NCBI GenBank assembly: GCA_015654675.1
Contig: JAATGM010000010.1
Span: forward strand, 62,001 to 126,000
DNA: 64,000 bases
From: Planctomycetota bacterium
Lineage (GTDB): Bacteria; Planctomycetota; Phycisphaerae; UBA1845; UTPLA1
Direction of reading: 5' to 3'
Both the position numbers and the translations under genes were made by a program. Below are positions 1 to 64,000 of this stretch, piece after piece (the stretch's first letter is position 1; each line of letters starts with the position of its first letter). Below the pieces are notes generated by a model. The model had not been told where the DNA came from and searched no databases. It saw only the letters and a program-made list of their open reading frames with translations.

Positions 1-1436
1 TTCGCCAGGCACCAGCGCAACAGCGTTTCCACCCCGTCGCTATTGGTCTGAATGAGGTTGCGATATCCCCGCGCCTCGGCCCCCAGCCACTGAAATTGGG
101 GGGCAAACAGCTGATCCGGGTACAACTGGAAGTCGGGGTAGGCCTTCTTGGTTTGCACTCCCAGCCAGCCCAACGGCAGGAAAATGGCGACTAGCGCAAC
201 CACGCCCCGCCGCACCGCATTCCTACCTCCAAGCCGCCGACTCGCCCCCACCGCAAACGCCGCCGTCAAAAGCATCAACAGGGGGTAAACCCCCATGAGG
301 TAAAAAGTCTGCCGCAAGGGCAGTAGACACAGCGCCCCCACCCATGCCACCACCGTCAGCGTGGGCAGCCGCCAGCGCGGATCGTTCCGGGCCTTCGCCA
401 GCCCGGTGACCAGCCCGGCCACCGAAAGAACCCCGACCGGAATCGTCGCCTTGAATAAGACGATGCCCGAATACAGCCGCAGATGATCCAGCGCCATCGC
501 CAAGGGCGGCTTGTGGTCCCAGCGGGCCGCCCTGCCCGCCAACCCGCGCAGAATCGCCGGCTGCGTCAGGTGCTCGGGCATGGCCGCACCCCACACCAGA
601 CCGGCCAGGATCACGACCCCCGTAAACGCCCGGGCCCGGCTCAATCCTTCGATCCGATCGGCGCACGCGGCGACCAGCGTCGCCGCCAGCATCACGCACA
701 CCGCCCCCCACACCCACACCGCCCACTCCGGCTTGATTTCAATTCCAATCAGGGCGATCGCCAATCCGATCGCCGAGACAACGAGCACGCCCCAAAGTCG
801 CCGGCTTCGCTCCGGCCGCATTTCAAGAATAGATGGCGTCGCTGCAAGGCAAATCCCGAATACCGGAACCAAAGCCAGCGCGTACGCCTTCGCCCCAAAC
901 GCCGCCCCGAGCATCACACCCGCGACGATCCAACGCGCCGTCGAACGCTTCGCCAGGAAGGCCGCAAACGACCAGCACGCCAGCGCCACCGTTGCCGCGA
1001 GAAAGATGTCCCCTTCAGTCATCGCGATCCGGCCAAACGCCAGGTAGTAGGGCGAAAGCGCCAGCAGCGCCGCAGTCAACGCCGCCGTCGCTCGACCAAA
1101 GAGCGTCCACGCCAGACCGGTCGCTGCCAGAATTCCGACCACGCCGACGAAAACACTGACGCGCCGTGCCGCCGCCAGTGTGGACTCGCCGGTCAACCTC
1201 GAGGCCAGCGCTGTGACATACATGGGTAGCCGAAACTGAGACGGGTCAATCGCACGCGCCTCGCCGACAATCGGATGCTCCGCCAGCGCCGCCGCGATCT
1301 GGAGATCGACCGCCTCGTCCCAAAGAATGTCCAGGTTACGCGCGGAAGAACCTGCGACAGCCGCGAAAACGGCTGCTGAAATGAAAATGGCGGCAAGGGC
1401 TAGCACCCCGCCGCCATAACCGCGATGGTCGGCCAT
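1..1436 (-). CDS. GT-C membrane glycosyltransferase (GT39/ArnT-like), partial at the window edge
   Basis: The frame stays open from an ATG at 1436 to the left edge, giving at least 478 residues without a stop. The start reads MADHRGYGGGVLALAA and is followed by a first transmembrane helix. Next comes WDEAVD in the first extracytoplasmic loop, the place of the catalytic acidic pair in dolichyl-phosphate-mannose-type transferases. Many hydrophobic helices follow. Near the left edge LGAEARGYRNLIQTNSDG resembles the YLxDSNxDWGQ-type C-terminal motif of this family. By family it would move a sugar from a polyprenyl-phosphate donor on the outer face of the inner membrane; donor and acceptor are unknown. 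The upstream gene stops one base before this start (TAAGATG), so the two are probably co-translated. The C-terminus lies outside the window. Confidence 0.75.
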   Translation of the reverse strand, partial: MADHRGYGGGVLALAAIFISAAVFAAVAGSSARNLDILWDEAVDLQIAAALAEHPIVGEARAIDPSQFRLPMYVTALASRLTGESTLAAARRVSVFVGVVGILAATGLAWTLFGRATAALTAALLALSPYYLAFGRIAMTEGDIFLAATVALACWSFAAFLAKRSTARWIVAGVMLGAAFGAKAYALALVPVFGICLAATPSILEMRPERSRRLWGVLVVSAIGLAIALIGIEIKPEWAVWVWGAVCVMLAATLVAACADRIEGLSRARAFTGVVILAGLVWGAAMPEHLTQPAILRGLAGRAARWDHKPPLAMALDHLRLYSGIVLFKATIPVGVLSVAGLVTGLAKARNDPRWRLPTLTVVAWVGALCLLPLRQTFYLMGVYPLLMLLTAAFAVGASRRLGGRNAVRRGVVALVAIFLPLGWLGVQTKKAYPDFQLYPDQLFAPQFQWLGAEARGYRNLIQTNSDGVETLLRWCLA

Positions 1437-1437
1437 C

Positions 1438-2193
1438 TTATCGTTGCGACGCGATTGCTTGTGCGAGCGGACTCACGATCATGGGCACAACCTTTTCGGT
1501 CGCCATTTCCTCGGCCCGCTCCAGCAACTCCGCCTGCGATTTCGCAAGCGAAACTGCGTCATTAAATCCCCAATACTTGCGAAGCGTCAGATAGACGCTC
1601 AACGATTGCGACTCGAACTGCCCGGTCCGAACCTCGTACGTCGTCGTGCGACTCTTGATGTCCACGTACGCCTGCAAATCGCACTCGTCCGTCAGCGCCA
1701 CACCCACAAACGGCTGGCAATCGATCACTGGCCGCGTCCGATCGTCACTCAGTATGCTGATCAGCGGATGGTCCGCCAGCAACGTGTCGGCCACGAGCTG
1801 GTCGTGATTTCCGCGATACTCCAGGTCAAACCCGAAGACCGTCTCAAGATGGTCGTAGTCCAGATCGCCCAGCGTCAGGTGCGCCGGCGCCATCTCGAGC
1901 ACCACCTCCCCGAATCGGCGGACATCCTCCAGCGATCGCGGATTGCTCAAGCCGAAGCGCAATGCCCCCGCCTCCAACCGCAACCACCGCCTCTCGCCTT
2001 CATCGCTGTAGTCTTCTTCGAGGATCAGCGCGTCGTCATCTCGCCGGCGGAGCTTCCGCATTTGCGGGAATTCCCGCTTCACGCTGTCGAAAAAATGCAA
2101 AACCGTCTCGCGCTGCAGGGTCAGGTCGAGTTTGAGAAACAGGCGCGTCGAGATCTGAAATTCATCGCAAACACCGCCGAACGGAAAACTCAT
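1438..2193 (-). CDS. conserved hypothetical cytoplasmic protein, 251 aa
   Basis: I do not recognise the family. The protein is acidic and soluble, with no signal peptide or membrane helix. It starts with MSFPFGGVCDEFQIST, has a basic patch (MRKLRRRDDD near residue 45), then alternating strand and helix segments with several Asp/Glu-rich turns (LGDLDYDHLETVF), and a helical C-terminal quarter. The general look (short N-terminal domain, repeated aromatic strands, about 250 residues) loosely recalls TIGR04255-type proteins, but I cannot support that. The start is well supported by a GAGGAGG Shine-Dalgarno eight bases upstream of the ATG at 2193. It overlaps nothing and its stop is separated by one base from the glycosyltransferase start, so the pair forms an operon. 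Confidence 0.7.
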   Translation of the reverse strand: MSFPFGGVCDEFQISTRLFLKLDLTLQRETVLHFFDSVKREFPQMRKLRRRDDDALILEEDYSDEGERRWLRLEAGALRFGLSNPRSLEDVRRFGEVVLEMAPAHLTLGDLDYDHLETVFGFDLEYRGNHDQLVADTLLADHPLISILSDDRTRPVIDCQPFVGVALTDECDLQAYVDIKSRTTTYEVRTGQFESQSLSVYLTLRKYWGFNDAVSLAKSQAELLERAEEMATEKVVPMIVSPLAQAIASQR

Positions 2194-2785
2194 GAAGCAT
2201 GCCTCCTCGAGGGGGCAAACGCGAAAATCGTCGAATTAAGACATTATTGCCGACCGGGTCAGTCGAAGCAACCACCGCCAACGGTCGGTCCGCGTCTGGA
2301 CCGGAAAAATGTCCATCTGCGCTTCATAAAACGCCAATTGCGCCGAATCGTCGCCGGCGCTCCCCTTTCATAGCGACGTACGCTGTCCAATTCCCGGCTT
2401 GCCGCAACGGAACTCAACGAACCGCGCGAGCGAAAAATGCGAGCAGATCCCGCTACGACATCGCAGTGCATTCATCACATTCTCAAATGCGAATCATGCG
2501 AGCGGCACTCGCCAGAAACGTGATGTGACCCATCAGCTTCTCAAATCAAACAAGCGGGGCTCGCATTCAAAAAACCACCGCCGGCAACATCCGAGAACCA
2601 GAACCGAACTGAACTCGGACCCCAAATTCGTCCAAATCGTGCACATTTCACCGACCTGTGAATTTGCCATAGAACGTCCCCATTACGCAGTCCAACCGAT
2701 AACCAATTGAATCAAAACCCTTTAGGACATTTCGACGCGCGCATACTCCACGTCTAATTGGTCAACTCTGCTTATAATTGGTCGC
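2194..2785. other. 592-bp intergenic region with divergent promoters, no gene seen
   Basis: This gap separates the leftward unknown gene (start 2193) from the rightward MerR-type regulator (start 2786). It is noticeably richer in A+T than its flanks. Open frames here have no ribosome-binding sites and unnatural composition. Its right end carries three AATTGGT half-sites and a perfect TATAAT, described separately. I see no tRNA or riboswitch fold. Confidence 0.6.
2755..2783 (+). promoter_or_regulatory. promoter with direct-repeat operator for the MerR/B12-type regulator
   Basis: TAATTGGTC occurs twice as a direct repeat (2755-2763 and 2775-2783, 20 bp apart, about two helical turns). An inverted half-site ACCAATT lies at 2702-2708. 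The second repeat overlaps a perfect TATAAT at 2773-2778, which ends seven bases before the ATG at 2786. No convincing -35 is visible. MerR-type CarA/CarH regulators are known to bind repeated sites over promoters, so autorepression is a reasonable inference. The spacing also implies a leaderless transcript. Confidence 0.5.
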
Positions 2786-3706
2786 ATGGCCGACGAACAT
2801 CAGCCGCAGGCCGTTAGAGAACTGCTCACCCCCAAGCAGGTCGCCCGCGCCATCGGCGTCAGCAGCGCCTCGCTCAAACGCTGGTGCGACAAGGGCATCA
2901 TCGCTTCCGTTCGCACCGCCGGCGGCCACCGCCGACTTCCGATGAACGGCGTCATCTCGTTCATCCGTCAAACAGGTCACGCCCTCGTGCGTCCTGAAGC
3001 GCTCGGCCTGCCCGCCACCATCGGACTCGGCAATACCGTTCAAAGTTATTCGCTCGCGCAATTCCGTTCAGCCCTCGAAATCGGCGACGAAGATCAGGCC
3101 CGCGGCGTGCTCTTCAATCTCTATCTCGCCGGCCACACGCTCTGCGATATCGCCGACAAAATCATCGCCGCGACATTCCACGCCATCGGCGAGGGGTGGG
3201 CGCAGGGCCATACCGAGATCTACCAGGAGCGCCGCGCGATCGAAATCGCGATCCGTTGCATCTTCGAACTCCGCCAGGTCCTTCCCCCGCCCGCACCTTC
3301 AGCCCCGCACGCCATCGGCGCGACCACCGAAGGCGATCCCTACACGCTGCCGACAACGCTGATCGAACTCGTCCTTCGCGAAGCCGGCTGGCGCGCCGAC
3401 TCCTACGGACCCAATCATCCGTTCGAAACGCTCGCCCGCGCGATCCAACAAAGCAAACCGCGCCTCCTCTGGCTCAGCGTTTCGACCATTCCGTCAGTCG
3501 ACGATTTCCTGACTCGCTACGCCACTCTTTACGAAACAGCAACCGCGGCCGGCGTCGCCATCGTCGTCGGCGGCCGCGCGCTCACGACCGAAATCCGCTC
3601 GCAGATGACCTACGCCGCCTATTGCGACAAGTTTCGCCATCTCGTTTCCTACGCCGCCTCGCTCACGCAGGCGCACGCCGACGGCCAGGCCCAGGCCGAC
3701 GAATGA
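2786..3706 (+). CDS. MerR-family regulator with CarH/LitR-like, degenerate cobalamin-binding domains
   Basis: Residues 14-60 form a MerR-type winged helix-turn-helix (LTPKQVARAIGVSSASLKRW, then GGHRRL). Residues 85-165 resemble the helical B12-binding-2 cap, and residues 180-290 a Rossmann-like B12-binding domain. CarH photoreceptors use a Wx9EH motif in the cap and DxHxxG in the Rossmann domain. Here W138 and E148 are kept, but the following residue is R149. The lower-ligand motif reads D184-P-Y-T-L-P189, so the axial His is Tyr. The residue after W138 is Ala, where CarH has the His that binds cobalt after light. It may therefore not bind adenosylcobalamin in the usual way. The convergent photolyase three bases downstream fits the classic LitR/CarH-photolyase neighbourhood. 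Promoter details are given at 2755-2783. Confidence 0.8.
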   Translation: MADEHQPQAVRELLTPKQVARAIGVSSASLKRWCDKGIIASVRTAGGHRRLPMNGVISFIRQTGHALVRPEALGLPATIGLGNTVQSYSLAQFRSALEIGDEDQARGVLFNLYLAGHTLCDIADKIIAATFHAIGEGWAQGHTEIYQERRAIEIAIRCIFELRQVLPPPAPSAPHAIGATTEGDPYTLPTTLIELVLREAGWRADSYGPNHPFETLARAIQQSKPRLLWLSVSTIPSVDDFLTRYATLYETATAAGVAIVVGGRALTTEIRSQMTYAAYCDKFRHLVSYAASLTQAHADGQAQADE

Positions 3707-3709
3707 ACA

Positions 3710-5215
3710 TCACCCCGAATAGCGCGCGATATAATTCTTCACCGTGAACTTCCGGGCCGTGTTCTCCGAGCTCATATAGCGAATATTTCCAAAGATCGGG
3801 CGCTCCGGAAACCACGGCCGGTCGTAACGCCCAAGACACCAGAAGATGCCGCTGTACGAATTCGGATCGCGCCCATCCAGCGCATACTTGTTGTTCAATT
3901 CAATCAGAATCTCTAACGCGTCCCGCGGGCCATCCGACCACTCCAACACCTTCTTGCCCCACAACATCCGCAGATAATTATGGATCCGCCCTTCGCGCAC
4001 CAGTTGCGCCTGGGCCGCATTCCAAAGCGGATCATGCGTCTCCCCCTGCTCAAACTGCCGCAATGAATACCTTTTCGGCCGCCGATCCTTCGCGTGCTTC
4101 TCCAGCGTCGCCCGCGCCCACGCCGGCAGCGACTCATACTGGTCGTAGTCCTCGCGCTGCCAGCACATGTTGAACCCCAGCTCACGCCACGTCACCAGCT
4201 CATCCAGAAACGACTCAATCGCTGGCGGCAGACGCCACCACCCCTCCTTCTTCCCATTCGCCCGCTCGGCCACGTCGCCCGCGCTCCAGTCCGTCCGTCG
4301 CGAAATCTCATGCAGCACCTGATGCGCCGAAATGTGTCCAAAATGCAGATACGGCGACAGCCCGCTCGTCACCTCCTCCTCCGGCTGATTCCGCGCCACC
4401 CCATAACGCGCCAGCTTGCGCTCGAAAAACGCCTTCATCGCCGCAACCGCCGCCCGCGATCCGCCCGCCGTCTTCGTCGCGCCCACCCGATGATCGATCG
4501 GCAGCTCACCGACATCGACCTTGCCGCGCACCCTCGGCCATCTCCGCGTCAGCCCGTCCGGCAATCGCCGCAGCGCCGGCAACTTCACCCCTGCGAGCGG
4601 CTTCGCCTTCGGCCCCGCCTGCAAATGCTGCGTCAGCGTCTTCTGCAGAAATCGCCGAAACGCATAAGCCGTCGGATAGACCACGCTGGTCGCCCGCAGC
4701 GGCAGCAGCCCGTTCGAATCAACCGCCTCCATCAACACCGGAGTCTGCCGCGCCCCCGCCGCCAACATCCGCGGCAGCATGAACGCCGGAAAATCGTCCG
4801 TCACCACCACACACGCTTGCCGCCCCAGCACCGCCAGCATCCCCTTCCCCGCGCCGGCCTCTGGCTCTACGTACGGGTAATACGTCACCGGCGCATTCGC
4901 GAAGCCGGCCTCATTGTCCACCATTCCGTCCAGAATGAATTGATGCAATCGATCGCTCGCCCACCGATATCCGCACCGCAGTCCTTCAACAATCAGCAGC
5001 GGCTTCTTCATCCGCAACGCCCATTCCACCGCGCGCTGCAGACTGAAGTTCCACGTCGTCCGCCGAAATGCAATCATCCAGTACAAAACGAACGCCCCAC
5101 CCGCGTTCGGCGAACCCGCATTCACAGCCCTGACCCGAATTTCCGGCGTCGTAACCATCATCAGACTCGCGACTGCGCCGCCCGGCCGCCCCCGCCGCGC
5201 CTTGCCCGGCGACAC
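3710..5215 (-). CDS. phr: class II CPD photolyase
   Basis: Deoxyribodipyrimidine photolyase, which splits UV-induced cyclobutane pyrimidine dimers with light energy using FADH-. An N-terminal alpha/beta antenna-binding domain (VLYWMIAFRRTTWN) is followed by the helical FAD domain. Class II hallmarks are clear: TSGLSPYLHFGHIS, FLDELVTWRELGFNMC, THDPLWNAAQ, IHNYLRMLWGKKVLEWS and YALDGRDPNSYSGIFW near the C-terminus. Length is normal for the class. The first possible start is GTG 5215, ten bases after a TACTAT -10-like box (5226-5231). ATGs at 5161 and 5158 (MMVTTPEIRVRAVN) are also plausible and align better with class II N-termini. It is convergent with the CarH-like regulator, with three bases between stops. 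Confidence 0.93.
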   Translation of the reverse strand: MSPGKARRGRPGGAVASLMMVTTPEIRVRAVNAGSPNAGGAFVLYWMIAFRRTTWNFSLQRAVEWALRMKKPLLIVEGLRCGYRWASDRLHQFILDGMVDNEAGFANAPVTYYPYVEPEAGAGKGMLAVLGRQACVVVTDDFPAFMLPRMLAAGARQTPVLMEAVDSNGLLPLRATSVVYPTAYAFRRFLQKTLTQHLQAGPKAKPLAGVKLPALRRLPDGLTRRWPRVRGKVDVGELPIDHRVGATKTAGGSRAAVAAMKAFFERKLARYGVARNQPEEEVTSGLSPYLHFGHISAHQVLHEISRRTDWSAGDVAERANGKKEGWWRLPPAIESFLDELVTWRELGFNMCWQREDYDQYESLPAWARATLEKHAKDRRPKRYSLRQFEQGETHDPLWNAAQAQLVREGRIHNYLRMLWGKKVLEWSDGPRDALEILIELNNKYALDGRDPNSYSGIFWCLGRYDRPWFPERPIFGNIRYMSSENTARKFTVKNYIARYSG

Positions 5216-5322
5216 CCCGCATCATAGTATTTCCCACGCGCTGCGGATGGCCCGCGGCGCGAAGCCGGAAACGTCAATCCATCATGCTTCCCACCACGAG
5301 CAGTTCTAGCAGGAGTCGATCC

Positions 5323-6114
5323 ATGTCAGTCGGTCGTTTGTCGAGAGTCGTCGGCCTCACGCTCGTTGCAGCTATGCTCACTGCCGGATGCCAGAACGAT
5401 GCCAAGTCCCGCAAGAAGCCCGGCTCGGCCAAGGGCTTCGTCACCAAGACCGATCTCGCCAACAACAAAGTCTCCATGAAGGTCAAGAAAGAGCGCGACG
5501 GCAGCGAAATCGAAATCACCGGCTCGCTGACGCCCGAAACAGAAGTCTTCATCAACGGCCTGAAGCGCACCGCCGCCGACGTCGAGATCAATGACGAGAT
5601 CCGTGTCGAATACGACCGCGCCGGTGACGGCGTCGAAATGCAGTTCACCGTCCTCCGCGTTGACGTCAGCCGCCCCGAGGGCTGGAAGTCCACCAAGGCC
5701 GCCACCGGCGAGCCCCCCCTCAAGATACTCCCGCCCCAACCCGAAGGACCGACCAAAGCCGATCGAACCTTCATCGCACCGCCCGAGCAGCCCAAGCTTC
5801 CGCCCCCCGGACCCGCCGCTCAGCCGCCGGCCGCAAACCAGGGCGCCAAAGCCGAAGACATGACCAACCAGATCTACGCGGAAATCCGCCGCCGCCTCGA
5901 TGAATCCGTGACAAAGCGCGCCGACCTGCTCAAGCAGGGCAAGCCCGTAAATGACCCCGCAGTTCAGAAAGAAGAAGGCATCATTCGAAAGGCACGCTCC
6001 CTCCTCATGGAGCGCGGCGAAAATGTCGAGCCAATCGTTCCTCCGCTCGCCGAAGATGCAGCCACCCCCGCCGGAGCTGCCCCCACGACCCAGCCCGCCG
6101 CCGCTGGCAGCTAA
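5323..6114 (+). CDS. lipoprotein with proline-rich linker, unknown function
   Basis: The start at 5323 is chosen over an upstream in-frame ATG at 5284 because AGGAG sits seven bases before it and a clean lipoprotein signal begins there: SVGRLSRVVGLTLVAAML then the lipobox LTAGC. After the acylated Cys comes a small beta-rich domain (residues about 35-115; GFVTKTDLANNKVSMKVK) that looks like an OB- or SH3-like fold. A Pro/Ala-rich linker follows, then a helical segment (QIYAEIRRRLDESVTKRADLL) and a low-complexity tail with TTQPAAAGS. I recognise no named family. It probably sits in the outer or inner membrane facing the periplasm. It is divergent from the photolyase and convergent with the gmhB fusion. 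Confidence 0.75.
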   Translation: MSVGRLSRVVGLTLVAAMLTAGCQNDAKSRKKPGSAKGFVTKTDLANNKVSMKVKKERDGSEIEITGSLTPETEVFINGLKRTAADVEINDEIRVEYDRAGDGVEMQFTVLRVDVSRPEGWKSTKAATGEPPLKILPPQPEGPTKADRTFIAPPEQPKLPPPGPAAQPPAANQGAKAEDMTNQIYAEIRRRLDESVTKRADLLKQGKPVNDPAVQKEEGIIRKARSLLMERGENVEPIVPPLAEDAATPAGAAPTTQPAAAGS

Positions 6115-6127
6115 CGCCGCGCCGTCG

Positions 6128-7003
6128 TCAGCGCCGGCTCGCCATAAAGGCCGTCAGCGCCATCAACTGAAACACGATCGCCGTCAGCAGGCGGATCACC
6201 GCGTCATTCACCGCGCCCGGATTCTTCTCGCTGATTTCCATTGTCGCATACAACCCCCACCCCAGCGCGCAAACCGCGAACGCCTGCGCCACGGCCCCGA
6301 TTAGCCGCGCCATCGAAAAGTCCAGCCGCCGCGCCTCCTGACGCGTCGTCCGAAGCTCATCGACTATCTGCCCCAGCAGCGCATCGCTCGACGGCCCCGA
6401 GGCCGCTCGCGGGTCAGGTGCGTTCATCGCGGTCTCCTTCGCTGGAGGTGTGCTCATCTTCGGTTCCGAGGTTATTAACTTCGCGGCTGCGCTCAGATCA
6501 CTGGCCGTGCGGTCCGCCGCCGAAATCTCCCCGGTCGGCAAATGCACCCGAATCGTCCGGCAACCGGCCGCACGCCCCGCCGAAATGTCGCGCTCCGCGT
6601 CGCCCACCATCCAGCACGACAATAAATCCAGGTTCAGCTCGCGCGCCGCGAGTTGCAGCATGCCCGGCCGCGGCTTCCGCAGCTCGCTGTCCTTCTTGTA
6701 CGCCGCGACAACCGCCTCGTCGGTCTCCAGAAACGGGCAGTAATAGACAGCATCCACCCCCGTCCCCTTTGCCAGCAGCAACTCCTGCATCCGCTGATGC
6801 ACCGCCGCCAACTGCTCTTCGGTAAACAACCCGCGCGCCACCCCCGATTGATTTGTTACAACCACCACGTGGTACCCATGACTGCGCAGCGCCGCGACCG
6901 CATCCGCCGCCCCGGGAAGCAGCCGTACGCCATTCGGATCGGATAGATACCCCGAGTTGTCAATCAGCGTGTTGTCGCGATCCAGGAAGACAGCCCGTTT
7001 CAT
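6128..7003 (-). CDS. gmhB: GmhB-like heptose-bisphosphate phosphatase fused to a C-terminal membrane domain
   Basis: Residues 1-175 are a HAD phosphatase of the histidinol-phosphatase/GmhB type: FLDRDNTLI (nucleophile D8, acid D10), VVTNQSG, ELRKPRPGM and VGDAERDI. GmhB removes the 7-phosphate of D-glycero-manno-heptose 1,7-bisphosphate on the way to ADP-heptose for lipopolysaccharide core. The usual zinc site (Cys-Pro-His ... Cys-x-Cys before RKPKPGM) is missing: only the CPF cysteine remains. Residues about 180-291 add a low-complexity linker, an amphipathic helix (ELRTTRQEARRLD) and two hydrophobic helices, ending with FMASRR. This tail would tether the enzyme to the inner membrane. It is the last gene of the lpxK operon, 17 bases after the previous stop. 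Confidence 0.8.
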   Translation of the reverse strand: MKRAVFLDRDNTLIDNSGYLSDPNGVRLLPGAADAVAALRSHGYHVVVVTNQSGVARGLFTEEQLAAVHQRMQELLLAKGTGVDAVYYCPFLETDEAVVAAYKKDSELRKPRPGMLQLAARELNLDLLSCWMVGDAERDISAGRAAGCRTIRVHLPTGEISAADRTASDLSAAAKLITSEPKMSTPPAKETAMNAPDPRAASGPSSDALLGQIVDELRTTRQEARRLDFSMARLIGAVAQAFAVCALGWGLYATMEISEKNPGAVNDAVIRLLTAIVFQLMALTAFMASRR

Positions 7004-7020
7004 CCAGGGTTCCCTGTTCG

Positions 7021-7983
7021 CTACAGGCCTTCGATCAGCGCCTGCCGCAGCAACGGCAGCGTCAGCTCATGATGGCCGACCACCTCAATGCCCATCCCCT
7101 TGCCCACCGGCCGTGTCAAAACATTCTGGTGCGGTCGATAGTGTCGCAGCATGTCGAGATTGACCGTCCGCATCGCGTCGAGATTGTGGCCGAGATTCCG
7201 CGCCACCGCGACCGCCTTCAAGAACACTTCCGGCAGGATGACCGACGACCCGACATTCACCCACACGCCCCCCGGCCCGTTACGCCGCGAAGCGCCCAGC
7301 TCGCTGACCACCGCGCATGCTATCCGAAAGTCGATCCCGCTCGCCCGGCCCAGCGCTGCCATATCGAGCTGCGGATGCATGTGAATTGTGTCCGTCCCGA
7401 TCGCCACGTGCACCGTCGCCGCAATCCCCGCCCGATCCGCCGCAACCAGGATGCTGTGTTTCCCATAAGGCGGCCGCAGTTCGCGGAGTGTCGCGCCGAT
7501 CGCGCTTCCCAGCCCCACGCCCGCCGCCCCGCGCTTCGCCGCCGCCGCAAAAAAATCAGGCGTCTCGCGCACCATCCCGAATCGCCCGTCGCGAATCGTG
7601 TCCGCGACCTCTTCGCTCGTCTCGCCGAAGATCGCCAGTTCGGCGTCGTGGATCGCCGTCGCGCCGTTCATGGCGATGGCATCAATGAATCCGCGTTCGA
7701 TCAGATCAACAATGATCGGCGAGCAGCCAACTTTGACGACATGCGCCCCCATGGCGAACACGATTGGCCGGCCGCCCCGCCGCGCCGCGCCGATCGCCTC
7801 CACCGCCCGCCGCAGATTCGTCGCCCCCAGATAGTCCGGCAGCGCCTTCCACCACGCCTTGAAACTCGCCCCGCGCTTCGGAAGCCGCGCCAATCCCGCA
7901 GTCTCCACCTTATGCCCGCGCGCCGCGACGGAAAACGTCTTCAACCGCGAAAGGTCAACCGGCTTGATGCTTCGACGTTTCAT
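7021..7983 (-). CDS. conserved protein, tentatively deoxyhypusine-synthase-like
   Basis: A 320-residue soluble alpha/beta protein. The core GRPIVFAMGAHVVKVG, PIIVDLIERGFIDAIAMNG, ATAIHDAELAIFGET and GVGLGSAIG recalls the Rossmann-like NAD-binding fold of deoxyhypusine synthase. Bacterial relatives of that fold are often labelled deoxyhypusine synthase family although bacteria lack eIF5A. I could not find the active-site lysine neighbourhood expected of the true enzyme. The histidine-rich stretch IGTDTIHMHPQLD may be part of a ligand or metal site. It starts four bases after the lpxK stop and ends 17 bases before gmhB, so a role in lipid A/core sugar supply or envelope polyamines is an inference from context. 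The function is unknown. Confidence 0.5.
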   Translation of the reverse strand: MKRRSIKPVDLSRLKTFSVAARGHKVETAGLARLPKRGASFKAWWKALPDYLGATNLRRAVEAIGAARRGGRPIVFAMGAHVVKVGCSPIIVDLIERGFIDAIAMNGATAIHDAELAIFGETSEEVADTIRDGRFGMVRETPDFFAAAAKRGAAGVGLGSAIGATLRELRPPYGKHSILVAADRAGIAATVHVAIGTDTIHMHPQLDMAALGRASGIDFRIACAVVSELGASRRNGPGGVWVNVGSSVILPEVFLKAVAVARNLGHNLDAMRTVNLDMLRHYRPHQNVLTRPVGKGMGIEVVGHHELTLPLLRQALIEGL

Positions 7984-7987
7984 GCGC

Positions 7988-9103
7988 TCACGCTCGCTTC
8001 ACTGCCATCGCATCGTCCAACGCGCGACCCAGCACGTCCGCGTCGCTCGCGTCGAACTCGATCGCCAACTGTGCCGTCAGCAGGGGCACCGGTCCTTCCG
8101 GCCAGCGTCCCACGAGCTTCACCGCGTCCTTCTCCGTCGTGATCAATGCGTTTGCGTCCAATTGCGCGCACACGTCGGTCAACTGCGAAATCTCTTCATC
8201 GCTGTAGTCATGGTGGTCAGGATACTGATACGCCGCCACCACCGTCGCGCCGAGCCGCTCAATCGATTCCCGAAACGGTTCGAAGTGGCCCAGGCCGGCG
8301 AATAGTACGGCTTGCATCGCCCGCGCGTCGACCTCGCCCACCGGACGACCCTTCACATCCGCGAACCCCGGAATCCGGTGCCGAGCCGCGATCACCGGTC
8401 GACCGCCCGACATCCTCTGAATCGCCTCGACCAGCCGCCGTCGTTTCTCGTCCGAAACCAGGTCGCTTCGCGTCAGGATAATTAGTCCAGCTCGACGCAA
8501 GCTCCGCAGCGGCTCGCGCAACAATCCGCGCGGTAGCGCGTAGCCGAATCCAAACGCCGCCGTCGCATCTATCAACACAAGGTCCAGGTCGCGCGCCAGC
8601 CGCCGATGCTGAAATCCGTCATCCAGTACCAGCACATCCGCCCCGCGCGACGCCGCCCGCTCGGCGCCCGCCACGCGATCCGGTTCGATGATCACGATCG
8701 CTTTCGGACACAGACGCGTGAGCAGCGCCGCCTCGTCGCTCTCGATCCGCCACTGGCTGGCCGCATCTTCGCGCGATTCATCCGAGAACCGCACCGGCCG
8801 CCCCCGATACCCCCGCGTCAGAATTCCCACGACGCGATCGCTGGCTGCCAGCCGCTGCGCGATCCACGCCGTCATCGGCGTCTTCCCCGTGCCCCCGGTC
8901 GTGATATTCCCGACCGAGATCACCGGGCGGCTCGCCCGCCGCGCCGCGCCGCGAAACAACCGAAATCGCGCGTTTCTGATTGCAATGCACGCCAGATACC
9001 CCAGCGACAACACCCACAACACCGCGCGTAGGACATCCGCAAAGACGCCCCGCGCCTTCCCGGAAATCAAATCAAAATAGTACGACCGGCCTCCGGATGT
9101 CAT
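7988..9103 (-). CDS. lpxK: tetraacyldisaccharide 4'-kinase LpxK
   Basis: Membrane-associated kinase that phosphorylates the 4' position of the lipid A disaccharide using ATP, the sixth step of the Raetz pathway. A hydrophobic N-terminal segment (VLRAVLWVLSLGYLACIAI) anchors it to the inner membrane. The P-loop reads VGNITTGGTGKTP, followed by the family motif LVLDDGFQHRRLARDLDLVLID, then LPRGLLREPLRSL and a C-terminal LITTEKDAVKL. The length (371 residues) is normal. It is the first gene of a compact three-gene leftward operon with the deoxyhypusine-synthase-like gene and the gmhB fusion. Its presence shows that the organism makes lipid A. Confidence 0.95.
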   Translation of the reverse strand: MTSGGRSYYFDLISGKARGVFADVLRAVLWVLSLGYLACIAIRNARFRLFRGAARRASRPVISVGNITTGGTGKTPMTAWIAQRLAASDRVVGILTRGYRGRPVRFSDESREDAASQWRIESDEAALLTRLCPKAIVIIEPDRVAGAERAASRGADVLVLDDGFQHRRLARDLDLVLIDATAAFGFGYALPRGLLREPLRSLRRAGLIILTRSDLVSDEKRRRLVEAIQRMSGGRPVIAARHRIPGFADVKGRPVGEVDARAMQAVLFAGLGHFEPFRESIERLGATVVAAYQYPDHHDYSDEEISQLTDVCAQLDANALITTEKDAVKLVGRWPEGPVPLLTAQLAIEFDASDADVLGRALDDAMAVKRA

Positions 9104-9149
9104 GGCGGTGAATTCGAAGTGCGATTAGGGCCTATCGATCGATCGCGAA

Positions 9150-9932
9150 TCACTTCTTGACCGGCGCCTTCGGCTCTGCGGGCCGTGCCCCATCCGGCCG
9201 CGCGGGACTCCCGCCGGTCAGATCAACCACCTCCACCCCGGGCGGCGGATGAAACTCAAATCGCGACGCGGGTATCTCGACGTTGAGCTTGATATCCGCA
9301 ACCGCCGTCTGCGAAATGACCTTTCCCTCGCGGTTTCGACCGATGGCCTTCACCCACAAACCGCTGTCCTTGTGGAAATAGTGATTCATCCGGCCGATCG
9401 GGCTGTTCGCGGCGTCCTTCGGCGTCGCCTCGATCACCCACGCCGGCGTTCCATCCACGTAGTCGTCCGCCAGCAGCTTCAAGTTGTAGTCTCGCTGCAG
9501 GTTTTCGAGGAACGCCTTGTCCCCGAACATCGCCCGTGCGGGGTCCACGCGACCCTTCGACGCCGAACGACGTCCCATGCCCTCTTGCAGCGTATAGACA
9601 AACTCCCCGTCGCAGATCGACAGCGTCGTGAACTCCGCCTTTTTCGATCCGCCCCCGGACTCCTTGAGGGTCTGCGTCACCTTCATGTCCGAACGAAACG
9701 GCGACCGCGCGCCCTTGTTCTGAATCTCGTACAAACCCTCCGTCCGCGCCTGGTACACCGACCCGCGCGAGTCGACGTCCTGCACGATCGTCAGCCGCGC
9801 CTGTACCGACCGCAGCCGGTCCAGCCGATCTGATATCTTCTGCTTCACTTCTTCCAGGGTCTCGGCCCGAACCGCGCTCGCGGCGCACGAAACCAGTGTC
9901 ACGACGATGGCCAACAAACGCTGCAGCTTCAA
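9150..9932 (-). CDS. exported LolA-like outer-membrane lipoprotein-sorting protein
   Basis: The start is taken as TTG at 9932 because AGGAG lies eight bases upstream and it opens a good signal peptide (KLQRLLAIVVTLVSCAASAVRA). The ATG at 10016 would put about 28 unlikely residues before it. The mature protein has a helical start (LEEVKQKISDRLDRLRSVQARLTI) and then beta strands typical of the LolA/LolB half-barrel: GLYEIQNKG, FVYTLQEGMGR, PAWVIEATPKD, and LWVKAIGRNREGKVIS with paired Asn/Glu strands. The C-terminus is Pro/Lys-rich. LolA-like proteins carry lipids or lipoproteins across the periplasm, but planctomycete relatives are diverse, so the cargo is unknown. It lies just upstream of lpxK, separated by 46 bases. 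Confidence 0.7.
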   Translation of the reverse strand: MKLQRLLAIVVTLVSCAASAVRAETLEEVKQKISDRLDRLRSVQARLTIVQDVDSRGSVYQARTEGLYEIQNKGARSPFRSDMKVTQTLKESGGGSKKAEFTTLSICDGEFVYTLQEGMGRRSASKGRVDPARAMFGDKAFLENLQRDYNLKLLADDYVDGTPAWVIEATPKDAANSPIGRMNHYFHKDSGLWVKAIGRNREGKVISQTAVADIKLNVEIPASRFEFHPPPGVEVVDLTGGSPARPDGARPAEPKAPVKK

Positions 9933-10072
9933 CGGATACTCTCCTGGCGCGCGCGGGGCTGCGTACGCCGGGGCGTATTCTAGCGAACCCCGAAAAAAAG
10001 GCGCGAACCCGCGCATTCCGATTGACGCCCATTCGCACCGCGCGTAGATTCGCCCGCGTTCGGAGACTCATC

Positions 10073-10666
10073 GTGCGCGTGACAGTGTCCCTCGCCTTCT
10101 CTCTGCTACTCGTCTCACTAGCCGGCTGCGACGACGCTGACCCACGCCTCACGGATATCCCACGCCAAAACTGGGCCCGTGAACGCTGCCCCGACGCGTC
10201 AAAGGCGCAGGTCTTCGCCGCCTCCGAATACGCCGTCCGCCAGTGGTTCGGAATCAAGAATGCCGACATCGAGGCCGGCATCATCACCAGCACCCCGCTC
10301 GAGGAGCAGGAACGCGGCGGAACGGGCCGCATCCGCGACACCGCCATTCATTATCCGAATCGCATTCGCCGCCGCGCCACCGTGCGCCTGCTCCCCGAAG
10401 GCAACACCGTCTCCGTCGAGTGTGTCGTCATCAAAGACCGGCTCGATACCGCCGACATGCGCGTCTTCGAGAAGAATCGCCAGTTTGACGACGTGAACAA
10501 TCAAACCCCCATTCAAACCGAAGCCGCCACCTCCGCCCGCCAGAATGAATTTTGGACCGAAGTCGGCCGCGACCGCGGCATGGAACAGCGCATTCTCGGC
10601 GTCATTCGTGAGCGCCTCGGTTCGCCCTCCCATCCCGCCGCCGCTTCGAGTCCCGCGACCGAGTAA
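10073..10666 (+). CDS. lipoprotein, unknown function, 197 aa
   Basis: GTG at 10073 is chosen because GGAG precedes it by seven bases and the protein then begins with a typical lipoprotein signal, RVTVSLAFSLLLVS, ending in LAGC. The longer frame to the left overlaps the divergent LolA-like gene and has no ribosome-binding site. The mature protein is alpha/beta with no cysteines other than the lipidated one and a late VECVV. It contains a strand-rich stretch (RATVRLLPEGNTVSVECVVI) and helical C-terminal sections (FWTEVGRDRGMEQRILGVIRERL). I do not recognise a family. It is divergent from the LolA-like gene (140-bp gap) and convergent with the thioesterase, whose stop is three bases away. Confidence 0.7.
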   Translation: MRVTVSLAFSLLLVSLAGCDDADPRLTDIPRQNWARERCPDASKAQVFAASEYAVRQWFGIKNADIEAGIITSTPLEEQERGGTGRIRDTAIHYPNRIRRRATVRLLPEGNTVSVECVVIKDRLDTADMRVFEKNRQFDDVNNQTPIQTEAATSARQNEFWTEVGRDRGMEQRILGVIRERLGSPSHPAAASSPATE

Positions 10667-10669
10667 CCC

Positions 10670-11065
10670 CTACTTCAATTCCGCGATCACTGCCGGTCGC
10701 CGATTTTCATCCACCGACACGTACACCACTTCGGCCTGCGTCACCCGCACCAGTTTCTGCGCCGGAGCCCACCGGTCCGCCCACACCGTCACGCGTGTCC
10801 GCACCGATGTCCGTCCAACCGACAGCGTCTCCGTGCAGAAGCTCAACACGTCGCCGATGTACACCGGCTCACGAAACTCAACCCGGTCCATCGCGACGGT
10901 GACATACAGCCGGCCGCCGTTCTTCCGCGCCTCGATCGCCCCCGCCTGGTCGATGAAACTGAGAATCACTCCGCCGAAAATCGTCCCATGCGCGTTCACA
11001 TCCCGCGGCATCATCATCACCCGAATGGCCGGGTCTGTGCAGCCGTCGCAGTCGCTATTCGCCAT
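10670..11065 (-). CDS. YciA-like acyl-CoA thioesterase (hotdog fold)
   Basis: Single hotdog-fold domain of 131 residues that hydrolyses acyl-CoA thioesters. The family pattern is RVMMMPRDVNAHGTIFGGVILSFIDQAGAI, in which the Asn-x-x-Gly-x-x-Phe-Gly-Gly loop and the following Asp are the catalytic region. Later comes VEFREPVYIGDVL, then TETLSVGRTSVRTRVTV. The start at 11065 is preferred over the ATG at 11095 because GGGAG lies six bases upstream of it. An unusual CDGC near the N-terminus (residues 6-9) could be a metal or disulfide pair. The gene stands alone, convergent with the lipoprotein to its left. Confidence 0.85.
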   Translation of the reverse strand: MANSDCDGCTDPAIRVMMMPRDVNAHGTIFGGVILSFIDQAGAIEARKNGGRLYVTVAMDRVEFREPVYIGDVLSFCTETLSVGRTSVRTRVTVWADRWAPAQKLVRVTQAEVVYVSVDENRRPAVIAELK

Positions 11066-11150
11066 CGCAGTCTCCCTCTCGGTCGCCCCGATCATAAGGC
11101 CGCTGGCGGAAACCCGCCTCAGCCCGCAGGTTATGGGATGTTCATTCGGG

Positions 11151-11179
11151 TTGCCCGCGCCCCGTGGCGCGGGTATTCT
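11151..11179 (+). promoter_or_regulatory. candidate promoter with palindrome in the spacer
   Basis: TTGCCC (11151-11156), a 17-bp spacer, and TATTCT (11174-11179) form a plausible sigma-70-type promoter for the membrane protein gene at 11240. An 8-bp perfect inverted repeat (CCCGCGCC / GGCGCGGG, 11154-11161 and 11166-11173) fills the spacer. This could be an operator or simply G+C-rich chance; there is no T-run to make it a terminator. Confidence 0.4.
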
Positions 11180-11239
11180 AAATTCTCAGAGCAGGTGCGA
11201 TCTCGCGCCGCTCGTCGGGCCTAATCAGGGACTGCAATC

Positions 11240-11605
11240 ATGAAGTTGCCGAATTTCCGACTCTATGACACGCAGGCATTGTTCAGCGCCATTCTCGGCG
11301 TCATTGCCTTGCTCTTCGTCATCGCGCTGGCCATCGTCGTCACCCGCAATTTTGACGCCCACCAGAAAGTCATCTGGTTCAATCCCAAGTCGCGCTTCCG
11401 CGAGCCCATCATCTTCGCCGCAACGGCTGGCGCCATCCTCAGCGGCATCATCGGCGGCTCGATGGGCTTCAACAGTCTCGGCCAGAAACGCAACAATCGT
11501 CAGGGCATGTCGTGGCTCGGAATGGCCCTCGGTGCCCTGAGCATGGTGCTCGCCTTCATCGGCCTGGTCGCCTGGCATAAGCTCAAACTCTCTGCCGTCG
11601 GATGA
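11240..11605 (+). CDS. small inner-membrane protein, three predicted helices
   Basis: A 121-residue hydrophobic protein with three membrane segments: residues about 12-36 (ALFSAILGVIALLFVIALAI), about 56-76 (PIIFAATAGAILSGIIGGSM) and about 93-114 (GMALGALSMVLAFIGLVAW). Short basic loops carry NFDAHQK and GQKRNNRQG. I recognise no catalytic motif. The family looks like a planctomycete small membrane protein of unknown role. It is followed after 19 bases by another small membrane protein gene, so they probably share a transcript. The promoter candidate is at 11151-11179. Confidence 0.7.
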   Translation: MKLPNFRLYDTQALFSAILGVIALLFVIALAIVVTRNFDAHQKVIWFNPKSRFREPIIFAATAGAILSGIIGGSMGFNSLGQKRNNRQGMSWLGMALGALSMVLAFIGLVAWHKLKLSAVG

Positions 11606-11624
11606 TCGCGCGGCGAATAAGGTC

Positions 11625-12155
11625 GTGACAACCTACTCCGGCCGGCGCTCCGTATTCGCTCGACTGGCCAATCTCTTGATCCCCGGTTCAGGTCTCATTC
11701 TCGCCCGCCGCGAATGGTCGGGCCTGCTTCTCGCGCTGCTCTACGGCCTGTTTGCGCAAGCCGCCCTCGCCGGACACTTTCTGGCCCCGGCCGGTATTCC
11801 GCGCTGGCTCACCATTGCGGCGACCATCGCAGCCGCCCTGGTTTGGATCGCCGCCCAAATCGTCCTGGCTCGCCGCATTCGCTGGCTGAAATCCCCCGAA
11901 GCACGCTCGCAATTCGACGCACTGGTCAATGAATCGCGCGAGGCCGCCGCGAGAAACGACCTCGAAACCGCCCGTGCATCCCTCGCCGGCGCCCTCGACA
12001 TCGACGACGAGCATCTCGACGCAAACGCCGAGTTTGCCCGCCTGCTGATGCGCATGAATCCACGCGCCGCACGCAAGATTTGGCGCCGCGTCGCCGCCCT
12101 CGACCGAAATCACCGCTTCGCCGACGAACTAAAGGCGTTCCAGCCCCACCGTTGA
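11625..12155 (+). CDS. membrane protein with C-terminal TPR-like helices
   Basis: Starts with GTG at 11625. The N-terminal half has an IPGSGLILARREWSGLLLALLYGL pattern, the Pro-Gly-x-Gly turn and hydrophobic helices often seen in small membrane proteins of this phylum, with further helices up to about residue 88. The C-terminal half (residues about 95-176) is cytoplasmic and helical: DALVNESREAAARNDLETARASLAGALDIDDEHLDANAEFARLLM. This resembles one to two tetratricopeptide repeats. A scaffold or assembly role is possible but not shown. It follows the 121-residue membrane protein and precedes the LptF-like gene by 78 bases. Confidence 0.65.
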   Translation: MTTYSGRRSVFARLANLLIPGSGLILARREWSGLLLALLYGLFAQAALAGHFLAPAGIPRWLTIAATIAAALVWIAAQIVLARRIRWLKSPEARSQFDALVNESREAAARNDLETARASLAGALDIDDEHLDANAEFARLLMRMNPRAARKIWRRVAALDRNHRFADELKAFQPHR

Positions 12156-12233
12156 CCCCCGGCCCAAAGGCCCTAGACTCTCCGGAATGGCCTCGGGAGG
12201 CCGCCGGTTCGGCCCCCCAACGCCGTCGCAAAG

Positions 12234-13925
12234 ATGAAAACCCTTCACCTCTACCTCGGCCGCGAGCTTCTCAAGGCCTTCGCTCTCACCACCATCGCCC
12301 TGACGCTTCTCGTCACCATGGGCGGCGGAGTCGCCAACCTCTTTCGCAGCCAGGGCATCGACGCCCTTCGCGTCGTCAAAATCTTCATTCTGCTCGTCCC
12401 GGTCGCGGTCTCGCTCGTGCTCCCCATCGCTGCCCTTTTCAGCGCCACCATCACCTTCGGCCGTGCCGCCGCCGACAATGAAATTAACGCCTGCCGCGCC
12501 GCCGGCATTAACGTCCACCGGCTGCTGCTCACCCCCCTCCTGCTCAGCATCGCCGTCGCTGGGCTCATGTACTACTCCTGGAACTACGTCATCCCGCGCA
12601 TGAGCGGCAAGATCTACGACTACAGCCGCGACGACATCGCTACGCTCCTTCTTGGCCAGCTCCGTCGGAACCGCGGCGTCGAATTCGGCAATCGAGTCCT
12701 CTACGCCGACGCTGCCCGCGAGCTGCTTCCCAGCGAACTGCCGCCCGATGCCCCGCCCGACCTGAAGTACATCCAGTTGCACGGCGCCGCATTCCTAGAA
12801 ACCGAATCCGGCCGCCCGCTCCGGCTCGGCACCACCGAGGCCGCCCAAATCGAATTCGACCTGGCCACCGAGCGCGTCGGCCCCGACGGAACCGTCCACG
12901 CCGGCCTGGCTCCCCGCGTCACCGTGCGACTCATGAATGTCCGCACCTTCGACGTCACGCGCAGCCAGCTCTTCGAGGAAGCCCGCCAGGACCTCGGCCC
13001 CTATGAAATCCCGCTCCCGCTCTCTAAGAAAACCCAATTCGAAAACCTCCCCCGCCTCCGCCGCTACGCCAACGCCCCCGAGACCTCGCCAGAAATGCGC
13101 GACAAGGTCGCCGGTTTCCGCAAAAAACTACTGCGAACCTACGCCTATCAGTCAATGCTCGAATCACTCGACCCCGGCCAGGGCGGCTCCGGAAAGCTGA
13201 ACTTCAATGGTCCCGGCCTCAAGCTCCAGATCCAGCCCGAGCAGTTCGCCGTCGGCGACGACGAAGGCCAGCCGCTCCTGAAAAATGTCGTTGCGATTGA
13301 AGAGACGCTCGACGGCAATGGACATCCCGTCCGACGCCGCCTGACCGCGCCCTCCGGCGTCATCCGCGTCCGCGAAGTCCTCGACCGGACCGAACCCGCC
13401 GTCCAGGTCGAGCTGACCGGCAACGTCGAAATCCGCGGCGACCCGCCCGGACCCGTCGATAGCGCCATCAAGAAAGCCCAGGAACGCCTGCCTGCGGCCC
13501 CCTGCCCGCCGGACGCCGTCACCAGGTTGAAGCACCTCACCGATCTAGACATCCTCGATCCGCGACGCGATCTCCATCTCAATTCCAAACTCTCGAACGC
13601 CCGCGAAGAGCTCATCCGCATGCGCGACGAAACCCAGGCCAAGGTCTCCAGTAATATCGAATTCCGCGCCTCCTACGCCGCCGGAACTATCGCCGTCGTG
13701 ATGCTCGGCGCGATACTCGGCGCGGTCCTCCGTGGCGGTCAGGTCCTTACCGCCTTCGGAATCAGTTGCGTGCCTTCGCTCTCAGTCGCCGTGGGCACAA
13801 TCGTCGGTCGAAATTTCGGCGATCAGCCCGCCACCCACGAACTCGGCGTCGGAATCATGTGGGGCTCCAACGCCCTGCTGGCGCTCGCCGCTGTCTGGAT
13901 TTGCATGAAGTTCTTTAAGCGATAA
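12234..13925 (+). CDS. lptF: LptF/YjgP-family lipopolysaccharide export permease, enlarged
   Basis: Integral membrane subunit of the Lpt system, which pulls lipopolysaccharide from the inner membrane to the periplasmic bridge using the LptB ATPase. The YjgP/YjgQ family start is clear: LYLGRELLKAFALTTIALTLLV, then LVPVAVSLVLPIAALFSATITFGR with NEINACRAAGINVHRLL. Three N-terminal helices are followed by a very long periplasmic beta-rich part (about residues 115-455) and three C-terminal helices (AAGTIAVVMLGAILGAVLRGG onward). At 563 residues it is about 200 longer than usual LptF, the excess being in the periplasmic jellyroll. Only the family is certain; the LptF versus LptG assignment rests on gene order. 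It begins an operon with the LptG-like gene 24 bases downstream. Confidence 0.85.
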   Translation: MKTLHLYLGRELLKAFALTTIALTLLVTMGGGVANLFRSQGIDALRVVKIFILLVPVAVSLVLPIAALFSATITFGRAAADNEINACRAAGINVHRLLLTPLLLSIAVAGLMYYSWNYVIPRMSGKIYDYSRDDIATLLLGQLRRNRGVEFGNRVLYADAARELLPSELPPDAPPDLKYIQLHGAAFLETESGRPLRLGTTEAAQIEFDLATERVGPDGTVHAGLAPRVTVRLMNVRTFDVTRSQLFEEARQDLGPYEIPLPLSKKTQFENLPRLRRYANAPETSPEMRDKVAGFRKKLLRTYAYQSMLESLDPGQGGSGKLNFNGPGLKLQIQPEQFAVGDDEGQPLLKNVVAIEETLDGNGHPVRRRLTAPSGVIRVREVLDRTEPAVQVELTGNVEIRGDPPGPVDSAIKKAQERLPAAPCPPDAVTRLKHLTDLDILDPRRDLHLNSKLSNAREELIRMRDETQAKVSSNIEFRASYAAGTIAVVMLGAILGAVLRGGQVLTAFGISCVPSLSVAVGTIVGRNFGDQPATHELGVGIMWGSNALLALAAVWICMKFFKR

Positions 13926-13949
13926 TCGTTGGATCGATGAATCTTCGCG

Positions 13950-15020
13950 ATGAAACTGATTGATCGATACATCCTGCGGGCCTTCTTCACCAACTACGTG
14001 ATCGCCCTCGGCGTCATGATGGGAATCTACGTCGTCCTCGATCTCTTCATGAACCTCGACGAATTCACCGAAAGCAGCACCTCACTCGCCCTCACCATCC
14101 GCCACATCGTCAGCTTTTACGGCTGGAACCTCTTCCTCTACTTCTCCCAGCTCTCCGGCGTCATCGTGCTCGTCGCCGCCTGCTTCACCCTCGGCCGCTT
14201 CCTCCGCACCAACGAACTCACCGCCATCCTCGCCAGCGGCGCGTCGCTCTTTCGCGTCGCCGCCCCGCTCGTCGTCGCCGGAGTCTTCCTGAATGGCGTC
14301 TGGTTTGTGAATCAGGAGATGATCGTCCCGCGCATCGCCGACAAACTCGCCCGTCGTCACGACGACGTCGAAGGCCGCAAGACCTACGCCGTCTGGTGCC
14401 TCCGTGACCGAAACGACGCCCTCCTTTCCGCCTCGCGCTTCGATCCACACACCTCCTTGCTCGAAGGCGTAATCATCATGAAGCGCGACCCGCAGGGCCG
14501 CCTCACCCAGCTCCTCCGCGCCGATAGCGCCCGCTGGGACGTCGAACGTAACCTCTGGCACCTCTCGCTCCCCAAGCTCTCCGATGCCGGCGGCGACGAG
14601 TCCATCGCCCCGATCGAGCCCACCGAATACGCGTCCGAGCTGACCCCCTACGAACTCAAGCTCCGCCAGGCCTCGCAGTGGACCAACTTCCTCGGCACCG
14701 CCGACCTCACCCGCCTCGCCCAGCGCTACACCAACACCGACGAATTCGTGAAGGTCAAACACGCCCGCCTTACCACGCCCTTTATCAATCTCGTCTTGCT
14801 CCTCATGGGCATCTCTTTCTTCCTCAACCGCGAACGCCCCACCGTCATCGCCGCCGGCGGAAAGGCCCTGCTCGTCTGCAGTGCCTGCTTCATGTTCACG
14901 TTCTTCTGCCAGCACCTCGACGTGACGCAGCTTTCAGGCCACCCCGCCCTGCCCGCCTGGCTGCCGCTCCTCATCTTCGCCCCGTTCGCTGTGGTCTTGA
15001 TTGACGGCATCAAAACCTGA
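13950..15020 (+). CDS. lptG: LptG/YjgQ-family lipopolysaccharide export permease
   Basis: Second membrane subunit of the Lpt exporter, 356 residues and normal for the family. It opens with MKLIDRYILRAFFTNYVIALGVMMG, the Asp-Arg-Tyr-hydrophobic start typical of YjgP/YjgQ. It continues with LRTNELTAILASGASLFRVAAP, the cytoplasmic coupling-helix region that contacts LptB. A periplasmic domain (residues about 125-260) precedes three C-terminal helices, the last containing HLDVTQLSGHPALPAWLPLLIF. It is 24 bases after the LptF-like gene and 20 bases before a membrane-bound phosphatase, so the three are probably one transcript. Confidence 0.85.
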   Translation: MKLIDRYILRAFFTNYVIALGVMMGIYVVLDLFMNLDEFTESSTSLALTIRHIVSFYGWNLFLYFSQLSGVIVLVAACFTLGRFLRTNELTAILASGASLFRVAAPLVVAGVFLNGVWFVNQEMIVPRIADKLARRHDDVEGRKTYAVWCLRDRNDALLSASRFDPHTSLLEGVIIMKRDPQGRLTQLLRADSARWDVERNLWHLSLPKLSDAGGDESIAPIEPTEYASELTPYELKLRQASQWTNFLGTADLTRLAQRYTNTDEFVKVKHARLTTPFINLVLLLMGISFFLNRERPTVIAAGGKALLVCSACFMFTFFCQHLDVTQLSGHPALPAWLPLLIFAPFAVVLIDGIKT

Positions 15021-15040
15021 CGTCCGCCGGAGCCGGTGAC

Positions 15041-16180
15041 ATGCCCACCACCGACGCATCCGCACCATCAACTCAGCGCGACGAACGCGATCCACCCATC
15101 ATCCTGCAATACCTCGGCGGCTTCCTCACCTTCGCCACCCTCGGCATCTTCCTCGACATCTGCATGGTCGCGCCCCGCCCGTGGTACGGCGTGGCCATCA
15201 TGGCCGCCCTCACCGGCCTCATCTCCGTCGGCTGGATGTACGCCTACCGCGGCACGCGCAAAGTGCTCTTCTTCGTCATCCCCGCCAGCTTCATTGTCCC
15301 AATTTTCATCGACATTCTCTTCCCGAGTCAGGCCCTCGCCCGCTACCTCCGCGCCGGCCTCAACAACCGCCTGCTCGTCGAAGTCGTTATCTGCGCCGCG
15401 ATGTTTTCCGCCGGTTACGCCTGCTATGTCCATTACATCCGCCGCCAGTACGCCCGCCACCACCGCCTGCGAACCGAAATCGCCCTCGCCAAGCGCATCC
15501 ACGACATGCTCGTCCCACCCATCACGCGCCGCACCCCCACACTCGAAATCTACGGCCGCTCCGCCGCCAGCAGCGAAATGGGCGGCGACCTGCTCGACAT
15601 CGACGATCAGACCGCCGCTCTCACGCTCTTCATCGCCGACGTCTCCGGCCACGGCGTCGCCGCCGGCGTCCTCATGGGAATGGTCAAAAGCGCCATCCAC
15701 ATGCGCCTCCGCGCCGGTGCCGGCCTCGCCGATCTCACCACCGATCTCAATCGCGTCGTCGCTAAGCTCGTCCGACCCGGCGTCTTCGTCACCTTCTCAT
15801 GCATTCGCTTCGAACAGCCCGGCCGCGCCGCCTACACCCTCGCCGGCCACCTCCCAATTCTTCACTTTCGCGCGGCAACGAACGACGTAGCCGAACTCGG
15901 AAACGAAAGTTTGCCCCTCGGCGTCTCTGAAGATGAGTCGTTCGAGGTGCGTACAGCCGAAGCCCACCCCGGCGATCTCTTCGTCCTCCTCACCGACGGC
16001 CTGATGGAAACAATGGATGCCAAAGACCGCCTCTTCGGCGAAGAACGAATCCGACAGATCATCTCTGAGCAGGCCCGCCAACCACTCGCGGCAATTTACG
16101 AATCGCTCATGTCCGCCGTCCGCGCTCACGGCCCACAGATTGACGACCAGACGGTTCTCCTCGCTCGAGTCCTCGCCTGA
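15041..16180 (+). CDS. membrane-bound SpoIIE/RsbU-type serine phosphatase
   Basis: Residues about 25-135 contain four hydrophobic helices with short loops and no recognisable sensor domain. After a short coiled linker (RRQYARHHRLRTEIALAKRIHDML), a PP2C-like SpoIIE domain fills residues about 160-379. Metal-binding and core motifs are present: SEMGGDLLDI, FIADVSGHGVAAGVLMGM, VLLTDGLMET and DDQTVLLARVL. Such phosphatases dephosphorylate anti-anti-sigma (STAS) or other seryl-phosphoproteins in response to stress. A CGGAG site precedes the ATG. Its place as third gene after the LptF/LptG pair suggests that envelope state feeds a partner-switching pathway, but no STAS or anti-sigma gene is in this window. 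Confidence 0.85.
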   Translation: MPTTDASAPSTQRDERDPPIILQYLGGFLTFATLGIFLDICMVAPRPWYGVAIMAALTGLISVGWMYAYRGTRKVLFFVIPASFIVPIFIDILFPSQALARYLRAGLNNRLLVEVVICAAMFSAGYACYVHYIRRQYARHHRLRTEIALAKRIHDMLVPPITRRTPTLEIYGRSAASSEMGGDLLDIDDQTAALTLFIADVSGHGVAAGVLMGMVKSAIHMRLRAGAGLADLTTDLNRVVAKLVRPGVFVTFSCIRFEQPGRAAYTLAGHLPILHFRAATNDVAELGNESLPLGVSEDESFEVRTAEAHPGDLFVLLTDGLMETMDAKDRLFGEERIRQIISEQARQPLAAIYESLMSAVRAHGPQIDDQTVLLARVLA

Positions 16181-16183
16181 CAG

Positions 16184-16372
16184 TCAGTCGCAATTTCGAT
16201 AGCCGCGAGACTGCTTCCACGACTGTCCGTACCCGCCCTGATAGCCGCCCGGCGCGCCACAATACGATTCATTCACGCGGCAACACCGGCCATGATGATT
16301 GCAACCGACCGCTCCACCGACGATCACCAATGCGCAGACCCAGAGCAACCCGCGGGCAAAATGCCTTCGCAT
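16184..16372 (-). CDS. small Cys/Gly-rich lipoprotein, 62 aa
   Basis: A short gene with a strong ribosome-binding site (AAGGAG, six bases before the ATG at 16372). The signal peptide is RRHFARGLLWVCALVIVGGAVGC, with the cleavage-site cysteine after AVG. The mature part is only about 38 residues, with HHGRCCRVNESYCG and repeated Gly-Tyr (YQGGYGQ), and ends ...YRNCD. Five cysteines lie after the lipobox region (including Cys-Cys), suggesting disulfides or metal binding in the periplasm. I know of no named family. It is convergent with the SpoIIE-type phosphatase, with three bases between stops. Confidence 0.65.
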   Translation of the reverse strand: MRRHFARGLLWVCALVIVGGAVGCNHHGRCCRVNESYCGAPGGYQGGYGQSWKQSRGYRNCD

Positions 16373-16471
16373 CGCATTCTCCTTTCGACATAGGTTGAGG
16401 TTTCTAACCCTTCAGACACGCGGTAACGTGAGCGGTTAGCACCCGGCGTAACGGAGGTCCGCGCAACCCAA

Positions 16472-17305
16472 ATGACCGATTATCTGGACGTCAAAACCGA
16501 TTTCGCCGACACCAGCGTCGTCTCGGCCATCGACGAATCATCCCTCTGGTCCGCCCGCTTCGCCCGTCTCCTCCTCGACGAACTCGAGCTCCAGCGCGAC
16601 ATCCGTATCCTCGACCTCGGCTGCGGCGCCGGCTTCCCCCTCTTCGAACTGGCCCACGTCCACGGCCCAAACTGCACATTCGTCGGCATCGACATCTGGC
16701 CTCTCGCCATCGCCCGCGCAGCGATGAAGCTCCGCGTCCACGCCCTCTCCAACGTCCACCTCGCCGTCGCCGACGCCGCCCACCTCCCACTCCGAACCGC
16801 TAGCATTGACCTCGTCGTCTCAAACCTCGGCGTCAACAACTTCGCCGACCCGCCGCTCGCCTTCGCCGAATGCGCCCGCGTCACAAAGCCGGGCGGCCGC
16901 CTCGCCCTCACCACCAACCTCACCGGCCACTTCGCCGAGTTCTACGACGTCTTCTGCGCAACGCTTCTCGCCACCAACCTCGCCGACCGCATCTCCACCC
17001 TCGACGCCCACATCGCCCACCGCGGCTCCGTCGAGTCACTCGCAAAGGCATTCGAGCATGCCCGCTTCGAAGTCGAACGCGCCGTCGAAGACCGCTTCGA
17101 AATGCGCTACCTCGACGGCTCCGCCATGCTCCGCCACCAGCTCACCCGCTTCGGCTTCATCGACTCCTGGCGAAAAATTGTCGGCCCAGATCACGAGCGG
17201 ATCGTCTTCGCCGAACTCGAACGCCGCCTCAACGAACGTGCCCGCCGCGAAAACGGCCTGCGACTCACCGTCCCCATGCTCTACCTCGAAGGCCGCCGGG
17301 TCTGA
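16472..17305 (+). CDS. class I SAM-dependent methyltransferase
   Basis: Rossmann-fold methyltransferase of 277 residues. The SAM-binding motifs are in order: motif I ILDLGCGAGFPL (about residues 47-58), the acidic end of strand 2 VGIDIWPLAIARA, motif II region VADAAHLPLRTASIDLVVSN, and motif III ARVTKPGGRLALTT. The C-terminal third, which would select the substrate, contains FEMRYLDGSAMLRHQLTRFGF. This is UbiE/ArsM-like in general form, but the substrate is unknown. It overlaps no neighbour and ends five bases before the DUF72 gene, which suggests a shared transcript. Confidence 0.8.
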   Translation: MTDYLDVKTDFADTSVVSAIDESSLWSARFARLLLDELELQRDIRILDLGCGAGFPLFELAHVHGPNCTFVGIDIWPLAIARAAMKLRVHALSNVHLAVADAAHLPLRTASIDLVVSNLGVNNFADPPLAFAECARVTKPGGRLALTTNLTGHFAEFYDVFCATLLATNLADRISTLDAHIAHRGSVESLAKAFEHARFEVERAVEDRFEMRYLDGSAMLRHQLTRFGFIDSWRKIVGPDHERIVFAELERRLNERARRENGLRLTVPMLYLEGRRV

Positions 17306-17310
17306 CACCC

Positions 17311-18204
17311 ATGTCCGCGAGTCCGCAAGCTCGACTCTGGATCGGCCCCTCGGGCTGGAGCTACGACGACTGGTTCGGGATCGTCTATCCCAAGCCGCCC
17401 CCGCGCGGCTTCAAACCGCTCGCCTTCATCGCCATGCTCTTTAACGCCGTCGAGGTCAACACCAGCTTCTATCGCGTCCCCTCGCCGCGCCTCACCGAAC
17501 CCTGGCTCCGCCAAACCCCGCCCGACTTCCGCTTCGCCTTCAAACTCACGAACGTCTTCACCCACAAACGCAATCAATTTCCATCCCCGGCAATCGCAAC
17601 TGACTTCATCGACGCGACAAAGCCCATCCGCGATGAAGGCCGCCTCGGTCCGCTTCTGATCCAATTCCCTTGGTCATTTCGCTTCAACCCCACGTCCGTA
17701 GATTGGCTCAACCGCCTAGCCGACACCTTCGCCGAGTTCGATCGTACTATCGAAGTCCGCCACACATCATGGACCGCCCCAGCCGCCCTCGACGCCCTCC
17801 GCGCCATCGGTGGCTACTTCAACATCCATCAGCCGCCCCTCCACGATTGCATCGGTCCAACCTCACACGTCTTCGGCCCGACCGCCTATGTCCGCCTCCA
17901 CGGCCGCAACGCCGCCAATTGGTTCGCCGAAGGCATCCCGCCCTTCGAGCGCTACAATTACCTCTACGACGAATCCGCCCTCCGCGAATGGGCCGATCAC
18001 ATCGAGGCCATGCGCCAAAACGCCGCCGACGTCTTTGTCTTCACCAACAACCACTACAACGGCCAGGGCATCGTCAACGCCCTTGAGCTCCGTGCCATGC
18101 TCGAAAGGAAAAGAGTCCCCGCCCCTGACCAACTCGTGCGCGCCTATCCACGACTGGCCTCCATCGCCGAACCCGTGTTCGATCCCGAACCGCGCCTCTT
18201 CTGA
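17311..18204 (+). CDS. DUF72 (YecE-like) family protein
   Basis: A 297-residue TIM-barrel-like protein of the DUF72 family. Family signatures are visible: WIGPSGWSYDDW at the N-terminus, FNAVEVNTSFYRVPS, FRFAFKLTNVFTH, RLGPLLIQFPWSF, FDRTIEVRHTSW, TAYVRLHGRN and the late DVFVFTNNHYNGQGIVNALEL. The family is widespread, and its biochemical function is not established; a hydrolase or nucleotide-related role has been suggested for the barrel. The ATG at 17311 starts five bases after the methyltransferase stop. The conserved Asn-Asn-His near the C-terminus is intact. Confidence 0.9.
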   Translation: MSASPQARLWIGPSGWSYDDWFGIVYPKPPPRGFKPLAFIAMLFNAVEVNTSFYRVPSPRLTEPWLRQTPPDFRFAFKLTNVFTHKRNQFPSPAIATDFIDATKPIRDEGRLGPLLIQFPWSFRFNPTSVDWLNRLADTFAEFDRTIEVRHTSWTAPAALDALRAIGGYFNIHQPPLHDCIGPTSHVFGPTAYVRLHGRNAANWFAEGIPPFERYNYLYDESALREWADHIEAMRQNAADVFVFTNNHYNGQGIVNALELRAMLERKRVPAPDQLVRAYPRLASIAEPVFDPEPRLF

Positions 18205-18230
18205 TCACAGAACCCCGCCCAACGATTATC

Positions 18231-18887
18231 ATGAACCCAATGAATGACTCCAACGGATCCATCCAACTCGTCGTCTTCGACCTCGGCGGCGTCCTCGTCC
18301 AGGTCGTCGACAGCTTCACCCGCGCATTCGGCAAGGCCGGCGTGGCGCTGCCCCAGTCCCTCCGCGACGAATCCACGCGCCGCGCCGTCGGCGACATCAA
18401 CCGCCGCGCCGAAATGGGCGAAATCGACGCCCGCGGCTTCGCCGAAGCCGCCGCCAATCTCCTACAGCTCGAAATTGATCACATGCACCGCGTCCTCACC
18501 TGTTGGCTCGAAGGCCCTTACCCTGGCGCCGGCGAACTGCTCCGAAATCTTGCCGCAAGAAACATCGCCACCGCCTGCCTGAGCAACACCAACGACCACC
18601 ATTGGCAAGCCATGACCGCGCCCGCCGGCTTCGGAGAACTCAATCTCGCCGAACTAAAGCACCATTTCGCCAGCCATCACCTCCGCCTCGCCAAGCCCGA
18701 CCCGGCCATCTACGCCCACGTCGAACAGAAAACCGGAACTGCCCCCGGTAGGATCCTCTTCTTCGACGACCTCGCAGTGAATTGCGAAGGCGCCCGCCGC
18801 CGCGGCTGGCACGCCTGCCAGATCAAGCCCGACGGCAATCCCGTTGAGCAAATCGATGCCGAACTCAGCCGCCTCCGCGTGCTCTAA
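18231..18887 (+). CDS. HAD-superfamily hydrolase (YihX-like phosphatase)
   Basis: Haloacid-dehalogenase-fold phosphatase of 218 residues. The nucleophile motif is VVFDLGGVLV (Asp-x-Gly rather than the Asp-x-Asp of most phosphatases, as in YihX and dehalogenase-like members). Motif II is TACLSNTND, motif III the Lys of LAKPDPAIY, and motif IV ILFFDDLAVNCEGARRRGW. The helical cap lies between residues about 20 and 90. YihX-type enzymes dephosphorylate small sugar phosphates; the real substrate here is unknown. Two in-frame ATGs (18231 and 18240) are possible starts. It lies 26 bases after DUF72 and before larB. Confidence 0.8.
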   Translation: MNPMNDSNGSIQLVVFDLGGVLVQVVDSFTRAFGKAGVALPQSLRDESTRRAVGDINRRAEMGEIDARGFAEAAANLLQLEIDHMHRVLTCWLEGPYPGAGELLRNLAARNIATACLSNTNDHHWQAMTAPAGFGELNLAELKHHFASHHLRLAKPDPAIYAHVEQKTGTAPGRILFFDDLAVNCEGARRRGWHACQIKPDGNPVEQIDAELSRLRVL

Positions 18888-18946
18888 ATCACCCGCCTGC
18901 CGCCTCGACGTACCTGTGTTAGAATAGCCCACAAAGGAAAAACCCC

Positions 18947-19741
18947 TTGAACGCCGACCGACTCAAAGACCTCCTCGATTCCGTCCGCTCCGGCAAAAAG
19001 CCCGTCGACGACGCCGTCAACGAACTCCGTCATCTTCCCTTCGAATCGCTCGGCTTTGCCACTGTCGACCACCACCGCTCCATCCGCTGCGGCTTCCCCG
19101 AAGTCATCTTCTGCCAGAACAAGACTTCCACTCAAGCCGCCAAAATCTTCGAAAAACTCGCCGACGCCGGCGGCAACGTCCTCGCCACCCGCGCCCGCCC
19201 GAAACACTTTGAGAAGATCAGCAAGAAATTCGAAAACGCCGAATACCACAAAGCCGCCCGCTGCATCACCCTCCGCCAGCGCGAGCCGAAGTGGTCCACC
19301 GGCACCATCGCCATCGTCTCCGCCGGCACCAGCGACGAAAAAATCGCCGAGGAAGCGCGCTTCACTGCCGAGATCATGGACCAGCGCACCGCCACCTATT
19401 ACGACGTCGGCGTCGCCGGCATCCATCGCCTCCTCGCCCAGACCGCCAGCATCCAGCAGGCCAGCGTCGTCATCGTCGTCGCCGGAATGGAAGGCGCTCT
19501 CCCCAGCGTCGTCGGCGGACTCGTCCGCGCCCCCGTCATCGCCGTCCCCACCAGCGTCGGCTACGGCGCAAGCTTCGGCGGCCTCGCCGCCCTGCTCACC
19601 ATGCTGAACTCGTGTGCCTCCGGCATCGCCGTCGTCAACATCGACAACGGCTTCGGCGCCGGCTACCTCGCCTCCACCATCAACCGTCTCGCCGACCGCG
19701 CCAGCCCCACCGACAACGGCGATATCACCGACCAGGACTGA
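18947..19741 (+). CDS. larB: LarB, pyridinium-3,5-biscarboxylic acid mononucleotide synthase
   Basis: LarB carboxylates and hydrolyses nicotinate adenine dinucleotide, the first step of the nickel-pincer nucleotide cofactor of lactate racemase. The N-terminal domain (DRLKDLLDSVRSG) is followed by a PurE-like domain: IAIVSAGTSD, then AGIHRLLAQ, VVAGMEGALPSVVGGLV, PTSVGYGASFGGLAALLTML. The hallmark is NSCASGIAVVNIDNGFGAG, whose cysteine is the catalytic residue of the family. The start is TTG at 18947 with AAGGA eight bases upstream, and a TAGAAT -10-like box lies at about 18920. Neither larC nor larE is in this window, so the pathway partners are elsewhere or missing. It ends three bases before nnrD. 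Confidence 0.9.
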   Translation: MNADRLKDLLDSVRSGKKPVDDAVNELRHLPFESLGFATVDHHRSIRCGFPEVIFCQNKTSTQAAKIFEKLADAGGNVLATRARPKHFEKISKKFENAEYHKAARCITLRQREPKWSTGTIAIVSAGTSDEKIAEEARFTAEIMDQRTATYYDVGVAGIHRLLAQTASIQQASVVIVVAGMEGALPSVVGGLVRAPVIAVPTSVGYGASFGGLAALLTMLNSCASGIAVVNIDNGFGAGYLASTINRLADRASPTDNGDITDQD

Positions 19742-19744
19742 CGA

Positions 19745-20626
19745 ATGCCGCAGCGAATCCACCGCGCCATTCCACGCCTCCCGAAACGCAGAAACGAATC
19801 AAACAAGGGCGACTACGGCCGCGTCCTCGTCATCGGTGGCTCAGCCGGAATGATCGGCGCGCCCGCCCTCGTCGGCCTCGCCGCCCTCCGCTCCGGCTGC
19901 GGCCTCGCGCAGATCGCCGTCCCTCAGTCGATCCAGCAAGCCGTGGCAACATTGGTTCCGTGCGCAACAACGCTCGGCCTTCCAGCTACGACCAGCGGCG
20001 CAATCGCCGCCCGAGCAATAGCCACGCTCCGACCACCACTGAAGAACTGGGCCAGCGTCATAGCCCTCGGCCCCGGAATGTCCCGCTCGCGCGACGGCGC
20101 CAAACTGGTTAACGAGATCTTGAAAGCATCCACCATCCCGATCGTCCTCGACGCCGACGGGCTCAACAACGCCGCATCAAATCCCAACGCACTCATCGCC
20201 CGCCGCCATGCTCCGCTCGTCCTCACGCCCCACCCACTAGAAGCCCAGCGACTCCTCGACGCCTTGAGCATCAAGTCAAACGCCCTCTCGAACCGTCGCG
20301 AAGCAGCCACCTCTCTCGCCAAACGCACCCACGCCATCGTCGTCCTCAAAGGCCACCAGACCCTTGTCACCGACGGCGCGCGCCTCTACACCAACCACAC
20401 CGGCAATCCCGGCATGGCCACCGGCGGTAGCGGCGACGTCCTCACCGGAATCATCGCCGCACTCATCGCCCAGCGCATGCCCCCATTCGAAGCCGCCGTA
20501 CTCGCCGTCCACACCCACGGCCGCGCCGGCGACCTCGCCGCCCGCCAACTCGGCCAGGTCTCCCTCATCGCCACTGACCTGATCGACTATCTTCCCCGCG
20601 CTTTCCTCACCCCCGGCCGCCGCTAA
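19745..20626 (+). CDS. nnrD: ADP/ATP-dependent (S)-NAD(P)H-hydrate dehydratase
   Basis: Ribokinase-like repair enzyme that dehydrates the S form of damaged NAD(P)H hydrate. Family landmarks are KGDYGRVLVIGGSAGMIGAP at the N-terminus, ALGPGMSRS, VLDADGLNN, LTPHPLEAQRLL, VLKGHQTLVTDG and NPGMATGGSGDVLTGIIAAL, the last holding the catalytic Asp. In many bacteria this domain is fused to the epimerase in one protein (YjeF). Here it is separate, and the matching epimerase lies about 19 kb away at 39123. The start is three bases after the larB stop and the gene ends nine bases before the zeta-like ATPase gene. Confidence 0.93.
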   Translation: MPQRIHRAIPRLPKRRNESNKGDYGRVLVIGGSAGMIGAPALVGLAALRSGCGLAQIAVPQSIQQAVATLVPCATTLGLPATTSGAIAARAIATLRPPLKNWASVIALGPGMSRSRDGAKLVNEILKASTIPIVLDADGLNNAASNPNALIARRHAPLVLTPHPLEAQRLLDALSIKSNALSNRREAATSLAKRTHAIVVLKGHQTLVTDGARLYTNHTGNPGMATGGSGDVLTGIIAALIAQRMPPFEAAVLAVHTHGRAGDLAARQLGQVSLIATDLIDYLPRAFLTPGRR

Positions 20627-20635
20627 GATCGCCCC

Positions 20636-21244
20636 ATGCCCCGCAAACTCAAACGCACACCGCAACTCATCGTCCTCGGCGGTCCCAACGGCGTCGGAAA
20701 ATCCACCGTCGCCCCCTTCCTGCTCCGCGACGAGTTCAACATCACCGACTTCGTCAACGCCGACGTCATCGCCCGCGGACTCTCGGGCTTCAGCCCGGAG
20801 TCCGCCGCCATCGAAGCCGGCCGCATCATGCTCGAACGCCTCCACGCCCTCGGCGACTCAGGAGAAAACTTCGCCTTCGAAACCACGCTCGCTAGCCGCT
20901 CACTCGCTCCGTGGATCACGAAGCTCCGCGAGTCCGGCTACTTCTTCCGCCTCAACTACGTCTGGGTCCCCAGCGCCGACACGTCCGTTGCGCGCGTCGC
21001 TCGCCGAGTCCGCCTCGGCGGACACAACGTCCCCGAGTCTGACATCCGCCGGCGATTCAAAAGAAGCATTTGCAACTTCTTCGAGCTTTATCAACCGATT
21101 GCAGACGAATGGATCGTCTGGGACAATTCCGCAGGATTGGCTCAGGAACTCGCCGCCGGAAGTGGCCACCGAACGGTCGCTGTCGCCAATCGCGAACTCT
21201 GGGATACAATAGTGCGAGCGAATATCGATGAAGCGGCACCGTGA
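20636..21244 (+). CDS. zeta-toxin-like P-loop kinase (COG4185-type)
   Basis: A 202-residue P-loop protein. The Walker A motif GGPNGVGKST lies at residues 15-24, followed by VNADVIARGLSGFSPESAAIEAGRIM. The pattern FAFETTLASRSL and the Arg-rich lid VARVARRVRLGGHNVPESDIRRRF are typical of zeta-like ATPases. True zeta toxins phosphorylate UDP-N-acetylglucosamine and block wall synthesis; the chromosomal COG4185 group is poorly characterised. The last 17 bases overlap a small basic gene in another frame, a gene order common in toxin-antitoxin modules though here the kinase comes first. It lies upstream of purD and murD, so a link to the wall precursor pool is possible but unproven. Confidence 0.8.
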   Translation: MPRKLKRTPQLIVLGGPNGVGKSTVAPFLLRDEFNITDFVNADVIARGLSGFSPESAAIEAGRIMLERLHALGDSGENFAFETTLASRSLAPWITKLRESGYFFRLNYVWVPSADTSVARVARRVRLGGHNVPESDIRRRFKRSICNFFELYQPIADEWIVWDNSAGLAQELAAGSGHRTVAVANRELWDTIVRANIDEAAP

Positions 21245-21497
21245 CGACAATCTGAATGAGTTGCGAGCGAGCATCCGCGCCGGCCGCCGCGCCTTCGCCC
21301 GCGCCGCGCACTTCGCCCGCCGCGAACACAAGCTCCACGGCGTCCCCCTCATCGTCTGCGACAAAAACGGCAAGGTCATCGAGATCCCCCCGGAAAAAAT
21401 CGTCGTCGGCCCCGACCCCGCCCTCAACCCGCCCAAACGCCCCGTGCCGGCCAAATCCAGGGCGCGTCGTTCCCCAAAGAAACAGTCGCGCCGCTAG
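21228..21497 (+). CDS. small basic partner of the zeta-like kinase
   Basis: An 89-residue protein that begins 17 bases inside the kinase gene. The N-terminus is helical and basic (LNELRASIRAGRRAFARAAHFARREHKLHG). It is followed by a short strand pair PLIVCDKNGKVIEIPPEKIVV and a Lys/Arg/Pro-rich disordered tail (SRARRSPKKQSRR). This helix plus VVxDxxGKVxxIPP arrangement is often found beside COG4185-type kinases, so it may act as a neutralising partner. No DNA-binding motif is certain, although the basic tail could bind nucleic acid. The overlap implies translational coupling. Confidence 0.65.
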   Translation: MKRHRDDNLNELRASIRAGRRAFARAAHFARREHKLHGVPLIVCDKNGKVIEIPPEKIVVGPDPALNPPKRPVPAKSRARRSPKKQSRR

Positions 21498-21539
21498 TCC
21501 GCCCTTGCATCCCCGCCCCATCCCCCTAAAACTCCCATC

Positions 21540-22955
21540 ATGAAGATTCTCGTCGTCGGCTTCGGCGGACGTGAACACGCCATCCTCGCCAAGCTCGCCC
21601 AGTCCCCGCGAAAGCCCACGCTCTTCGTCGCGCCGGGCAACGGCGGCACCACGTCGCTCGCCACCAATCTCGAAATCGCCGCCGACCAAATCGACCAGCT
21701 CCTCGAATTCGCCCAGAAAGAAAAAATCGATCTCACCGTCGTCGGACCCGAAGACCCACTCTGCGCCGGCATCGTCGATCGCTTCGAAGCCGCCGGCCTC
21801 CGCATCTTCGGCCCGCGCGCCGCCGCCGCCCGCCTCGAAGGCAGCAAGGCCTTCGCCAAGCAGCTCATGAAGGACGCCAGCGTCCCCACCGCCGACGCCC
21901 GCATTTTCGAGCCCACCGATCAGGAGCGCGACGCCCGCCGTCTCGTCGCCCGCGACCGCACCATGGGCCAGCGAACTCGGCTTTTCGAAGGCGCCACCCT
22001 GTGCTTCCCAATCCTCGGCCCGCGGCCCATGCTCGCCGAGTCCCCCACGCGCATCGCCATCGCCTGGGAATCCGCCCGCGACTATGTCGCCACCCGCGAA
22101 GCCGGCCTCGTCGTGAAGGCCTCCGGCCTAGCCAAAGGCAAGGGCGCCTTCGTTTGTGACGAACCCGCCGAAGCCCTTGAAATCCTCGAAAAGCTCATGC
22201 ACGACCGCATCCTCGGCGACGCCGGCGACTCCGTCGTCGTCGAAGAACGAATCGTCGGCATGGAAATGTCCGTCCTCGCCCTGGTCGACGGAAAGTCGAT
22301 CTACCTCCTCGAACCCGCCTGCGACTACAAGCGCCTGAAGGACGACGACGAAGGCCCCAACACCGGCGGCATGGGCGCCTACTGCCCCGCGCCCGAATTC
22401 ACCGACGCCCTCGCCACGCAGGTCGCCTCTGAAATCTTCGTCCCAGTGGTTGACGCCCTCAAACGCGATGGCATCCAGTACAAAGGCGTCCTCTTCGCCG
22501 GCCTGATGATCACCCCGGGTGGCCCAAAAGTCCTTGAGTTCAACTGCCGCTTCGGCGACCCCGAAACTCAGCCCATCCTCGCTCGCCTCAAAACCGACCT
22601 CATCGACATCTTTGAAGCTGTTATCGACGAGCGCCTCGAAGACCTGACCATCGAGTGGGACCCCCGCCCCAGCGTCTGCGTCGTCATCGCATCCGGCGGC
22701 TACCCCGACTCCGCCAAGAACGGCGTCCCCATCATCGGTCTCGATGCCGCCGCAAAAGTCCCCGGCGTCCAGGTCCTTCACGCCGGCACGCGTTTGATGG
22801 GCGGCCGATGCGTCACCGCCGGCGGCCGCGTCCTCGGCATCACCGCCGCAGCCGACTCGTTCGCCGACGCCCGCAAGCGGGCCTACGAAGCCGTCAGCAA
22901 AATCTCGTTTGAAGGCATGCAGTACCGCAAAGACATCGCCCTGCGAGTCGAATAA
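21540..22955 (+). CDS. purD: phosphoribosylamine-glycine ligase with an internal insertion
   Basis: GAR synthetase, second step of purine synthesis: joins phosphoribosylamine and glycine with ATP. The N-domain (MKILVVGFGGREHAILAKLA, VVGPEDPLCAGIVDRF) and the ATP-grasp core (VVKASGLAKGKGAFV, VVEERIVGMEMSVLALVDG, LKDDDEGPNTGGMGAYCP, VLEFNCRFGDPETQ) are all present. At 471 residues it is about 50 longer than usual. The excess lies at residues about 125-175, between ARIF and SARDYVATREAGLVVKA, where normal PurD has only a few residues. The insert includes TMGQRTRLFEGATLCFPILG. It keeps the frame and causes no obvious loss of catalytic residues. The gene lies 42 bases after the zeta partner and 12 before murD. 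Confidence 0.92.
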   Translation: MKILVVGFGGREHAILAKLAQSPRKPTLFVAPGNGGTTSLATNLEIAADQIDQLLEFAQKEKIDLTVVGPEDPLCAGIVDRFEAAGLRIFGPRAAAARLEGSKAFAKQLMKDASVPTADARIFEPTDQERDARRLVARDRTMGQRTRLFEGATLCFPILGPRPMLAESPTRIAIAWESARDYVATREAGLVVKASGLAKGKGAFVCDEPAEALEILEKLMHDRILGDAGDSVVVEERIVGMEMSVLALVDGKSIYLLEPACDYKRLKDDDEGPNTGGMGAYCPAPEFTDALATQVASEIFVPVVDALKRDGIQYKGVLFAGLMITPGGPKVLEFNCRFGDPETQPILARLKTDLIDIFEAVIDERLEDLTIEWDPRPSVCVVIASGGYPDSAKNGVPIIGLDAAAKVPGVQVLHAGTRLMGGRCVTAGGRVLGITAAADSFADARKRAYEAVSKISFEGMQYRKDIALRVE

Positions 22956-22967
22956 GGAACACCCAGC

Positions 22968-24314
22968 GTGAACACGGACGTTCGCGGAAAACGCATCATC
23001 GTCATGGGCCTCGGACGCTTTGGCGGCGGCGTCGGCGTCAGCCGCTGGCTAGCCGCCCAGGGCGCCGACGTCCTCGTCACCGACCAGGCCGCCGAAGCCG
23101 ACCTCGCCGACTCCATCCTCAAGCTCGATCGCTCCCGCTTCACCTGGCGTCTCGGCGGCCACGACCCCGCCGACCTGGATCGCGCCGACCTCCTCGTCGT
23201 CAGCCCCGCCGTCGACAAGCCGCGCTCCGAGTTCTTCCAGGCCGCCGTCAACCGCCGCATCCCCTGGACCACCGAGATGAACCTCTTCCTCGAGCGCTGC
23301 CCGGCCAACCTCATCGGAATTACCGGCTCCGCCGGAAAGTCTACCACCACCGCCATGGCCGGCGCAATTCTCGAAGCCGCCGCGACCGCCGACACGCCGC
23401 TCAAAGGCAAGCGCGTCCTCATCGGCGGCAACATCGGCCGCTCTCTGCTCGATGAGATTTCGACCATCAAACCCGACGACTGGGTCATCCTCGAACTCTC
23501 CAGCTTCCAACTCGAAGATGCCGCGGGCATCCGCCGCAGCCCGACCGTCGCCCTCATCACCAACCTCCGCCCCAACCACCTCGACCGCCACGGCGACATG
23601 GAAAGTTACGCCAACGCCAAGCTCAACATCGCCCGCTTTCAGTCATCCGCCGACGTCACCTTCATCCACGAATCCGAGTCCGACCTCCGCACTCGCCTCG
23701 AAGCCCTCAAACTCCGCTCCCCCATTCGCACCTTCGGCGATCGCGCCACACACGACCAACTCGCATCCGCCCTCCGCGTCCCCGGCCGCCACAACCGCGA
23801 CAACGCCGCCGCTGCCCTCGCCATCGCCGGCCATCTCAACGTGCCCGACACAGTCTCATTGGCCGCCCTCGCCGAATTCCGCGGCCTGCCCCACCGTCTC
23901 GAATTCGTCCGAGACCACAACGGTATTCAGTATTTCAACGACTCAAAATCCACCACCCCCGAATCCGCTCGCATCGCCTTGGAAGCGTTTGAGTACCCAG
24001 TCGTCATCCTCCTCGGCGGCTACGACAAACACGTCGAGTTCGACGACCTCGCCTCCGCAGCAGCCCGTCGCGCCCGGGCCGCCATCTGCTATGGTGCAGT
24101 CCGCGAAAAAATCGCCGCATCGATCCAAACCGCCGCCCCGCGCCTCCAGGTCCAAATCGTCCCGGACCTACCCGCCGCCCTCGCCGCCGCCCGCTCAACG
24201 GCCCAAACCGGCGACGTCGTCGTCCTCTCCCCCGCCTGCGCCAGCTACGACCAGTTCATCAATTACGAGCAGCGCGGCGAACTCTTCCGCAAGCTCGTCA
24301 CCGTCCTCCCCTGA
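22968..24314 (+). CDS. murD: UDP-N-acetylmuramoyl-L-alanine-D-glutamate ligase
   Basis: Cytoplasmic Mur ligase that adds D-Glu to UDP-MurNAc-L-Ala. The start is GTG at 22968. The UDP-binding Rossmann domain (IIVMGLGRFGGGVGVSRWLA) is followed by the P-loop GITGSAGKSTTT, NIGRSLLD, LELSSFQLED, ITNLRPNHLDRHG and GRHNRDNAAAALAIA. The C-terminal domain has YFNDSKSTTPESA and LLGGYDKHVEFDDL, with the closing VVLSPACASYDQF. The P-loop uses SAGKS where many Mur ligases have TNGKS. Length is normal at 448 residues. Its presence supports a peptidoglycan wall. It is not in a dcw cluster; its neighbours are purD and a sugar-phosphate mutase. Confidence 0.95.
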   Translation: MNTDVRGKRIIVMGLGRFGGGVGVSRWLAAQGADVLVTDQAAEADLADSILKLDRSRFTWRLGGHDPADLDRADLLVVSPAVDKPRSEFFQAAVNRRIPWTTEMNLFLERCPANLIGITGSAGKSTTTAMAGAILEAAATADTPLKGKRVLIGGNIGRSLLDEISTIKPDDWVILELSSFQLEDAAGIRRSPTVALITNLRPNHLDRHGDMESYANAKLNIARFQSSADVTFIHESESDLRTRLEALKLRSPIRTFGDRATHDQLASALRVPGRHNRDNAAAALAIAGHLNVPDTVSLAALAEFRGLPHRLEFVRDHNGIQYFNDSKSTTPESARIALEAFEYPVVILLGGYDKHVEFDDLASAAARRARAAICYGAVREKIAASIQTAAPRLQVQIVPDLPAALAAARSTAQTGDVVVLSPACASYDQFINYEQRGELFRKLVTVLP

Positions 24315-24330
24315 CCTCATTACCCTCACT

Positions 24331-24352
24331 CCGAAGGCCGATATACCTTCGG
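24331..24352 (+). promoter_or_regulatory. inverted repeat abutting the beta-phosphoglucomutase-like start codon
   Basis: CCGAAGG (24331-24337) and CCTTCGG (24346-24352) form a perfect 7-bp inverted repeat with an 8-base loop. The right arm ends on the base before the ATG at 24353. It could be an operator or a translation-blocking hairpin. There is no T-run, so it is not a terminator for murD. Confidence 0.35.
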
Positions 24353-25057
24353 ATGGCCCGCACCCGCGCAATCATCTTCGACCTCGACGGCGTCCTCACC
24401 GACACCGCCGAGTTCCACTACCAGGCCTGGAAGCGCCTCGCCGACGAACGCGGCCTCCCCTTCGACCGCCACCACAACCAGGCCCTCCGCGGCGTCTCGC
24501 GCGAAGAATCCCTCCGTCGCCTCCTCGGCCCGCTCAAGGTCTCCCCCGCGAAATTCGCCGCCATGCTCCATCGCAAAAACGACTACTACCTCGCCATGAT
24601 CGCCACCCTCACCCCCGCCGACCTCGCCCCCGGCGCAGCCGATCTCCTTCGCGATCTCAATCGCGCCAACTGGAAGCTCGCCATCGCCTCAGCCAGCCGC
24701 AACGCCCAGCAGGTCGTCGACCGCCTCGCAATCCGTCGCCACTTCGCCGCCATCATCGACGGCGCCGCCGTAACCCGCTCCAAGCCCGCCCCCGACCTCT
24801 TCCTCGAAGCCGCCCGCCGCCTCGACGCCCACCCACAAACCGCCATCGTCATCGAAGACGCCCCCAGCGGAATCGAAGCCGCCCGCGCTGCGCAAATGCG
24901 CGCCATCGCCGTCGGCCCGGACGCGGCCGAAAGCCCCGCCGACCTTCACATCACATCTATCGCTGAACTAAACGTGGAATTGGCCGAATCACTCGCCGCC
25001 GATCCCGCCTACGGTGCCGCCCCAACCGTCAGCAGCAACTGCTTCGGACCGTTCTGA
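24353..25057 (+). CDS. beta-phosphoglucomutase-like HAD phosphomutase/phosphatase
   Basis: HAD-fold enzyme of 234 residues with a helical cap. The nucleophile motif FDLDGVLTDTAEFHY (D10, D12) is typical of beta-phosphoglucomutase (PgmB), which interconverts beta-glucose 1- and 6-phosphate. Other motifs are cap residues NQALRGVSREESL, motif II LAIASASRNAQQV, motif III Lys in TRSKPAPDLFLEAARRL, and motif IV VIEDAPSGIEAARAAQM. The Arg-Gly-Val-Ser-Arg of the cap and the Ser-Ala-Ser motif fit PgmB better than plain phosphatases, but without trehalose- or maltose-phosphorylase neighbours the substrate is uncertain. Its last 49 bases overlap the end of the convergent metzincin-like gene. Confidence 0.82.
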   Translation: MARTRAIIFDLDGVLTDTAEFHYQAWKRLADERGLPFDRHHNQALRGVSREESLRRLLGPLKVSPAKFAAMLHRKNDYYLAMIATLTPADLAPGAADLLRDLNRANWKLAIASASRNAQQVVDRLAIRRHFAAIIDGAAVTRSKPAPDLFLEAARRLDAHPQTAIVIEDAPSGIEAARAAQMRAIAVGPDAAESPADLHITSIAELNVELAESLAADPAYGAAPTVSSNCFGPF

Positions 25058-26112
25058 TACCCGATCGGAAAAATCGATCGATCAAATACCGACCGCTTGA
25101 ATACCTGGTCCGCCAGCAGCGTGCTCGCCGCCCCCGTCGTATCCATCAAGTCATCAATGTCCGCAACATGTGCCAGCCCCAGCAGATGCCCGCCCTCATG
25201 CGCCGCTACGTTCCCGATCGCCATCGCAATCCCCGTCGGCGACGGCTTCGTTGCAAACGCATCGTCAAATCGATCCGTGTAAATAATCCCGTCGTCGCAG
25301 TAGTTCTCGTTCCAGGTGTCGACGTTCTGCGAAATACCGAACACCGTCCGGCTGAACTCCCCAAAATAAAGCGTCGAAACATCCGGCCCATCGATCGGCA
25401 CTGGATCGTCCGAAGTCTGCACGATCACATTCAAACCCGCATAGCAATGCCGCACCCGCGCCACGATCCCCGCCTTGATCGTCGCCGTCATGCCCGCGTA
25501 GTCCGTATCAATCCGCGCCGCGTCAAACGGCTCGATATCAAATGTCCCAACATTCGGAATATTGATCCCCGCTCCGCCCGCGAAGTTTAACATGATCTTC
25601 TGCGCCTGCAGTGCCGCCGGCGACCCACCCCGAATCACCGCCACCCGCGCCTGATACGCCCCGCCGCGCGAGGAATAGAATGACGACGTGATCGCCAGAT
25701 ACATCCGCTCCGTCGCCTCGCGAACCACCGCGTCGATCTTCGTGTCGTAATCCCCGATCGTCGCATCCGCGTCGTCGTTCTCGACAAACGCGTCTTCGTT
25801 GTTGTCGAACAGTGCCCCGGCCGGATCAATCCCGGACCCCGCCACCGGCCCCACGTCCAGCTGAATGCGATCCCCGGCGCTCACCGGCCCCAGATTCCAA
25901 ACTTCCACGACCCCCTGCGTGATGGTCCCGTTCCACTCCGCGGTCCCATCTTCGGCCAACTCAAGCAGCGGTGCCGAACCAAAATCCCGTCCCGCCGGCC
26001 GCGCATTGCCGCCCGGCAACGGAAAATTCGTCCCGCACCCGGCCACGATCAGTGCCAGCAGCGCGCACAAACAAAAGCATCGACCGAAGTTATGCCGAGG
26101 GGCTGATGCCAA
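25009..26112 (-). CDS. metzincin-like zinc-protease lipoprotein
   Basis: The start is TTG at 26112 with GGGAG seven bases upstream. The lipoprotein signal RCFCLCALLALIVAGC ends at the lipidated cysteine. A beta-sandwich region (residues about 45-165) resembles pre-peptidase/PPC domains (GVVEVWNLGPVSAGDRIQLDV ... MYLAITSSFYSSRGGAYQARVAV). The catalytic motif HEGGHLLGLAH (HExxHxxGxxH, three zinc His and the Glu) lies near residue 310, and DDLMDT, the Met-turn region, follows after 6-8 residues. So it is a secreted, membrane-tethered metalloprotease-like protein. The C-terminus (QNGPKQLLLTVGAAP) is encoded antisense to the end of the convergent HAD gene. Confidence 0.8.
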   Translation of the reverse strand: MASAPRHNFGRCFCLCALLALIVAGCGTNFPLPGGNARPAGRDFGSAPLLELAEDGTAEWNGTITQGVVEVWNLGPVSAGDRIQLDVGPVAGSGIDPAGALFDNNEDAFVENDDADATIGDYDTKIDAVVREATERMYLAITSSFYSSRGGAYQARVAVIRGGSPAALQAQKIMLNFAGGAGINIPNVGTFDIEPFDAARIDTDYAGMTATIKAGIVARVRHCYAGLNVIVQTSDDPVPIDGPDVSTLYFGEFSRTVFGISQNVDTWNENYCDDGIIYTDRFDDAFATKPSPTGIAMAIGNVAAHEGGHLLGLAHVADIDDLMDTTGAASTLLADQVFKRSVFDRSIFPIGYQNGPKQLLLTVGAAP

Positions 26113-26395
26113 GGGTAATCTCCCAAACTAGCGTGCGGACGCGCGCCGTGCGATGCGAGGAGGGGAGTTGAGGGCCAACCGCGTTACGCAACCCGAGCAA
26201 CTCACACACAAGTATTGCTGATGCCCATTCTCCAGTCAAGCAATTCGCCCGCCCGCCCCTCATCCGCCGTCTCATCTATCTATATCGGTCCCACCGCCGT
26301 ATCGGTCTCGCCGCCCCGAAGCCCGCCCTGACGCAACCGCATTCCCTCATTACAATCGCGCAAGCGAATCGCGGACCCACACCCGGAACAAATCC

Positions 26396-27565
26396 ATGAA
26401 AGAAGCATACTTCTGGTGCTACCCCTGGGACTTGCTGGACGAGGGCCCCGATCTTGCTCTCGACCGCATCGCCGGCGAAATCGGCGCTCAGTCCATCTCA
26501 ATCGCGACCACCTATCACAGCGTCGCCCAATTCCGCCCGCACGCCGCCGACGCACCCGCGCGATTTGTCTCCGAATCCGCCGCGCATTTTCAGCCGAACG
26601 CCTCCGCATATTCCGCCACCAGAATCCGTCCCATCCCCGCGAGTTGGATGAAATCGCGCAACCCGCTCGAACGAATCGCTGAGTGCTGCCGATCGCGCAA
26701 TGTCGCCCTCCGCGCCTGGCTCATCGCCTGCCACGGAACCGCCCTCGCCGCTCGCTACCCCGACGCCGCCTGCAAAGATGCCTTCGGCAATCGAAGCACC
26801 TCCTGGCTCTGCCCTGCCAATCCCGACGTCCGCGAATTTGTCGCCGGCCTCGCCGCCGACCTCACCACCAATTACCCCATCGCCGCCATCGAGCTCGAAT
26901 CACCGGACTTCGACAGCAACCCCCACACACACGCCCACGAAAAAATCGGCCTCAACCTCGGCCCCATCGAACGACTGCTCCTCGCCCTCTGCTTCTGCGA
27001 GTCCTGCGTCCAATCCGCCAACGACGCCGACATCGACGCCGCCGCCGTCCATCGTTCCGTCCGCGTCCACCTCGCCCCAACGATCGCCGGCGAACCGCCG
27101 CGCACAACCACCACTATCGACTTCCTCGCCTCCGACGGCGCCCTCCAGGCCTACGCCCAGCACCGCACCCATTCGATTCGCGCGTTCGTCACCGCCGTCC
27201 GCCGTCGAACCAAAACCCCCATCTTCGTCCACGCCCCTTACTCGCCCGACCTCGCCGGCTGGAACCCCGCGGACCTCGCCCAACACTGTGACGGCTTCAT
27301 CTTCCCCGCCTGGACCGAATCCCCCGATTCGCGCCGCGCACGCCTCGCCCAACTCGTCGCTGCCGCCGGCTCGCCCGACCGAGTCCATCTCGGCTTCTAC
27401 TGCTACCCGCCCCAAACCGCCGACGGCCCCGCCCTCGTCCGCGCCGTACACGACGCCGTCAGCGCCGGCCACTCCACGATCGGCTTCTACAATTACGGAA
27501 TCGCCCCCAACGCCGGCCTCGACTGGGCCCGCCAGGCCATCCGCTTCGCCCGCCGCGATCGATAA
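26396..27565 (+). CDS. predicted TIM-barrel protein, glycoside-hydrolase-like, function unknown
   Basis: A soluble 389-residue protein starting MKEAYFWCYPWDLLDEGPD. The alternation of hydrophobic strands and helices, and stretches such as GAQSISIATTYHSV, CRSRNVALRAWLIACHG, AAIELESPDFDS and CDGFIFPAWTESP, fit a beta/alpha barrel of the kind used by putative glycoside hydrolases. CFCESC in mid-protein could be a structural metal site. No signal peptide is seen. I do not recognise a characterised family. A near relative with a bound sugar or an acidic pair at strand ends 4 and 7 would be needed to assign it. It stands alone, 283 bases from the divergent protease gene. Confidence 0.6.
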   Translation: MKEAYFWCYPWDLLDEGPDLALDRIAGEIGAQSISIATTYHSVAQFRPHAADAPARFVSESAAHFQPNASAYSATRIRPIPASWMKSRNPLERIAECCRSRNVALRAWLIACHGTALAARYPDAACKDAFGNRSTSWLCPANPDVREFVAGLAADLTTNYPIAAIELESPDFDSNPHTHAHEKIGLNLGPIERLLLALCFCESCVQSANDADIDAAAVHRSVRVHLAPTIAGEPPRTTTTIDFLASDGALQAYAQHRTHSIRAFVTAVRRRTKTPIFVHAPYSPDLAGWNPADLAQHCDGFIFPAWTESPDSRRARLAQLVAAAGSPDRVHLGFYCYPPQTADGPALVRAVHDAVSAGHSTIGFYNYGIAPNAGLDWARQAIRFARRDR

Positions 27566-27589
27566 CCCCGCACGCGCAATACGATCAAC

Positions 27590-28165
27590 TCACCAGCCGC
27601 GCAACGATCGCAACCCCGCGATCTGCATCCCCGCCACCGACTCCGGAAGAATCGCGACCATCTTCCACCCCTCCGGCTCGCGCACCCATTTCACTTCCCA
27701 CTGACTCGGCACGCGCTGCACCCCCGTCTCAAGCCGCACCGTCGCCGTCGCAGTAAATTCAGTCGTCGCTTCGTTCCCATTCACGTCCGTCGCGCCCGCG
27801 CCGATGCGCGTGTCCGAAATCTCCGTCCGCTGAAAAGTCGATTTCACATACTGCTCAAACTGAACGCGATCCATCCCGTCCGACGCGAACTCATCCGAAA
27901 TCCTGCTTATCACGCCCGCGAGGTCCCGCGCCTGAACCGCCGCCACCGTCTCCTCGATCGCCAGATGCAGCCGCTCCCGCTCCGTCGTCACCAACGCCTG
28001 CAGCGCGAACAACCCGCCGCACGCCGCCAGCGCCGCTGGAAAGATCCACTTTCGCCGCGCCGCCTCCGTCCGCAACCAGAGCGCATACGCAATTACCAGC
28101 GCGAGCGCGCTGAACACATAAAACGCGGCACGGCTCTCAAACAAAAACGCCGAAAGAAATGACAT
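27590..28165 (-). CDS. membrane-anchored NTF2-like/SnoaL-type protein
   Basis: Two hydrophobic helices open the protein (residues about 12-31, AAFYVFSALALVIAYALWL, and about 40-58, KWIFPAALAACGGLFALQAL). The rest (residues about 65-191) looks like a cone-shaped NTF2-like domain: a helix (LHLAIEETVAAVQARDLAGVI), then strand pairs ATTEFTATATVRLETG and SQWEVKWVREPEGWKMVAIL, ending with a short tail. Such domains serve as scaffolds or ligand pockets; no catalytic residues can be read. It is the last gene of the leftward M29-hydrolase-DusB operon, starting three bases after the dus stop. Confidence 0.65.
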   Translation of the reverse strand: MSFLSAFLFESRAAFYVFSALALVIAYALWLRTEAARRKWIFPAALAACGGLFALQALVTTERERLHLAIEETVAAVQARDLAGVISRISDEFASDGMDRVQFEQYVKSTFQRTEISDTRIGAGATDVNGNEATTEFTATATVRLETGVQRVPSQWEVKWVREPEGWKMVAILPESVAGMQIAGLRSLRGW

Positions 28166-28168
28166 CCG

Positions 28169-29230
28169 CTAAGCGCCGCAGTCCCAGCTCGCCCCCGCCG
28201 CGATCAGCGCCTCAGGCCGCTCGCGCCGCACGACCGGCGGCCACTCCCCGTCCTCGCAGTACCACCGATCCAGCATCGCCCGCCACTCATCGATGTTCCG
28301 CACCGCCAGAAACGCCGCCTTCGCCTCCTTCGACAGCGGATGCAACTCGCTGTATCGCACCCCGAACTTGCGAAACATCCCCGGCGCCTTCGCCGGTCCG
28401 TAGGCCGCCACCATCAACTCGAAATGCCGCTCCAGCGCCGCCCGCTGCTCCCCGATCGATGGCGGCTCAGGCAGCGGCCGCCCCGCCAGCAGTTCCGCCG
28501 CCTCGCGGAAAATCCACGGATTCCCGATCGCACCGCGCGCCACCGACACCCCATCGACGCCCGTCTCCTCCAGCATCCGCACGCAATCCATCGCCGTGAA
28601 AGCGTCGCCGCTCCCCAGAATCGTCCGCCCGCCCACGTGCCGCTTCACGCGCAACAAAAACTCCCACCTGCTGGGCCCCACATAACGCTGCTTCACCGTC
28701 CGCCCATGCACCGTCACCGCCGAAAGCCCGATCTCAAACGCCGCGTCCAGAATCGTGAAAAAGTTCCGCTCGCTCTCCTCCGAATCATCCAGCCCGCGCC
28801 GCATCTTCAGCGTCACCGGCACCCGTCGCCCCACCGCATCAAACACTCGCCGCAGAATATCAATCGCCGTCTCCGGCACGCTCAGCAGAAAACCACCCCG
28901 GCAGCGCCCCAGCACCTTCTTCACCGGGCAGCCGAAGTTGATATCAATCACGTCATAGCCGGTCTCGACCAACACATCCGCCGCCAGCGCAAACTGCTCC
29001 GGCTCGCTCCCCATCAGTTGCCCGCCGACTGGGTGGTCCTCCTCCACCAGCGCCAGCGAACGCCGCATCGCCTTCCCGCCCAGCAACACGAGCTTATCCA
29101 GCACAACCTCATTGATTGCGTACGGACACCCCAACTCGCGCGACAACAGCCGCATCGGCCCGTCGCTGTAGCCCGACAGCGCGGCCTGCACAAACGGCGT
29201 CGCAATCTCAACCGACCCCAGACGCAACAT
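28169..29230 (-). CDS. dusB: tRNA-dihydrouridine synthase (DusB-like)
   Basis: FMN-dependent flavoenzyme that reduces specific uridines in tRNA. The TIM barrel opens with ATPFVQAALSGYSDGPMRLL, and then shows GQLMGSEPEQFALAA, VIDINFGCPVKKVLGR (the catalytic Cys of NxGCP), VTLKMRRGLDD, TVHGRTVKQRYVGP (tRNA-binding) and GSGDAFTAMDCVRMLEETGVDGVSVARGAIGNPWIF. The opening is usually xAPMAGVTD; here it is QAALSGYSD, a modest divergence. The length of 353 is normal. It is transcribed leftward, six bases after the alpha/beta hydrolase gene, and leads into the NTF2-like gene. Confidence 0.9.
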   Translation of the reverse strand: MLRLGSVEIATPFVQAALSGYSDGPMRLLSRELGCPYAINEVVLDKLVLLGGKAMRRSLALVEEDHPVGGQLMGSEPEQFALAADVLVETGYDVIDINFGCPVKKVLGRCRGGFLLSVPETAIDILRRVFDAVGRRVPVTLKMRRGLDDSEESERNFFTILDAAFEIGLSAVTVHGRTVKQRYVGPSRWEFLLRVKRHVGGRTILGSGDAFTAMDCVRMLEETGVDGVSVARGAIGNPWIFREAAELLAGRPLPEPPSIGEQRAALERHFELMVAAYGPAKAPGMFRKFGVRYSELHPLSKEAKAAFLAVRNIDEWRAMLDRWYCEDGEWPPVVRRERPEALIAAGASWDCGA

Positions 29231-29236
29231 GACGAA

Positions 29237-30022
29237 CTATCCGCCCCCGCTCGAAGCACTCGGCTTCACCGCCGACGAAGCAAACGCCACGATCTCTTTC
29301 ATCAACTCCGGCCCATACTCCGCCGCCAACATCGCCGTGCCGTGGTTCGACTGGTCGCCGGGCTTGATCACCACCGTCGCCGCCTTGTCCTTCTTCGCCA
29401 GCTTTTCCGCCTCTTCTCGCTCGCCCTCCGGCGAAATCAGCAGCACCGGCCGTTTCCCAAGCTTCCCGATCTGCTTGAGCGTCTTGATATCCATGTAATT
29501 CGTCCCGGGCGAAAGGCAAATCACCCCCAGCACATCCTCATTCCGCCCCGCATAGTCGATCGAGATGCTGCACCCCACGCTCGCGCCGATCATCACAATC
29601 CGCTTCGCATCGCAATCGTCGCGCCCGGCCAGCCACTTCGCGGCCGCCGCCGCATCCTGCCACGCATCCCTGAACAATACGACATCCCGATCGCTGTACT
29701 TCCGTCGCAACCCCTTTTCCTTGGGAAGAACACTCTCGCCGGCCCCTCGGATGTCATACGCCAGCACCGCGAACCCCTTCTGGTGCAAATAAGGCACCAG
29801 CGGCCGCCAGCTCGACTTGTCCGAAGGAAACATGTGAACCAGAATCGCACACGGCGCCGCATGTTTCTTCTTCTTCGGCGCGTAGAAATCCCCCACGACT
29901 TCCACGCCGTCCGCCGTCTTGAACGTCACCCGCTCCGACACAACTTCCGCTGGATCATCCGCCCATGCCGGCGCAACGATCACCGCCAACGTCAACGTCG
30001 AGAACCACCACAGCCGTTTCAT
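29237..30022 (-). CDS. exported alpha/beta hydrolase
   Basis: The start at 30022 is chosen because it begins a signal peptide (MKRLWWFSTLTLAVIVAPAWA, then a cleavage site). The mature protein is a dienelactone-hydrolase-like alpha/beta hydrolase: FKTADGVEVVGDFYAP, AILVHMFPSDKSSWRPLVPYL (oxyanion-loop region), LAYDIRGAGES, then the nucleophile elbow MIGASVGCSI (Gly-x-Ser-x-Gly), and near the C-terminus ISPEG and DQSNHGTAML, giving a plausible acid and histidine of the triad. The substrate is an unknown ester, perhaps periplasmic. It lies 13 bases downstream of the M29 aminopeptidase gene and six before dus. Confidence 0.8.
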   Translation of the reverse strand: MKRLWWFSTLTLAVIVAPAWADDPAEVVSERVTFKTADGVEVVGDFYAPKKKKHAAPCAILVHMFPSDKSSWRPLVPYLHQKGFAVLAYDIRGAGESVLPKEKGLRRKYSDRDVVLFRDAWQDAAAAAKWLAGRDDCDAKRIVMIGASVGCSISIDYAGRNEDVLGVICLSPGTNYMDIKTLKQIGKLGKRPVLLISPEGEREEAEKLAKKDKAATVVIKPGDQSNHGTAMLAAEYGPELMKEIVAFASSAVKPSASSGGG

Positions 30023-30035
30023 CGCATCAGCCCTC

Positions 30036-31175
30036 TCACGGACGAGGCCATCCGGACTTTTGAAACCGCCCATCGCGGCCGATCACCTTGCCGTCCAGTT
30101 CGATCACGCCGCCGCGCCGCAAATCGCACACCATGTCCCAGTGCAACGCGCTCTTGTTCTTACCGCCGCTCTCCGGATAGGCCGCCCCCAGCGCCATATG
30201 AAATGTCCCGCCGATTTTCTCATCGAACAGCGTGTTTCGTGTATGCCGGCGCACGCTGTAGTTCGTCCCGATCGCAAGCTCGCCCACGATCCGCGACCCG
30301 CTATCCTGATCGAGCATCTTCACCAGATAGTCTTCGCCCTTCGATGCCGAGCATTCCGACACCTTCCCATCCTTGAACGCCAGCCGCACGTTCTGAACTT
30401 CCCGCCCGCCATACACCGCCGGAAATCGGAACTGCACCGTCCCCTCCGCCGAATCCTCGATCGGAGCGGTGAACACTTCGCCATCCGGAATATTGTGCCG
30501 CCCGTCGCAGTTAATCCACGGCCGGCCACCGATCGCGAAGCGTATGTCCGTACCGTCGCCGTGATGAAACCGAATTTCTTTTCCACCGCATAGGTGATCC
30601 GCCAGCCGCTGCTGCGCGACCGACAGCTCGCTCCACGCCTTCGCCGGGTTCGGCCGATGCACGAGACACGCCTTGAAAACGAAATCCTCGAACTCCGACA
30701 GCGACATCTCCGCTTCCTGCGCCGCCGCCTGATTCGGATACTGCGTCCCGACCCAGCGCAACCGCCCCTTGTTTCCCTCGGGCAGCGCGCTCCGCCGCAT
30801 CAGCGTCGTCATGATCGGCGCCCGCGCCCGATTCAACCGCGCCTGCCGCGCCGGATCGCAGTTCGAAAGATGCCGCGTATTCGCCCCGCCCCAGAAGCTG
30901 ATCAGCGCATCAACTTTTTCTACTTCGCCGATCAACAGCGGATCGACGAAATCAAGTTGTGCGTCATTCCCCAGTTTCAGTTTGATTTCATCGAGTTCAT
31001 CCGGATAGAGCCGCACGTGCGGATGCCCGCCCGCCTCCACCACCGCCCGCGCCGCTTCCACCGCCAGCGGCTCCGTCACCGTCGCCCCGCGAATCAGCAC
31101 CAGCTCGCCGGCATTCACGCCAACCGAGTAGTTCACCAACAAATCAGCCAGTCTCGCTAAACGCGGATCGCGCAT
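30036..31175 (-). CDS. M29-family (thermophilic-type) metallo-aminopeptidase
   Basis: Cytoplasmic dinuclear-metal aminopeptidase of family M29, removing N-terminal residues from peptides. The N-terminal domain (LADLLVNYSVGVNAGELVLIRG) is followed by the metal-binding C-terminal domain: DGRHNIPDGEVFTAPIEDS, RIVGELAIGTNYSV, DEKIGGTFHMALGAAYPES and NKSALHWDMVCDLRRGG, in which the Glu, His, Tyr and Asp ligands are kept. At 379 residues the length is near the family average. It is the first gene of an operon with the exported hydrolase, dus and the NTF2-like gene. A GGAG lies 12 bases upstream of the ATG, an unusually long spacing. Confidence 0.88.
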   Translation of the reverse strand: MRDPRLARLADLLVNYSVGVNAGELVLIRGATVTEPLAVEAARAVVEAGGHPHVRLYPDELDEIKLKLGNDAQLDFVDPLLIGEVEKVDALISFWGGANTRHLSNCDPARQARLNRARAPIMTTLMRRSALPEGNKGRLRWVGTQYPNQAAAQEAEMSLSEFEDFVFKACLVHRPNPAKAWSELSVAQQRLADHLCGGKEIRFHHGDGTDIRFAIGGRPWINCDGRHNIPDGEVFTAPIEDSAEGTVQFRFPAVYGGREVQNVRLAFKDGKVSECSASKGEDYLVKMLDQDSGSRIVGELAIGTNYSVRRHTRNTLFDEKIGGTFHMALGAAYPESGGKNKSALHWDMVCDLRRGGVIELDGKVIGRDGRFQKSGWPRP

Positions 31176-31247
31176 CGCTCGCTCAAACTCCAGATAAATA
31201 AACCAGTCGCCCCGATTTTACTCCCCCCGCCCCGCCCCAACAAACGC

Positions 31248-33878
31248 CTACCGTCCCGGCGCTGTCGTCGCCCCGAGCAACTCCGGCCGATACCGCCGAA
31301 CAATCTCAACATACGAATCAAAATTCGCCGGCCGCTCCCCGGGCGCCACCCGTGAAAAATCCGAAAGCAGCACGAACGCCAGCTCCCCCAGCACGCGATT
31401 CACCTCGGCCTGACTCCGCCGCTCCGCTGGCAGCGACCCCATGATCCGCACCGTCAGATTCCGCGTCTTCCCGGCCGCCAGGTGCAGCAGCGCCGACATC
31501 TGCCACATGCTCTCCGTCCGCTCCGGAAACTCCGACACGACGATGCGGTCCCCGATCATCTCCGCATCCGCCCGGTCGCTCGACCGTACCACGTGCGGCA
31601 CCGCGTTCATCGCCCGCTCCTCGGCCGTTTCGATCAAATCCAGCGCCCGCATGTAATCGCGTGGATTGGCCAGATACGTCAGCCGCGCGAAGGTCGCCCA
31701 TGCGTCGCCCGCCGCCACCGGATCGCGTCCGAACCGTGTTGCCCCGTCCTTCTCAGGCGCAGTCGTCGCAAACGCCGCCCCATTCGCCATGTCACGCGCC
31801 GCCACCGTCTTTCCGTCCGCCGCCAGCCGCCATGCCTCCAGCCGCAGCACCTCCGGACAAAGCGTGTCCTGCCACTCCGTCGGCGTCTTTCCCGCATCCA
31901 CCCGCGCCGCCGTCACGCGCGCCTGCCACGCCGCCGACCCGTCCCACTCCACCCGGATCGAGCGCAAAAAAGCATCCATATCTCGGTCGATCCGATCATT
32001 CCGAATCGCCCGGCACACATACTCCAGCCGCTGCGCCAAATCCGTCGTCGCCTTCGCCATCCTCAAATTGCCGTACGGATCGAACGGCGCATATTTCTCC
32101 AGCCACTCCCGAATCGCTTCGTCTGCTCCCGCCCGATCGCCGCGCGCCTCCAGCGCCTCCGCCAGCGATTGCCCCGCATCCGGCATCCCCGCGCAAACCC
32201 GATTCATCTCCCGCCACGCCGACTCCGCCGATCGCGCAAGCTCCCCCGTGTCCGCCCCCGTCGCCCGCGCTTCCTGCAACATCACCGAGCGCGTCATCGC
32301 CAGGGCCCGCCGCGCCCGCAGCCACTCCAGCCCATCCATTCGACTCAGCCCGCGCTCCAGATGCCGCGCCGCCTCAGCCGGATCGCGCCCCAGCATCCAC
32401 AACCCCAGTGCATGCTCGCGCGACGCCCGAAACCCAACGACAGCGAACACGACTATTGCAACGCCGAAAACAATCTGCCCCACGCCGCGCACCGGCGGCA
32501 GCAACTTCGGACCGAAGGCGACATACGTTTCGTGGACATGAACCCCCTCGCGAAGTCCGACGCTTCGCGCGGCCGCGGCCACCAGCCCCACCATGGTCCA
32601 ATACCACGCCGGACCCATCGAAGACCGCAGCATCACATTGCTCGCCTCCGCCGCGATCAACGCCGCCAGCCCGGCGAACACCCCCGTAATCCGCCCCCGC
32701 TCGCGCACCTCGCGCGATTCACCAAACGCCCGCCACGCGCCCGCCAGCGCCAGCACCGGCAGCAAAAAATAAGCCAGCCCACCCACCAACCCCAGCTCCA
32801 TCATCGCCTGCAACCACTCGCAGTGCCCCGCCTCCGCCATCTGGCCATGAAAAACCTGCGGCGATTCCGAACGCACGCGCGCCAACCGCGTCGTCGCCCG
32901 CGCCGCATAACTGTCCGGCCCGAACCCCATCACCGGCCGCTCGCGCACCGCGGCCGCCGACGCCTCGTAAAGACCCAACCGCGTCAGAATGGATCCGCGC
33001 CGCAGGGTCCGCTCCGTGCTCAGGAACCACGTCGCCCCGACCGCCGCAACAACGAACCCGCCCACAATCACCAGCGCCGCCGCCCGCCGCCACCCGCGCC
33101 GCGCCGAATGCCAAAGCCACATCGCCAGCGCAACGCTCAATCCAAATCCCGCACCGATGATCGCCCCATACCGCCGCGCGACGACCAGCAATACCACCGC
33201 GCTCACCAATCCAACCGCGCGAACCGCCGCACCAATCCCGACCGCCTCCCGCCCGCGCGCCCAATCCCCGATCACGACCGGCACAAACCACGCCGCGCAA
33301 ATCGCCGCAACGAACCCCGCCGCCGTCACCGACCCGATCGGCCAGTCAATCTGCGTCACCCGCGACCAATGTTGCTGCCAGAGCGTCAGCCCCGTCGCAA
33401 CAATCATCAGCCCCGCCGCCCCCGTGCAAATCCGATCGCACCCCTCCGAATTCACTTCCCGCGACAACCAGGCCGCCCAGACCATTCCGACGACAAACTG
33501 CCCCATCCACCCCACCGACATCCATCCGCTTCCGTTTACCAATGCGGACAAAACACCCCATACCACGACCACCGCAGCGCAACCCCAAACCCCGAGCGGT
33601 AGCCCGCCCAGCGGTGCACCTTCGCGCCGCCCCCAGACCAGCGCACCCAATCCGCTTCCCGCGCAACAAACCCCAACAATCAGAAAGAAAAGCCCGCGCC
33701 GAATCTCAGCCCCCGGCTCCTGAAAAACGGGCAGCGCCAGCCCCCGCGCCACCGCCCCCAACCCCGCCGGCCATCCCGAGTAATCCACCCCTTCCGGCGG
33801 CGTCCCCGTAAAAAGAGTGACGGCCGCCAGCGCACCTACGCACGCCGCGACCGCAATGACTCCAGCCCGGGATGACAC
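31248..33878 (-). CDS. O-antigen ligase/Wzy-like polytopic protein with large C-terminal TPR-like domain
   Basis: The start is taken as GTG at 33878 (GGGAG ten bases upstream); a longer frame would overlap the preceding gene. About twelve hydrophobic helices fill residues about 1-480. A conserved part reads RPVMGFGPDSYAA, with the downstream HCEWLQAMMELGLVGGLAYFLL, which matches the His-x(n)-Leu-Gly-x-x-Gly pattern of O-antigen ligase (WaaL/RfaL) and Wzy polymerases. The remaining 390 residues are helical and rich in Arg/Glu, like tetratricopeptide repeats (EAARHLERGLSRMDGLEWL, AESAWREMNRVCAG). It would attach or polymerise sugars on the periplasmic side. It is the last gene of the surE-hslU-lipoprotein run. 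Confidence 0.7.
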   Translation of the reverse strand: MSSRAGVIAVAACVGALAAVTLFTGTPPEGVDYSGWPAGLGAVARGLALPVFQEPGAEIRRGLFFLIVGVCCAGSGLGALVWGRREGAPLGGLPLGVWGCAAVVVVWGVLSALVNGSGWMSVGWMGQFVVGMVWAAWLSREVNSEGCDRICTGAAGLMIVATGLTLWQQHWSRVTQIDWPIGSVTAAGFVAAICAAWFVPVVIGDWARGREAVGIGAAVRAVGLVSAVVLLVVARRYGAIIGAGFGLSVALAMWLWHSARRGWRRAAALVIVGGFVVAAVGATWFLSTERTLRRGSILTRLGLYEASAAAVRERPVMGFGPDSYAARATTRLARVRSESPQVFHGQMAEAGHCEWLQAMMELGLVGGLAYFLLPVLALAGAWRAFGESREVRERGRITGVFAGLAALIAAEASNVMLRSSMGPAWYWTMVGLVAAAARSVGLREGVHVHETYVAFGPKLLPPVRGVGQIVFGVAIVVFAVVGFRASREHALGLWMLGRDPAEAARHLERGLSRMDGLEWLRARRALAMTRSVMLQEARATGADTGELARSAESAWREMNRVCAGMPDAGQSLAEALEARGDRAGADEAIREWLEKYAPFDPYGNLRMAKATTDLAQRLEYVCRAIRNDRIDRDMDAFLRSIRVEWDGSAAWQARVTAARVDAGKTPTEWQDTLCPEVLRLEAWRLAADGKTVAARDMANGAAFATTAPEKDGATRFGRDPVAAGDAWATFARLTYLANPRDYMRALDLIETAEERAMNAVPHVVRSSDRADAEMIGDRIVVSEFPERTESMWQMSALLHLAAGKTRNLTVRIMGSLPAERRSQAEVNRVLGELAFVLLSDFSRVAPGERPANFDSYVEIVRRYRPELLGATTAPGR

Positions 33879-33904
33879 GCCGTTCGGTCTCCCGCGCGCC
33901 GTCC

Positions 33905-34342
33905 CTAAGGTGCCAAGACGCGAACACCCGTCCGCCCGATGCCCTGCCGCGTCCCAACCGTGCAAATCACCTGAATCTCGTAATCCGCCAGTGTCGTGGC
34001 CGAAAAGTTCGCCTGCGACGCGTTCACGTTTGTCAACGTCGCGTCCGGCGGAATGGGAATCGGGTTCTCATTCGCATCAAATGCGGCATCAATCGACCAT
34101 TCGAAAGTCATTTCCGACTGCGTTGCCGACAGAAAAATCGACCCGCCCACCAGAATCCCGCTTTCGGAGGCATCCAGCGTCACCACCTGCCCAGGGTTCG
34201 CAACCACATTCGGCCCCGTGCTCGCCACCACCTGCGGCTGCACGAGAATGATCTGAATCAACTCTGTCGCCGGCGTCGTATTGCACGACCCGCTCGCCGC
34301 CAGAATCGCCCCACCCGCCAACATTGCCATCAACCGTCGCAT
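33905..34342 (-). CDS. lipoprotein with a PKD/Ig-like domain
   Basis: ATG at 34342 has GGAG seven bases upstream; a TTG just before it is less likely. The signal RRLMAMLAGGAILAASGSC ends at a lipobox (SGSC). A single beta-sandwich domain follows: QVVASTGPNVVANPGQVVTLDASES, MTFEWSIDAAF, TNVNASQANFSATTLADYEIQVICTVG, close to PKD/Ig-like folds (VxLDAxxS and xYxxxVxVT motifs). It is probably an exported adhesion or binding module. The gene sits between hslU (18-base gap) and the O-antigen-ligase-like gene (26-base gap). Confidence 0.7.
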   Translation of the reverse strand: MRRLMAMLAGGAILAASGSCNTTPATELIQIILVQPQVVASTGPNVVANPGQVVTLDASESGILVGGSIFLSATQSEMTFEWSIDAAFDANENPIPIPPDATLTNVNASQANFSATTLADYEIQVICTVGTRQGIGRTGVRVLAP

Positions 34343-34363
34343 CAACGCTCTCCAATCGCCCGT

Positions 34364-35692
34364 CTATAGAATAAATCGGCTCAAATCCTCGTCCTTGACG
34401 AGTTCCGCCAGTCGCCCGCGCACATAAGCCGCATCCACGCTCACCGGCTCCCCCTTCCGATCCGGCGCATCAAAGCTGATATCCTCTAATACCTTCTCCA
34501 CGATCGTGTAAAGACGCCGTGCTCCGATATTCTGCGTCGTACGATTCACCGAAAACGCCAGCTCCGCCATCGCCTCGATCGCGTCCGGCCGGAACTCCAA
34601 CTGCACCCCCTCCGTCCCCAGCATCGCCTGATGCTGCTTCAGAAGGGCGTTCTGCGGCTCCGTCAGTATCCGCAAAAAGTCCTCGCGTGTCAGGTCCGTC
34701 AATTCCACCCGGATCGGCAGCCGCCCCTGCAGCTCCGGCATCAGGTCGCTCGGCTTGCTCGAATGAAACGCCCCCGCCGCGATGAACAGAATATGGTTCG
34801 TCCGCACCGGCCCATGCCGCGTATTAATCGTACTCCCCTCGATGATCGGCAGCAGGTCGCGCTGCACGCCCTGCCGGCTCACATCCGGCCCATGCGCCGA
34901 ATGCGTCCCGCACAGCTTGTCCACCTCATCCAGAAAGACGATCCCGCTGTTCTCCGTCCGCGTGACCGCCATCGAAATCATCTTGTCGCGATCGATCAGC
35001 TTCTCGCTCTCCTGCTGAAACAGGATCGTCCGCGCCTCCTTCACCGTCACCTTCCGATCCTTCGACTGCGAAGGCATCAGCCGCTCGATAAAGTTCTGCA
35101 GCTCCGGCTCCATCTGCTCCGCGCCGATCGTCGTCGCGAACATCCCCATCGGCGCCGCCTTCTGCTCCACCCGCAGATCGATCAGCCGATCCTCAAGCGT
35201 CCCCGCCCGCAACTGCGCCCGCAGCTTCTCGCGTGTCCGCTGCCGCCGCGCCTCCTCCTCACCATCCTTCGCCTCCGTGTCATCCGGCAACAGCGCATCG
35301 ATCAGCGCCTCCTCCGCCATCTCCTCGGCTCGCTGCCGCACCACCTCCGTCTGCTCGCCGCGCACCATCGAAATCGCAAGCTCCAGCAGATCGCGCACGA
35401 TCGTGTCCACGTCCCGCCCGTGATACCCCACTTCGGTAAACTTCGTCGCCTCGATCTTCAGAAACGGCGCATTCACCAGCTTCGCAAGCCGCCGCGCAAT
35501 CTCCGTCTTCCCCACTCCCGTCGGCCCGATCATCAAAATGTTCTTCGGCCCAACCTCCGCCCGCATCGCATCCGGCAACTGCATCCGCCGCCACCGATTC
35601 CGGATCGCCACCGCCACCGCGCGCTTCGCCGCCGCCTGGCCGACGATGTACCGGTCCAACTCGCTCACAATCTGTCGCGGAGTCATGTCCAT
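34364..35692 (-). CDS. hslU: ATP-dependent protease ATPase subunit HslU
   Basis: AAA+ unfoldase (ClpY) of the HslUV proteasome-like protease. The start is placed at 35692 (MDMTPRQIVSELDRYIVGQ), eleven bases after the surE stop; the frame upstream of it is not credible. Motifs: Walker A MIGPTGVGKTEIARRLAK, pore loop KFTEVGYHGRDV (Gly-Tyr-x-Gly), Walker B FLDEVDKL, sensor RLPIRVEL, and C-terminal DEDLSRFIL, which resembles the EDLSRYIL tail that docks into HslV. The I-domain (residues about 110-240) is normal. No hslV is adjacent, although hslV-hslU is the usual order. It follows surE. Confidence 0.95.
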   Translation of the reverse strand: MDMTPRQIVSELDRYIVGQAAAKRAVAVAIRNRWRRMQLPDAMRAEVGPKNILMIGPTGVGKTEIARRLAKLVNAPFLKIEATKFTEVGYHGRDVDTIVRDLLELAISMVRGEQTEVVRQRAEEMAEEALIDALLPDDTEAKDGEEEARRQRTREKLRAQLRAGTLEDRLIDLRVEQKAAPMGMFATTIGAEQMEPELQNFIERLMPSQSKDRKVTVKEARTILFQQESEKLIDRDKMISMAVTRTENSGIVFLDEVDKLCGTHSAHGPDVSRQGVQRDLLPIIEGSTINTRHGPVRTNHILFIAAGAFHSSKPSDLMPELQGRLPIRVELTDLTREDFLRILTEPQNALLKQHQAMLGTEGVQLEFRPDAIEAMAELAFSVNRTTQNIGARRLYTIVEKVLEDISFDAPDRKGEPVSVDAAYVRGRLAELVKDEDLSRFIL

Positions 35693-35703
35693 CGTTGCGC
35701 CGG

Positions 35704-36477
35704 CTAAGCCGCCCCATCCACCGCCGGCCACTCCCAGTTCTGCATCGCCGCCAGCCGCTGCTCATCCGTCAGGTCAAACTTTAGCGGCACCACCGTAATG
35801 TAGCCGTCCCGCTGCGCCCGCAGGTCTGTCCCGTGCTCCCGGCTCAAATCCCCAAACTCCCCCGCCAGCCAGTAATAATTCCGCCCGCCCGGGTCCTTCC
35901 GGCAGATGAACTTGTCCTCAAACGGCAACACCGACTGCCGCGCCACCTTCACCCCCCGCGGCCACCCCGGCTTCAACGCCGGAATGTTCACATTGAAAAG
36001 CTGCCCGGGCTCAATTCCAATCTCCAGCAACCGCCGAATCACCCGCAAAGCCAGCCGCGCCGCCCGCGCAAAATCCATCTCAGGACTCCGCTCCAGCGAC
36101 ACTGCAACCGAAGGAAACCCAAGCACCGCCGCCTCGGCCGCCGCCGCCACCGTCCCGGAATACAGCGTATGAATCCCAACGTTCTCGCCGTTGTTGATCC
36201 CCGAAACCACCAAATCCGGCCGCGCCGGCAACAGATTGGCAACCGCCAGCTTCACACAATCCGCCGGCGATCCCTCGATGGCGTCCCCATGAAACGAGTT
36301 AGCCACATGCACGCGCTCAACAATCAAAGGATGCGTAATAGTGATCGAGTGCGCCGCCGCCGACTGCCCCGAAGCCGGCGCAACCACCGAAACTTCGCCC
36401 AACCCAACCAACTCGCGATAAAGCGCAACAATCCCCGGCGCAAAAATCCCGTCATCATTACAAAGCAAAATCAACAC
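35704..36477 (-). CDS. surE: 5'-nucleotidase SurE
   Basis: Metal-dependent survival protein SurE, which removes the 5'-phosphate from nucleotides and short polyphosphates. The four family motifs are clear: LLCNDDGIFAPGI (metal-binding Asp-Asp), APASGQSAAAHSITI, VVSGINNGENVGIHTLYSGTV, and ITVVPLKFDLTDEQ near the C-terminus. Length of 257 is normal. It begins a leftward operon surE-hslU-lipoprotein-ligase. The upstream 390-bp gap contains dispersed repeats but no other gene. Confidence 0.93.
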   Translation of the reverse strand: MLILLCNDDGIFAPGIVALYRELVGLGEVSVVAPASGQSAAAHSITITHPLIVERVHVANSFHGDAIEGSPADCVKLAVANLLPARPDLVVSGINNGENVGIHTLYSGTVAAAAEAAVLGFPSVAVSLERSPEMDFARAARLALRVIRRLLEIGIEPGQLFNVNIPALKPGWPRGVKVARQSVLPFEDKFICRKDPGGRNYYWLAGEFGDLSREHGTDLRAQRDGYITVVPLKFDLTDEQRLAAMQNWEWPAVDGAA

Positions 36478-36867
36478 GCCGCGATTGTAGCGGCGATTCC
36501 GAGCGCGAGTATCCCTCCAGCAGATAGCGGCCGACGAGCACTACCAGCACGTCGCACACCCGCCCAGTCCGAACCCCAAGCGCCAGCGCGGGCCGCGAAA
36601 ACACTCCCGAACCAGCAACGCGCGACAATCCCCGATCGTCATCAATGACAAAGTCCGAGCCCGAATCGCCAGCGCGGGCGTGCGCCAACCGATCACACAC
36701 AACTCACCCTCTCGGCGAGGAGAACCGTACCGGCGCCGGCTCAATCTGCCCCGGACGGGGCGACCTTTGGCAACCGGGCGGAAACCTCGGGCCTACGGGA
36801 ATACAAACTCAAAAGCCCTGAAAAGGGCGACACACTCCGGCCTGCTCCGGCACGATACAATGCCGCC
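36478..36867. other. 390-bp repeat-bearing intergenic region
   Basis: Between divergent surE and the zinc-ribbon membrane gene. It holds one copy of a 35-bp dispersed repeat (36565-36599), a related diverged copy at 36653-36680, and two short stem-loops: GCCCC-GGAC-GGGGC (36748-36761) and GCCCT-GAAA-AGGGC (36815-36828). It ends with a TACAAT box (36857-36862) close to the next ATG. No protein-coding signal is seen; open frames here have a repeat-driven composition. Confidence 0.6.
36565..36599. repeat. 35-bp dispersed repeat, copy 1
   Basis: Identical over 35 bp to 38987-39021, with a core of CCAAGCGCCAGCGCGG. Diverged relatives with the AAGCGCCAGCGC core lie at 36653-36680 and 37297-37322. 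Repeats with this AGCGCCAGCG core are common in planctomycete genomes. This copy is intergenic. Confidence 0.75.
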
Positions 36868-37368
36868 ATGCGCACCACGCCCCGAATCCGCGCGCTGGCA
36901 ATGCAGTCAGGTCTGGGCCTTTCAATCCTCGCGCTGCTTGCCTGCGGCCTCAGCTACTTTGTTTCTATGTCCTATTGGCGAGGCCGAGTGTTTCTCGCCC
37001 TTGGAATGGGCAGTTTTCACTTCCACGCGACCCACGATCGCCCACCAAAGCTGTTCGGCGGATTTCAAATTCAAATGCAACCGGTCCGCTTTCAGAATGC
37101 CTTGGTTTTCAAATTGAGCAGCAACGCCATCGATATTTCATCTTGGATCCCCGTCGCCCTCCTCGCCCTCCCCACCGCCTATCTTTGGCACCGCGACCGC
37201 CGCCGCCCCGCCCCCGACCACTGCAAACACTGCAACTACAACCTCACAGGAAACCAATCCGGCACCTGCCCTGAATGCGGCCATCACGCCCCCATGTCCG
37301 AACCCGAAGCGCCAGCGCCGGACAAGCTCACGTCCCACGCAAGACAACGCGCAGAAAATCCCAAATGA
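36868..37368 (+). CDS. planctomycete membrane protein with C-terminal zinc ribbon (first of pair)
   Basis: A 166-residue protein. One hydrophobic helix (GLGLSILALLACGLSYFVSM) at the N-terminus, a roughly 80-residue extracytoplasmic part, a second helix (SSWIPVALLALPTAYLWH), then a cytoplasmic tail. The tail carries the zinc ribbon CKHCNYNLTGNQSGTCPECG (Cys-x2-Cys-x11-Cys-x2-Cys), a hallmark of a planctomycete-type membrane family. The last residues (SEPEAPAPDKL) are encoded by a copy of the dispersed repeat, so the C-terminus is repeat-derived. It overlaps the next gene by the ATGA of its stop, and a TACAAT box lies five bases before its own ATG. The function is unknown. Confidence 0.75.
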   Translation: MRTTPRIRALAMQSGLGLSILALLACGLSYFVSMSYWRGRVFLALGMGSFHFHATHDRPPKLFGGFQIQMQPVRFQNALVFKLSSNAIDISSWIPVALLALPTAYLWHRDRRRPAPDHCKHCNYNLTGNQSGTCPECGHHAPMSEPEAPAPDKLTSHARQRAENPK

Positions 37369-37958
37369 AGCGCACGAGACAAATCACCTTCGCCTGCCTG
37401 GTAGCCAGCACAATCCTCTGGCTCGCCAGCCTCTGCCTGTACGTCGCATACGTCCCGCGCAGCCAATCCTTCCGACTTGCCGTCTTCGGTGGTGTCGTGC
37501 AGACCCACATCCGCTTTGCAACAACAAAATGGCCCGCGCCGCCCGATGCCCTCAAATCGTTTCCACTCACCCAACCGGCCACCCTCGGATTCCTCTCAGG
37601 CGACTCAAACCCGAAGATACGGCAGTTTCAACAGGCGCCAGGCGTTGACGCAGGATTAGAGTTTCCCAATGTCCGCGCCATCAGCGCTTGGGTGCCGCGT
37701 TACCGCGCGTACCCGGACTACGGCGTCATCTGCCTGCATATCCCCCTCATCCTCCCGGTAGCCCTCTTCGCCCTCGCCTCCGCCTACTTTCTCCTCCCCT
37801 TCCACCGCCGTCGAGACCGAATCAAACAAGGCCACTGCCCCCACTGCGGCTACAACCTGACCGCCAACACCTCCAACAAATGCCCCGAATGCGGTACCCC
37901 AAACCCGAGGTCCGAGCCTGTTGCGCAAGCAACAGCGCGCGACACCCAACCACGTTGA
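37365..37958 (+). CDS. planctomycete membrane protein with C-terminal zinc ribbon (second of pair)
   Basis: Paralogue of the preceding gene with the same plan: an N-terminal helix (TFACLVASTILWLASLCLYV), an extracytoplasmic domain, a second helix (YGVICLHIPLILPVALFALASAYFLL) and a zinc ribbon (CPHCGYNLTANTSNKCPECG). The ATG at 37365 overlaps the TGA of the first gene (ATGA), so translation is coupled. The C-terminal tail (RSEPVAQATARDTQPR) begins with a degenerate form of the repeat seen in its neighbour. Length is 197 residues. The role is unknown; zinc ribbon plus membrane anchor is compatible with protein or nucleic-acid binding at the membrane. Confidence 0.75.
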   Translation: MKRTRQITFACLVASTILWLASLCLYVAYVPRSQSFRLAVFGGVVQTHIRFATTKWPAPPDALKSFPLTQPATLGFLSGDSNPKIRQFQQAPGVDAGLEFPNVRAISAWVPRYRAYPDYGVICLHIPLILPVALFALASAYFLLPFHRRRDRIKQGHCPHCGYNLTANTSNKCPECGTPNPRSEPVAQATARDTQPR

Positions 37959-38003
37959 ACGATCCACATCGCCCGAGCACCCAAACCGCTGCGCCCGCCC
38001 AAT

Positions 38004-38114
38004 TCGCCCCAACGGGGCGACGGACTGTAGCCACGCGGTGGAGCGAGGCCGCACCGGCCTCGCGCAACCCGTGGTACCCGTGCCTCCAAATCATTCCGCC
38101 CCGGCCGGGGCGGA
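38004..38114. repeat. palindromic planctomycete-type repeat element
   Basis: Starts with the stem-loop TCGCCCC-AAC-GGGGCGA (38004-38020) and ends with a perfect 20-bp palindrome (38095-38114). Between them are the words TAGCCACGCGGTGG, AGGCCGCACCGGCCT and ACCCGTGG. Elements with CCCCAACGGGG and GCCCCGGCCGGGGC stems are abundant in intergenic DNA of several planctomycetes and often give spurious ORFs. I see no coding role. Confidence 0.65.
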
Positions 38115-38580
38115 GGAGCTACCACGACCCGATTAGCGCTCAAACGCGACCTCACCCCCGGAATCCGAACATTTTGTTTTTTCCATAACCAGTGGCCCGC
38201 TCACTTCTTATTCGCTATTTCGACCCCCCAAAGTGGAACGCTGATCCAGCTTGATAGCTAGAGGCCACGCCGGCACATGCCCGCAAGCAGCGCAAACGCG
38301 TGAACTTCTAAGTTGTATATCCTCTTCCCTGGACTGGGAGAGGCCGGGTAAGGGTCGAGCGCGCCAAGAGAAAGAAATAGCGCGCGACCCGAACGAAAAC
38401 GCGCAGCCCAGTTGAAACGCGAGCAATCGCGAGGCGCGAAAGGTGCGCGCACGGTGAGCCCGGCGAACAAACCGCCAACCTCACCCAAGAAACCGCGATC
38501 TCGCCCCGAAAAACAACGATTCGCAGCGCGTCTCAAAAATCTCACGCAACGCGCCGCAAGCAACGAAAGGAGCAAAACCC
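38115..38580. other. 466-bp intergenic region with a stem-loop repeat, no gene seen
   Basis: Continues the repeat patch. An imperfect stem (CCTCTTCCC ... GGGAGAGG, 38321-38343) followed by CCGGGTAAGGGTCGAGCG belongs to another dispersed planctomycete repeat type. The rest has a mixed base composition and no open frame with a ribosome-binding site until AAGGAG just before 38581. No tRNA or riboswitch was recognised. Confidence 0.55.
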
Positions 38581-39873
38581 ATGCTGACCAGCCAGCAAAT
38601 CGCCGAAACCGCCAAGCGCCCCGCCGCCCTCGACGCCCTGCCCACCGCGCTGCGCCGCGAAATCGACCAGCTCCTGCTAAGCGGCGCCCAGCCCGTCCAG
38701 AAAATCTTCGACGAGCACAACCTCGCCGCCCGCGGCCTCTCGCGCGCCACCTTCTACCGCCACGCCCACAAGCTCCACCTCCTCCAGTCCGCCGCCGACC
38801 TCGACGACCTCATCGGCCCCGACGGCCCCCCGCGCGAAACCATCTTCCGCGGAATCCAGAACGGCCTGCTCTACAAACTCACCGAAACGGTCTACGAAGA
38901 AGACTCCGACCACAAACTCATCCGCAGTCTCACCCAATCCCTCAAATCCCTCGTCACCACTGACATAGCGCTGCAGAAACAAACCGCAGTCCGAACCCCA
39001 AGCGCCAGCGCGGGCCGCGAAGACCAACAACAACGCACGGCGCACGATGTTTCCCAGTCATCCCACAACGACTCCCCCCATCATGCCTCTCAAAACCCGC
39101 CATCCCCAATTACACTCCCCCCATGCACCCCCTCTCCCGAGCCCAAGTCCGCAACATCGACCAACGCGCCATCAACGACTTCGGCCTCCCCGGCATCGTC
39201 CTCATGGAAAACGCCGGCCGCAACGCCGCCGCCATCATCCAATCGCTCCTCGCCACCCTGCCCCCCGCCGGCCCAACCCCCATCCCGATCCTCTGCGGTC
39301 CCGGCAACAACGGCGGCGACGGCTTCGTCATCGCCCGCCACCTCACCAATGCCGGCCATCGCGTCATCTGCGGCCTCGCCGCCGACGCGTCGCGCCTCCA
39401 CGGCGACGCCCTCACCAACTATCACGTCGCCGCCGCAATGGCCATCCCCATCCATTCACTGCTCGCCGGCCCCGATCTCGACCGGCTCCCGCAAATCCTC
39501 GCCGCCGCCCCGCTCATCATCGACGCCCTGCTCGGCACCGGCGCGACCGGCCAACCGCGTCCCCCGTGCGACCAGATCATCCGCGCCGTCAATACGGCCC
39601 GAGCCAACAGCAACACGCCCGCAACCGCCTTGGTCGTCGCTATCGACCTGCCCTCCGGCCTCGACTGCGACACGGGCCAACCCGCTGACCCTACCATCCG
39701 CGCCGACCACACTATCACCTTCGTCGCCCCCAAGCTCGGCTTCGAAGCCCCGGCCGCCCGCGAATACGTCGGCCACGTGCACGTGGCCGACATCGGCGCA
39801 CCGGCTATGCTATTCAGTCAGCAACCCCCGGCCCCCTGAGCGCACCCGCTCCCCGCTGGAGACAAACCAATGA
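38581..39873 (+). CDS. short HTH-like protein gene whose frame runs on over nnrE
   Basis: AAGGAG eight bases before ATG 38581 supports the start. Residues 1-135 look real: RREIDQLLLSGAQPVQKIFDEHN, then LAARGLSRATFYRHAHKLHLLQS, a helix-turn-helix-like stretch, then FRGIQNGLLYKLTETVYEEDSDHKLIRSLTQSLKSLV. The overall plan recalls phage Mu Gp27/DUF3486-type small proteins, but this is only a resemblance. After residue 135 the frame enters the 35-bp repeat (38987-39021) and then reads through all of nnrE in the +1 frame as Ser/Pro/Thr-rich low-complexity sequence, ending at 39873. The natural end was probably near 38990 and seems lost. Treat only the first 130-180 codons as functional. Confidence 0.5.
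   Translation: MLTSQQIAETAKRPAALDALPTALRREIDQLLLSGAQPVQKIFDEHNLAARGLSRATFYRHAHKLHLLQSAADLDDLIGPDGPPRETIFRGIQNGLLYKLTETVYEEDSDHKLIRSLTQSLKSLVTTDIALQKQTAVRTPSASAGREDQQQRTAHDVSQSSHNDSPHHASQNPPSPITLPPCTPSPEPKSATSTNAPSTTSASPASSSWKTPAATPPPSSNRSSPPCPPPAQPPSRSSAVPATTAATASSSPATSPMPAIASSAASPPTRRASTATPSPTITSPPQWPSPSIHCSPAPISTGSRKSSPPPRSSSTPCSAPARPANRVPRATRSSAPSIRPEPTATRPQPPWSSLSTCPPASTATRANPLTLPSAPTTLSPSSPPSSASKPRPPANTSATCTWPTSAHRLCYSVSNPRPPERTRSPLETNQ
38987..39021. repeat. 35-bp dispersed repeat, copy 2
   Basis: Exactly matches 36565-36599. It lies inside the reading frame of the HTH-like gene and encodes AVRTPSASAGRE there. The matching intergenic copy 2.4 kb away shows it is a mobile or amplified element rather than conserved coding sequence. 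Confidence 0.75.
39123..39839 (+). CDS. nnrE: NAD(P)H-hydrate epimerase
   Basis: Interconverts R and S forms of NAD(P)H hydrate so that the dehydratase can repair it. The YjeF N-terminal domain signature is complete: LSRAQVRNIDQRAINDFGLPGIVLMENAGRNAA, ILCGPGNNGGDGFVIARHL, PLIIDALLGTGATGQ, ALVVAIDLPSGLDCDTGQ, ADHTITFVAPKLG. Length of 238 is normal for a stand-alone epimerase. The partner dehydratase (nnrD) is far upstream at 19745. The start lacks a Shine-Dalgarno site and a TACACT box (39113-39118) ends four bases before the ATG, so the transcript may be leaderless. It ends 30 bases before the secreted protein gene. Confidence 0.92.
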   Translation: MHPLSRAQVRNIDQRAINDFGLPGIVLMENAGRNAAAIIQSLLATLPPAGPTPIPILCGPGNNGGDGFVIARHLTNAGHRVICGLAADASRLHGDALTNYHVAAAMAIPIHSLLAGPDLDRLPQILAAAPLIIDALLGTGATGQPRPPCDQIIRAVNTARANSNTPATALVVAIDLPSGLDCDTGQPADPTIRADHTITFVAPKLGFEAPAAREYVGHVHVADIGAPAMLFSQQPPAP

Positions 39874-40940
39874 CCTGCCCCACTCGACGGTCGTTATTCG
39901 CGATGATCTTCGTTGTCACTTGCTGCGCCGCCGCAAGCGCACAGCCCGCCTCTCAGCCCAGTCCCGCCTCCGACGACTCGCTTCACCCCGTCGAACTCAA
40001 GTTCACCGTTCAACCCGACGTCGCCCGCAACATCGCCCGCGAATATCGCGAAATGCTCAAGGCCCGCTACGAACTCTCCGACGAGCAGGCCGACCGCATC
40101 GAATCAGCCCTGACGCGCCGCCTTCTCTCCGAGGCACCCCACAACCAGCCCCTCATCCAGACCATCATGGAAGCCACCGTCACCTCGATGCTCACCCGCC
40201 AGGGCAGTTGGTCGCCCGATGTGGCCAAGGATTTCGGCCATCGCATCCAGCCCGAACTGCCTGCCATGCGCAAAGCCCTCGCCTATTTCGTCGACGACAT
40301 CCGTGGAGAAATGAACGCCGGCCAGAAACTCCGCTTCACCGCTGACTTCGCCGCCTTCTCTGTCGGCTATGCAAGCTTCGAAAAGCGCATGAAGAATTGG
40401 TCCGAAGGCCGCGTCGGCGACAATCCGGGACTATTCTGGGAAGACCAGACTGAAAACCTGCCCACCACGCGACCGGATGGAACCGTTGAGAGCAAGGAAA
40501 TGGCCGCGGCGCGCCGCAGCGCGGCGCAGATGGTGAAATGGCAGCTCAATCGCACCGACTTCTGGAAAACCTATTCCGACAACGCCGCCGCCTATTACCA
40601 CTTTACCGATGCCCAGAAAAACGCGGCACAGGCCATACTGAAGGAATGCCTCGAACGCGCAAAGCCGTATCAGACGGGCGAGCGCTCGCGCGAACTCGAA
40701 CACAATAACCTGATCCAGCAGCTCAGCTACACCACCAACGATCCGACCATCCAGAGCGGGCCGTTCATGAGCGAGCTGTGGGATCGTAATACTGAACTCA
40801 CGCGACCGATCAACAGTCTCGACACCGAATTCAAAGCCCGCATCCGCGAACTCGCCTTCGCCGAGCAAATCGCAGCCGCCGAAAGAAATGTCTATGAAAA
40901 GCTGGAAAAGAAGGGCTACAAAAAACCCGCCACTCCCTAG
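39870..40940 (+). CDS. exported protein of a planctomycete-type paralogous family (copy 1)
   Basis: Signal peptide RRSLFAMIFVVTCCAAASAQ with the motif QPASQPSPAS just after cleavage. The mature protein is mostly helical: ARNIAREYREMLKARYELSDEQADRIESAL, RKALAYFVDDIRGEMNAGQKLRFTADFAAF, FEKRMKNWSEGRVGDNPG and FTDAQKNAAQAILKECLERAKPYQ. It is clearly homologous to the protein at 50509-51642, which has ARAILKECLERAK and LSDEQVDQAQEIL at the matching places. No catalytic motif is seen. It may be a periplasmic structural or chaperone-like protein, but the function is unknown. Its stop shares the palindrome CTAG with the convergent isomerase stop. Confidence 0.75.
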   Translation: MTCPTRRSLFAMIFVVTCCAAASAQPASQPSPASDDSLHPVELKFTVQPDVARNIAREYREMLKARYELSDEQADRIESALTRRLLSEAPHNQPLIQTIMEATVTSMLTRQGSWSPDVAKDFGHRIQPELPAMRKALAYFVDDIRGEMNAGQKLRFTADFAAFSVGYASFEKRMKNWSEGRVGDNPGLFWEDQTENLPTTRPDGTVESKEMAAARRSAAQMVKWQLNRTDFWKTYSDNAAAYYHFTDAQKNAAQAILKECLERAKPYQTGERSRELEHNNLIQQLSYTTNDPTIQSGPFMSELWDRNTELTRPINSLDTEFKARIRELAFAEQIAAAERNVYEKLEKKGYKKPATP

Positions 40941-41740
40941 CGGCGGTTCAGAATGCCATGCAAGCGCTTCGTCCAGTCCGCCGTCAGCAACTTCGGCAGA
41001 TCCGCCGGAGACTCGAACACCTCCAGCAGAAACACGCCGTCGTACCCGATGTCATGCAGCGCATCCCGGCACTCATCCCACGGCAGGTTCCCGTTGTACG
41101 GCATCCGGTGCGTGTCGTTCTTCCCGTCGTTGTAGTGCACATGCGTGTACTTCAGCTGCGTCCCCGCCGCCCGCACGGCCGCCCCGATGCTCCCCATCAT
41201 GTGCGCATGCCCCGTGTCGAGCAGGAACACCACCTGGTCGCTCCCGCACGCCGCCACTTCCTTCACCAGCCGCGTCACGTCGTGCCCAATCGGGTGATAC
41301 GGCGGCATATTCTCAAACGCGAACCGCACCCCTATTTGCTCGCCCGCCCGCGCCAGATCGTCAAACGATCGCCGCAGTTGCGAATATTTTTTCTCGACGC
41401 TCCCCACCGCGATGTTCGACGGACACGGGTGCACCACCACCAGCCCGCCGCCAAGCTGCTTGCACCAGTCCGCCTCGCTCTTGTAAAGCTCGACCGTCGC
41501 CCGTCGCAGACCCTCGTCCTCGCTCGACGGATCCAGATCGTCCCCGAAATGCCCGTGTATCGAATCGATCGTCAGCGGAAGATCGCGAACAATCGTCAGA
41601 ACCTCTCGCGCCGCCATCGGCCGCGTCCGGTTCCGATAGACCTGCAAAACTCGGCAGCCCGCGTCCGTGTAGTGCTTCAACACCGCCGGCTGCGGAAACT
41701 CGTCAAACCCGAATGCCCCCGTCACGCCAAACTGCATCAT
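40937..41740 (-). CDS. sugar-phosphate isomerase/epimerase-like TIM-barrel (AP endonuclease 2 superfamily)
   Basis: Xylose-isomerase-like barrel of 267 residues. The start at 41740 is chosen for the family-like beginning MMQFGVTGAFGFDEF; a longer frame upstream has unlikely composition. Typical metal-site sequences occur: VVVHPCPSNIA, VRFAFENMPPYHPIG, VVFLLDTGHAHMMGSI, YTHVHYNDGKNDTHRMP, and LLEVFESPADL. His, Glu, Asp-x-x-His and final Glu residues fit a divalent-metal site of sugar epimerases, with a substrate that cannot be read. The stop shares CTAG with the convergent gene. It is transcribed leftward after mcsB. Confidence 0.8.
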   Translation of the reverse strand: MMQFGVTGAFGFDEFPQPAVLKHYTDAGCRVLQVYRNRTRPMAAREVLTIVRDLPLTIDSIHGHFGDDLDPSSEDEGLRRATVELYKSEADWCKQLGGGLVVVHPCPSNIAVGSVEKKYSQLRRSFDDLARAGEQIGVRFAFENMPPYHPIGHDVTRLVKEVAACGSDQVVFLLDTGHAHMMGSIGAAVRAAGTQLKYTHVHYNDGKNDTHRMPYNGNLPWDECRDALHDIGYDGVFLLEVFESPADLPKLLTADWTKRLHGILNRR

Positions 41741-41854
41741 CGTCCGCCCCCCGCCCGTGCGAGGGTCGGCGCGATCCGGCTGGCCGCTGAATCGCGGCAA
41801 TGTCCAACGCTCGGCAAAGTTCGGCTCGTCACTTTCCCTCGCATCGAACCCAGC

Positions 41855-42910
41855 TTACTCGCGATTCAGTCGTTTGCGAATGTATCCAGCCCGCGCCACG
41901 CTCCGATCTTCGCCGCTCAGACGGTTCCCCGTCTGCTTCTGAAGATGGGCCGGCTGCGTCATCAGAAAAAGCTCGTTCAGCGTCTTCAAGTCGATCTCGC
42001 GGAATCGCCCCAGATGAATCCCCATCCGCAGGTGCGACAGGTGGGCCAGCGTCTCTTCGCTGCTGATCGACCGCGCATTCTGCAGAATTCCGTACGAACG
42101 CCAGATCTTGTCATCCAGCGCCACCGGCCGCTCGCGCACCAGCGCCTGCCGCGCCGCCGCCTCGAACTCCAGTACCTTGGGCAAAATCTCGCTCCGGAAA
42201 TCCGAAATGATGTCCTCTTCGGGCCGCCCCAGGGTCGTCTGGTTGCTGAGCTGGAAGAAGTCGCCCGTCGCCTCGGTTCCCTCGCCGAACAATCCGCGCA
42301 CCGCCAGCCGCATGTCTCGCGCGGCTCGCAAAACCTTCTCGATCTCGTTCGTCAGCTTCAGCGCCGGCAGATGCAGCATCACCGACAACCGCATGCCCGT
42401 CCCAACGTTTGTCGGGCAGGCCGTCAGGTAGCCGTAGCGCGGGTGATAGGCGTACTCAAACCGCTGCTCCAGCAGGTCATCAATCCCGCTGATCTCCTCC
42501 CACACTTGTTCGAGTTGCAAACCGCACCGGATCGACTGCATCCGCAGATGGTCTTCTTCGTTCACCATCAGCGCCACAGTCTCGTCCGGCGATACCGAGA
42601 CCCCTCGGCTGCCTTCCGCCTCCGCGTGCTGCCGGCTGATCAGGTGCCGCTCGACCAGCATCTGCCGGTCCAGTTCGCCCACCCGCGTGATGTCAAAGTA
42701 AGACCACTTATGCTCTTTGACCGCCGCCTGAATGCCCCGCTTCAACAGGTCCGCCAGCTCGTCGCGCTTATCGCTGGTCGCCTTCGTCAGGAACGGATAG
42801 CCGCTCACGTTCCGCGCCAGCCGCACGCGCGTGCTGATCACGACGTCGCTCATCGGCCCTGTCGCGCGAAGCCATTCACCGGTTCGACCAAGCAATTCGT
42901 CTATTTTCAT
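41855..42910 (-). CDS. mcsB: protein arginine kinase McsB
   Basis: ATP:guanido phosphotransferase-type kinase that phosphorylates arginine residues of proteins, marking them for ClpCP degradation in Bacillus. ATG 42910 gives MKIDELLGRTGEWLRATGP; the frame before it is not coding. Catalytic-domain features: VVISTRVRLARNVSGYPF (ATP-binding Arg cluster), MVNEEDHLRMQSIRCGLQLEQVWEE (the guanidino-specificity loop), TACPTNVGTGMRLSVMLHLP with the reactive cysteine, and a C-terminal GFRDIDL-like segment (MGIHLGRFREIDL). Length of 351 is normal. It lies 16 bases after mcsA; no clpC or ctsR is in the window. Confidence 0.92.
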   Translation of the reverse strand: MKIDELLGRTGEWLRATGPMSDVVISTRVRLARNVSGYPFLTKATSDKRDELADLLKRGIQAAVKEHKWSYFDITRVGELDRQMLVERHLISRQHAEAEGSRGVSVSPDETVALMVNEEDHLRMQSIRCGLQLEQVWEEISGIDDLLEQRFEYAYHPRYGYLTACPTNVGTGMRLSVMLHLPALKLTNEIEKVLRAARDMRLAVRGLFGEGTEATGDFFQLSNQTTLGRPEEDIISDFRSEILPKVLEFEAAARQALVRERPVALDDKIWRSYGILQNARSISSEETLAHLSHLRMGIHLGRFREIDLKTLNELFLMTQPAHLQKQTGNRLSGEDRSVARAGYIRKRLNRE

Positions 42911-42926
42911 GGAAGTGCGATTGTTG

Positions 42927-43418
42927 TCATCGGGTTTCGATTGAGTCGATCTGGTCGCGAAGCCGTGCCGCCGCCTCATAGTCCTCGCGCTCGACCGCCT
43001 GCTCGAGGTTCCGCCGCAGCCGCACCAGCTCAATTTGGAAGTCTCGCGGAGCGTCCGTCCGCCGCGGCGATTTCCCCGAATGCCGCGAATTTCCGTCCTG
43101 GGCCCGCTGCATCAACGGCAGCAGCGCCTGTTCAAATATCTCGTAATCGTGCGGGCACCCCAACAGTCCCCCGTTCCGGAACTCGGCAAACGTCATCTGG
43201 CAGTGCGGACAGGTCAGTGCCGCCAGTTCCTGTATCTGAGGCGCCTGGAGCACGAAATTCGACAATATCTCGTTGATTTGCACCGGCGGCGCCTTCGCCG
43301 CGTACCCCTCTTCGTGAGCACACCGGTCGCACAAGTCGCGCGTGCGGTTGCCCGTCTTCGTCACGTCCGTCAGATGGACGGTTGCGACGGCTTTCTTGCA
43401 ACGCTGGCACTGCGACAT
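42927..43418 (-). CDS. mcsA: McsA-like zinc-finger/UvrB-UvrC-motif activator of McsB
   Basis: A 163-residue protein with two CxxC zinc-binding units: CQRCKKAVATVHL with CDRCAHEEG, and CPHCQMTFAEFRNGGLLGCPHDYEIFE, plus a C-terminal UVR motif (LEQAVEREDYEAAARLRDQIDSIE). McsA activates the McsB arginine kinase in Firmicutes. The mcsA-mcsB order is kept, with 16 bases between the genes. A good promoter (TTGACG-N17-TAAGAT) lies upstream at 43457-43485. The downstream McsB is intact, so the pair is likely active. Confidence 0.9.
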   Translation of the reverse strand: MSQCQRCKKAVATVHLTDVTKTGNRTRDLCDRCAHEEGYAAKAPPVQINEILSNFVLQAPQIQELAALTCPHCQMTFAEFRNGGLLGCPHDYEIFEQALLPLMQRAQDGNSRHSGKSPRRTDAPRDFQIELVRLRRNLEQAVEREDYEAAARLRDQIDSIETR

Positions 43419-43456
43419 GACCGACGATCTCCCGCGGCCCCCTGCGTGGCCGATAA

Positions 43457-43485
43457 ATCTTAGAACTCCAGCATTTTATCGTCAA
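43457..43485 (-). promoter_or_regulatory. promoter of mcsA-mcsB
   Basis: On the minus strand TTGACG (43485-43480), a 17-bp spacer, then TAAGAT (43462-43457) form a strong sigma-70-type promoter with an untranslated leader of about 32 bases before the mcsA ATG at 43418. No CtsR-type direct repeat was seen in it. Confidence 0.6.
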
Positions 43486-43504
43486 GAAACGATGTCGGCC
43501 TGAA

Positions 43505-43906
43505 CTATGCGCCCGCGATGTAAGCCGCCGCACACCCCGGTGCCTCCCATACCCGCACTTTCACGAGCCGAACCCCCGCCGGCGCCTTGCCCGACAATCT
43601 TTCAAAAAAATGCACCGCAACGTTCTCGGCCGACGGATTCCGCTCCGCAAACGCCGACAACTCGTTCAGATACCGGTCGTGCATTTCGGCCACCACCGTC
43701 CGCAGGTCCCGCTGCAACAGAGTGAAGTCCGCCGCCACCCCGATCGAATCCAGCCCGGCCCCTTCGTAATAGATCTCCACCCGCCAGGTGTGCCCATGTA
43801 GCGGCTCGAACTCCCCATCGTACATTCGCAGCCGATGCGCCGCCGCGAACTCCGCCTCCAATGTCAATTCAAACCGGCCCAAACCCATCGCCCTCGTCGG
43901 CCCCAT
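43505..43906 (-). CDS. PTPS-III-type 6-pyruvoyltetrahydropterin synthase homologue
   Basis: QueD/PTPS fold of 133 residues. Zinc-binding His occur in FAAAHRLRMY and LHGHTWRVEIYY, and the C-terminus has VWEAPGCAAAYIAG. The classical catalytic motif CxxxHGH is replaced by F-E-P-L-H-G-H, i.e. ExxHGH, in which Glu takes the place of Cys. This is the signature of the PTPS-III subgroup, which makes 6-hydroxymethyl-dihydropterin and can replace FolB in folate synthesis. QueD function is therefore unlikely. Starts at 43906 or 43888 are both possible, and neither has a convincing Shine-Dalgarno site. It sits just after a terminator for the cyclophilin gene. Confidence 0.8.
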   Translation of the reverse strand: MGPTRAMGLGRFELTLEAEFAAAHRLRMYDGEFEPLHGHTWRVEIYYEGAGLDSIGVAADFTLLQRDLRTVVAEMHDRYLNELSAFAERNPSAENVAVHFFERLSGKAPAGVRLVKVRVWEAPGCAAAYIAGA

Positions 43907-43916
43907 TCAATCTAAC

Positions 43917-43951
43917 AAAAAAGCCCCGCGGCGGGATACCCGCCCGGGGCT
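43917..43951 (-). terminator. rho-independent terminator of the cyclophilin gene
   Basis: On the minus strand a 13-bp stem (AGCCCCG and GCGGG arms with one bulge, three-base loop, 43951-43922) is followed by six Ts (43922-43917). It ends pyrF-ppi transcription before the PTPS-III gene. Confidence 0.75.
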
Positions 43952-43976
43952 ATGTTTGCCGTACGTGCCGATCCGG

Positions 43977-44630
43977 CTACTTAGAGTCCTGCCGCTTCGC
44001 CTTGTTGATCAGAATCGGCTTGACCGGTTTGGCCTTTTCGCCCATTTCGTTCGTGGTGGCCTCAACGCCCTTGATCCGATCCACGACGTCCATCCCGTCG
44101 ACCACCAATCCAAATACTGCATAGCCCGCGCCGCCCGAAACCGGCTGGCTGAGCCGATCGTTCTCGCCGACGTTGATGAAGAATTGCGCCGTCGCCGAAT
44201 CCGGGCTGTTGGTCCGGGCCATGGCGATCGTCCCGCGCTTGTTCTTCAAACCGTTGTTCCATTCGTTCTTGATCGGCGCCCGAGTCGCCTTTTCCTTGCC
44301 GTCCGGCGTGAAGCCGCCGCCCTGAATCATGAACGTCGGGATCACGCGATGGAAAACCGTCCCGTCGTAGAATCCGTCATCCACGTACTTCAGAAAGTTC
44401 TCGACCGTGACCGGCGCCTTATCGGCGTCCAGTTCGAGCACGATGTTCCCCATCGACGTCTCCAGCACCACCCGCGGATGCTTCGCGTCGCCCTTCGCCG
44501 GCTGCGTCGTCGGCGCCGCCTTCGGATCGCTCTTCATCTTGTCGCCATCTCCCGCGGCCGCCGCGCTCGTCGCCATCAGCAAGCCGCTCGCCACAAACGC
44601 CGCACAGACCATCGCTGGCCACCGACTCAT
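43977..44630 (-). CDS. exported cyclophilin-type peptidyl-prolyl isomerase
   Basis: Signal peptide [24 protein letters not shown], then a short linker containing PTTQPAKGD. The cyclophilin core is clear: [54 protein letters not shown], with the catalytic Arg in FHRV and the Gln-Gly-Gly of MIQGGG; later [13 protein letters not shown] and [19 protein letters not shown] periplasmic or membrane-side folding role follows from the signal. AGGAG is eight bases upstream of the ATG. It follows pyrF by 19 bases and ends at a terminator. Confidence 0.9.
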
Positions 44631-44649
44631 CGCATGAACTCCTGTCAGA

Positions 44650-45597
44650 CTAGCCGATCTTCACGACACGTTTCAGGTCGGCCACAAAATCCTTGCATGC
44701 GTGCTCAACGCATTTCTTCCATTCCGATGCGTACATCTCGAGGTACTTCGTGTCCTCGTAGGCGTAGATCACGCTCCGCCCCGCCGCCACGATCGCCCCC
44801 GATCCATCCGACTTGAAGAACGGCGCGACATGCTCCGCCGTCATCCCCTGCGCCCCGTAGCCCGGAACGAGGAAAATCGACTGCGGCATGATCTCGCGAA
44901 GCCGCTTGGCCGTATCGGCATCCCGCGCCGAAACCACGGCACCCACGGACGAGTAACCCCGGCTGCCGACCATCCCCGGCTCCTGCGCCCATTGCGCCAC
45001 CAAGCCGCCCAGCACCTCGTGTACCTTGCGACCGTCAGCCGTGGCGACGTCCTGCAACTCGCCCGCGCTCTCGTTCGAGGTGCGCACCAGTACGAAGACG
45101 CCCTTGGCATCTTTTCGGGCAGCCTCAAGGAACGGCCGGATCCCGTCGCTCCCGAAATAGCCGTTCAGCGTGATCGCGTCCGGCGCCATTACGTCCGGCA
45201 GATTTGTGAATTCCGAGTCGGCCGTGTGTGCCGCCGCGTAGCACTCGCTCGAATGCCCAACGTCGCCACGTTTGACGTCGCCAATGACCACCAGGTCGTT
45301 GCCGGCCGCCTCTTGAACCAGTTCGTAATAACCTTCGATGCCCTCCGAGTAGTACCGCTCGAAGAAGGCCGAGTTGATCTTGATCGCCGGAACCAGCGGC
45401 GCGATGACATGAATGACGTGCCGGCAATACTCGAGAACCGCGTCGAGCGCCGCCTCGGAGTCGGCCTCGTCGTTCAGGTCCCGGTGCTCCGAGATTTCAG
45501 CCGGAAGTCGCGCATAGACCGGGTCCAGCGCCACGACCGCCGGCGTTTTCTTCTCCGCCACGGCCCTCAGCAATCGATCAGCAAAGTTGTCGGTCAC
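44650..45597 (-). CDS. pyrF: orotidine 5'-phosphate decarboxylase (type 2)
   Basis: Final step of UMP synthesis. GTG 45597 is chosen because AAGGAA lies upstream at good spacing. The type 2 motif [11 protein letters not shown] includes the catalytic Lys-Asp pair; other landmarks are [79 protein letters not shown] and [13 protein letters not shown]. Length of 315 is normal for the longer type 2 forms. A promoter TTGCCT-N17-TATTAT lies upstream. It shares a transcript with the cyclophilin gene. Confidence 0.93.
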
Positions 45598-45648
45598 AGA
45601 TGCATTCCTTTCAGTGAGACTGCTGGTGAACCACCGGCGCAGATGGGG

Positions 45649-45677
45649 ATAATAATGACCCGGCATGCATGAGGCAA
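45649..45677 (-). promoter_or_regulatory. promoter of pyrF-ppi
   Basis: On the minus strand TTGCCT (45677-45672), a 17-bp spacer containing CATGCATG, then TATTAT (45654-45649). The leader before GTG 45597 would be about 45 bases. Confidence 0.55.
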
Positions 45678-45740
45678 GCTTGCGCGCGAGCAGAACCCGC
45701 GCGGCGCGTCAGCATTTACCTGTGTTTACGGCGGCGCTGC

Positions 45741-46307
45741 CTACTGCCGTTGCCCGCCCGACATCTCTTCGCGAATCTGCCCGCGGCTCACGTCAAAATC
45801 GATCGCCGTCTCCGCAAACAGCCGCTTGCCCCCCGGCCCCTGAAATGTGACCTGCAACCAATACTTCTTTCCAAGCGTCGGAAACTCGCCCCCTTCCCAC
45901 GCCAGTTGGAAGGTGTAAGTTGACGTCATCCGATCCCAGAACCGCTTCTGATCATCTGTCGACAGCACCTGTTGCGTCCAACTCTCGAGTCGCTCCCCCG
46001 CGCGATTGCCCGACGCCATGCGGTATTGCGATAATTCGAAAATAAACGTGCCGAACACCTTGATCGGATCGCCCATTTCGTCGACCGGACGCAGCGCGAC
46101 TTCCATCCCGTCCGGAATCGAATCCTTGTCAAAACTTCGGAACTTCGTGAATGGCAGGATTTCAATCTTCTGCGGACCGTACAGCTTCACCATGTCCGAC
46201 TCGCTCACGCCGTCCACGCTCCGCACCGACCCGCGATTGCACGCGCCAACCAGGCCGCCCACCAGGACGATACAGACGCTCATCAATCGAATTCTGGATG
46301 CCACCAT
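45741..46307 (-). CDS. lipoprotein of unknown function, 188 aa
   Basis: ATG 46307 has GGAGG just upstream (short spacing of four; a GTG three bases later is an alternative). The signal ASRIRLMSVCIVLVGGLVGAC ends at the lipobox VGAC. The mature protein is a beta-rich sandwich: KIEILPFTKFRSFDKDSIPDGMEVALRPVDEMGDPIKV, FIFELSQYRMASGNRAGERLESW, and YTFQLAWEGGEFPTLGKKYWLQVTFQGPGGKRLFA. A C2-like or fibronectin-like sandwich is likely. It is divergent from the radical-SAM gene (207 bases between starts). The function is unknown. Confidence 0.7.
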   Translation of the reverse strand: MVASRIRLMSVCIVLVGGLVGACNRGSVRSVDGVSESDMVKLYGPQKIEILPFTKFRSFDKDSIPDGMEVALRPVDEMGDPIKVFGTFIFELSQYRMASGNRAGERLESWTQQVLSTDDQKRFWDRMTSTYTFQLAWEGGEFPTLGKKYWLQVTFQGPGGKRLFAETAIDFDVSRGQIREEMSGGQRQ

Positions 46308-46514
46308 GGCGCCTCCGAGCATCAGTCGGCCCGACTCTGCACTCGCAAAATAATGTCGACCGCGACGGCCGATCATGTTCACCGCTCTGGGTCGTGTCAA
46401 CCGAACGCCCGTGCCGGCCGGCGGCCCTTCCCGGTTCAGACTTGTGGCACCGCCCCGCCACGATACACTTCCGATCTGGTTTCGCTCGCGGTTGTTCCAC
46501 CCCGGAGGCGACCC

Positions 46515-48152
46515 ATGGTCATTGACGCTTCTCCGCGCACCCGGCGCAAGATTCGATTCATCAACCCCAACTCGGCACTCACCACGCTCACCATGCCGGA
46601 GCTCATCCAGAAGATGACTTTCTCGCGTAAAGCCATCTTCGCCCCCTCCGGACTCATGGTCTGTGCGCAGGTCATGCCCAAGGAATGGGAAGTCGAAATT
46701 GTCGACGAATCGGTGTTGGACGCCCCGCACGCGCCCAAAGCCGATGTGGACATCGTCGGCATCACGGCGATGACGACCCAGGCAAACCGCGCATACCAGA
46801 TCGCCGCCGGATATCGCAAGCTCGGCGTCACCGTCATCATGGGTGGCATCCACCCCAGCGCCGTTCCCGAAGACGCCCTGCGTCACTGCGACGCCGTTTG
46901 CATCGGCGACGGCGAAACTACGTTGCCGCACCTGATCGCCGACTGGGAGGCCGACCACGACCTCTCCCGCTCCAACGGAAATGGCAACGGAAACGGCGGA
47001 GCGCGCCACCTCCAACGCATCTACGACTGGACCAAGTTCGAAACCGCTCCCATCGGCACCCCACGCAAAGACCTGCTCAATCCCAAGGACTACCTGATCT
47101 ACAACCCCATCCAGACCACGCGCGGCTGCCCGCACGCCTGTACCTTCTGCACGACCCCGGGCGTCTTCGGACGCAAGTTCCGCCTGCGAGACGTGAAGGA
47201 CATCGTCGAGGAGATGAAGGAAGCCAAGGAGCGCTTCGGTACCTGGTGCTTCATCTTTGCCGACGACGACTTCGCCGGTAACCACAAGTGGGCGTTGGAA
47301 CTCTGTGCCGCCATGGAGCCGCTCAAGATCAGTTGGGCCAGCCAGTGTGATATCCTCATCTCTCGCAACGACAAACTCCTCGAAGCCATGCGCCGCTCGG
47401 GCTGCCAGGGTCTCATTCTCGGGCTCGAATCGCGCAAGCAGGACACCTTGTCCGAAGCCGGCAAGCGCTTCGTCAAGGCCGACAGTTACGAGTGGCGCAT
47501 CCGCAAGATTCAGTCCAACGGCATCAGCTTGTGGGGCGCGTTCATCTTCGGTTTCGACCACGACAAATGGCAGGACCTCATGTTCACCTGCCGTTTCGCC
47601 CAGCGCATGAATCTCGCCATGAGCTGTTACCCCATCCTGACGCCCTACCCCGGAACCGGCGTCTGGCACGAATACGTTCGCCAGGGTCGCATCACCGATA
47701 ACAACTGGGACCGATACAACGGCGCCAGCATCGTCTTCGATCCGAAGAATCTATCTCCCCTCCAGCTTCGTCACGCACAGATGTGCGCGTTCGCTGAGTT
47801 CTACTCACCACGCAGCATCCTCCGCCGACTCAAAGTGATGCCGCTTAAGAAGCGCGCATGGATTGCCAACATGGCAATCTGGCGTGGTGTGCGCTGGTAC
47901 TATGGCAAGAAGGGTCGCCTCGTCCCCCGTTTCAGCGACTTCCTCGACAGTAAGAGCCGTGCCTGGGACTATAAGGAATCTTCACCCCTCTCTGCCGATG
48001 GGCCGTGCTGCACTTCAACACCCAACCTCGCCGAACTCACCGTGCCCTTCGCCGAGCCCTACCAACAGGCCGCCGACTACATGCAATCACTGCAACGCAG
48101 TCACTCACGTCGGAAGTCCGACTCCGGCGTAACCTATGTCCGGGCGAATTGA
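46515..48152 (+). CDS. B12-binding radical SAM protein
   Basis: ATG 46515 with GGAGG six bases upstream. The N-terminal domain (residues about 10-150) is Rossmann-like: KIRFINPNSALTTLTMPELI, DVDIVGITAMTTQANRAYQ, VTVIMGGIHPSAVPEDAL, CDAVCIGDGETTLPHLIADW. The lower-ligand DxHxxG motif is not obvious. A Gly/Asn linker (NGNGNGNGG) joins the radical SAM domain, whose cluster motif CPHACTFC follows IQTTRGC, with later TWCFIFADDDFAGN and FIFGFDHDKWQ. Family members methylate or rearrange unactivated carbons (hopanoid, antibiotic or lipid substrates). The C-terminal half is basic and helical. The substrate is unknown, and it stands alone facing a lipoprotein gene. Confidence 0.85.
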   Translation: MVIDASPRTRRKIRFINPNSALTTLTMPELIQKMTFSRKAIFAPSGLMVCAQVMPKEWEVEIVDESVLDAPHAPKADVDIVGITAMTTQANRAYQIAAGYRKLGVTVIMGGIHPSAVPEDALRHCDAVCIGDGETTLPHLIADWEADHDLSRSNGNGNGNGGARHLQRIYDWTKFETAPIGTPRKDLLNPKDYLIYNPIQTTRGCPHACTFCTTPGVFGRKFRLRDVKDIVEEMKEAKERFGTWCFIFADDDFAGNHKWALELCAAMEPLKISWASQCDILISRNDKLLEAMRRSGCQGLILGLESRKQDTLSEAGKRFVKADSYEWRIRKIQSNGISLWGAFIFGFDHDKWQDLMFTCRFAQRMNLAMSCYPILTPYPGTGVWHEYVRQGRITDNNWDRYNGASIVFDPKNLSPLQLRHAQMCAFAEFYSPRSILRRLKVMPLKKRAWIANMAIWRGVRWYYGKKGRLVPRFSDFLDSKSRAWDYKESSPLSADGPCCTSTPNLAELTVPFAEPYQQAADYMQSLQRSHSRRKSDSGVTYVRAN

Positions 48153-48190
48153 CTCCCAACACTTCGGCCCGCCATTTTGGACGAGTTGAC

Positions 48191-48219
48191 TTGACAGCCC
48201 TGTGAAAAACAGGGTTACT
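48191..48219 (+). promoter_or_regulatory. promoter with palindromic operator in the spacer
   Basis: TTGACA (48191-48196), 17 bp, then GTTACT (48214-48219, weak -10). Almost the whole spacer is the inverted repeat CCCTGT-GAAAA-ACAGGG (48198-48214). It lies 44 bases upstream of the basic protein gene at 48264. A repressor site or a hairpin at the transcript start are both possible. Confidence 0.45.
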
Positions 48220-48263
48220 ACCCTTGCGCACAGTATTTCTGACTTCTTGCCAAGGAGTAGTAC

Positions 48264-48587
48264 ATGCCACGCAAACCACTAAGTCCTGAAGCCCGAAGGC
48301 GAATTTCCGAAGCGGCCAAGCGCCGCTGGGCCAGCTATCGCGCCGGTAAGCCTGCCGGTCGTGGTCCCGGTCGACCGAGCTCTTCATGGACGGCCGCGAA
48401 GCGCGCCGCCCAGAGCCGGAAAATTCGAGCCGCCCTCGCCCGCCGCAATTCCGGACGCGGACCGATCGGCCGAATCGCGAGCGCCGTGGTCGGTGACTTC
48501 ACCGGGGTCGCGACCGACGTCCTTATCAGCACCCGCCGACGGATCGATCAGGAACTCGCCGATCGGCTGATCCGCGGCGATGCCTGA
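48264..48587 (+). CDS. small basic DNA-binding-like protein (NUMOD3-like N-terminus)
   Basis: A 107-residue Arg/Lys-rich protein with a strong AAGGAG site. The N-terminal LSPEARRRISEAAKRRWASY resembles the NUMOD3 motif (SeeTRrKISeAxKGR) found in homing-endonuclease DNA-binding regions. GRGPGRPSSSW carries an AT-hook-like Gly-Arg-Pro core. Two further basic helices (AAKRAAQSRKIRAALARRN and DVLISTRRRIDQELADRLI) follow. No catalytic domain is present, so it looks like a nucleoid-associated or regulatory protein rather than a nuclease. The gene stands alone between the radical-SAM gene and a terminator. Confidence 0.6.
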   Translation: MPRKPLSPEARRRISEAAKRRWASYRAGKPAGRGPGRPSSSWTAAKRAAQSRKIRAALARRNSGRGPIGRIASAVVGDFTGVATDVLISTRRRIDQELADRLIRGDA

Positions 48588-48617
48588 CTAACGATACGAA
48601 TCTAAAGCTGATTACCG

Positions 48618-48670
48618 ACAATCCGCGTGCGCGAGCCGAATTCTTGGGTCGCTCACGCGGATTGTTTTCT
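48618..48670 (+). terminator. terminator overlapping the 3' end of the ABC permease gene
   Basis: A 17-bp stem with one mismatch (48618-48634 with 48649-48665) and a 14-base loop is followed by TTTTCT. It ends the rightward transcript of the basic protein gene. The right arm contains the last codons and stop of the convergent permease gene, so one element serves both genes, with the T-run only on the + side. Confidence 0.65.
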
Positions 48671-50485
48671 CACGATCATGTCGAAGTTGCGCACCATGTT
48701 GGAGTGAATCGCCCAACTGATCGCGATGTATATCCCCGCCGATACAAAGCTGCCGACCAGCGCCACCATGCGAAGTTGCGTCAGTTCCTGTGCCGAAACC
48801 GACAGGGCTCCCTGCGCGAAGTAGAATTGCGGATCCATCGCCATGAGAACGATCGATAGCGGGCAAAAAGCAGCCGCCGCTGCCGCCGGTCCCTGCAACG
48901 AACCACTACTCCGCACTCCGAACGCACAAAAACCGAGCAGTCCGAATGCAAAGAGCGTAATCGCCGCGCTCGCCAGAACAGCGGCTACGGTCTTCCGCTG
49001 CTTAATGGAATTTTGCAGGCCCATCGCGCAGGCGAAAACCGTAAACCCAACCGTGGCGAGCGGAACCGCCACCAGCGCATCCCAGTAAATCACCGGCCCC
49101 GAGAATAATCGCCCGCGCAGCAAATCAACCAATACGAACGCCGCCAGTGTCAGCGCCGGCACGGACAGCATCGGAACCGCGAAGCTGAACAGCCCGCGCA
49201 CCTTCCCCCAGATAATCTGACTGCTCACCAGCGGAGTCGCCAGCAAAAGATCAAGCGTGTTGCCTTCCCGTTCCCGTGTCATCGAAGTCGCTGCTGTGGC
49301 CGATGCGATAAACAGCGCCAGCGCCAACTCAATCCCCACCAGCGCCTTCAGCCACAATCGAACCTCGGTCGTCGCCATCCCACGCAGATAGGCGACCATC
49401 AGCGCCCCCGCCGCAACGGCGCCGGCCAGAACAAGAACCGTGCGCATCGAGCCGCCCGAACCGGCGGCCGCCTTCGTTTTCGCTTCTCGCCATGCAACTG
49501 GGTTGGCCCCGACGTGACGTGGTTTTCGCGTGATTCCGGACCCGCCATCCACTTTGGGGCGACTCAGCAACCTCCCGAGCCAGGTAGGTTCGCCCACCTT
49601 GCCGCCGCGGCGGACAAACCACACGCTCGCCAGCACCACCGACGACGAAACCACGAACGACATGACAATGAAGCTGATCGCCGGATAGGCCAGCCACTCC
49701 GCCCGCGGGAACCCGTAGTGAGCCACGCTCCCGTAGTCCGGCGCGGGGGTCTTGTTCAACACCACCCACATCGACAGGAACGGATGAAACGCCGCCAGCC
49801 AGCTCATCTTTTCGGTCCCGGCCGGAGCGAGAACTGACTCAGGCGGAATGAACCGCGGCAGCGTGGATAGTCCCCAGAGCACGGCCAGGTAGAGCCCGAT
49901 ACATAGATAGAACGAGAAAATTGTCCGCCCGGTGCCTACCTTGATCACGCTGATGGCGATTGCCATCGAAGCCGTGATCGTCGCCGTTGCAGCGGCGATC
50001 GCGAGCGACAACCCAATCTCCGTGCCGGTCACGCCACCGTACACCATCATGATGCAGAACAATGGAAGGCTTGCCAGCAAGAGAACAAACGCAAAATAAA
50101 GCCGGCTGAGTAGCGAGCCGAGGACGATTTGCGCATTCGAGAGCGGTGTAGACAGCAGAATGCTGAACGTCTGCGAGTCCTTCTCCTGAGTAATGGCCGC
50201 CGCCGCGAAGATCGGCGCGATCACGCACACCATCAGCAATTGAATCAGTGATACTGTCTCAAAGACCTGAGTCGCGCTCTTCGCCAGACTCGCCAGCGAG
50301 GCCCCCGCCGATTGCGTCAGCATCACGCCGCCCGCGACCACGATCGCTAGAATGATGAGATACCCGGCCCGAATCCAAAGATGGCTCACGCGCCGCCCGC
50401 CGGCATAAACCACGCGGACGAGAATGGGATTCGCCGGCGCCAGGTTCCACAACCACTGCCCGAGATCGCGAAAGAGTGTTTTCAT
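48653..50485 (-). CDS. ABC-2-type transporter permease, two membrane halves
   Basis: Residues about 35-300 hold the first set of about six helices (HLWIRAGYLIILAIVVAGGVML, LIQLLMVCVIAPIFAAAAIT, with the QEKDSQTFSILLSTPLSNAQIVLGSLLSRLYF coupling motif), and residues about 345-610 a second set (EREGNTLDLLLATPLVSSQIIWGKVRGL). The repeated TLDLLLxTPLSxxxIVxGK signature is typical of ABC-2-type permeases. At 610 residues it is a fused two-half permease. It is the last gene of an operon with the ATPase at 51684 and two exported proteins. Its stop lies within a terminator stem. Confidence 0.85.
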   Translation of the reverse strand: MKTLFRDLGQWLWNLAPANPILVRVVYAGGRRVSHLWIRAGYLIILAIVVAGGVMLTQSAGASLASLAKSATQVFETVSLIQLLMVCVIAPIFAAAAITQEKDSQTFSILLSTPLSNAQIVLGSLLSRLYFAFVLLLASLPLFCIMMVYGGVTGTEIGLSLAIAAATATITASMAIAISVIKVGTGRTIFSFYLCIGLYLAVLWGLSTLPRFIPPESVLAPAGTEKMSWLAAFHPFLSMWVVLNKTPAPDYGSVAHYGFPRAEWLAYPAISFIVMSFVVSSSVVLASVWFVRRGGKVGEPTWLGRLLSRPKVDGGSGITRKPRHVGANPVAWREAKTKAAAGSGGSMRTVLVLAGAVAAGALMVAYLRGMATTEVRLWLKALVGIELALALFIASATAATSMTREREGNTLDLLLATPLVSSQIIWGKVRGLFSFAVPMLSVPALTLAAFVLVDLLRGRLFSGPVIYWDALVAVPLATVGFTVFACAMGLQNSIKQRKTVAAVLASAAITLFAFGLLGFCAFGVRSSGSLQGPAAAAAAFCPLSIVLMAMDPQFYFAQGALSVSAQELTQLRMVALVGSFVSAGIYIAISWAIHSNMVRNFDMIVRKQSA

Positions 50486-50508
50486 CGATTCGATCCGCCG
50501 CGCGAGTC

Positions 50509-51642
50509 CTAACCCGGCGGCAACTCCAGCCCGGACTTCGCCAGTTGCGCCCGCGCCTGCTCCGCCGCGCTGGCCCGCTGCGACGACTCGGCCAACTCAT
50601 CCACTCGGTTCCGCAGGTCCTTCCCGATATCCTGCAGCGGCCGCAGCAACTCCTCGTATTCCCGATCCAGCTGCCACATCCACGGGCCCTCGCGAAAGTT
50701 TTTCGCGAGCCGCCCGCTCAATCCGGCAGCCGTCCGGTTTCGCCGCAGCCGCTCCTGCCACTCCGGAGTCTTCACCGCCTTCGCGCGCTCCAGGCACTCC
50801 TTCAGAATTGCCCGCGCGGACGTCGCCTGTGTCTCGCTCAGCTTGAAGTACTCGATGGCCGACTCGACATAGCTCGACCAGCGTGACTCCACGTCGACCT
50901 CCCAGTCGAGCCGCCGCTCGGCCCGCACACGCGCCCGTTTGACCTCGTCCGACTCCTTGCCGCCGCGTTCGTCACGCGCCGCCTCATTCTTGCGGCTGTC
51001 CGGGCTGACGTCGAAAAACGGGTTCGCCATGTCCGGCACATCCCCCTTCGACCAGCGCTTCATCCGCTGCTCGAAGCCGACAAACCCGGCGCTCACCACC
51101 GACATCTCGGCCGTCAGTTTCAATCGCTGCGACAGCGTCATCGTCTTGCCAAGCTGCGACGCCGTGGTCGTCATGAACTTCTTCATCTCGGGCAGGAAGT
51201 CGTCCATCATCTTGCCCCACTTCTGCGCGTCGTCCTTCGAAAACGAGCCCTCGTTCGCGATCATGTTTTCCATGAACAGTTCCCAGATATCCCGCCCTTT
51301 TTTCTGGGTGTCCTGTGCCATCCTCATCATGTTCCGCGATAAAATTTCCTGTGCCTGGTCTACTTGCTCGTCGCTGAGGTCGTATCGGCCGCGCATCTCG
51401 CGCGCCATGGTTTTCGCGATGCCTTGTGCCATCTTCGGCGTAAAACGCACGCCCACCTCGGTGGGCTTCATCTCGACTTCAGTCTCACCAGTCTCGAAAT
51501 TGAGCGGAGCGAAACCGTTGGCCGGCTGCGATGCCGGCGCGTCGCTGTCCGCCCGCGACGGCGTCAAAACCAACGGAAAACTCGCCACCATGCCCGCCAG
51601 CAGAACTATCCATCTCTTAGAATTGTCGCCTCGGCACGCCAT
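50509..51642 (-). CDS. exported protein of a planctomycete-type paralogous family (copy 2), in ABC operon
   Basis: Signal peptide WIVLLAGMVASFPLVLTPSRA with ASQPAN soon after. The mature part is helical and matches the protein at 39870-40940: REMRGRYDLSDEQVDQAQEIL, GFEQRMKRWSKGDVPDMANPFF, YFKLSETQATSARAILKECLERAK. The C-terminus adds QLDREYEELLRPLQDIGKDLRNRVDELAESSQRA, a coiled-coil-like helix. It lies between the ABC ATPase gene (41-base gap) and the permease gene (23-base gap), suggesting a periplasmic accessory of this exporter. The function is unknown. Confidence 0.75.
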   Translation of the reverse strand: MACRGDNSKRWIVLLAGMVASFPLVLTPSRADSDAPASQPANGFAPLNFETGETEVEMKPTEVGVRFTPKMAQGIAKTMAREMRGRYDLSDEQVDQAQEILSRNMMRMAQDTQKKGRDIWELFMENMIANEGSFSKDDAQKWGKMMDDFLPEMKKFMTTTASQLGKTMTLSQRLKLTAEMSVVSAGFVGFEQRMKRWSKGDVPDMANPFFDVSPDSRKNEAARDERGGKESDEVKRARVRAERRLDWEVDVESRWSSYVESAIEYFKLSETQATSARAILKECLERAKAVKTPEWQERLRRNRTAAGLSGRLAKNFREGPWMWQLDREYEELLRPLQDIGKDLRNRVDELAESSQRASAAEQARAQLAKSGLELPPG

Positions 51643-51683
51643 CGCAATGGTACTCCCGGTCTCCTGCCCCCAAGCCAGCCGGC

Positions 51684-52619
51684 CTATTGCACGTTGCCTT
51701 TCGTCAGGCGCATGAATGCCGTCTCAAGGTTCACCTGCTCTTCGCGCAGCTCTCGCAACGGCAACTTCGCGTCCAGCAACGCCCGCGCGAGGAACGAAAA
51801 GTCGCGCGCGTCATCCGCCAGTTCCACCATCAACCGGCCGTTGTTCGCCTCGACCCCCTTGACGCCCGTAAGACCCCTCAGGACGGTAGCCGCCTGCTCC
51901 TGCCCTGTCGTTACTTGTACCTCGACGCGGGTGCCAAGTTTCGCCCGTCGGATGATCTCATCGATGGTTCCGTGAAAGAGCAGCTCGCCGCGCTCCAGCA
52001 CGCCAACCGTTGTGCATAAGTCCGCCAGCTCAGGCAGAATGTGCGAGCTGATGAGAATGGTTTTCCCCATCCGCCGCAGCTCCTTGAGCAGCTCGCGCAT
52101 CTCAATTCGCGCCCGCGGATCGAGTCCGCTCGCCGGCTCGTCCAACAGAAGCACCTTCGGATCGTGCAACAGCACGCGCGCCACGCTCAGCCGTTGCTGC
52201 ATGCCGCGCGACAGCGAGTTCACCAGCGCGTCGCGCTTGTAAGCCAGATCAGTCAGCTCCAGCACATCGCCGACCACGCGTGCCCGCTGCTTGCCGACAA
52301 TTCCGTACGCCGACGCGAAGAACTCGAGATACTCCTGAACCACCATGTCTTCGTAGGCGCCGAAATAGTCCGGCACATAGCCGATCAGCGGCCGAATCTT
52401 TCGCGACTCGTATCCGACCGTGTGCCCGCAAACCTTCGCCTCGCCCCAAGTGGGTTGCAGCAAGGTTGCAAGAATGCGAATCGTCGTCGTCTTGCCCGCC
52501 CCGTTCGGACCGATGTAGCCGAAACACTCCCCCTGCTCGATCTTGAGGTTCAGGTTCGACAGCGCCACGAGCTTGCCGTAGCGCTTCGTCAGGTTGATTG
52601 TCTGCACAATGGTTGACAC
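51684..52619 (-). CDS. ABC transporter ATP-binding protein
   Basis: Starts with GTG at 52619. An ABC-2-type nucleotide-binding domain of 311 residues: INLTKRYGKLVALSNLNLKIEQGE, Walker A GYIGPNGAGKTTTIRIL, Q-loop YVPDYFGAYEDMVVQEYLEF, signature NSLSRGMQQRLSVARVLL, Walker B VLLLDEPASGLDPRARIE, and ISSHILPELADLCTTVGVLERG. The C-terminal extension (residues about 220-311) has a regulatory fold seen in such ATPases. It powers the permease at 48653 and follows the large exported protein by seven bases. Confidence 0.9.
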   Translation of the reverse strand: MSTIVQTINLTKRYGKLVALSNLNLKIEQGECFGYIGPNGAGKTTTIRILATLLQPTWGEAKVCGHTVGYESRKIRPLIGYVPDYFGAYEDMVVQEYLEFFASAYGIVGKQRARVVGDVLELTDLAYKRDALVNSLSRGMQQRLSVARVLLHDPKVLLLDEPASGLDPRARIEMRELLKELRRMGKTILISSHILPELADLCTTVGVLERGELLFHGTIDEIIRRAKLGTRVEVQVTTGQEQAATVLRGLTGVKGVEANNGRLMVELADDARDFSFLARALLDAKLPLRELREEQVNLETAFMRLTKGNVQ

Positions 52620-52626
52620 GGCCCGC

Positions 52627-55074
52627 TCACTCCGCCTTCGCCCGACGCTCGATCGGAATCGTGAAACGATACATGCTCAGTCCGTGAGTCGCAAAAAGCC
52701 GTTTGCCGTCGATGTTTATCGTCACCGGCGGCGGCTTTGACGCGAAACTGATCAGGATCGCCTGCTGCCGATTGAGCTGGTGCAGGCAATCCAGTCGCCG
52801 TCCGTGCGTGCGCAACAAAGTCGTCGACGAAAATCCCATGCCTTCTTTTGCATCCGGGTCGTACGCCGACAAAGTCGAAAGCAGCAATAGCGCCCGCTCG
52901 GCATTCGCGTCACGCCCCTCGCCGCCGCCAAGGTTTTGAAGCTGATCCGAGCCGAGCACCGACTTAAGGCCGTTGCTCCATTCCTTCATCGCCTTGCTCA
53001 GCAGCGGCAACTGCCCGCGCGTTCGCTCCGACTCCTTGCTGTTCGAATCGCGCGGGTCGGCCCGATCAAAATAGTTCGCCCGCACCGAGGACGAGTTTTC
53101 ATCCAGGTCCGCCCCGGATCCGCTCGCCGGAATGTCCCCGAGGAAGAAGCAGTTGATTCCCGCCGGACCCAGTACCCCATATTCGTCCGGATTCACCAGC
53201 AAGTAGCAGTCATGCAAATCAACCCCGAGCCGATTCTTGATGGCAGTCCCGCGAACGAATCGATCGACCGATTCCGACCGCCCGGTCAGCCGGACCGGCG
53301 CCATGACCAGCGTCGCCTCCAGCCGGCCATCCAGCGTTCCATCCCAGTATCCGTCCAGCTCTTTAACAGTCGCCCGGACGGGCAGCTTCTCGATTAATTC
53401 GCTCGCGTTGGCAATCTCGTAACTCTGCGGCGCGACGAATTCCTCCGTCGTCAGCAAACCGCCCGACTCGCTCGGCAACGGACGGATCGGCCCAAGCCCG
53501 TCGTTGTCCGCGTCGGCTTCGCCCCCGCCCAGCGGCAAGCGAACTTCCAGCCGCATGTGGCTCGGCGTCTTCACGCCAAACAGCGCGCTGGCCACCGCTG
53601 GATTGATGTTCGCCGCCCCATCCACCATCGACGTCTGTTCCAGTCGCGTCGTCACACCGCGCAGCGTTACGACGGCCACCGAGCCCAGCGCCGTCCCCGC
53701 AAGTGCCAGAAGCGTGAATGCCGACCATGCGTGATGAAGCAGTTGTCGTTTCTTCAGCCAGAACCAGGACCCGAATGCGGCCGTCAACGTATAGGCGATT
53801 GCAAAGCCCACCGCGGCCAGCATGTATGCCAGGCCAGCCGTCTGAAATCCGATCGTTGCCCGAATCGGCTCAAACAGCGGAGCCGAGTTCATCGCGTCGC
53901 CCTGCGGCGATTCCTTGGCGATCCCCAGAACTCGCTCATAGACGCGCCCGCGAAATGTCTCCGCTCGCTGCGCGACTTCGCGTTGCGCATCTTCGGCGAG
54001 AAGCCCCTTCGATCGCGAATCCGCCTTCGGCAGTGGCACCGCTCCGAAGAGCTCGCGCATCGACGCGCCCACGAACGTCACCGTGCCGCGCCCCACGCTG
54101 CGTCGATAAACCAGCGGATCAAGCCCCTCCAGACCTTTGGTGCTGGACGGAATCGACACCGCGCCAGCCACCGGAGTCATGACACACCGCGCCGCCGGAT
54201 GCTCGTCGAAATATGCATCCAGATCATGGGAATCGTCGCCCATGATCTTTTGCGTGAACTCCTGCAATTCTCGGGCAGGTCGAACGTCTTGGATGGTTAC
54301 GGGCAGAACTTCAGCCAGCACCGATTGGTTGATCGTTTGCCAGTTCCGCGACGCCGACAAAATCAAGCGCCCGCCGAACCGCACCCACTCGACCAGCGCA
54401 CGAAGCTGAGTCGGCGAGACCGCGCTCACGTCCGGGTCGTCCCACACCACCACGTCCGCCAGCTCGAGTCCGATCCATCGATCCGGCAGACTCCGCGGAT
54501 CAAGTGGCCGTAATTCCCAGCGATCGAAACTCTGCGCCTGCTTCGCGATCGTCGGATCTTTTGGCGGAGGCCGGTACCCCAGCAACGGAATCGGCGGTTC
54601 CGACAAATCGAGCATCAAACCGACTTCACTGCTCAACGAATTGATCGGATCGCTCAACAGCGAATCGTGCGACCCGCCCTGCTCATCCAGAATCGGAACC
54701 ACCTGGCCGCGGTCGTCCAGCAGCCGAACTGTCACTGGCTGACCGCTCCCGCGCGGCGCCTGCACGAAGTAGACCGCATAGGGTCGCGCTTCCGCCCCCG
54801 GCGCAAGAGCCACCGTCGTGCGACATCTCGCAATGTCGCCGTCTCGGTCTGGTTGTTGCACCTCAAGCACGCCGGAAAATGGCGCCGCGCCGCCATACGC
54901 CAGCATCACTTCAACAAACGTCCAGTTACCCTCGCGAAGCAGCTGCGCCCCACCGCCCGACAATCCCACGCGCGAGATCCGACCCGACACCTGCGCATCG
55001 GCCGATCGCCCGGCCAACACGACGGCACTGGCCCAGCACAGTCCGACGATGATTTTGGATTTGAGTGTACGCAC
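52627..55074 (-). CDS. large exported membrane protein of the ABC operon (GldG/DUF4350-like)
   Basis: Starts with GTG at 55074 (GGGAG five bases upstream) and a signal peptide (KSKIIVGLCWASAVVLAG). The N-terminal half is beta-rich, and then shows a glutamine-amidotransferase-like domain: LELADVVVWDDPDVSAVSPTQLRALVEWVRFGGRLILSA. Two or more helices cross the membrane at about residues 415-480 (LAYMLAAVGFAIAYTLTAAFGSWFWLKKR ... FTLLALAGTALGSVAVV), followed by a long second extracytoplasmic part. Such proteins accompany ABC-2 permeases of gliding/envelope systems (GldG-like); the role here is unproven. It is the first gene of the four-gene operon. Confidence 0.7.
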   Translation of the reverse strand: MRTLKSKIIVGLCWASAVVLAGRSADAQVSGRISRVGLSGGGAQLLREGNWTFVEVMLAYGGAAPFSGVLEVQQPDRDGDIARCRTTVALAPGAEARPYAVYFVQAPRGSGQPVTVRLLDDRGQVVPILDEQGGSHDSLLSDPINSLSSEVGLMLDLSEPPIPLLGYRPPPKDPTIAKQAQSFDRWELRPLDPRSLPDRWIGLELADVVVWDDPDVSAVSPTQLRALVEWVRFGGRLILSASRNWQTINQSVLAEVLPVTIQDVRPARELQEFTQKIMGDDSHDLDAYFDEHPAARCVMTPVAGAVSIPSSTKGLEGLDPLVYRRSVGRGTVTFVGASMRELFGAVPLPKADSRSKGLLAEDAQREVAQRAETFRGRVYERVLGIAKESPQGDAMNSAPLFEPIRATIGFQTAGLAYMLAAVGFAIAYTLTAAFGSWFWLKKRQLLHHAWSAFTLLALAGTALGSVAVVTLRGVTTRLEQTSMVDGAANINPAVASALFGVKTPSHMRLEVRLPLGGGEADADNDGLGPIRPLPSESGGLLTTEEFVAPQSYEIANASELIEKLPVRATVKELDGYWDGTLDGRLEATLVMAPVRLTGRSESVDRFVRGTAIKNRLGVDLHDCYLLVNPDEYGVLGPAGINCFFLGDIPASGSGADLDENSSSVRANYFDRADPRDSNSKESERTRGQLPLLSKAMKEWSNGLKSVLGSDQLQNLGGGEGRDANAERALLLLSTLSAYDPDAKEGMGFSSTTLLRTHGRRLDCLHQLNRQQAILISFASKPPPVTINIDGKRLFATHGLSMYRFTIPIERRAKAE

Positions 55075-55103
55075 GCCGGCTCCCGCCTTTTCAGGCGGCT
55101 CGT

Positions 55104-55394
55104 CTACACCTTTTCATTGCACGAACATACCATTTTTCCGCAGCCCGGGCATCCTTCGCTGTACTTGCGGAACGCCTCCGTCAGGTCGATCCCTTCCACG
55201 TTTGCCAGCGTCATCAACCATGCCAGCACATCCGCGAACTCGCCAGATTTCTCGTCAGCCGTGCCCGAGGCCAGCGCCGCCGCCAGCTCACCCACTTCTT
55301 CCATGAACCATAGAAACGTCCCCGCCGACCCGCGCACACGATCCTGGTGCGAGTACATCTTCTCGATCACAGTCTGCGCCACGCTCAGTTCCAT
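55104..55394 (-). CDS. MazG-like nucleotide pyrophosphohydrolase with Cys-rich tail
   Basis: A 96-residue all-alpha NTP-PPase-like protein. The metal-binding pattern WFMEEVGELAAAL ... GEFADVLAWLMTLAN gives the two ExxE/ExxD acidic pairs of MazG-type enzymes, which hydrolyse unwanted nucleotides. The last residues CPGCGKMVCSC add a CxxC-x4-CxC cysteine cluster that could bind a metal; it is not part of the standard MazG fold. The start has GGAAGG about nine bases upstream. It is transcribed leftward after the TPR-gluzincin gene. Confidence 0.82.
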   Translation of the reverse strand: MELSVAQTVIEKMYSHQDRVRGSAGTFLWFMEEVGELAAALASGTADEKSGEFADVLAWLMTLANVEGIDLTEAFRKYSEGCPGCGKMVCSCNEKV

Positions 55395-55421
55395 CCCGAA
55401 CCACCTTCCATCTTCTACGTC

Positions 55422-58235
55422 TTATTCGTCCGATTGTTCCGTTGTTGCGGGCGCGCTCGCCGGCGTTGAGAGCCGTTCATGCCTGGCCGCCTCATCCGGC
55501 TTTCCGTACTTGCGGTAATACGCCGCCAGCAACCGATGCCCCTCGGCCTCGTCCTGTGGCAGCAGCGTCATCGAATGATAATGCCGCTCAGCCTCCGATT
55601 CGCGTCCCAGCTTCTCATACAGCTCGCCCAGCTCGCGATGCGTCTCGCCGTCGTAAGGATCGATGTCGATCGCGCGCTCAAGCCATTCCGCTGCCTTCCG
55701 GTCGTCGCCGCGCGCCCGCTCGCAACCGGCCAGTCGCTTGCAGACGTCCGGTTCATCCTCCGTCAGCGGATACAACTTCTCCAGTTGCTCGCGGCCCACA
55801 TCCTCGCGCTTCGTCACCAGGTATATGCCGGCCAGTCGTCGATACCCATCCGGATCGGCCGGCCGCAACACCTGATATTTTTTCCAGAGTTCTTCCGCCT
55901 CGTCCCACTCTTCACGCGCCTGATGCATCATTGCCGCGAAGCGCACCGCGTCCGGATCATTCGGGGCAATGTCCAGAAATTGCTCGATCGAAGCCGCCGC
56001 CGACTCGTACATCTCCAGCCGCTCTTCATCCTCGCGCGCCTGATCCGCTGAGTTCGCCCCGATCGTCGCCATCACATAAACGGCTCGCGGCTCTTCCGAA
56101 TCGATCTCGAGCGCCTTCGCCGCCTGCTCACGCGCCGGGCCTACGTCGTGCGCCAGCATCAGCGCCTCCGCCAGCCGCGCCCGCACGCCGGAGTCAAACG
56201 GCGCCACTTTCACCATTTTCCGCAGCCGCGCAACATCTCCGGGACGCTCCATCCGCAGATTCCACGTCACCGCCTCCTTCTTCGCCCACGCCGAAAAGTC
56301 CCGATCAAAATCCGCCGTCGAAATCCCGAGCACGGACTGAAACGCCTCCGGCTGCGTCTTCCGGTCGCGAAACGCCTTCAGCAACGCCACCAGTTTGTCT
56401 TTGCCCCAGCGCGACGCGATGTACTCGATTTGCCACTCGCTCTGGGCGTACGCCATGCTGCGGTCCGTCGCCTTGCGCGGCCGCATGAATCCCCAGTCCA
56501 GAGTTTGAAGCGTGAACAGCTCGTCTCGCCGAATCGCATCGGCCAGCAAAATGTTCCACGCCCACGGCCGCGGAGCATGCTCCGCGTACACCGCCATGCC
56601 CTCGGTCATCCAGTGCGGAATTCGATTCTCCGTCGCCGCCAGCGTCACCGTGTGCGTGAACTCATGCCGCAACACGCGCTCCCAATTGAACAGTGACATC
56701 GCCCCGGTCTTGCGCGGCGCGTCCATCGCAATCACCGGTCCGGTGCAGGCCCCCATCGTATGAATCCACGGCCGGCCCGAAATGCGAACCGAGAACTCAG
56801 AATGCGCCGGAAAAACCTCGATCGCCGTTTGAGTGGTTGGAACGGCCTGAAACTCCTTCGTCACGTCGTCATAGATCTTCGCCAGCCGCTCCGCGAAATA
56901 CGGCGCCAATACCGCATCCTGCTTCTGGTCATACTTGATCGCAAAGTGCGGCGTCTCATGCACCGCGAATCGCTCGATCTGATCAAGCAGCTCCAGCACG
57001 TTGAATGTCTGCTGATTGAAGCTGTCCAGATTCCACGATGCTTCCAGAATGCGCCGCGCCCCCGGCTCATCTCCCGACTGCATGTACATCAGCCCCAACT
57101 CGGTCCGCGGCTCAGGCCATGTTGGATCGGCTTCGATCGCCTTCTGGAACTCGCGCTCCGCTTCCGCGTACTGCCGCGCCGCCGAAAGCCAGAACCCCAG
57201 CTCAAAGTGCAACGCGGCCGACTTCGGCGCGATGGCCGCCAGCCGCTTTTCCGTCGCCGCCGCCGCATCCGGCTTCTCGCCGCGAATCTGCGCCGCCGCG
57301 AGCAACGCCAATCCTTCGATCGATCGTGGGTTGACCCTCAGAATCCGTTCGGCCACCTCTTCCGCCGCCGCAAACTTTCGCTCCAGCATGCGCGTGTGGC
57401 CCAGTGCCATCAGCGCCGCCACAGAATTCGGGTTGATCTCCAGGGCCGCGTTCGCTTCCGCCTCGGCCCGATCGAAGTCCCAATTCTCGACGGCTGCCGC
57501 CGCCAACCCTGCGTGCGCTTCGACCGCCTTGGGATTGGATTTCAGAATCGTCTTGAAGTCTTCCGCCGCCTCAGCCGTGTTGTGCTTCTCGAGCAGCAAT
57601 TCCGCCGCCGCCTGTCGCGCCGGCCAATAGCGTGCGTCGACGAACTCGAACGCCTCCTGGTAGACATCCTGCAGAACGTACTTGCAGCGGTCCTTCAGAT
57701 TCTCATTTCGCGTCAGCACCGAATAGCGATAGAACCCCCGCCCCGTCCACATCAAATCCTCGGCCCGATCCGGCAGAGTATCGTGCGCGACCTTGTCGAA
57801 TCGCGCGTAGGTATCGATCGCTTCCTGTCGCCGCCCGAGTTCCTCGTAGAGCTGCCCCAGCTCCGCCCGCGCCCGAAAGTTGCCTTCCGACAACTCCAGC
57901 GCCCGCTTCCAATGCTCAATGGCCTCGTCGTAATCGCCCACGCGCGAGAGCATCGCCGCCAGCACGGTGTGCCAGTCGCTCGATTTCGCCCCGTCGCTCT
58001 CAATTCCGCGCAGCCGCTCGATGGCCTCACGATACCGTCCCCGCACATCGTCGACGTCCGTCCAGCCGACATGCGCGTCGACGCGCGTGGAGTCGTCTTT
58101 CGAGAGCTTGCGATACGCCGACTCGGCCTCGTCGTATTTACCTTCTAGAAATTGCTGTCGCGCTTCGCGCAACCCCTCCGACCCGCTCGAAGATGCGATT
58201 GAGATCGCGAAGGATAAGATGAGGCAGGCCGTCAT
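55422..58235 (-). CDS. exported TPR protein with a gluzincin (peptidase MA-like) domain
   Basis: A 937-residue protein with a short signal (TACLILSFAISIASSSG). Residues about 25-410 are tetratricopeptide repeats (ARQQFLEGKYDEAESAYRKLSKDD, AIEHWKRALELSEGNFRARAELGQLYEELGR). In the middle, HEFTH at about residue 523 followed 17 residues later by WMTEGMAVYAEH gives the HExxH and third-ligand Glu of peptidase-MA-type gluzincins. More TPRs (residues about 680-930) follow. It may process or organise periplasmic proteins; the target is unknown. It precedes mazG by 27 bases and follows a small membrane protein gene by 46. Confidence 0.82.
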   Translation of the reverse strand: MTACLILSFAISIASSSGSEGLREARQQFLEGKYDEAESAYRKLSKDDSTRVDAHVGWTDVDDVRGRYREAIERLRGIESDGAKSSDWHTVLAAMLSRVGDYDEAIEHWKRALELSEGNFRARAELGQLYEELGRRQEAIDTYARFDKVAHDTLPDRAEDLMWTGRGFYRYSVLTRNENLKDRCKYVLQDVYQEAFEFVDARYWPARQAAAELLLEKHNTAEAAEDFKTILKSNPKAVEAHAGLAAAAVENWDFDRAEAEANAALEINPNSVAALMALGHTRMLERKFAAAEEVAERILRVNPRSIEGLALLAAAQIRGEKPDAAAATEKRLAAIAPKSAALHFELGFWLSAARQYAEAEREFQKAIEADPTWPEPRTELGLMYMQSGDEPGARRILEASWNLDSFNQQTFNVLELLDQIERFAVHETPHFAIKYDQKQDAVLAPYFAERLAKIYDDVTKEFQAVPTTQTAIEVFPAHSEFSVRISGRPWIHTMGACTGPVIAMDAPRKTGAMSLFNWERVLRHEFTHTVTLAATENRIPHWMTEGMAVYAEHAPRPWAWNILLADAIRRDELFTLQTLDWGFMRPRKATDRSMAYAQSEWQIEYIASRWGKDKLVALLKAFRDRKTQPEAFQSVLGISTADFDRDFSAWAKKEAVTWNLRMERPGDVARLRKMVKVAPFDSGVRARLAEALMLAHDVGPAREQAAKALEIDSEEPRAVYVMATIGANSADQAREDEERLEMYESAAASIEQFLDIAPNDPDAVRFAAMMHQAREEWDEAEELWKKYQVLRPADPDGYRRLAGIYLVTKREDVGREQLEKLYPLTEDEPDVCKRLAGCERARGDDRKAAEWLERAIDIDPYDGETHRELGELYEKLGRESEAERHYHSMTLLPQDEAEGHRLLAAYYRKYGKPDEAARHERLSTPASAPATTEQSDE

Positions 58236-58281
58236 CGTTCACCGGCAGTGTGCATCCCCCAGCCGTCTGGAGATTATACGA

Positions 58282-58797
58282 TCATCCCCGCGTGTCGGGT
58301 CGCGCCACGTTTCCGCTCCGCTCAAACGCCTCGTCAAAAAGTCCAACCCCACGCCGGATTTCCAGATACTCACGAACAAAAATCACCAGGTTCACCGGCG
58401 CCATCCCGATGCCGGCCGCAAAATGCCAGTTAGTGGAGACGCCCCACGCCGCCGCCTGCCTGGGTTCGGTCACGATCGCCCCGAGCACCGCCGTCGCCAG
58501 CGTCCAACCGATCGCAATCAAAACCATGAAAAGCGTCCGGGACTTGCAGACCTGCAAATCTCTTGCCAGCCGCGCGTCAGCCCGCCCGGCCGCAATCGCC
58601 TCCTGCGTAATCCGCATCGAGACGACGAACGTCATGAATGCCACGACGTGCACGAAACACGTATACAACGCTGACAGCAAACCGAGCACAAAATGTTGGA
58701 AATAATGCTCCTGGCCCTGAACCAGAAGACCTACCACTGCCGTCACGCAAATGAGCAGCAGGTCGCCCCCCGCAAGAATGACAAAGATCAGCCGCAT
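58282..58797 (-). CDS. membrane protein with four predicted helices, 171 aa
   Basis: Four hydrophobic segments: residues about 2-26 (LIFVILAGGDLLLICVTAVVGLL), about 36-60 (FVLGLLSALYTCFVHVVAFMTFVV), about 88-112 (TLFMVLIAIGWTLATAVLGAIVT) and about 124-144 (FAAGIGMAPVNLVIFVREYL). The loop between helices two and three is basic and hydrophilic. I recognise no catalytic residues or family. It is transcribed leftward 14 bases after the TPR lipoprotein gene and before the gluzincin gene. Confidence 0.65.
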   Translation of the reverse strand: MRLIFVILAGGDLLLICVTAVVGLLVQGQEHYFQHFVLGLLSALYTCFVHVVAFMTFVVSMRITQEAIAAGRADARLARDLQVCKSRTLFMVLIAIGWTLATAVLGAIVTEPRQAAAWGVSTNWHFAAGIGMAPVNLVIFVREYLEIRRGVGLFDEAFERSGNVARPDTRG

Positions 58798-58811
58798 CCG
58801 GCCGAATGATA

Positions 58812-59753
58812 CTACGAACCCGAGTCGTCCGTATTCGGCTTGGAATCCGCCGCCGGTGCCTTGCTGTTCGCGTCGATCCGGTCGGTCTCCGTCCGCAATT
58901 CGCCGCCGCTCGGCTCGCGCTCCTCGCGCGGCCGCAGGTGGCTGCCTTCCTCGTCCGTGAGTTGCTCAATACGCGACGCCGCAAATCGCTGATTTGACGC
59001 ATTCAGCGGCTCGACATCCAGAACCTCGCGATACAACTCCAGCGCCCGCTTTCGATTGTGCCGGCGGAAATCCTCGACCACCGCGCACTGGAACCGCGCC
59101 GCGTGCGGCGTCTTCGGATCGAGTTCCCACGACCACTGGTAATAGCGAATCGACAGCGCGTCGTCCGGGTCTTCCTTCCGCAGATACTCCTTATAGATCT
59201 CCGCGATGTAGAAGGCCGCGTCGTCCACCTTGTCCGACTTCGGATATTTCCGAATCACGTCCTGAAACATCGCCTGCGACTCGCGCGCTTTCACGCGATT
59301 GGCTTCCAGGAATCCCGTCAGTGGCAGTCCCCGTACCTCGTTCAGCTTCGCCTTTGCCTTGTCGTACAGTGCGTCCGCCTCGGGAATACTCTTCTCCGGC
59401 GCGACCTCCACCGTCGCGATGATCGGCCGCTCAGACAAGTATGGATATACCTCGACCATCTCGGTCCGCTCGCGCTGCCGCCGTGCCCAGTTGGCCTTGT
59501 CGAGGTCGCCGATCTCCAGATACAGCTTCTCCATCCGCGTGAGCTGCTCGAGATACGCCTTGCGCGAGCGCATCATGTCTTCGACGGTGCTCGACACGTC
59601 GGCGCCGCCATCTTCCTTGAGCCGCTTCGCGACCTTTTCCGGCGGCTGCGAAAGATCCGTCGGAGCCCGCGTATGACGATCCCAATCCTGGCAACCCGCC
59701 GCGCTCGCGACCAGCATCAACGCCGCGACGCGCAAACCTTTCATCCGATCCAT
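58812..59753 (-). CDS. TPR lipoprotein
   Basis: ATG 59753 with GGGAG eight bases upstream begins a lipoprotein signal (DRMKGLRVAALMLVASAAGC). After a low-complexity linker, the mature protein is helical: SRKAYLEQLTRMEKLYLEIGDLDKANWARRQRERTEM, MFQDVIRKYPKSDKVDDAAFYIAEIYKEYL, DDALSIRYYQWSWELDPKTPHAARFQ, KRALELYREVLDVEPLNASN. These are TPR repeats like those of BamD/YbgF-type envelope proteins, but the fold cannot be fully proven by eye. The C-terminus is acidic and disordered. It sits between ispD and a small membrane protein gene. Confidence 0.72.
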   Translation of the reverse strand: MDRMKGLRVAALMLVASAAGCQDWDRHTRAPTDLSQPPEKVAKRLKEDGGADVSSTVEDMMRSRKAYLEQLTRMEKLYLEIGDLDKANWARRQRERTEMVEVYPYLSERPIIATVEVAPEKSIPEADALYDKAKAKLNEVRGLPLTGFLEANRVKARESQAMFQDVIRKYPKSDKVDDAAFYIAEIYKEYLRKEDPDDALSIRYYQWSWELDPKTPHAARFQCAVVEDFRRHNRKRALELYREVLDVEPLNASNQRFAASRIEQLTDEEGSHLRPREEREPSGGELRTETDRIDANSKAPAADSKPNTDDSGS

Positions 59754-59886
59754 CGGTGAATCTCCCGCTCGATTTTCGCCCCGCGCCAGGCCCACTCCGC
59801 GCCCCAGCGCGCCGCGACCAAAGCCGCGGCCGCATTCCAATGCCCCAAACGCCGCCGGTCAAGCCCACGCCCGGCCCGCTGCCGTA

Positions 59887-60624
59887 CTACCACTTCGCCT
59901 CCTCAAACGCCCCCATCTGCCCGCCGCGCTTCGGCTGCGGCAGCGTCTTGATGATCGAGCCGGCCAGCGACAGATCGCCCTTGGTTGTGATTTTGATGTT
60001 CCGCGCGTCCGACTCCAGGATGCTCACCGGATGTCCCGATTGCTCGACCAACTGGGCATCATCGGTGATCGGCGCGTCGGCCGGCGGCACATCGGCGTAG
60101 GCCTTGAGGATCACGTCGCGCCGAAAGACCTGCGGCGTCTGCGCCATCCACAGCCCCTCCCGCGAAACCGTCTCCTCGATGATCTTCTGCGAACTCACCC
60201 GCTTCAGCGTCGCCGTCACCCGCGTGGCCGGTATGGCCGCCCCCGTCTTGACCGCCTCCGCAAAGATGCCGTCAATCCACTCCGCTGCCACACATGGCCG
60301 CACCGCGTCGTGAATTGCCACGTATTCCGCGTCTTCAGGAATGGCGGCGAGCCCCTTGGCCACCGACTCATGCCGCGCCGCCCCACCCTCAACCAGCTTT
60401 ACGCCCATAAACCCGAGATTCGGCCCAAACTTGGTCTTCATCTGCTGCATGTCCGCCGGGCTAACGACCAGCACGACCTGGTTCACGTCCTCGCGGTTCA
60501 CGAAAAGCTGCAACGACTTGAGAAAGCACGGCTGCCCATCGACATGCGCGAATATCTTGTTCTCATCACCGCCAAATCGAGTCCCCGACCCGGCCCCCAC
60601 CACAATCACCGCCATCTTCGGCAT
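59887..60624 (-). CDS. ispD: 2-C-methyl-D-erythritol 4-phosphate cytidylyltransferase
   Basis: Third enzyme of the MEP isoprenoid pathway, which couples CTP to methylerythritol phosphate. ATG 60624 (MPKMAVIVVGAGSGTRFGG) has AAGGAG six bases upstream; the frame before it is not coding. The nucleotide-binding loop VGAGSGTRFGGDENKIF is slightly unusual (GDENK in place of the common xxPKQ). Other motifs: VLVVSPAD, VEGGAARHESVAKGLAAI, AIHDAVRPCVAAEWID, GLWMAQTPQVFRRDVI, ITDDAQLVEQSGHPVSI, DARNIKITTKGDLSLA. Length of 245 is normal. It faces thiL, and the TPR lipoprotein gene lies 133 bases downstream. Confidence 0.92.
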   Translation of the reverse strand: MPKMAVIVVGAGSGTRFGGDENKIFAHVDGQPCFLKSLQLFVNREDVNQVVLVVSPADMQQMKTKFGPNLGFMGVKLVEGGAARHESVAKGLAAIPEDAEYVAIHDAVRPCVAAEWIDGIFAEAVKTGAAIPATRVTATLKRVSSQKIIEETVSREGLWMAQTPQVFRRDVILKAYADVPPADAPITDDAQLVEQSGHPVSILESDARNIKITTKGDLSLAGSIIKTLPQPKRGGQMGAFEEAKW

Positions 60625-60703
60625 CGTCTTCTCCTTGTAAGCCGAATCTAACGCGCACCATTCCAGGCAACAAACGCGAGCATCCTCGTCCCTCGCCAAG
60701 TCG

Positions 60704-60709
60704 TATAAT
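60704..60709 (+). promoter_or_regulatory. -10 box giving a probably leaderless thiL transcript
   Basis: A perfect TATAAT ends eight bases before the thiL ATG at 60718. Transcription normally begins about seven bases after the -10, i.e. at or next to the ATG. No Shine-Dalgarno site lies between. A clear -35 was not seen. Confidence 0.5.
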
Positions 60710-60717
60710 TCGCCCTG

Positions 60718-61653
60718 ATGCCGAAAAGCGAACTCGCCTTCGTCCACTGGTTGCGATCGCGAACAACCACCAACCCGCTCCGCGTCCCCATTCCGATCGG
60801 CGACGACATGGCCGGCCTCCGCACGCGCGGCGATCTCGTATTCGTCACCGCCGACATGCTCATGGACACCGTCGACTTTGAAACCGCCAAGCACACGCCC
60901 GCGCAGATCGGCCGCAAAGCACTTGCCTGCTCGCTCTCCGATTGCGCTGCCATGGCCGTCATGCCGATCGGCTTCCTCGCGTCAGTCGCCCTGCCCAACA
61001 GTTGGACGATGGAGCAAGCCCAGCAACTCATCGAAGGCATGCTCCCCCTCGCCGAGCAATACCATTGCCCCCTCGTCGGCGGCGACACCAACAGTTGGAA
61101 CCACCCGCTCGTCATCGACATCACCGTCCTGGCCCAGCCCTTCCCCCAGATCGCCCCCGTCCGCCGCAACGGCGCAAAGCCCGGCGACTCGCTCTACGTC
61201 AGCGGCCCGCTCGGCGGCTCAATCCTCGGTCGGCACCTCACCTTCGAACCCCTCATCAACGAAGCCCGCCGCCTCGCCGAAACCCTCGGCCCCGACCTGC
61301 GCGCCATGCTCGACCTCAGCGACGGCCTCTCGCTCGACGCCGCCCGCCTCGCCGACGCCTCCAACGTCGGCATTGAACTCAACACCGCCGCCATCGAGCA
61401 GCGCGCCCTCCACACAGACACCGCCGATCTCTCAAAGCAAACCGGCCGCGCTGCCCTCGATCATGCCCTCTCAGACGGCGAAGACTTCGAACTACTCGCC
61501 GCCGTCGCCCGCACCGATGACTTCCTTGAAACCCCCGTCGCCCGCTGGTCGCGCATCGGCCAGGTCGTCGAATCGGGCCTCTGGCTCATCGACCCAACCG
61601 GCCACCGCGCCGCCCTTGAGCCCAAGGGCTGGGAGCACTTTCGCGATGCCTGA
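60718..61653 (+). CDS. thiL: thiamine-monophosphate kinase
   Basis: Converts thiamine phosphate to the diphosphate with ATP. PurM-like fold of 311 residues: PIPIGDDMAGLR (metal Asp), FVTADMLMDTVDF, GRKALACSLSDCAAMAVMPIGFLASVALP, CPLVGGDTNSWNHPLVIDITVLAQ, MLDLSDGLSLDAARLADAS and LSDGEDFELLAAVAR. The second motif reads DMLMDTVDF where standard ThiL has D-x-x-V-E-x-x-H-F, so it is a divergent member. The ATG is preceded by TATAAT only, so translation probably begins leaderlessly. It is followed by tsaE after 15 bases and is divergent from ispD. Confidence 0.88.
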   Translation: MPKSELAFVHWLRSRTTTNPLRVPIPIGDDMAGLRTRGDLVFVTADMLMDTVDFETAKHTPAQIGRKALACSLSDCAAMAVMPIGFLASVALPNSWTMEQAQQLIEGMLPLAEQYHCPLVGGDTNSWNHPLVIDITVLAQPFPQIAPVRRNGAKPGDSLYVSGPLGGSILGRHLTFEPLINEARRLAETLGPDLRAMLDLSDGLSLDAARLADASNVGIELNTAAIEQRALHTDTADLSKQTGRAALDHALSDGEDFELLAAVARTDDFLETPVARWSRIGQVVESGLWLIDPTGHRAALEPKGWEHFRDA

Positions 61654-61668
61654 TTTACACTTCAAATA

Positions 61669-62124
61669 ATGGCCGAATGGACCCTGACCTCCGACTCCCC
61701 GGAAGCGACACGCGACCAGGCGCAAGCCCTCGCCGCCAATCTCCAACCCGGAGACGTCGTCGCCCTCGTCGGACCCCTCGGCGCAGGCAAGACCCAATTC
61801 GTAAAAGGCCTCGCCGCCGGCCTCGGCGTCGTCGACCCTCAAGGCGTGAATAGCCCGACCTTCACCCTCATCCAGGAATACCACGGCCGCGCCACGCTCT
61901 ACCACCTCGACGCCTACCGCCTCGCCGGCGCGCGCGAGCTCGATGCCCTCGGCTTCGACGAACTGCTCGACGCCGGCGGAGTCGTCGTCGTCGAATGGGC
62001 CGACCGAGTATCGGCCATGCTCCCGCCCGAAGCAATCTGGATTGAACTTACCCCAACAGGTGAGCAGTCTCGAACCCTGACCGTCCGCGCCCCCGCGCTG
62101 ATCGCGACCCGATTCCGAGACTAG
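61669..62124 (+). CDS. tsaE: tRNA N6-threonylcarbamoyladenosine ATPase TsaE
   Basis: P-loop ATPase needed for the universal t6A modification of tRNAs that decode ANN codons. Motifs: LQPGDVVALVGPLGAGKTQFVKGLAAGLG (Walker A GPLGAGKTQ), NSPTFTLIQEY with the conserved Ser-Pro-Thr-Phe, LYHLDAYRLAGARELDALGFDELLDAGGVVVVEWADRV, the last two including Asp and Glu-Trp. Length of 151 is normal. A TACACT box (61656-61661) lies seven bases before the ATG, again with no Shine-Dalgarno. It is convergent with the secretin-like gene. Confidence 0.93.
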   Translation: MAEWTLTSDSPEATRDQAQALAANLQPGDVVALVGPLGAGKTQFVKGLAAGLGVVDPQGVNSPTFTLIQEYHGRATLYHLDAYRLAGARELDALGFDELLDAGGVVVVEWADRVSAMLPPEAIWIELTPTGEQSRTLTVRAPALIATRFRD

Positions 62125-62139
62125 CCGCCCGAGAATTGG

Positions 62140-63018
62140 TTATTTGTTCGCGTTCGAAAACACAATCCGCGTGATGCACGCCATCCCCGGCGTCTTCGCA
62201 TCCGGCGACGGCGAAGTGCCGACGACTACGATCGGCTTCCCATCGGAAATTGGCCCCTCGTATTTGGACCTGATTCGAATAAACACAAGCGCTTTGAGGC
62301 CGTTACCGATGTTCACATCGCCGGAGCTTGTCGTGGAACATTCAACCGCTAGGTTCGTTATCCCCGATCCTGACGTCATCGCCGTACCCGGGTCGAGATC
62401 GATCTTGCAGCCGATGTCCTGGTACTGAATCTGCGTATTGACCTGCCCGTTCCTGGCGACTTGAGTACCGGTCACAAACGGAGCACTGGAAGCGCCTGAA
62501 ATTTTGGACCCATCCACGAGGTTCACCCGCTGGAGAAATCGCTGCGACACCTGCACTGGTCCAAGTCCGCTTAGACGCTTCTGAAACTTGGCAGCGTCCG
62601 CTGCATCCGCGGTAAGTTCCGAGGCCGACAGACTCGCCAGCCGACCCGATTCCATGGGAAGCAGATACACAGTCGCATCCATCATGGCCGTCGGATCACC
62701 GGCGATTACCCCGATCCCCAGCGGTCGATCCATAGCCCGAACAATGTCGCGCGCTGCCTCGATCTGCTGTCGAGGCCCCGCAATGATCAGTGCGTTCCCG
62801 CTAGGCGCCGCGGTGACGCGCACCGCCCCACTCGCGCTGTCGTCCGGATCGCCGCGCAGCACGATTCGCATGAGATTCGCTGTATCCCGAACCCCGAGAT
62901 TCGTCACAGGGACAAGCACGGTTTCAGTCGGCGGTTTGTAGCGCTTGGCAGGCGCATCACCCAGACCCAGACTCGAAGCACCAGCTAGAACGACCATCAG
63001 CCCGCGCGGCCATCGCAT
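62140..63018 (-). CDS. exported secretin-like protein with NolW/secretin-N domain (second of pair)
   Basis: ATG 63018 has a GGGAGGA site at good spacing, then the signal RWPRGLMVVLAGASSLGLG. Residues about 30-100 form a secretin N1-type domain: TETVLVPVTNLGVRDTANLMRIVL, VRVTAAPSGNALIIAGPRQQIEAARDIVRAMD. Residues about 120-292 look like a reduced secretin beta-domain: FLQRVNLVDGSKISG, VTGTQVARNGQVNTQIQYQDIGCKIDLDPGTA, LAVECSTTSSGDVNIGN, IVVVGTSPSPDAKTP, which follow the order found in GspD/PilQ. At 292 residues it is far shorter than a full secretin. It is separated by 22 bases from the similar gene upstream. Confidence 0.62.
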   Translation of the reverse strand: MRWPRGLMVVLAGASSLGLGDAPAKRYKPPTETVLVPVTNLGVRDTANLMRIVLRGDPDDSASGAVRVTAAPSGNALIIAGPRQQIEAARDIVRAMDRPLGIGVIAGDPTAMMDATVYLLPMESGRLASLSASELTADAADAAKFQKRLSGLGPVQVSQRFLQRVNLVDGSKISGASSAPFVTGTQVARNGQVNTQIQYQDIGCKIDLDPGTAMTSGSGITNLAVECSTTSSGDVNIGNGLKALVFIRIRSKYEGPISDGKPIVVVGTSPSPDAKTPGMACITRIVFSNANK

Positions 63019-63040
63019 TGTCCGATCCTCCCAATCTGAA

Positions 63041-63904
63041 CTACTGAGTATCGCGTACCACAAACCGAACTACAGAAATACACTCCTTCGATGATTCTTC
63101 ACCCGCGGCCCCCGTCGTCAGCATGACCGCCGCGCGTCCCCAAGGGATCGGACCCGACCAGTCATGGCCCGACTTGTAGTGCATGACGCACTTTGTCCCA
63201 CCGCCAAGCTCAAGTCTGCTGAGGCGATTGGTCAAACCCTCACCTCGCACCCGAATCGATCCAGCGCCGGCCGACCTCGGCCATATCCAAACCGTCCCGT
63301 GGACATGCTCAGGTCGCGCCAATTCTTGAGTCCTCCCCTCCCGCAGAAGCTCTTCAATCGGCTGGCTCGTTGGTGGAAAGCTGTACTTAATCTCCGTCTC
63401 TCGATCGAACGGCACGCGCTCACTCAGCCGATGAACCAGTCGACTTTCACCCATGCCAGCCAGTAAACTCGCGAGTCCGTCTTCCGTCGCTGCCGCATCC
63501 GACAGCTTCTCCTGCGAAATCGCCGCGACGTCTTCGACCGGAACCATCACCTCGAAGATCGCCACTTCGATCCCAATCGTCCGCCCGCTCGAAACCCCGG
63601 CCGCATCAATCTCCTCAAGCAGCTTCCGCACCGACGCCACGGTCGCCCGCTCGCCCGAAATCTCAATCGCGTGCTCATCCGCGTCGGTCGTGACTTCAAG
63701 CGCCGCTACCGCGTCGGACTTCCCATCGAAAGCAAACAGCTCCCGCAGCGATGCCGCCGTCTCTTCAACCGGCGCGTGCTGAAGCACAATCCGCTCCCGC
63801 GCCGCATCGCCGCCGCGCGCCGGCTGGCTAGCCGCCGGCCCGGCCAACGCCAGCGAACACCCTATGCTGGTCCATACGATCAGAATGAATCGAAAAGAGA
63901 GCAT
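63041..63904 (-). CDS. exported secretin-like protein with NolW/secretin-N domain (first of pair)
   Basis: Signal peptide LSFRFILIVWTSIGCSLALAG, followed by ASQPARGG. A secretin-N-like domain follows: ERIVLQHAPVEETAASLRELFAFDG, LEVTTDADEHAIEISGERATVASVRKLLEEID, and then TIGIEVAIFEVMVPVEDVAAI, which resembles the start of the secretin domain (VxVEAxIxEV). The rest is beta-rich (VWIWPRSAGAGSIRVRGE, KECISVVRFVVRD), with a C-terminus similar to the ACITRIVFSN of its neighbour. The two genes may be a tandem paralogous pair, co-transcribed leftward. Whether they form a pore, or a periplasmic ring or plug, is not clear. Confidence 0.62.
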   Translation of the reverse strand: MLSFRFILIVWTSIGCSLALAGPAASQPARGGDAARERIVLQHAPVEETAASLRELFAFDGKSDAVAALEVTTDADEHAIEISGERATVASVRKLLEEIDAAGVSSGRTIGIEVAIFEVMVPVEDVAAISQEKLSDAAATEDGLASLLAGMGESRLVHRLSERVPFDRETEIKYSFPPTSQPIEELLREGRTQELARPEHVHGTVWIWPRSAGAGSIRVRGEGLTNRLSRLELGGGTKCVMHYKSGHDWSGPIPWGRAAVMLTTGAAGEESSKECISVVRFVVRDTQ

Positions 63905-64000
63905 GCATCACCCGCGAAAAAGAGATGTCGGTGACGACCGGCCCGCAAAACCCGACTGCGCGCCGGATTCTCTACCAGACTCTGCCCAACCCGAACGGTT

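Follow-up and report, generated by a model that had tools for sequence, protein, structure and literature searches.

Several described proteins can be set beside the regulator reported here. In CarH of T. thermophilus, H177 is reported as the lower ligand of the cobalt and H132 as its upper ligand after light (PMC10442372), and H142 is described as part of the Wx9EH cap motif, which touches the adenosyl group (PMC9304148). A signature of four elements (GxxW, EH, GxxH and GxxxP) has been put forward for cobalamin photoreceptors, in which the residue after the cap Trp is given as Arg, Gln or Tyr (PMC11796333). B12-independent relatives of CarH, namely class II LitR and CarA, and a B12-type fold that holds haem, the SCHIC domain of AppA, are already known. 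Class II LitR of Pseudomonas (PplR/PmlR) is related to CarH and regarded as B12-independent, and its regulon includes photolyase, FolE and CryB (PMC9758184), but it keeps only the four-helix domain, whereas our regulator has a conserved Rossmann domain. CarA of Myxococcus xanthus, a CarH paralogue acting without B12, is the reverse of our case, being described as keeping the B12-binding motif and EH and as being without the Trp (PMC9304148). The AppA SCHIC domain is reported to carry haem, another tetrapyrrole, after changes in its pocket; it is not a MerR protein, however, and its His is shifted by two positions (PMC9144470).

The locus described here lies in a stretch of 64,000 nucleotides from a Planctomycetota bacterium, which we call the window. 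The regulator and its two neighbours are:

2786..3706, + strand: regulator with MerR domain and B12-type fold, 306 aa (P0001), assigned by Pfam domains and by its sequence and fold match to 8jbs
2825..2935, + strand: winged helix-turn-helix of the regulator, residues 14-50, found by Pfam MerR/HTH_17; the BldC-type HTH model gives 42.9 bits, below its cut-off of 77
3710..5215, - strand: class II photolyase, convergent neighbour, identified by TIGR00591 and matches to 8oet/2xry, with no operator at its promoter
1438..2193, - strand: divergent neighbour of 251 aa with no Pfam or NCBIfam match at E <= 1

The regulator is laid out as a MerR-type winged helix, a four-helix cap and a B12-type Rossmann domain. 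With a MerR helix-turn-helix, a B12-type C-terminal domain and homology to CarH it belongs to the LitR/CarH superfamily. In the Pfam search the MerR/HTH_17 domain was found and the B12-binding domain PF02310 scored 37 bits, above its cut-off, with PF02607 falling under its own; the NCBIfam CarH equivalog NF052513 gave 41.3 bits and the curated cut-off of 400 was not reached. Class II LitR is defined by an absent Rossmann domain, whereas here PF02310 exceeds its cut-off and Rossmann strands are present in the structure model. This model was built from two sequences and has a mean pLDDT of 66.9, with a poor helix-turn-helix region and pLDDT < 50 at residues 34-55 and 57-88. Its best fold match is 8jbs (TM 0.82 by target, rmsd about 2); behind it come further corrinoid proteins, namely MttC, photocobilins and methionine synthase, as well as CarH. 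The same entry is the top solved structure by sequence (E 5.6e-30), and its protein is named CtMerR in the paper that gives the photoreceptor signature (PMC11796333). CtMerR of Chloracidobacterium thermophilum (8jbs/8jbt) shares the MerR helix-turn-helix, four-helix cap and Rossmann domain with our regulator, but it carries E-H and GDLH and is reported to bind AdoCbl (PMC11796333), whereas our regulator carries E-R and GDPY. Two further genes of the window may be mentioned. Another B12-binding domain (PF02310, 58.9 bits) lies at 46623-46934 on the + strand within an open frame of 705 residues, and a HAD-type phosphatase (Pfam) lies at 6128-7003 on the - strand, its C-terminal part by eye resembling an added membrane segment.

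Compared with CarH, the pocket of the regulator reads as follows:

3197..3202, + strand: W138-A139, cap Trp retained and Ala at the position of CarH H132 (alignment with T. thermophilus CarH)
3227..3232, + strand: E148-R149, the E-H motif of CarH turned into E-R (alignment; Arg in 50 of the 51 E-R-type rows, window included)
3335..3352, + strand: D184-P-Y186-T-L-P189, Tyr at the lower-ligand His (alignment; Tyr in 49 of 51 rows)
3569..3574, + strand: G262-G263 of the B12 motif (present in 51 of 51 rows)

For this comparison W131, H132, E141, H142 and H177 were located in CarH of T. thermophilus HB27 (L169), and A139, R149 and Y186 of the regulator align with H132, H142 and H177. The regulator thus shares domain order, W, E and GG with CarH, whereas all three histidines are replaced. 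A preliminary description of this locus had read the retained W138 and E148, the Arg at the motif His, DPYTLP at the lower-ligand motif and the Ala after W138 from the sequence, and the alignment with characterised CarH bears out each of them, with no His at any of the three positions. Its wording, that all three cobalamin histidines had been lost, is right in its term for the histidines but wants two qualifications: all three are replaced, but only H177 and H132 bind cobalt, H142 being part of the cap motif, and the His residues are gone, but 'lost' understates the change, two of the positions being conserved as Arg and Tyr. In terms of motifs, the Wx9EH of the CarH cap has become Wx9ER (W138, E148, R149), the lower-ligand motif D/ExHx2G/P has become DPYTLP with Tyr in place of His, and the GG of the B12 motif is kept (G262, G263). 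GxxW (135-138) and GxxxP (208-212) of the photoreceptor signature are likewise kept, and the other two of its four elements are changed, ER replacing EH and GxxY replacing GxxH. A139 by itself tells little, since the residue after the Trp varies in B12 photoreceptors and in the E-R branch, where ten different residues were found across the 51 rows and His in one. At residue 140 (W138 + 2) His or Cys occurs in 39 of 51 E-R rows and Gln in the window; this could be a shifted metal ligand.

These replacements are not peculiar to one genome. At E <= 1e-20, 36 of 101 near genomes contain a homologue of the regulator, as do 67 of 294 genomes taken from the phylum at E <= 1e-10 (window's genome counted in both), one homologue (L031) coming from a Pirellula MAG. 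Our alignment of 109 rows comprises 106 of 108 fetched homologues, the short L025 and L163 being left out, together with the window, T. thermophilus CarH and CtMerR, and splits into 51 E-R rows (one of them E-A; window included), 53 E-H rows and 5 others. Among the E-R rows E148 is conserved in 51, R149 in 50, Y186 in 49 and W138 in 48, and W229, G208, P212, G262 and G263 are invariant; positions 149 and 186 are both among the 35 of 295 columns that are at least 95% conserved. The E-H set, canonical proteins included, has Tyr at the lower position in 36 of 53 rows and His in 12. In a tree of 104 rows, calculated with the columns of residues 148, 149 and 186 removed and L155 and L165-L168 left out, a 52-row E-R-type group is sister to a 45-row E-H group (SH-aLRT 90 for each group, 98 for the two combined). 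On this tree the R state has a single origin, the upper position changing twice in all (the other change gives the Ala seen in L087), and five changes are needed at the lower His/Tyr position. On alignment and tree, Tyr-for-His is the more widespread change and Arg-for-His marks the window's branch. The order in which the two arose can be read only loosely and is suggestive at best, because the outgroup branches are long: TtCarH, CtMerR, L164 and others stand on long branches, and 44 of the 101 forks are open.

Decay of the histidine motif is rejected as an explanation by the conservation of R149 (50/51) and Y186 (49/51), and chance substitution can be excluded because two of the replacements are shared across the whole branch. 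Nor does the pocket appear to have changed for want of B12, since the cell has B12 enzymes with intact motifs: the window's genome encodes MetH (TIGR02082, slightly below its cut-off, the frame being partial) as well as the C-terminal domain of an acyl-CoA mutase (TIGR00640, above its cut-off), both with DxHxxG intact, so that B12 starvation of the host was rejected as the cause. From the replaced residues we infer that His-on binding of AdoCbl has been lost. It might be possible that cobalamin is nevertheless still bound, base-on or with Tyr186 as lower ligand, making the protein a B12 photoreceptor of altered chemistry. This would agree with the retention of GxxW and GxxxP of the published signature (PMC11796333) and of the S and GG of the B12 motif. 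It would also agree with the invariant cap E148, whose equivalent in CtMerR touches the adenosyl group, and with the use of AdoCbl- and MeCbl-type enzymes by the cell, but two of the four signature elements, E-H and GxxH, are gone. We know of no Tyr-ligated cobalamin protein, and regard this reading as unlikely.

A further feature common to the family lies in front of the gene. A repeated CGTTCA was first seen when the upstream regions were read side by side, and the motif is a direct repeat with a 9-bp period, AATCGTTCA-AATCGTTCA (CGTTCA-N3-CGTTCA), which we consider a candidate operator. In the window it is represented by:

2629..2643, + strand: operator-like box CGTCCA-AAT-CGTGCA, a direct repeat with a period of 9 bp that starts 157 bp ahead of the start codon and belongs to the family-wide motif

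The box is contained in the 592-bp intergenic region between the 251-aa gene and the regulator. Across 60 upstream regions of 430 bp (window included), pairs of CGNNCA were counted at spacers of 0-19, giving 54 at spacer 3 versus 0-7 at the others, whereas 119.6 kb of downstream control sequence showed no peak (19 at spacer 3, 5-41 elsewhere). Exact CGTTCA pairs numbered 18 at spacer 3 and 1 over all other spacers, with none at spacer 3 in the control. The box stands on the regulator strand in 36 of 60 regions and on the opposite strand in 1, compared with a mean of 0.8 and a maximum of 4 regions in 200 rounds of dinucleotide shuffling; the strict motif is absent from 24 of the 60. Under the strict pattern, two boxes spaced 57-58 bp from each other occur between -150 and -230 in at least six regions, and one box occurs between -17 and -48 of the aligned start in fourteen. 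A matrix was built from 53 such sites, the window's box among them, and the scores of those sites are consequently not independent. Of the 49 regulators that lack the E-H His, 31 have a matrix site of at least 20 bits, and of the 10 that possess it, 8 do. Across 38 flanks 6-15.5 kb long, every site of at least 22 bits starts at -260 to +30 of the regulator, the sole exception standing at -330 in L067, between regulator and FolE. The window's box, which is in the training set of the matrix, tops the 64 kb at 28.4 bits with the next site at 13.7; the plain pattern with up to 3 mismatches showed no excess there (3 sites vs 3.2 expected), and an Rfam search of positions 1-9000 gave no match. Closer to the gene, TAATTGGTC occurs twice at 2755-2783, the starts 20 bp apart and the second copy right before the start codon, and an inverted CCAATTG lies near this pair at 2703-2709; relatives' upstream regions contain no counterpart of the TAATTGGTC pair.

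The 9-bp period recalls BldC, whose MerR-like helix-turn-helix is reported to sit head to tail on direct repeats of 9 bp, AATTXXXX(C) (PMC5859096), and the strong boxes of the regulator family start with AATTCGTTC. BldC is without an effector domain, however, and our regulator stays below the cut-off of the NCBIfam BldC model (42.9 vs 77). The operator of CarH is described as a tandem direct repeat of 11 bp, nnnnTnnACAn (PMC9304148); the period found here, by counting CGNNCA pairs at spacers of 0-19, is 9 bp. Boxes upstream of the regulator's own gene would imply self-control, and those between a divergent folE and the regulator would imply control of the neighbour.

The photolyase gene had been taken in the preliminary description as the tail-to-tail partner of the regulator. 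As an arrangement this is correct, the two genes converging stop to stop with 3 bp between them (stop codon ends at 3706 and 3710), and the neighbour is a class II photolyase, TIGR00591 giving 372 bits (E 5e-111), though below the cut-off of 550. It matches 8oet and 2xry at E about 1e-73 to 1e-72, 2xry being the class II photolyase of Methanosarcina mazei. A photolyase gene is also the second neighbour of CarH on the HB27 plasmid of T. thermophilus. The functional pairing, on the other hand, is not supported: the best matrix site in the photolyase promoter region scores -3.9 bits versus 28.4 for the regulator's box, and with the window photolyase as query the flanks of 38 of the 39 other regulator places and L031 gave only partial matches (26-32% identity, 6 stretches). 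Direct control of the window photolyase was therefore set aside as unsupported, and we do not claim it because its promoter is without a box and 13 of 36 genomes lack the expected gene company.

That company was surveyed in 101 genomes of the same family and order, with 40 regulator places. The ORF caller put 34 of the 40 regulators in one family, which makes neighbourhood counts based on ORFs lower bounds; distances were taken from HMM places instead, covering all 60 PF03441 places and the 21 FolE places on regulator-bearing contigs. A PF03441 (class I-type) photolyase lies within 12 kb of 13 of the 40 regulator places, and FolE lies within 0.6 kb of 13, in 12 cases divergent across the upstream region. 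All 13 genomes with a regulator-adjacent FolE have at least two FolE matches; the extra FolE stands divergent beside the regulator across the box-bearing region, for example in L055, L057, L059, L060, L066 and L067. CryB-type genes (PF04244) are found 17 times in the 101 genomes, nine of them within 5 kb of a regulator. Taken by genome, a photolyase, a CryB-type photolyase or FolE is near the regulator in 23 of 36, with none of the three in 13. PF03441 is present in 33 of 36 genomes with the regulator versus 17 of 65 without (Fisher p 7e-11, relatedness ignored), a comparison in which 2 of the 50 positive genomes, the window's own included, were called below the model cut-off and in which 17/65 may be too low because PF03441 detects class II photolyases poorly, as with the window's own. 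Other genes recurrent near regulators, each family named by Pfam on one or two members, are fasciclin, lipocalin, SOUL haem-binding, DUF2867 reductase, DUF1731 epimerase, DCC1-like and sigma-70-like genes.

One could read the adjacency of regulator and photolyase in the window's genome as chance, with the regulator governing some function unrelated to light. The boxless photolyase promoter fits this, as do the want of a class II photolyase beside the other regulators searched, the divergent 251-aa neighbour without family match and the placement of the genome's one FolE on another contig. We consider it very unlikely all the same: homologues stand near photolyase, CryB and FolE genes far above chance for 12-kb stretches of 4-5 Mb genomes, and in four homologue loci the regulator is followed directly by the photolyase gene, in the same orientation.

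Further targets were sought with the motif itself. Allowing up to 2 mismatches, the window's genome has 38 sites, 35 of them inside called ORFs (28/30 in one set and 7/8 in the other), the regulator's own box being counted as such through a spurious 103-aa ORF; the reversed pattern gave 3 sites, a poor control because most motif sites lie in coding DNA, and we put forward no list of targets for this genome. An intergenic site scoring 24 bits (L218) is not followed by any clear gene. When a longer pattern was applied to ten other genomes, it matched 39 sites versus 3 for its reverse, 13 of them upstream of regulators in nine of the ten genomes (none in G002) and many others inside ORFs. A site in G164 (L202) was rejected as a target promoter, lying inside a gene and below 18 bits. 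In G002 and G013 (L192, L184) a box stands 142-164 bp upstream of a fasciclin gene, on the strand opposite to the gene and away from the regulator. This gene may be a target; because both genomes belong to a single genus, they count once.

Taken together, the regulator looks like a light or photodamage regulator of CarH descent with a re-tooled pocket. It probably controls light-damage repair genes without the B12 chemistry of CarH, since the CarH histidines are gone, relatives share two of the replacements and often adjoin light-damage repair genes. To this extent the earlier suggestion of a light module with a ligand other than cobalamin, or with no need of cobalamin, remains the best reading, with the His gone, two replacements fixed and light and photodamage genes in the neighbourhoods; a functional pairing with the window photolyase is unsupported. 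Our preferred reading, which we hold tentatively and which falls a little short of being probable, is that of a conserved CarH/LitR branch, probably of Planctomycetota, acting as a self-regulating switch for light and photodamage genes by means other than CarH chemistry. The repeat would be its operator. By analogy with BldC and CarH, the winged-helix domains would bind the 9-bp direct repeats head to tail, at one box or two lying far upstream, in the interval that separates the regulator from a divergent target such as folE if there is one, and in many cases at a further box close to the start of the regulator's own gene, and the bound regulator would repress. The B12-like cleft would be kept, with a fixed Tyr for the lower cobalt His, a fixed Arg for the His of the cap motif and the light-state upper His missing, and would most likely accommodate some other small molecule, or a tetrapyrrole bound in another manner; arrival of this ligand, or its alteration by light or oxidation, would then free the DNA. 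A narrower version, in which Y186 and R149 give a tyrosinate-ligated cobalamin or a haem/bilin site in a photoreceptor or redox-sensor branch with the 9-bp operator and a photorepair regulon, seems quite unlikely.

It might instead be possible that the B12-like domain is an empty scaffold and that DNA binding is switched by a partner docking on it, be this a LOV-type photoreceptor, an antirepressor or a sigma-factor pathway. This reading, doubtful in our view though a possibility to be reckoned with, has precedents in class II LitR of Pseudomonas (PMC9758184) and in CarA/CarS of Myxococcus (PMC9304148), and the class II LitR regulon reported for P. putida comprises PhrB, FolE and CryB (PMC9758184), families found here too. 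One sigma-70-like family lies within three genes of the regulator in 6 of 40 stretches, directly divergent in 5 (two of the six Pfam-checked). An empty scaffold would not obviously need the nearly invariant R149, Y186, W229, G208 and P212, however; even the commonest neighbour family covers only 9 of the 40 stretches, a lower bound from ORF calls, and the window yielded no partner in a search that did not extend to LOV domains. Folding alone could account for the retention of the GG and other cleft residues. With modest confidence we favour a different ligand in the old cleft over an empty scaffold, because both replacements are fixed and B12 is in use elsewhere in the genome.

A text search of the literature found no publication joining 'planctomycet' and 'CarH'; among the matches listed for 'planctomycet' and 'LitR' the titles concerned other matters ('litr' also matches 'litre'), and a wider search returned no description of such a regulator in the portions of the papers it covered. 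The finding bears on an open question of CarH/LitR biology, namely how regulators independent of B12 evolve from a B12 light sensor. It does so with a large family, probably of a phylum without a CarH-naming publication in our text search, whose upstream regions carry a clear repeat motif and whose gene neighbours lend themselves to straightforward tests of ligand and light.
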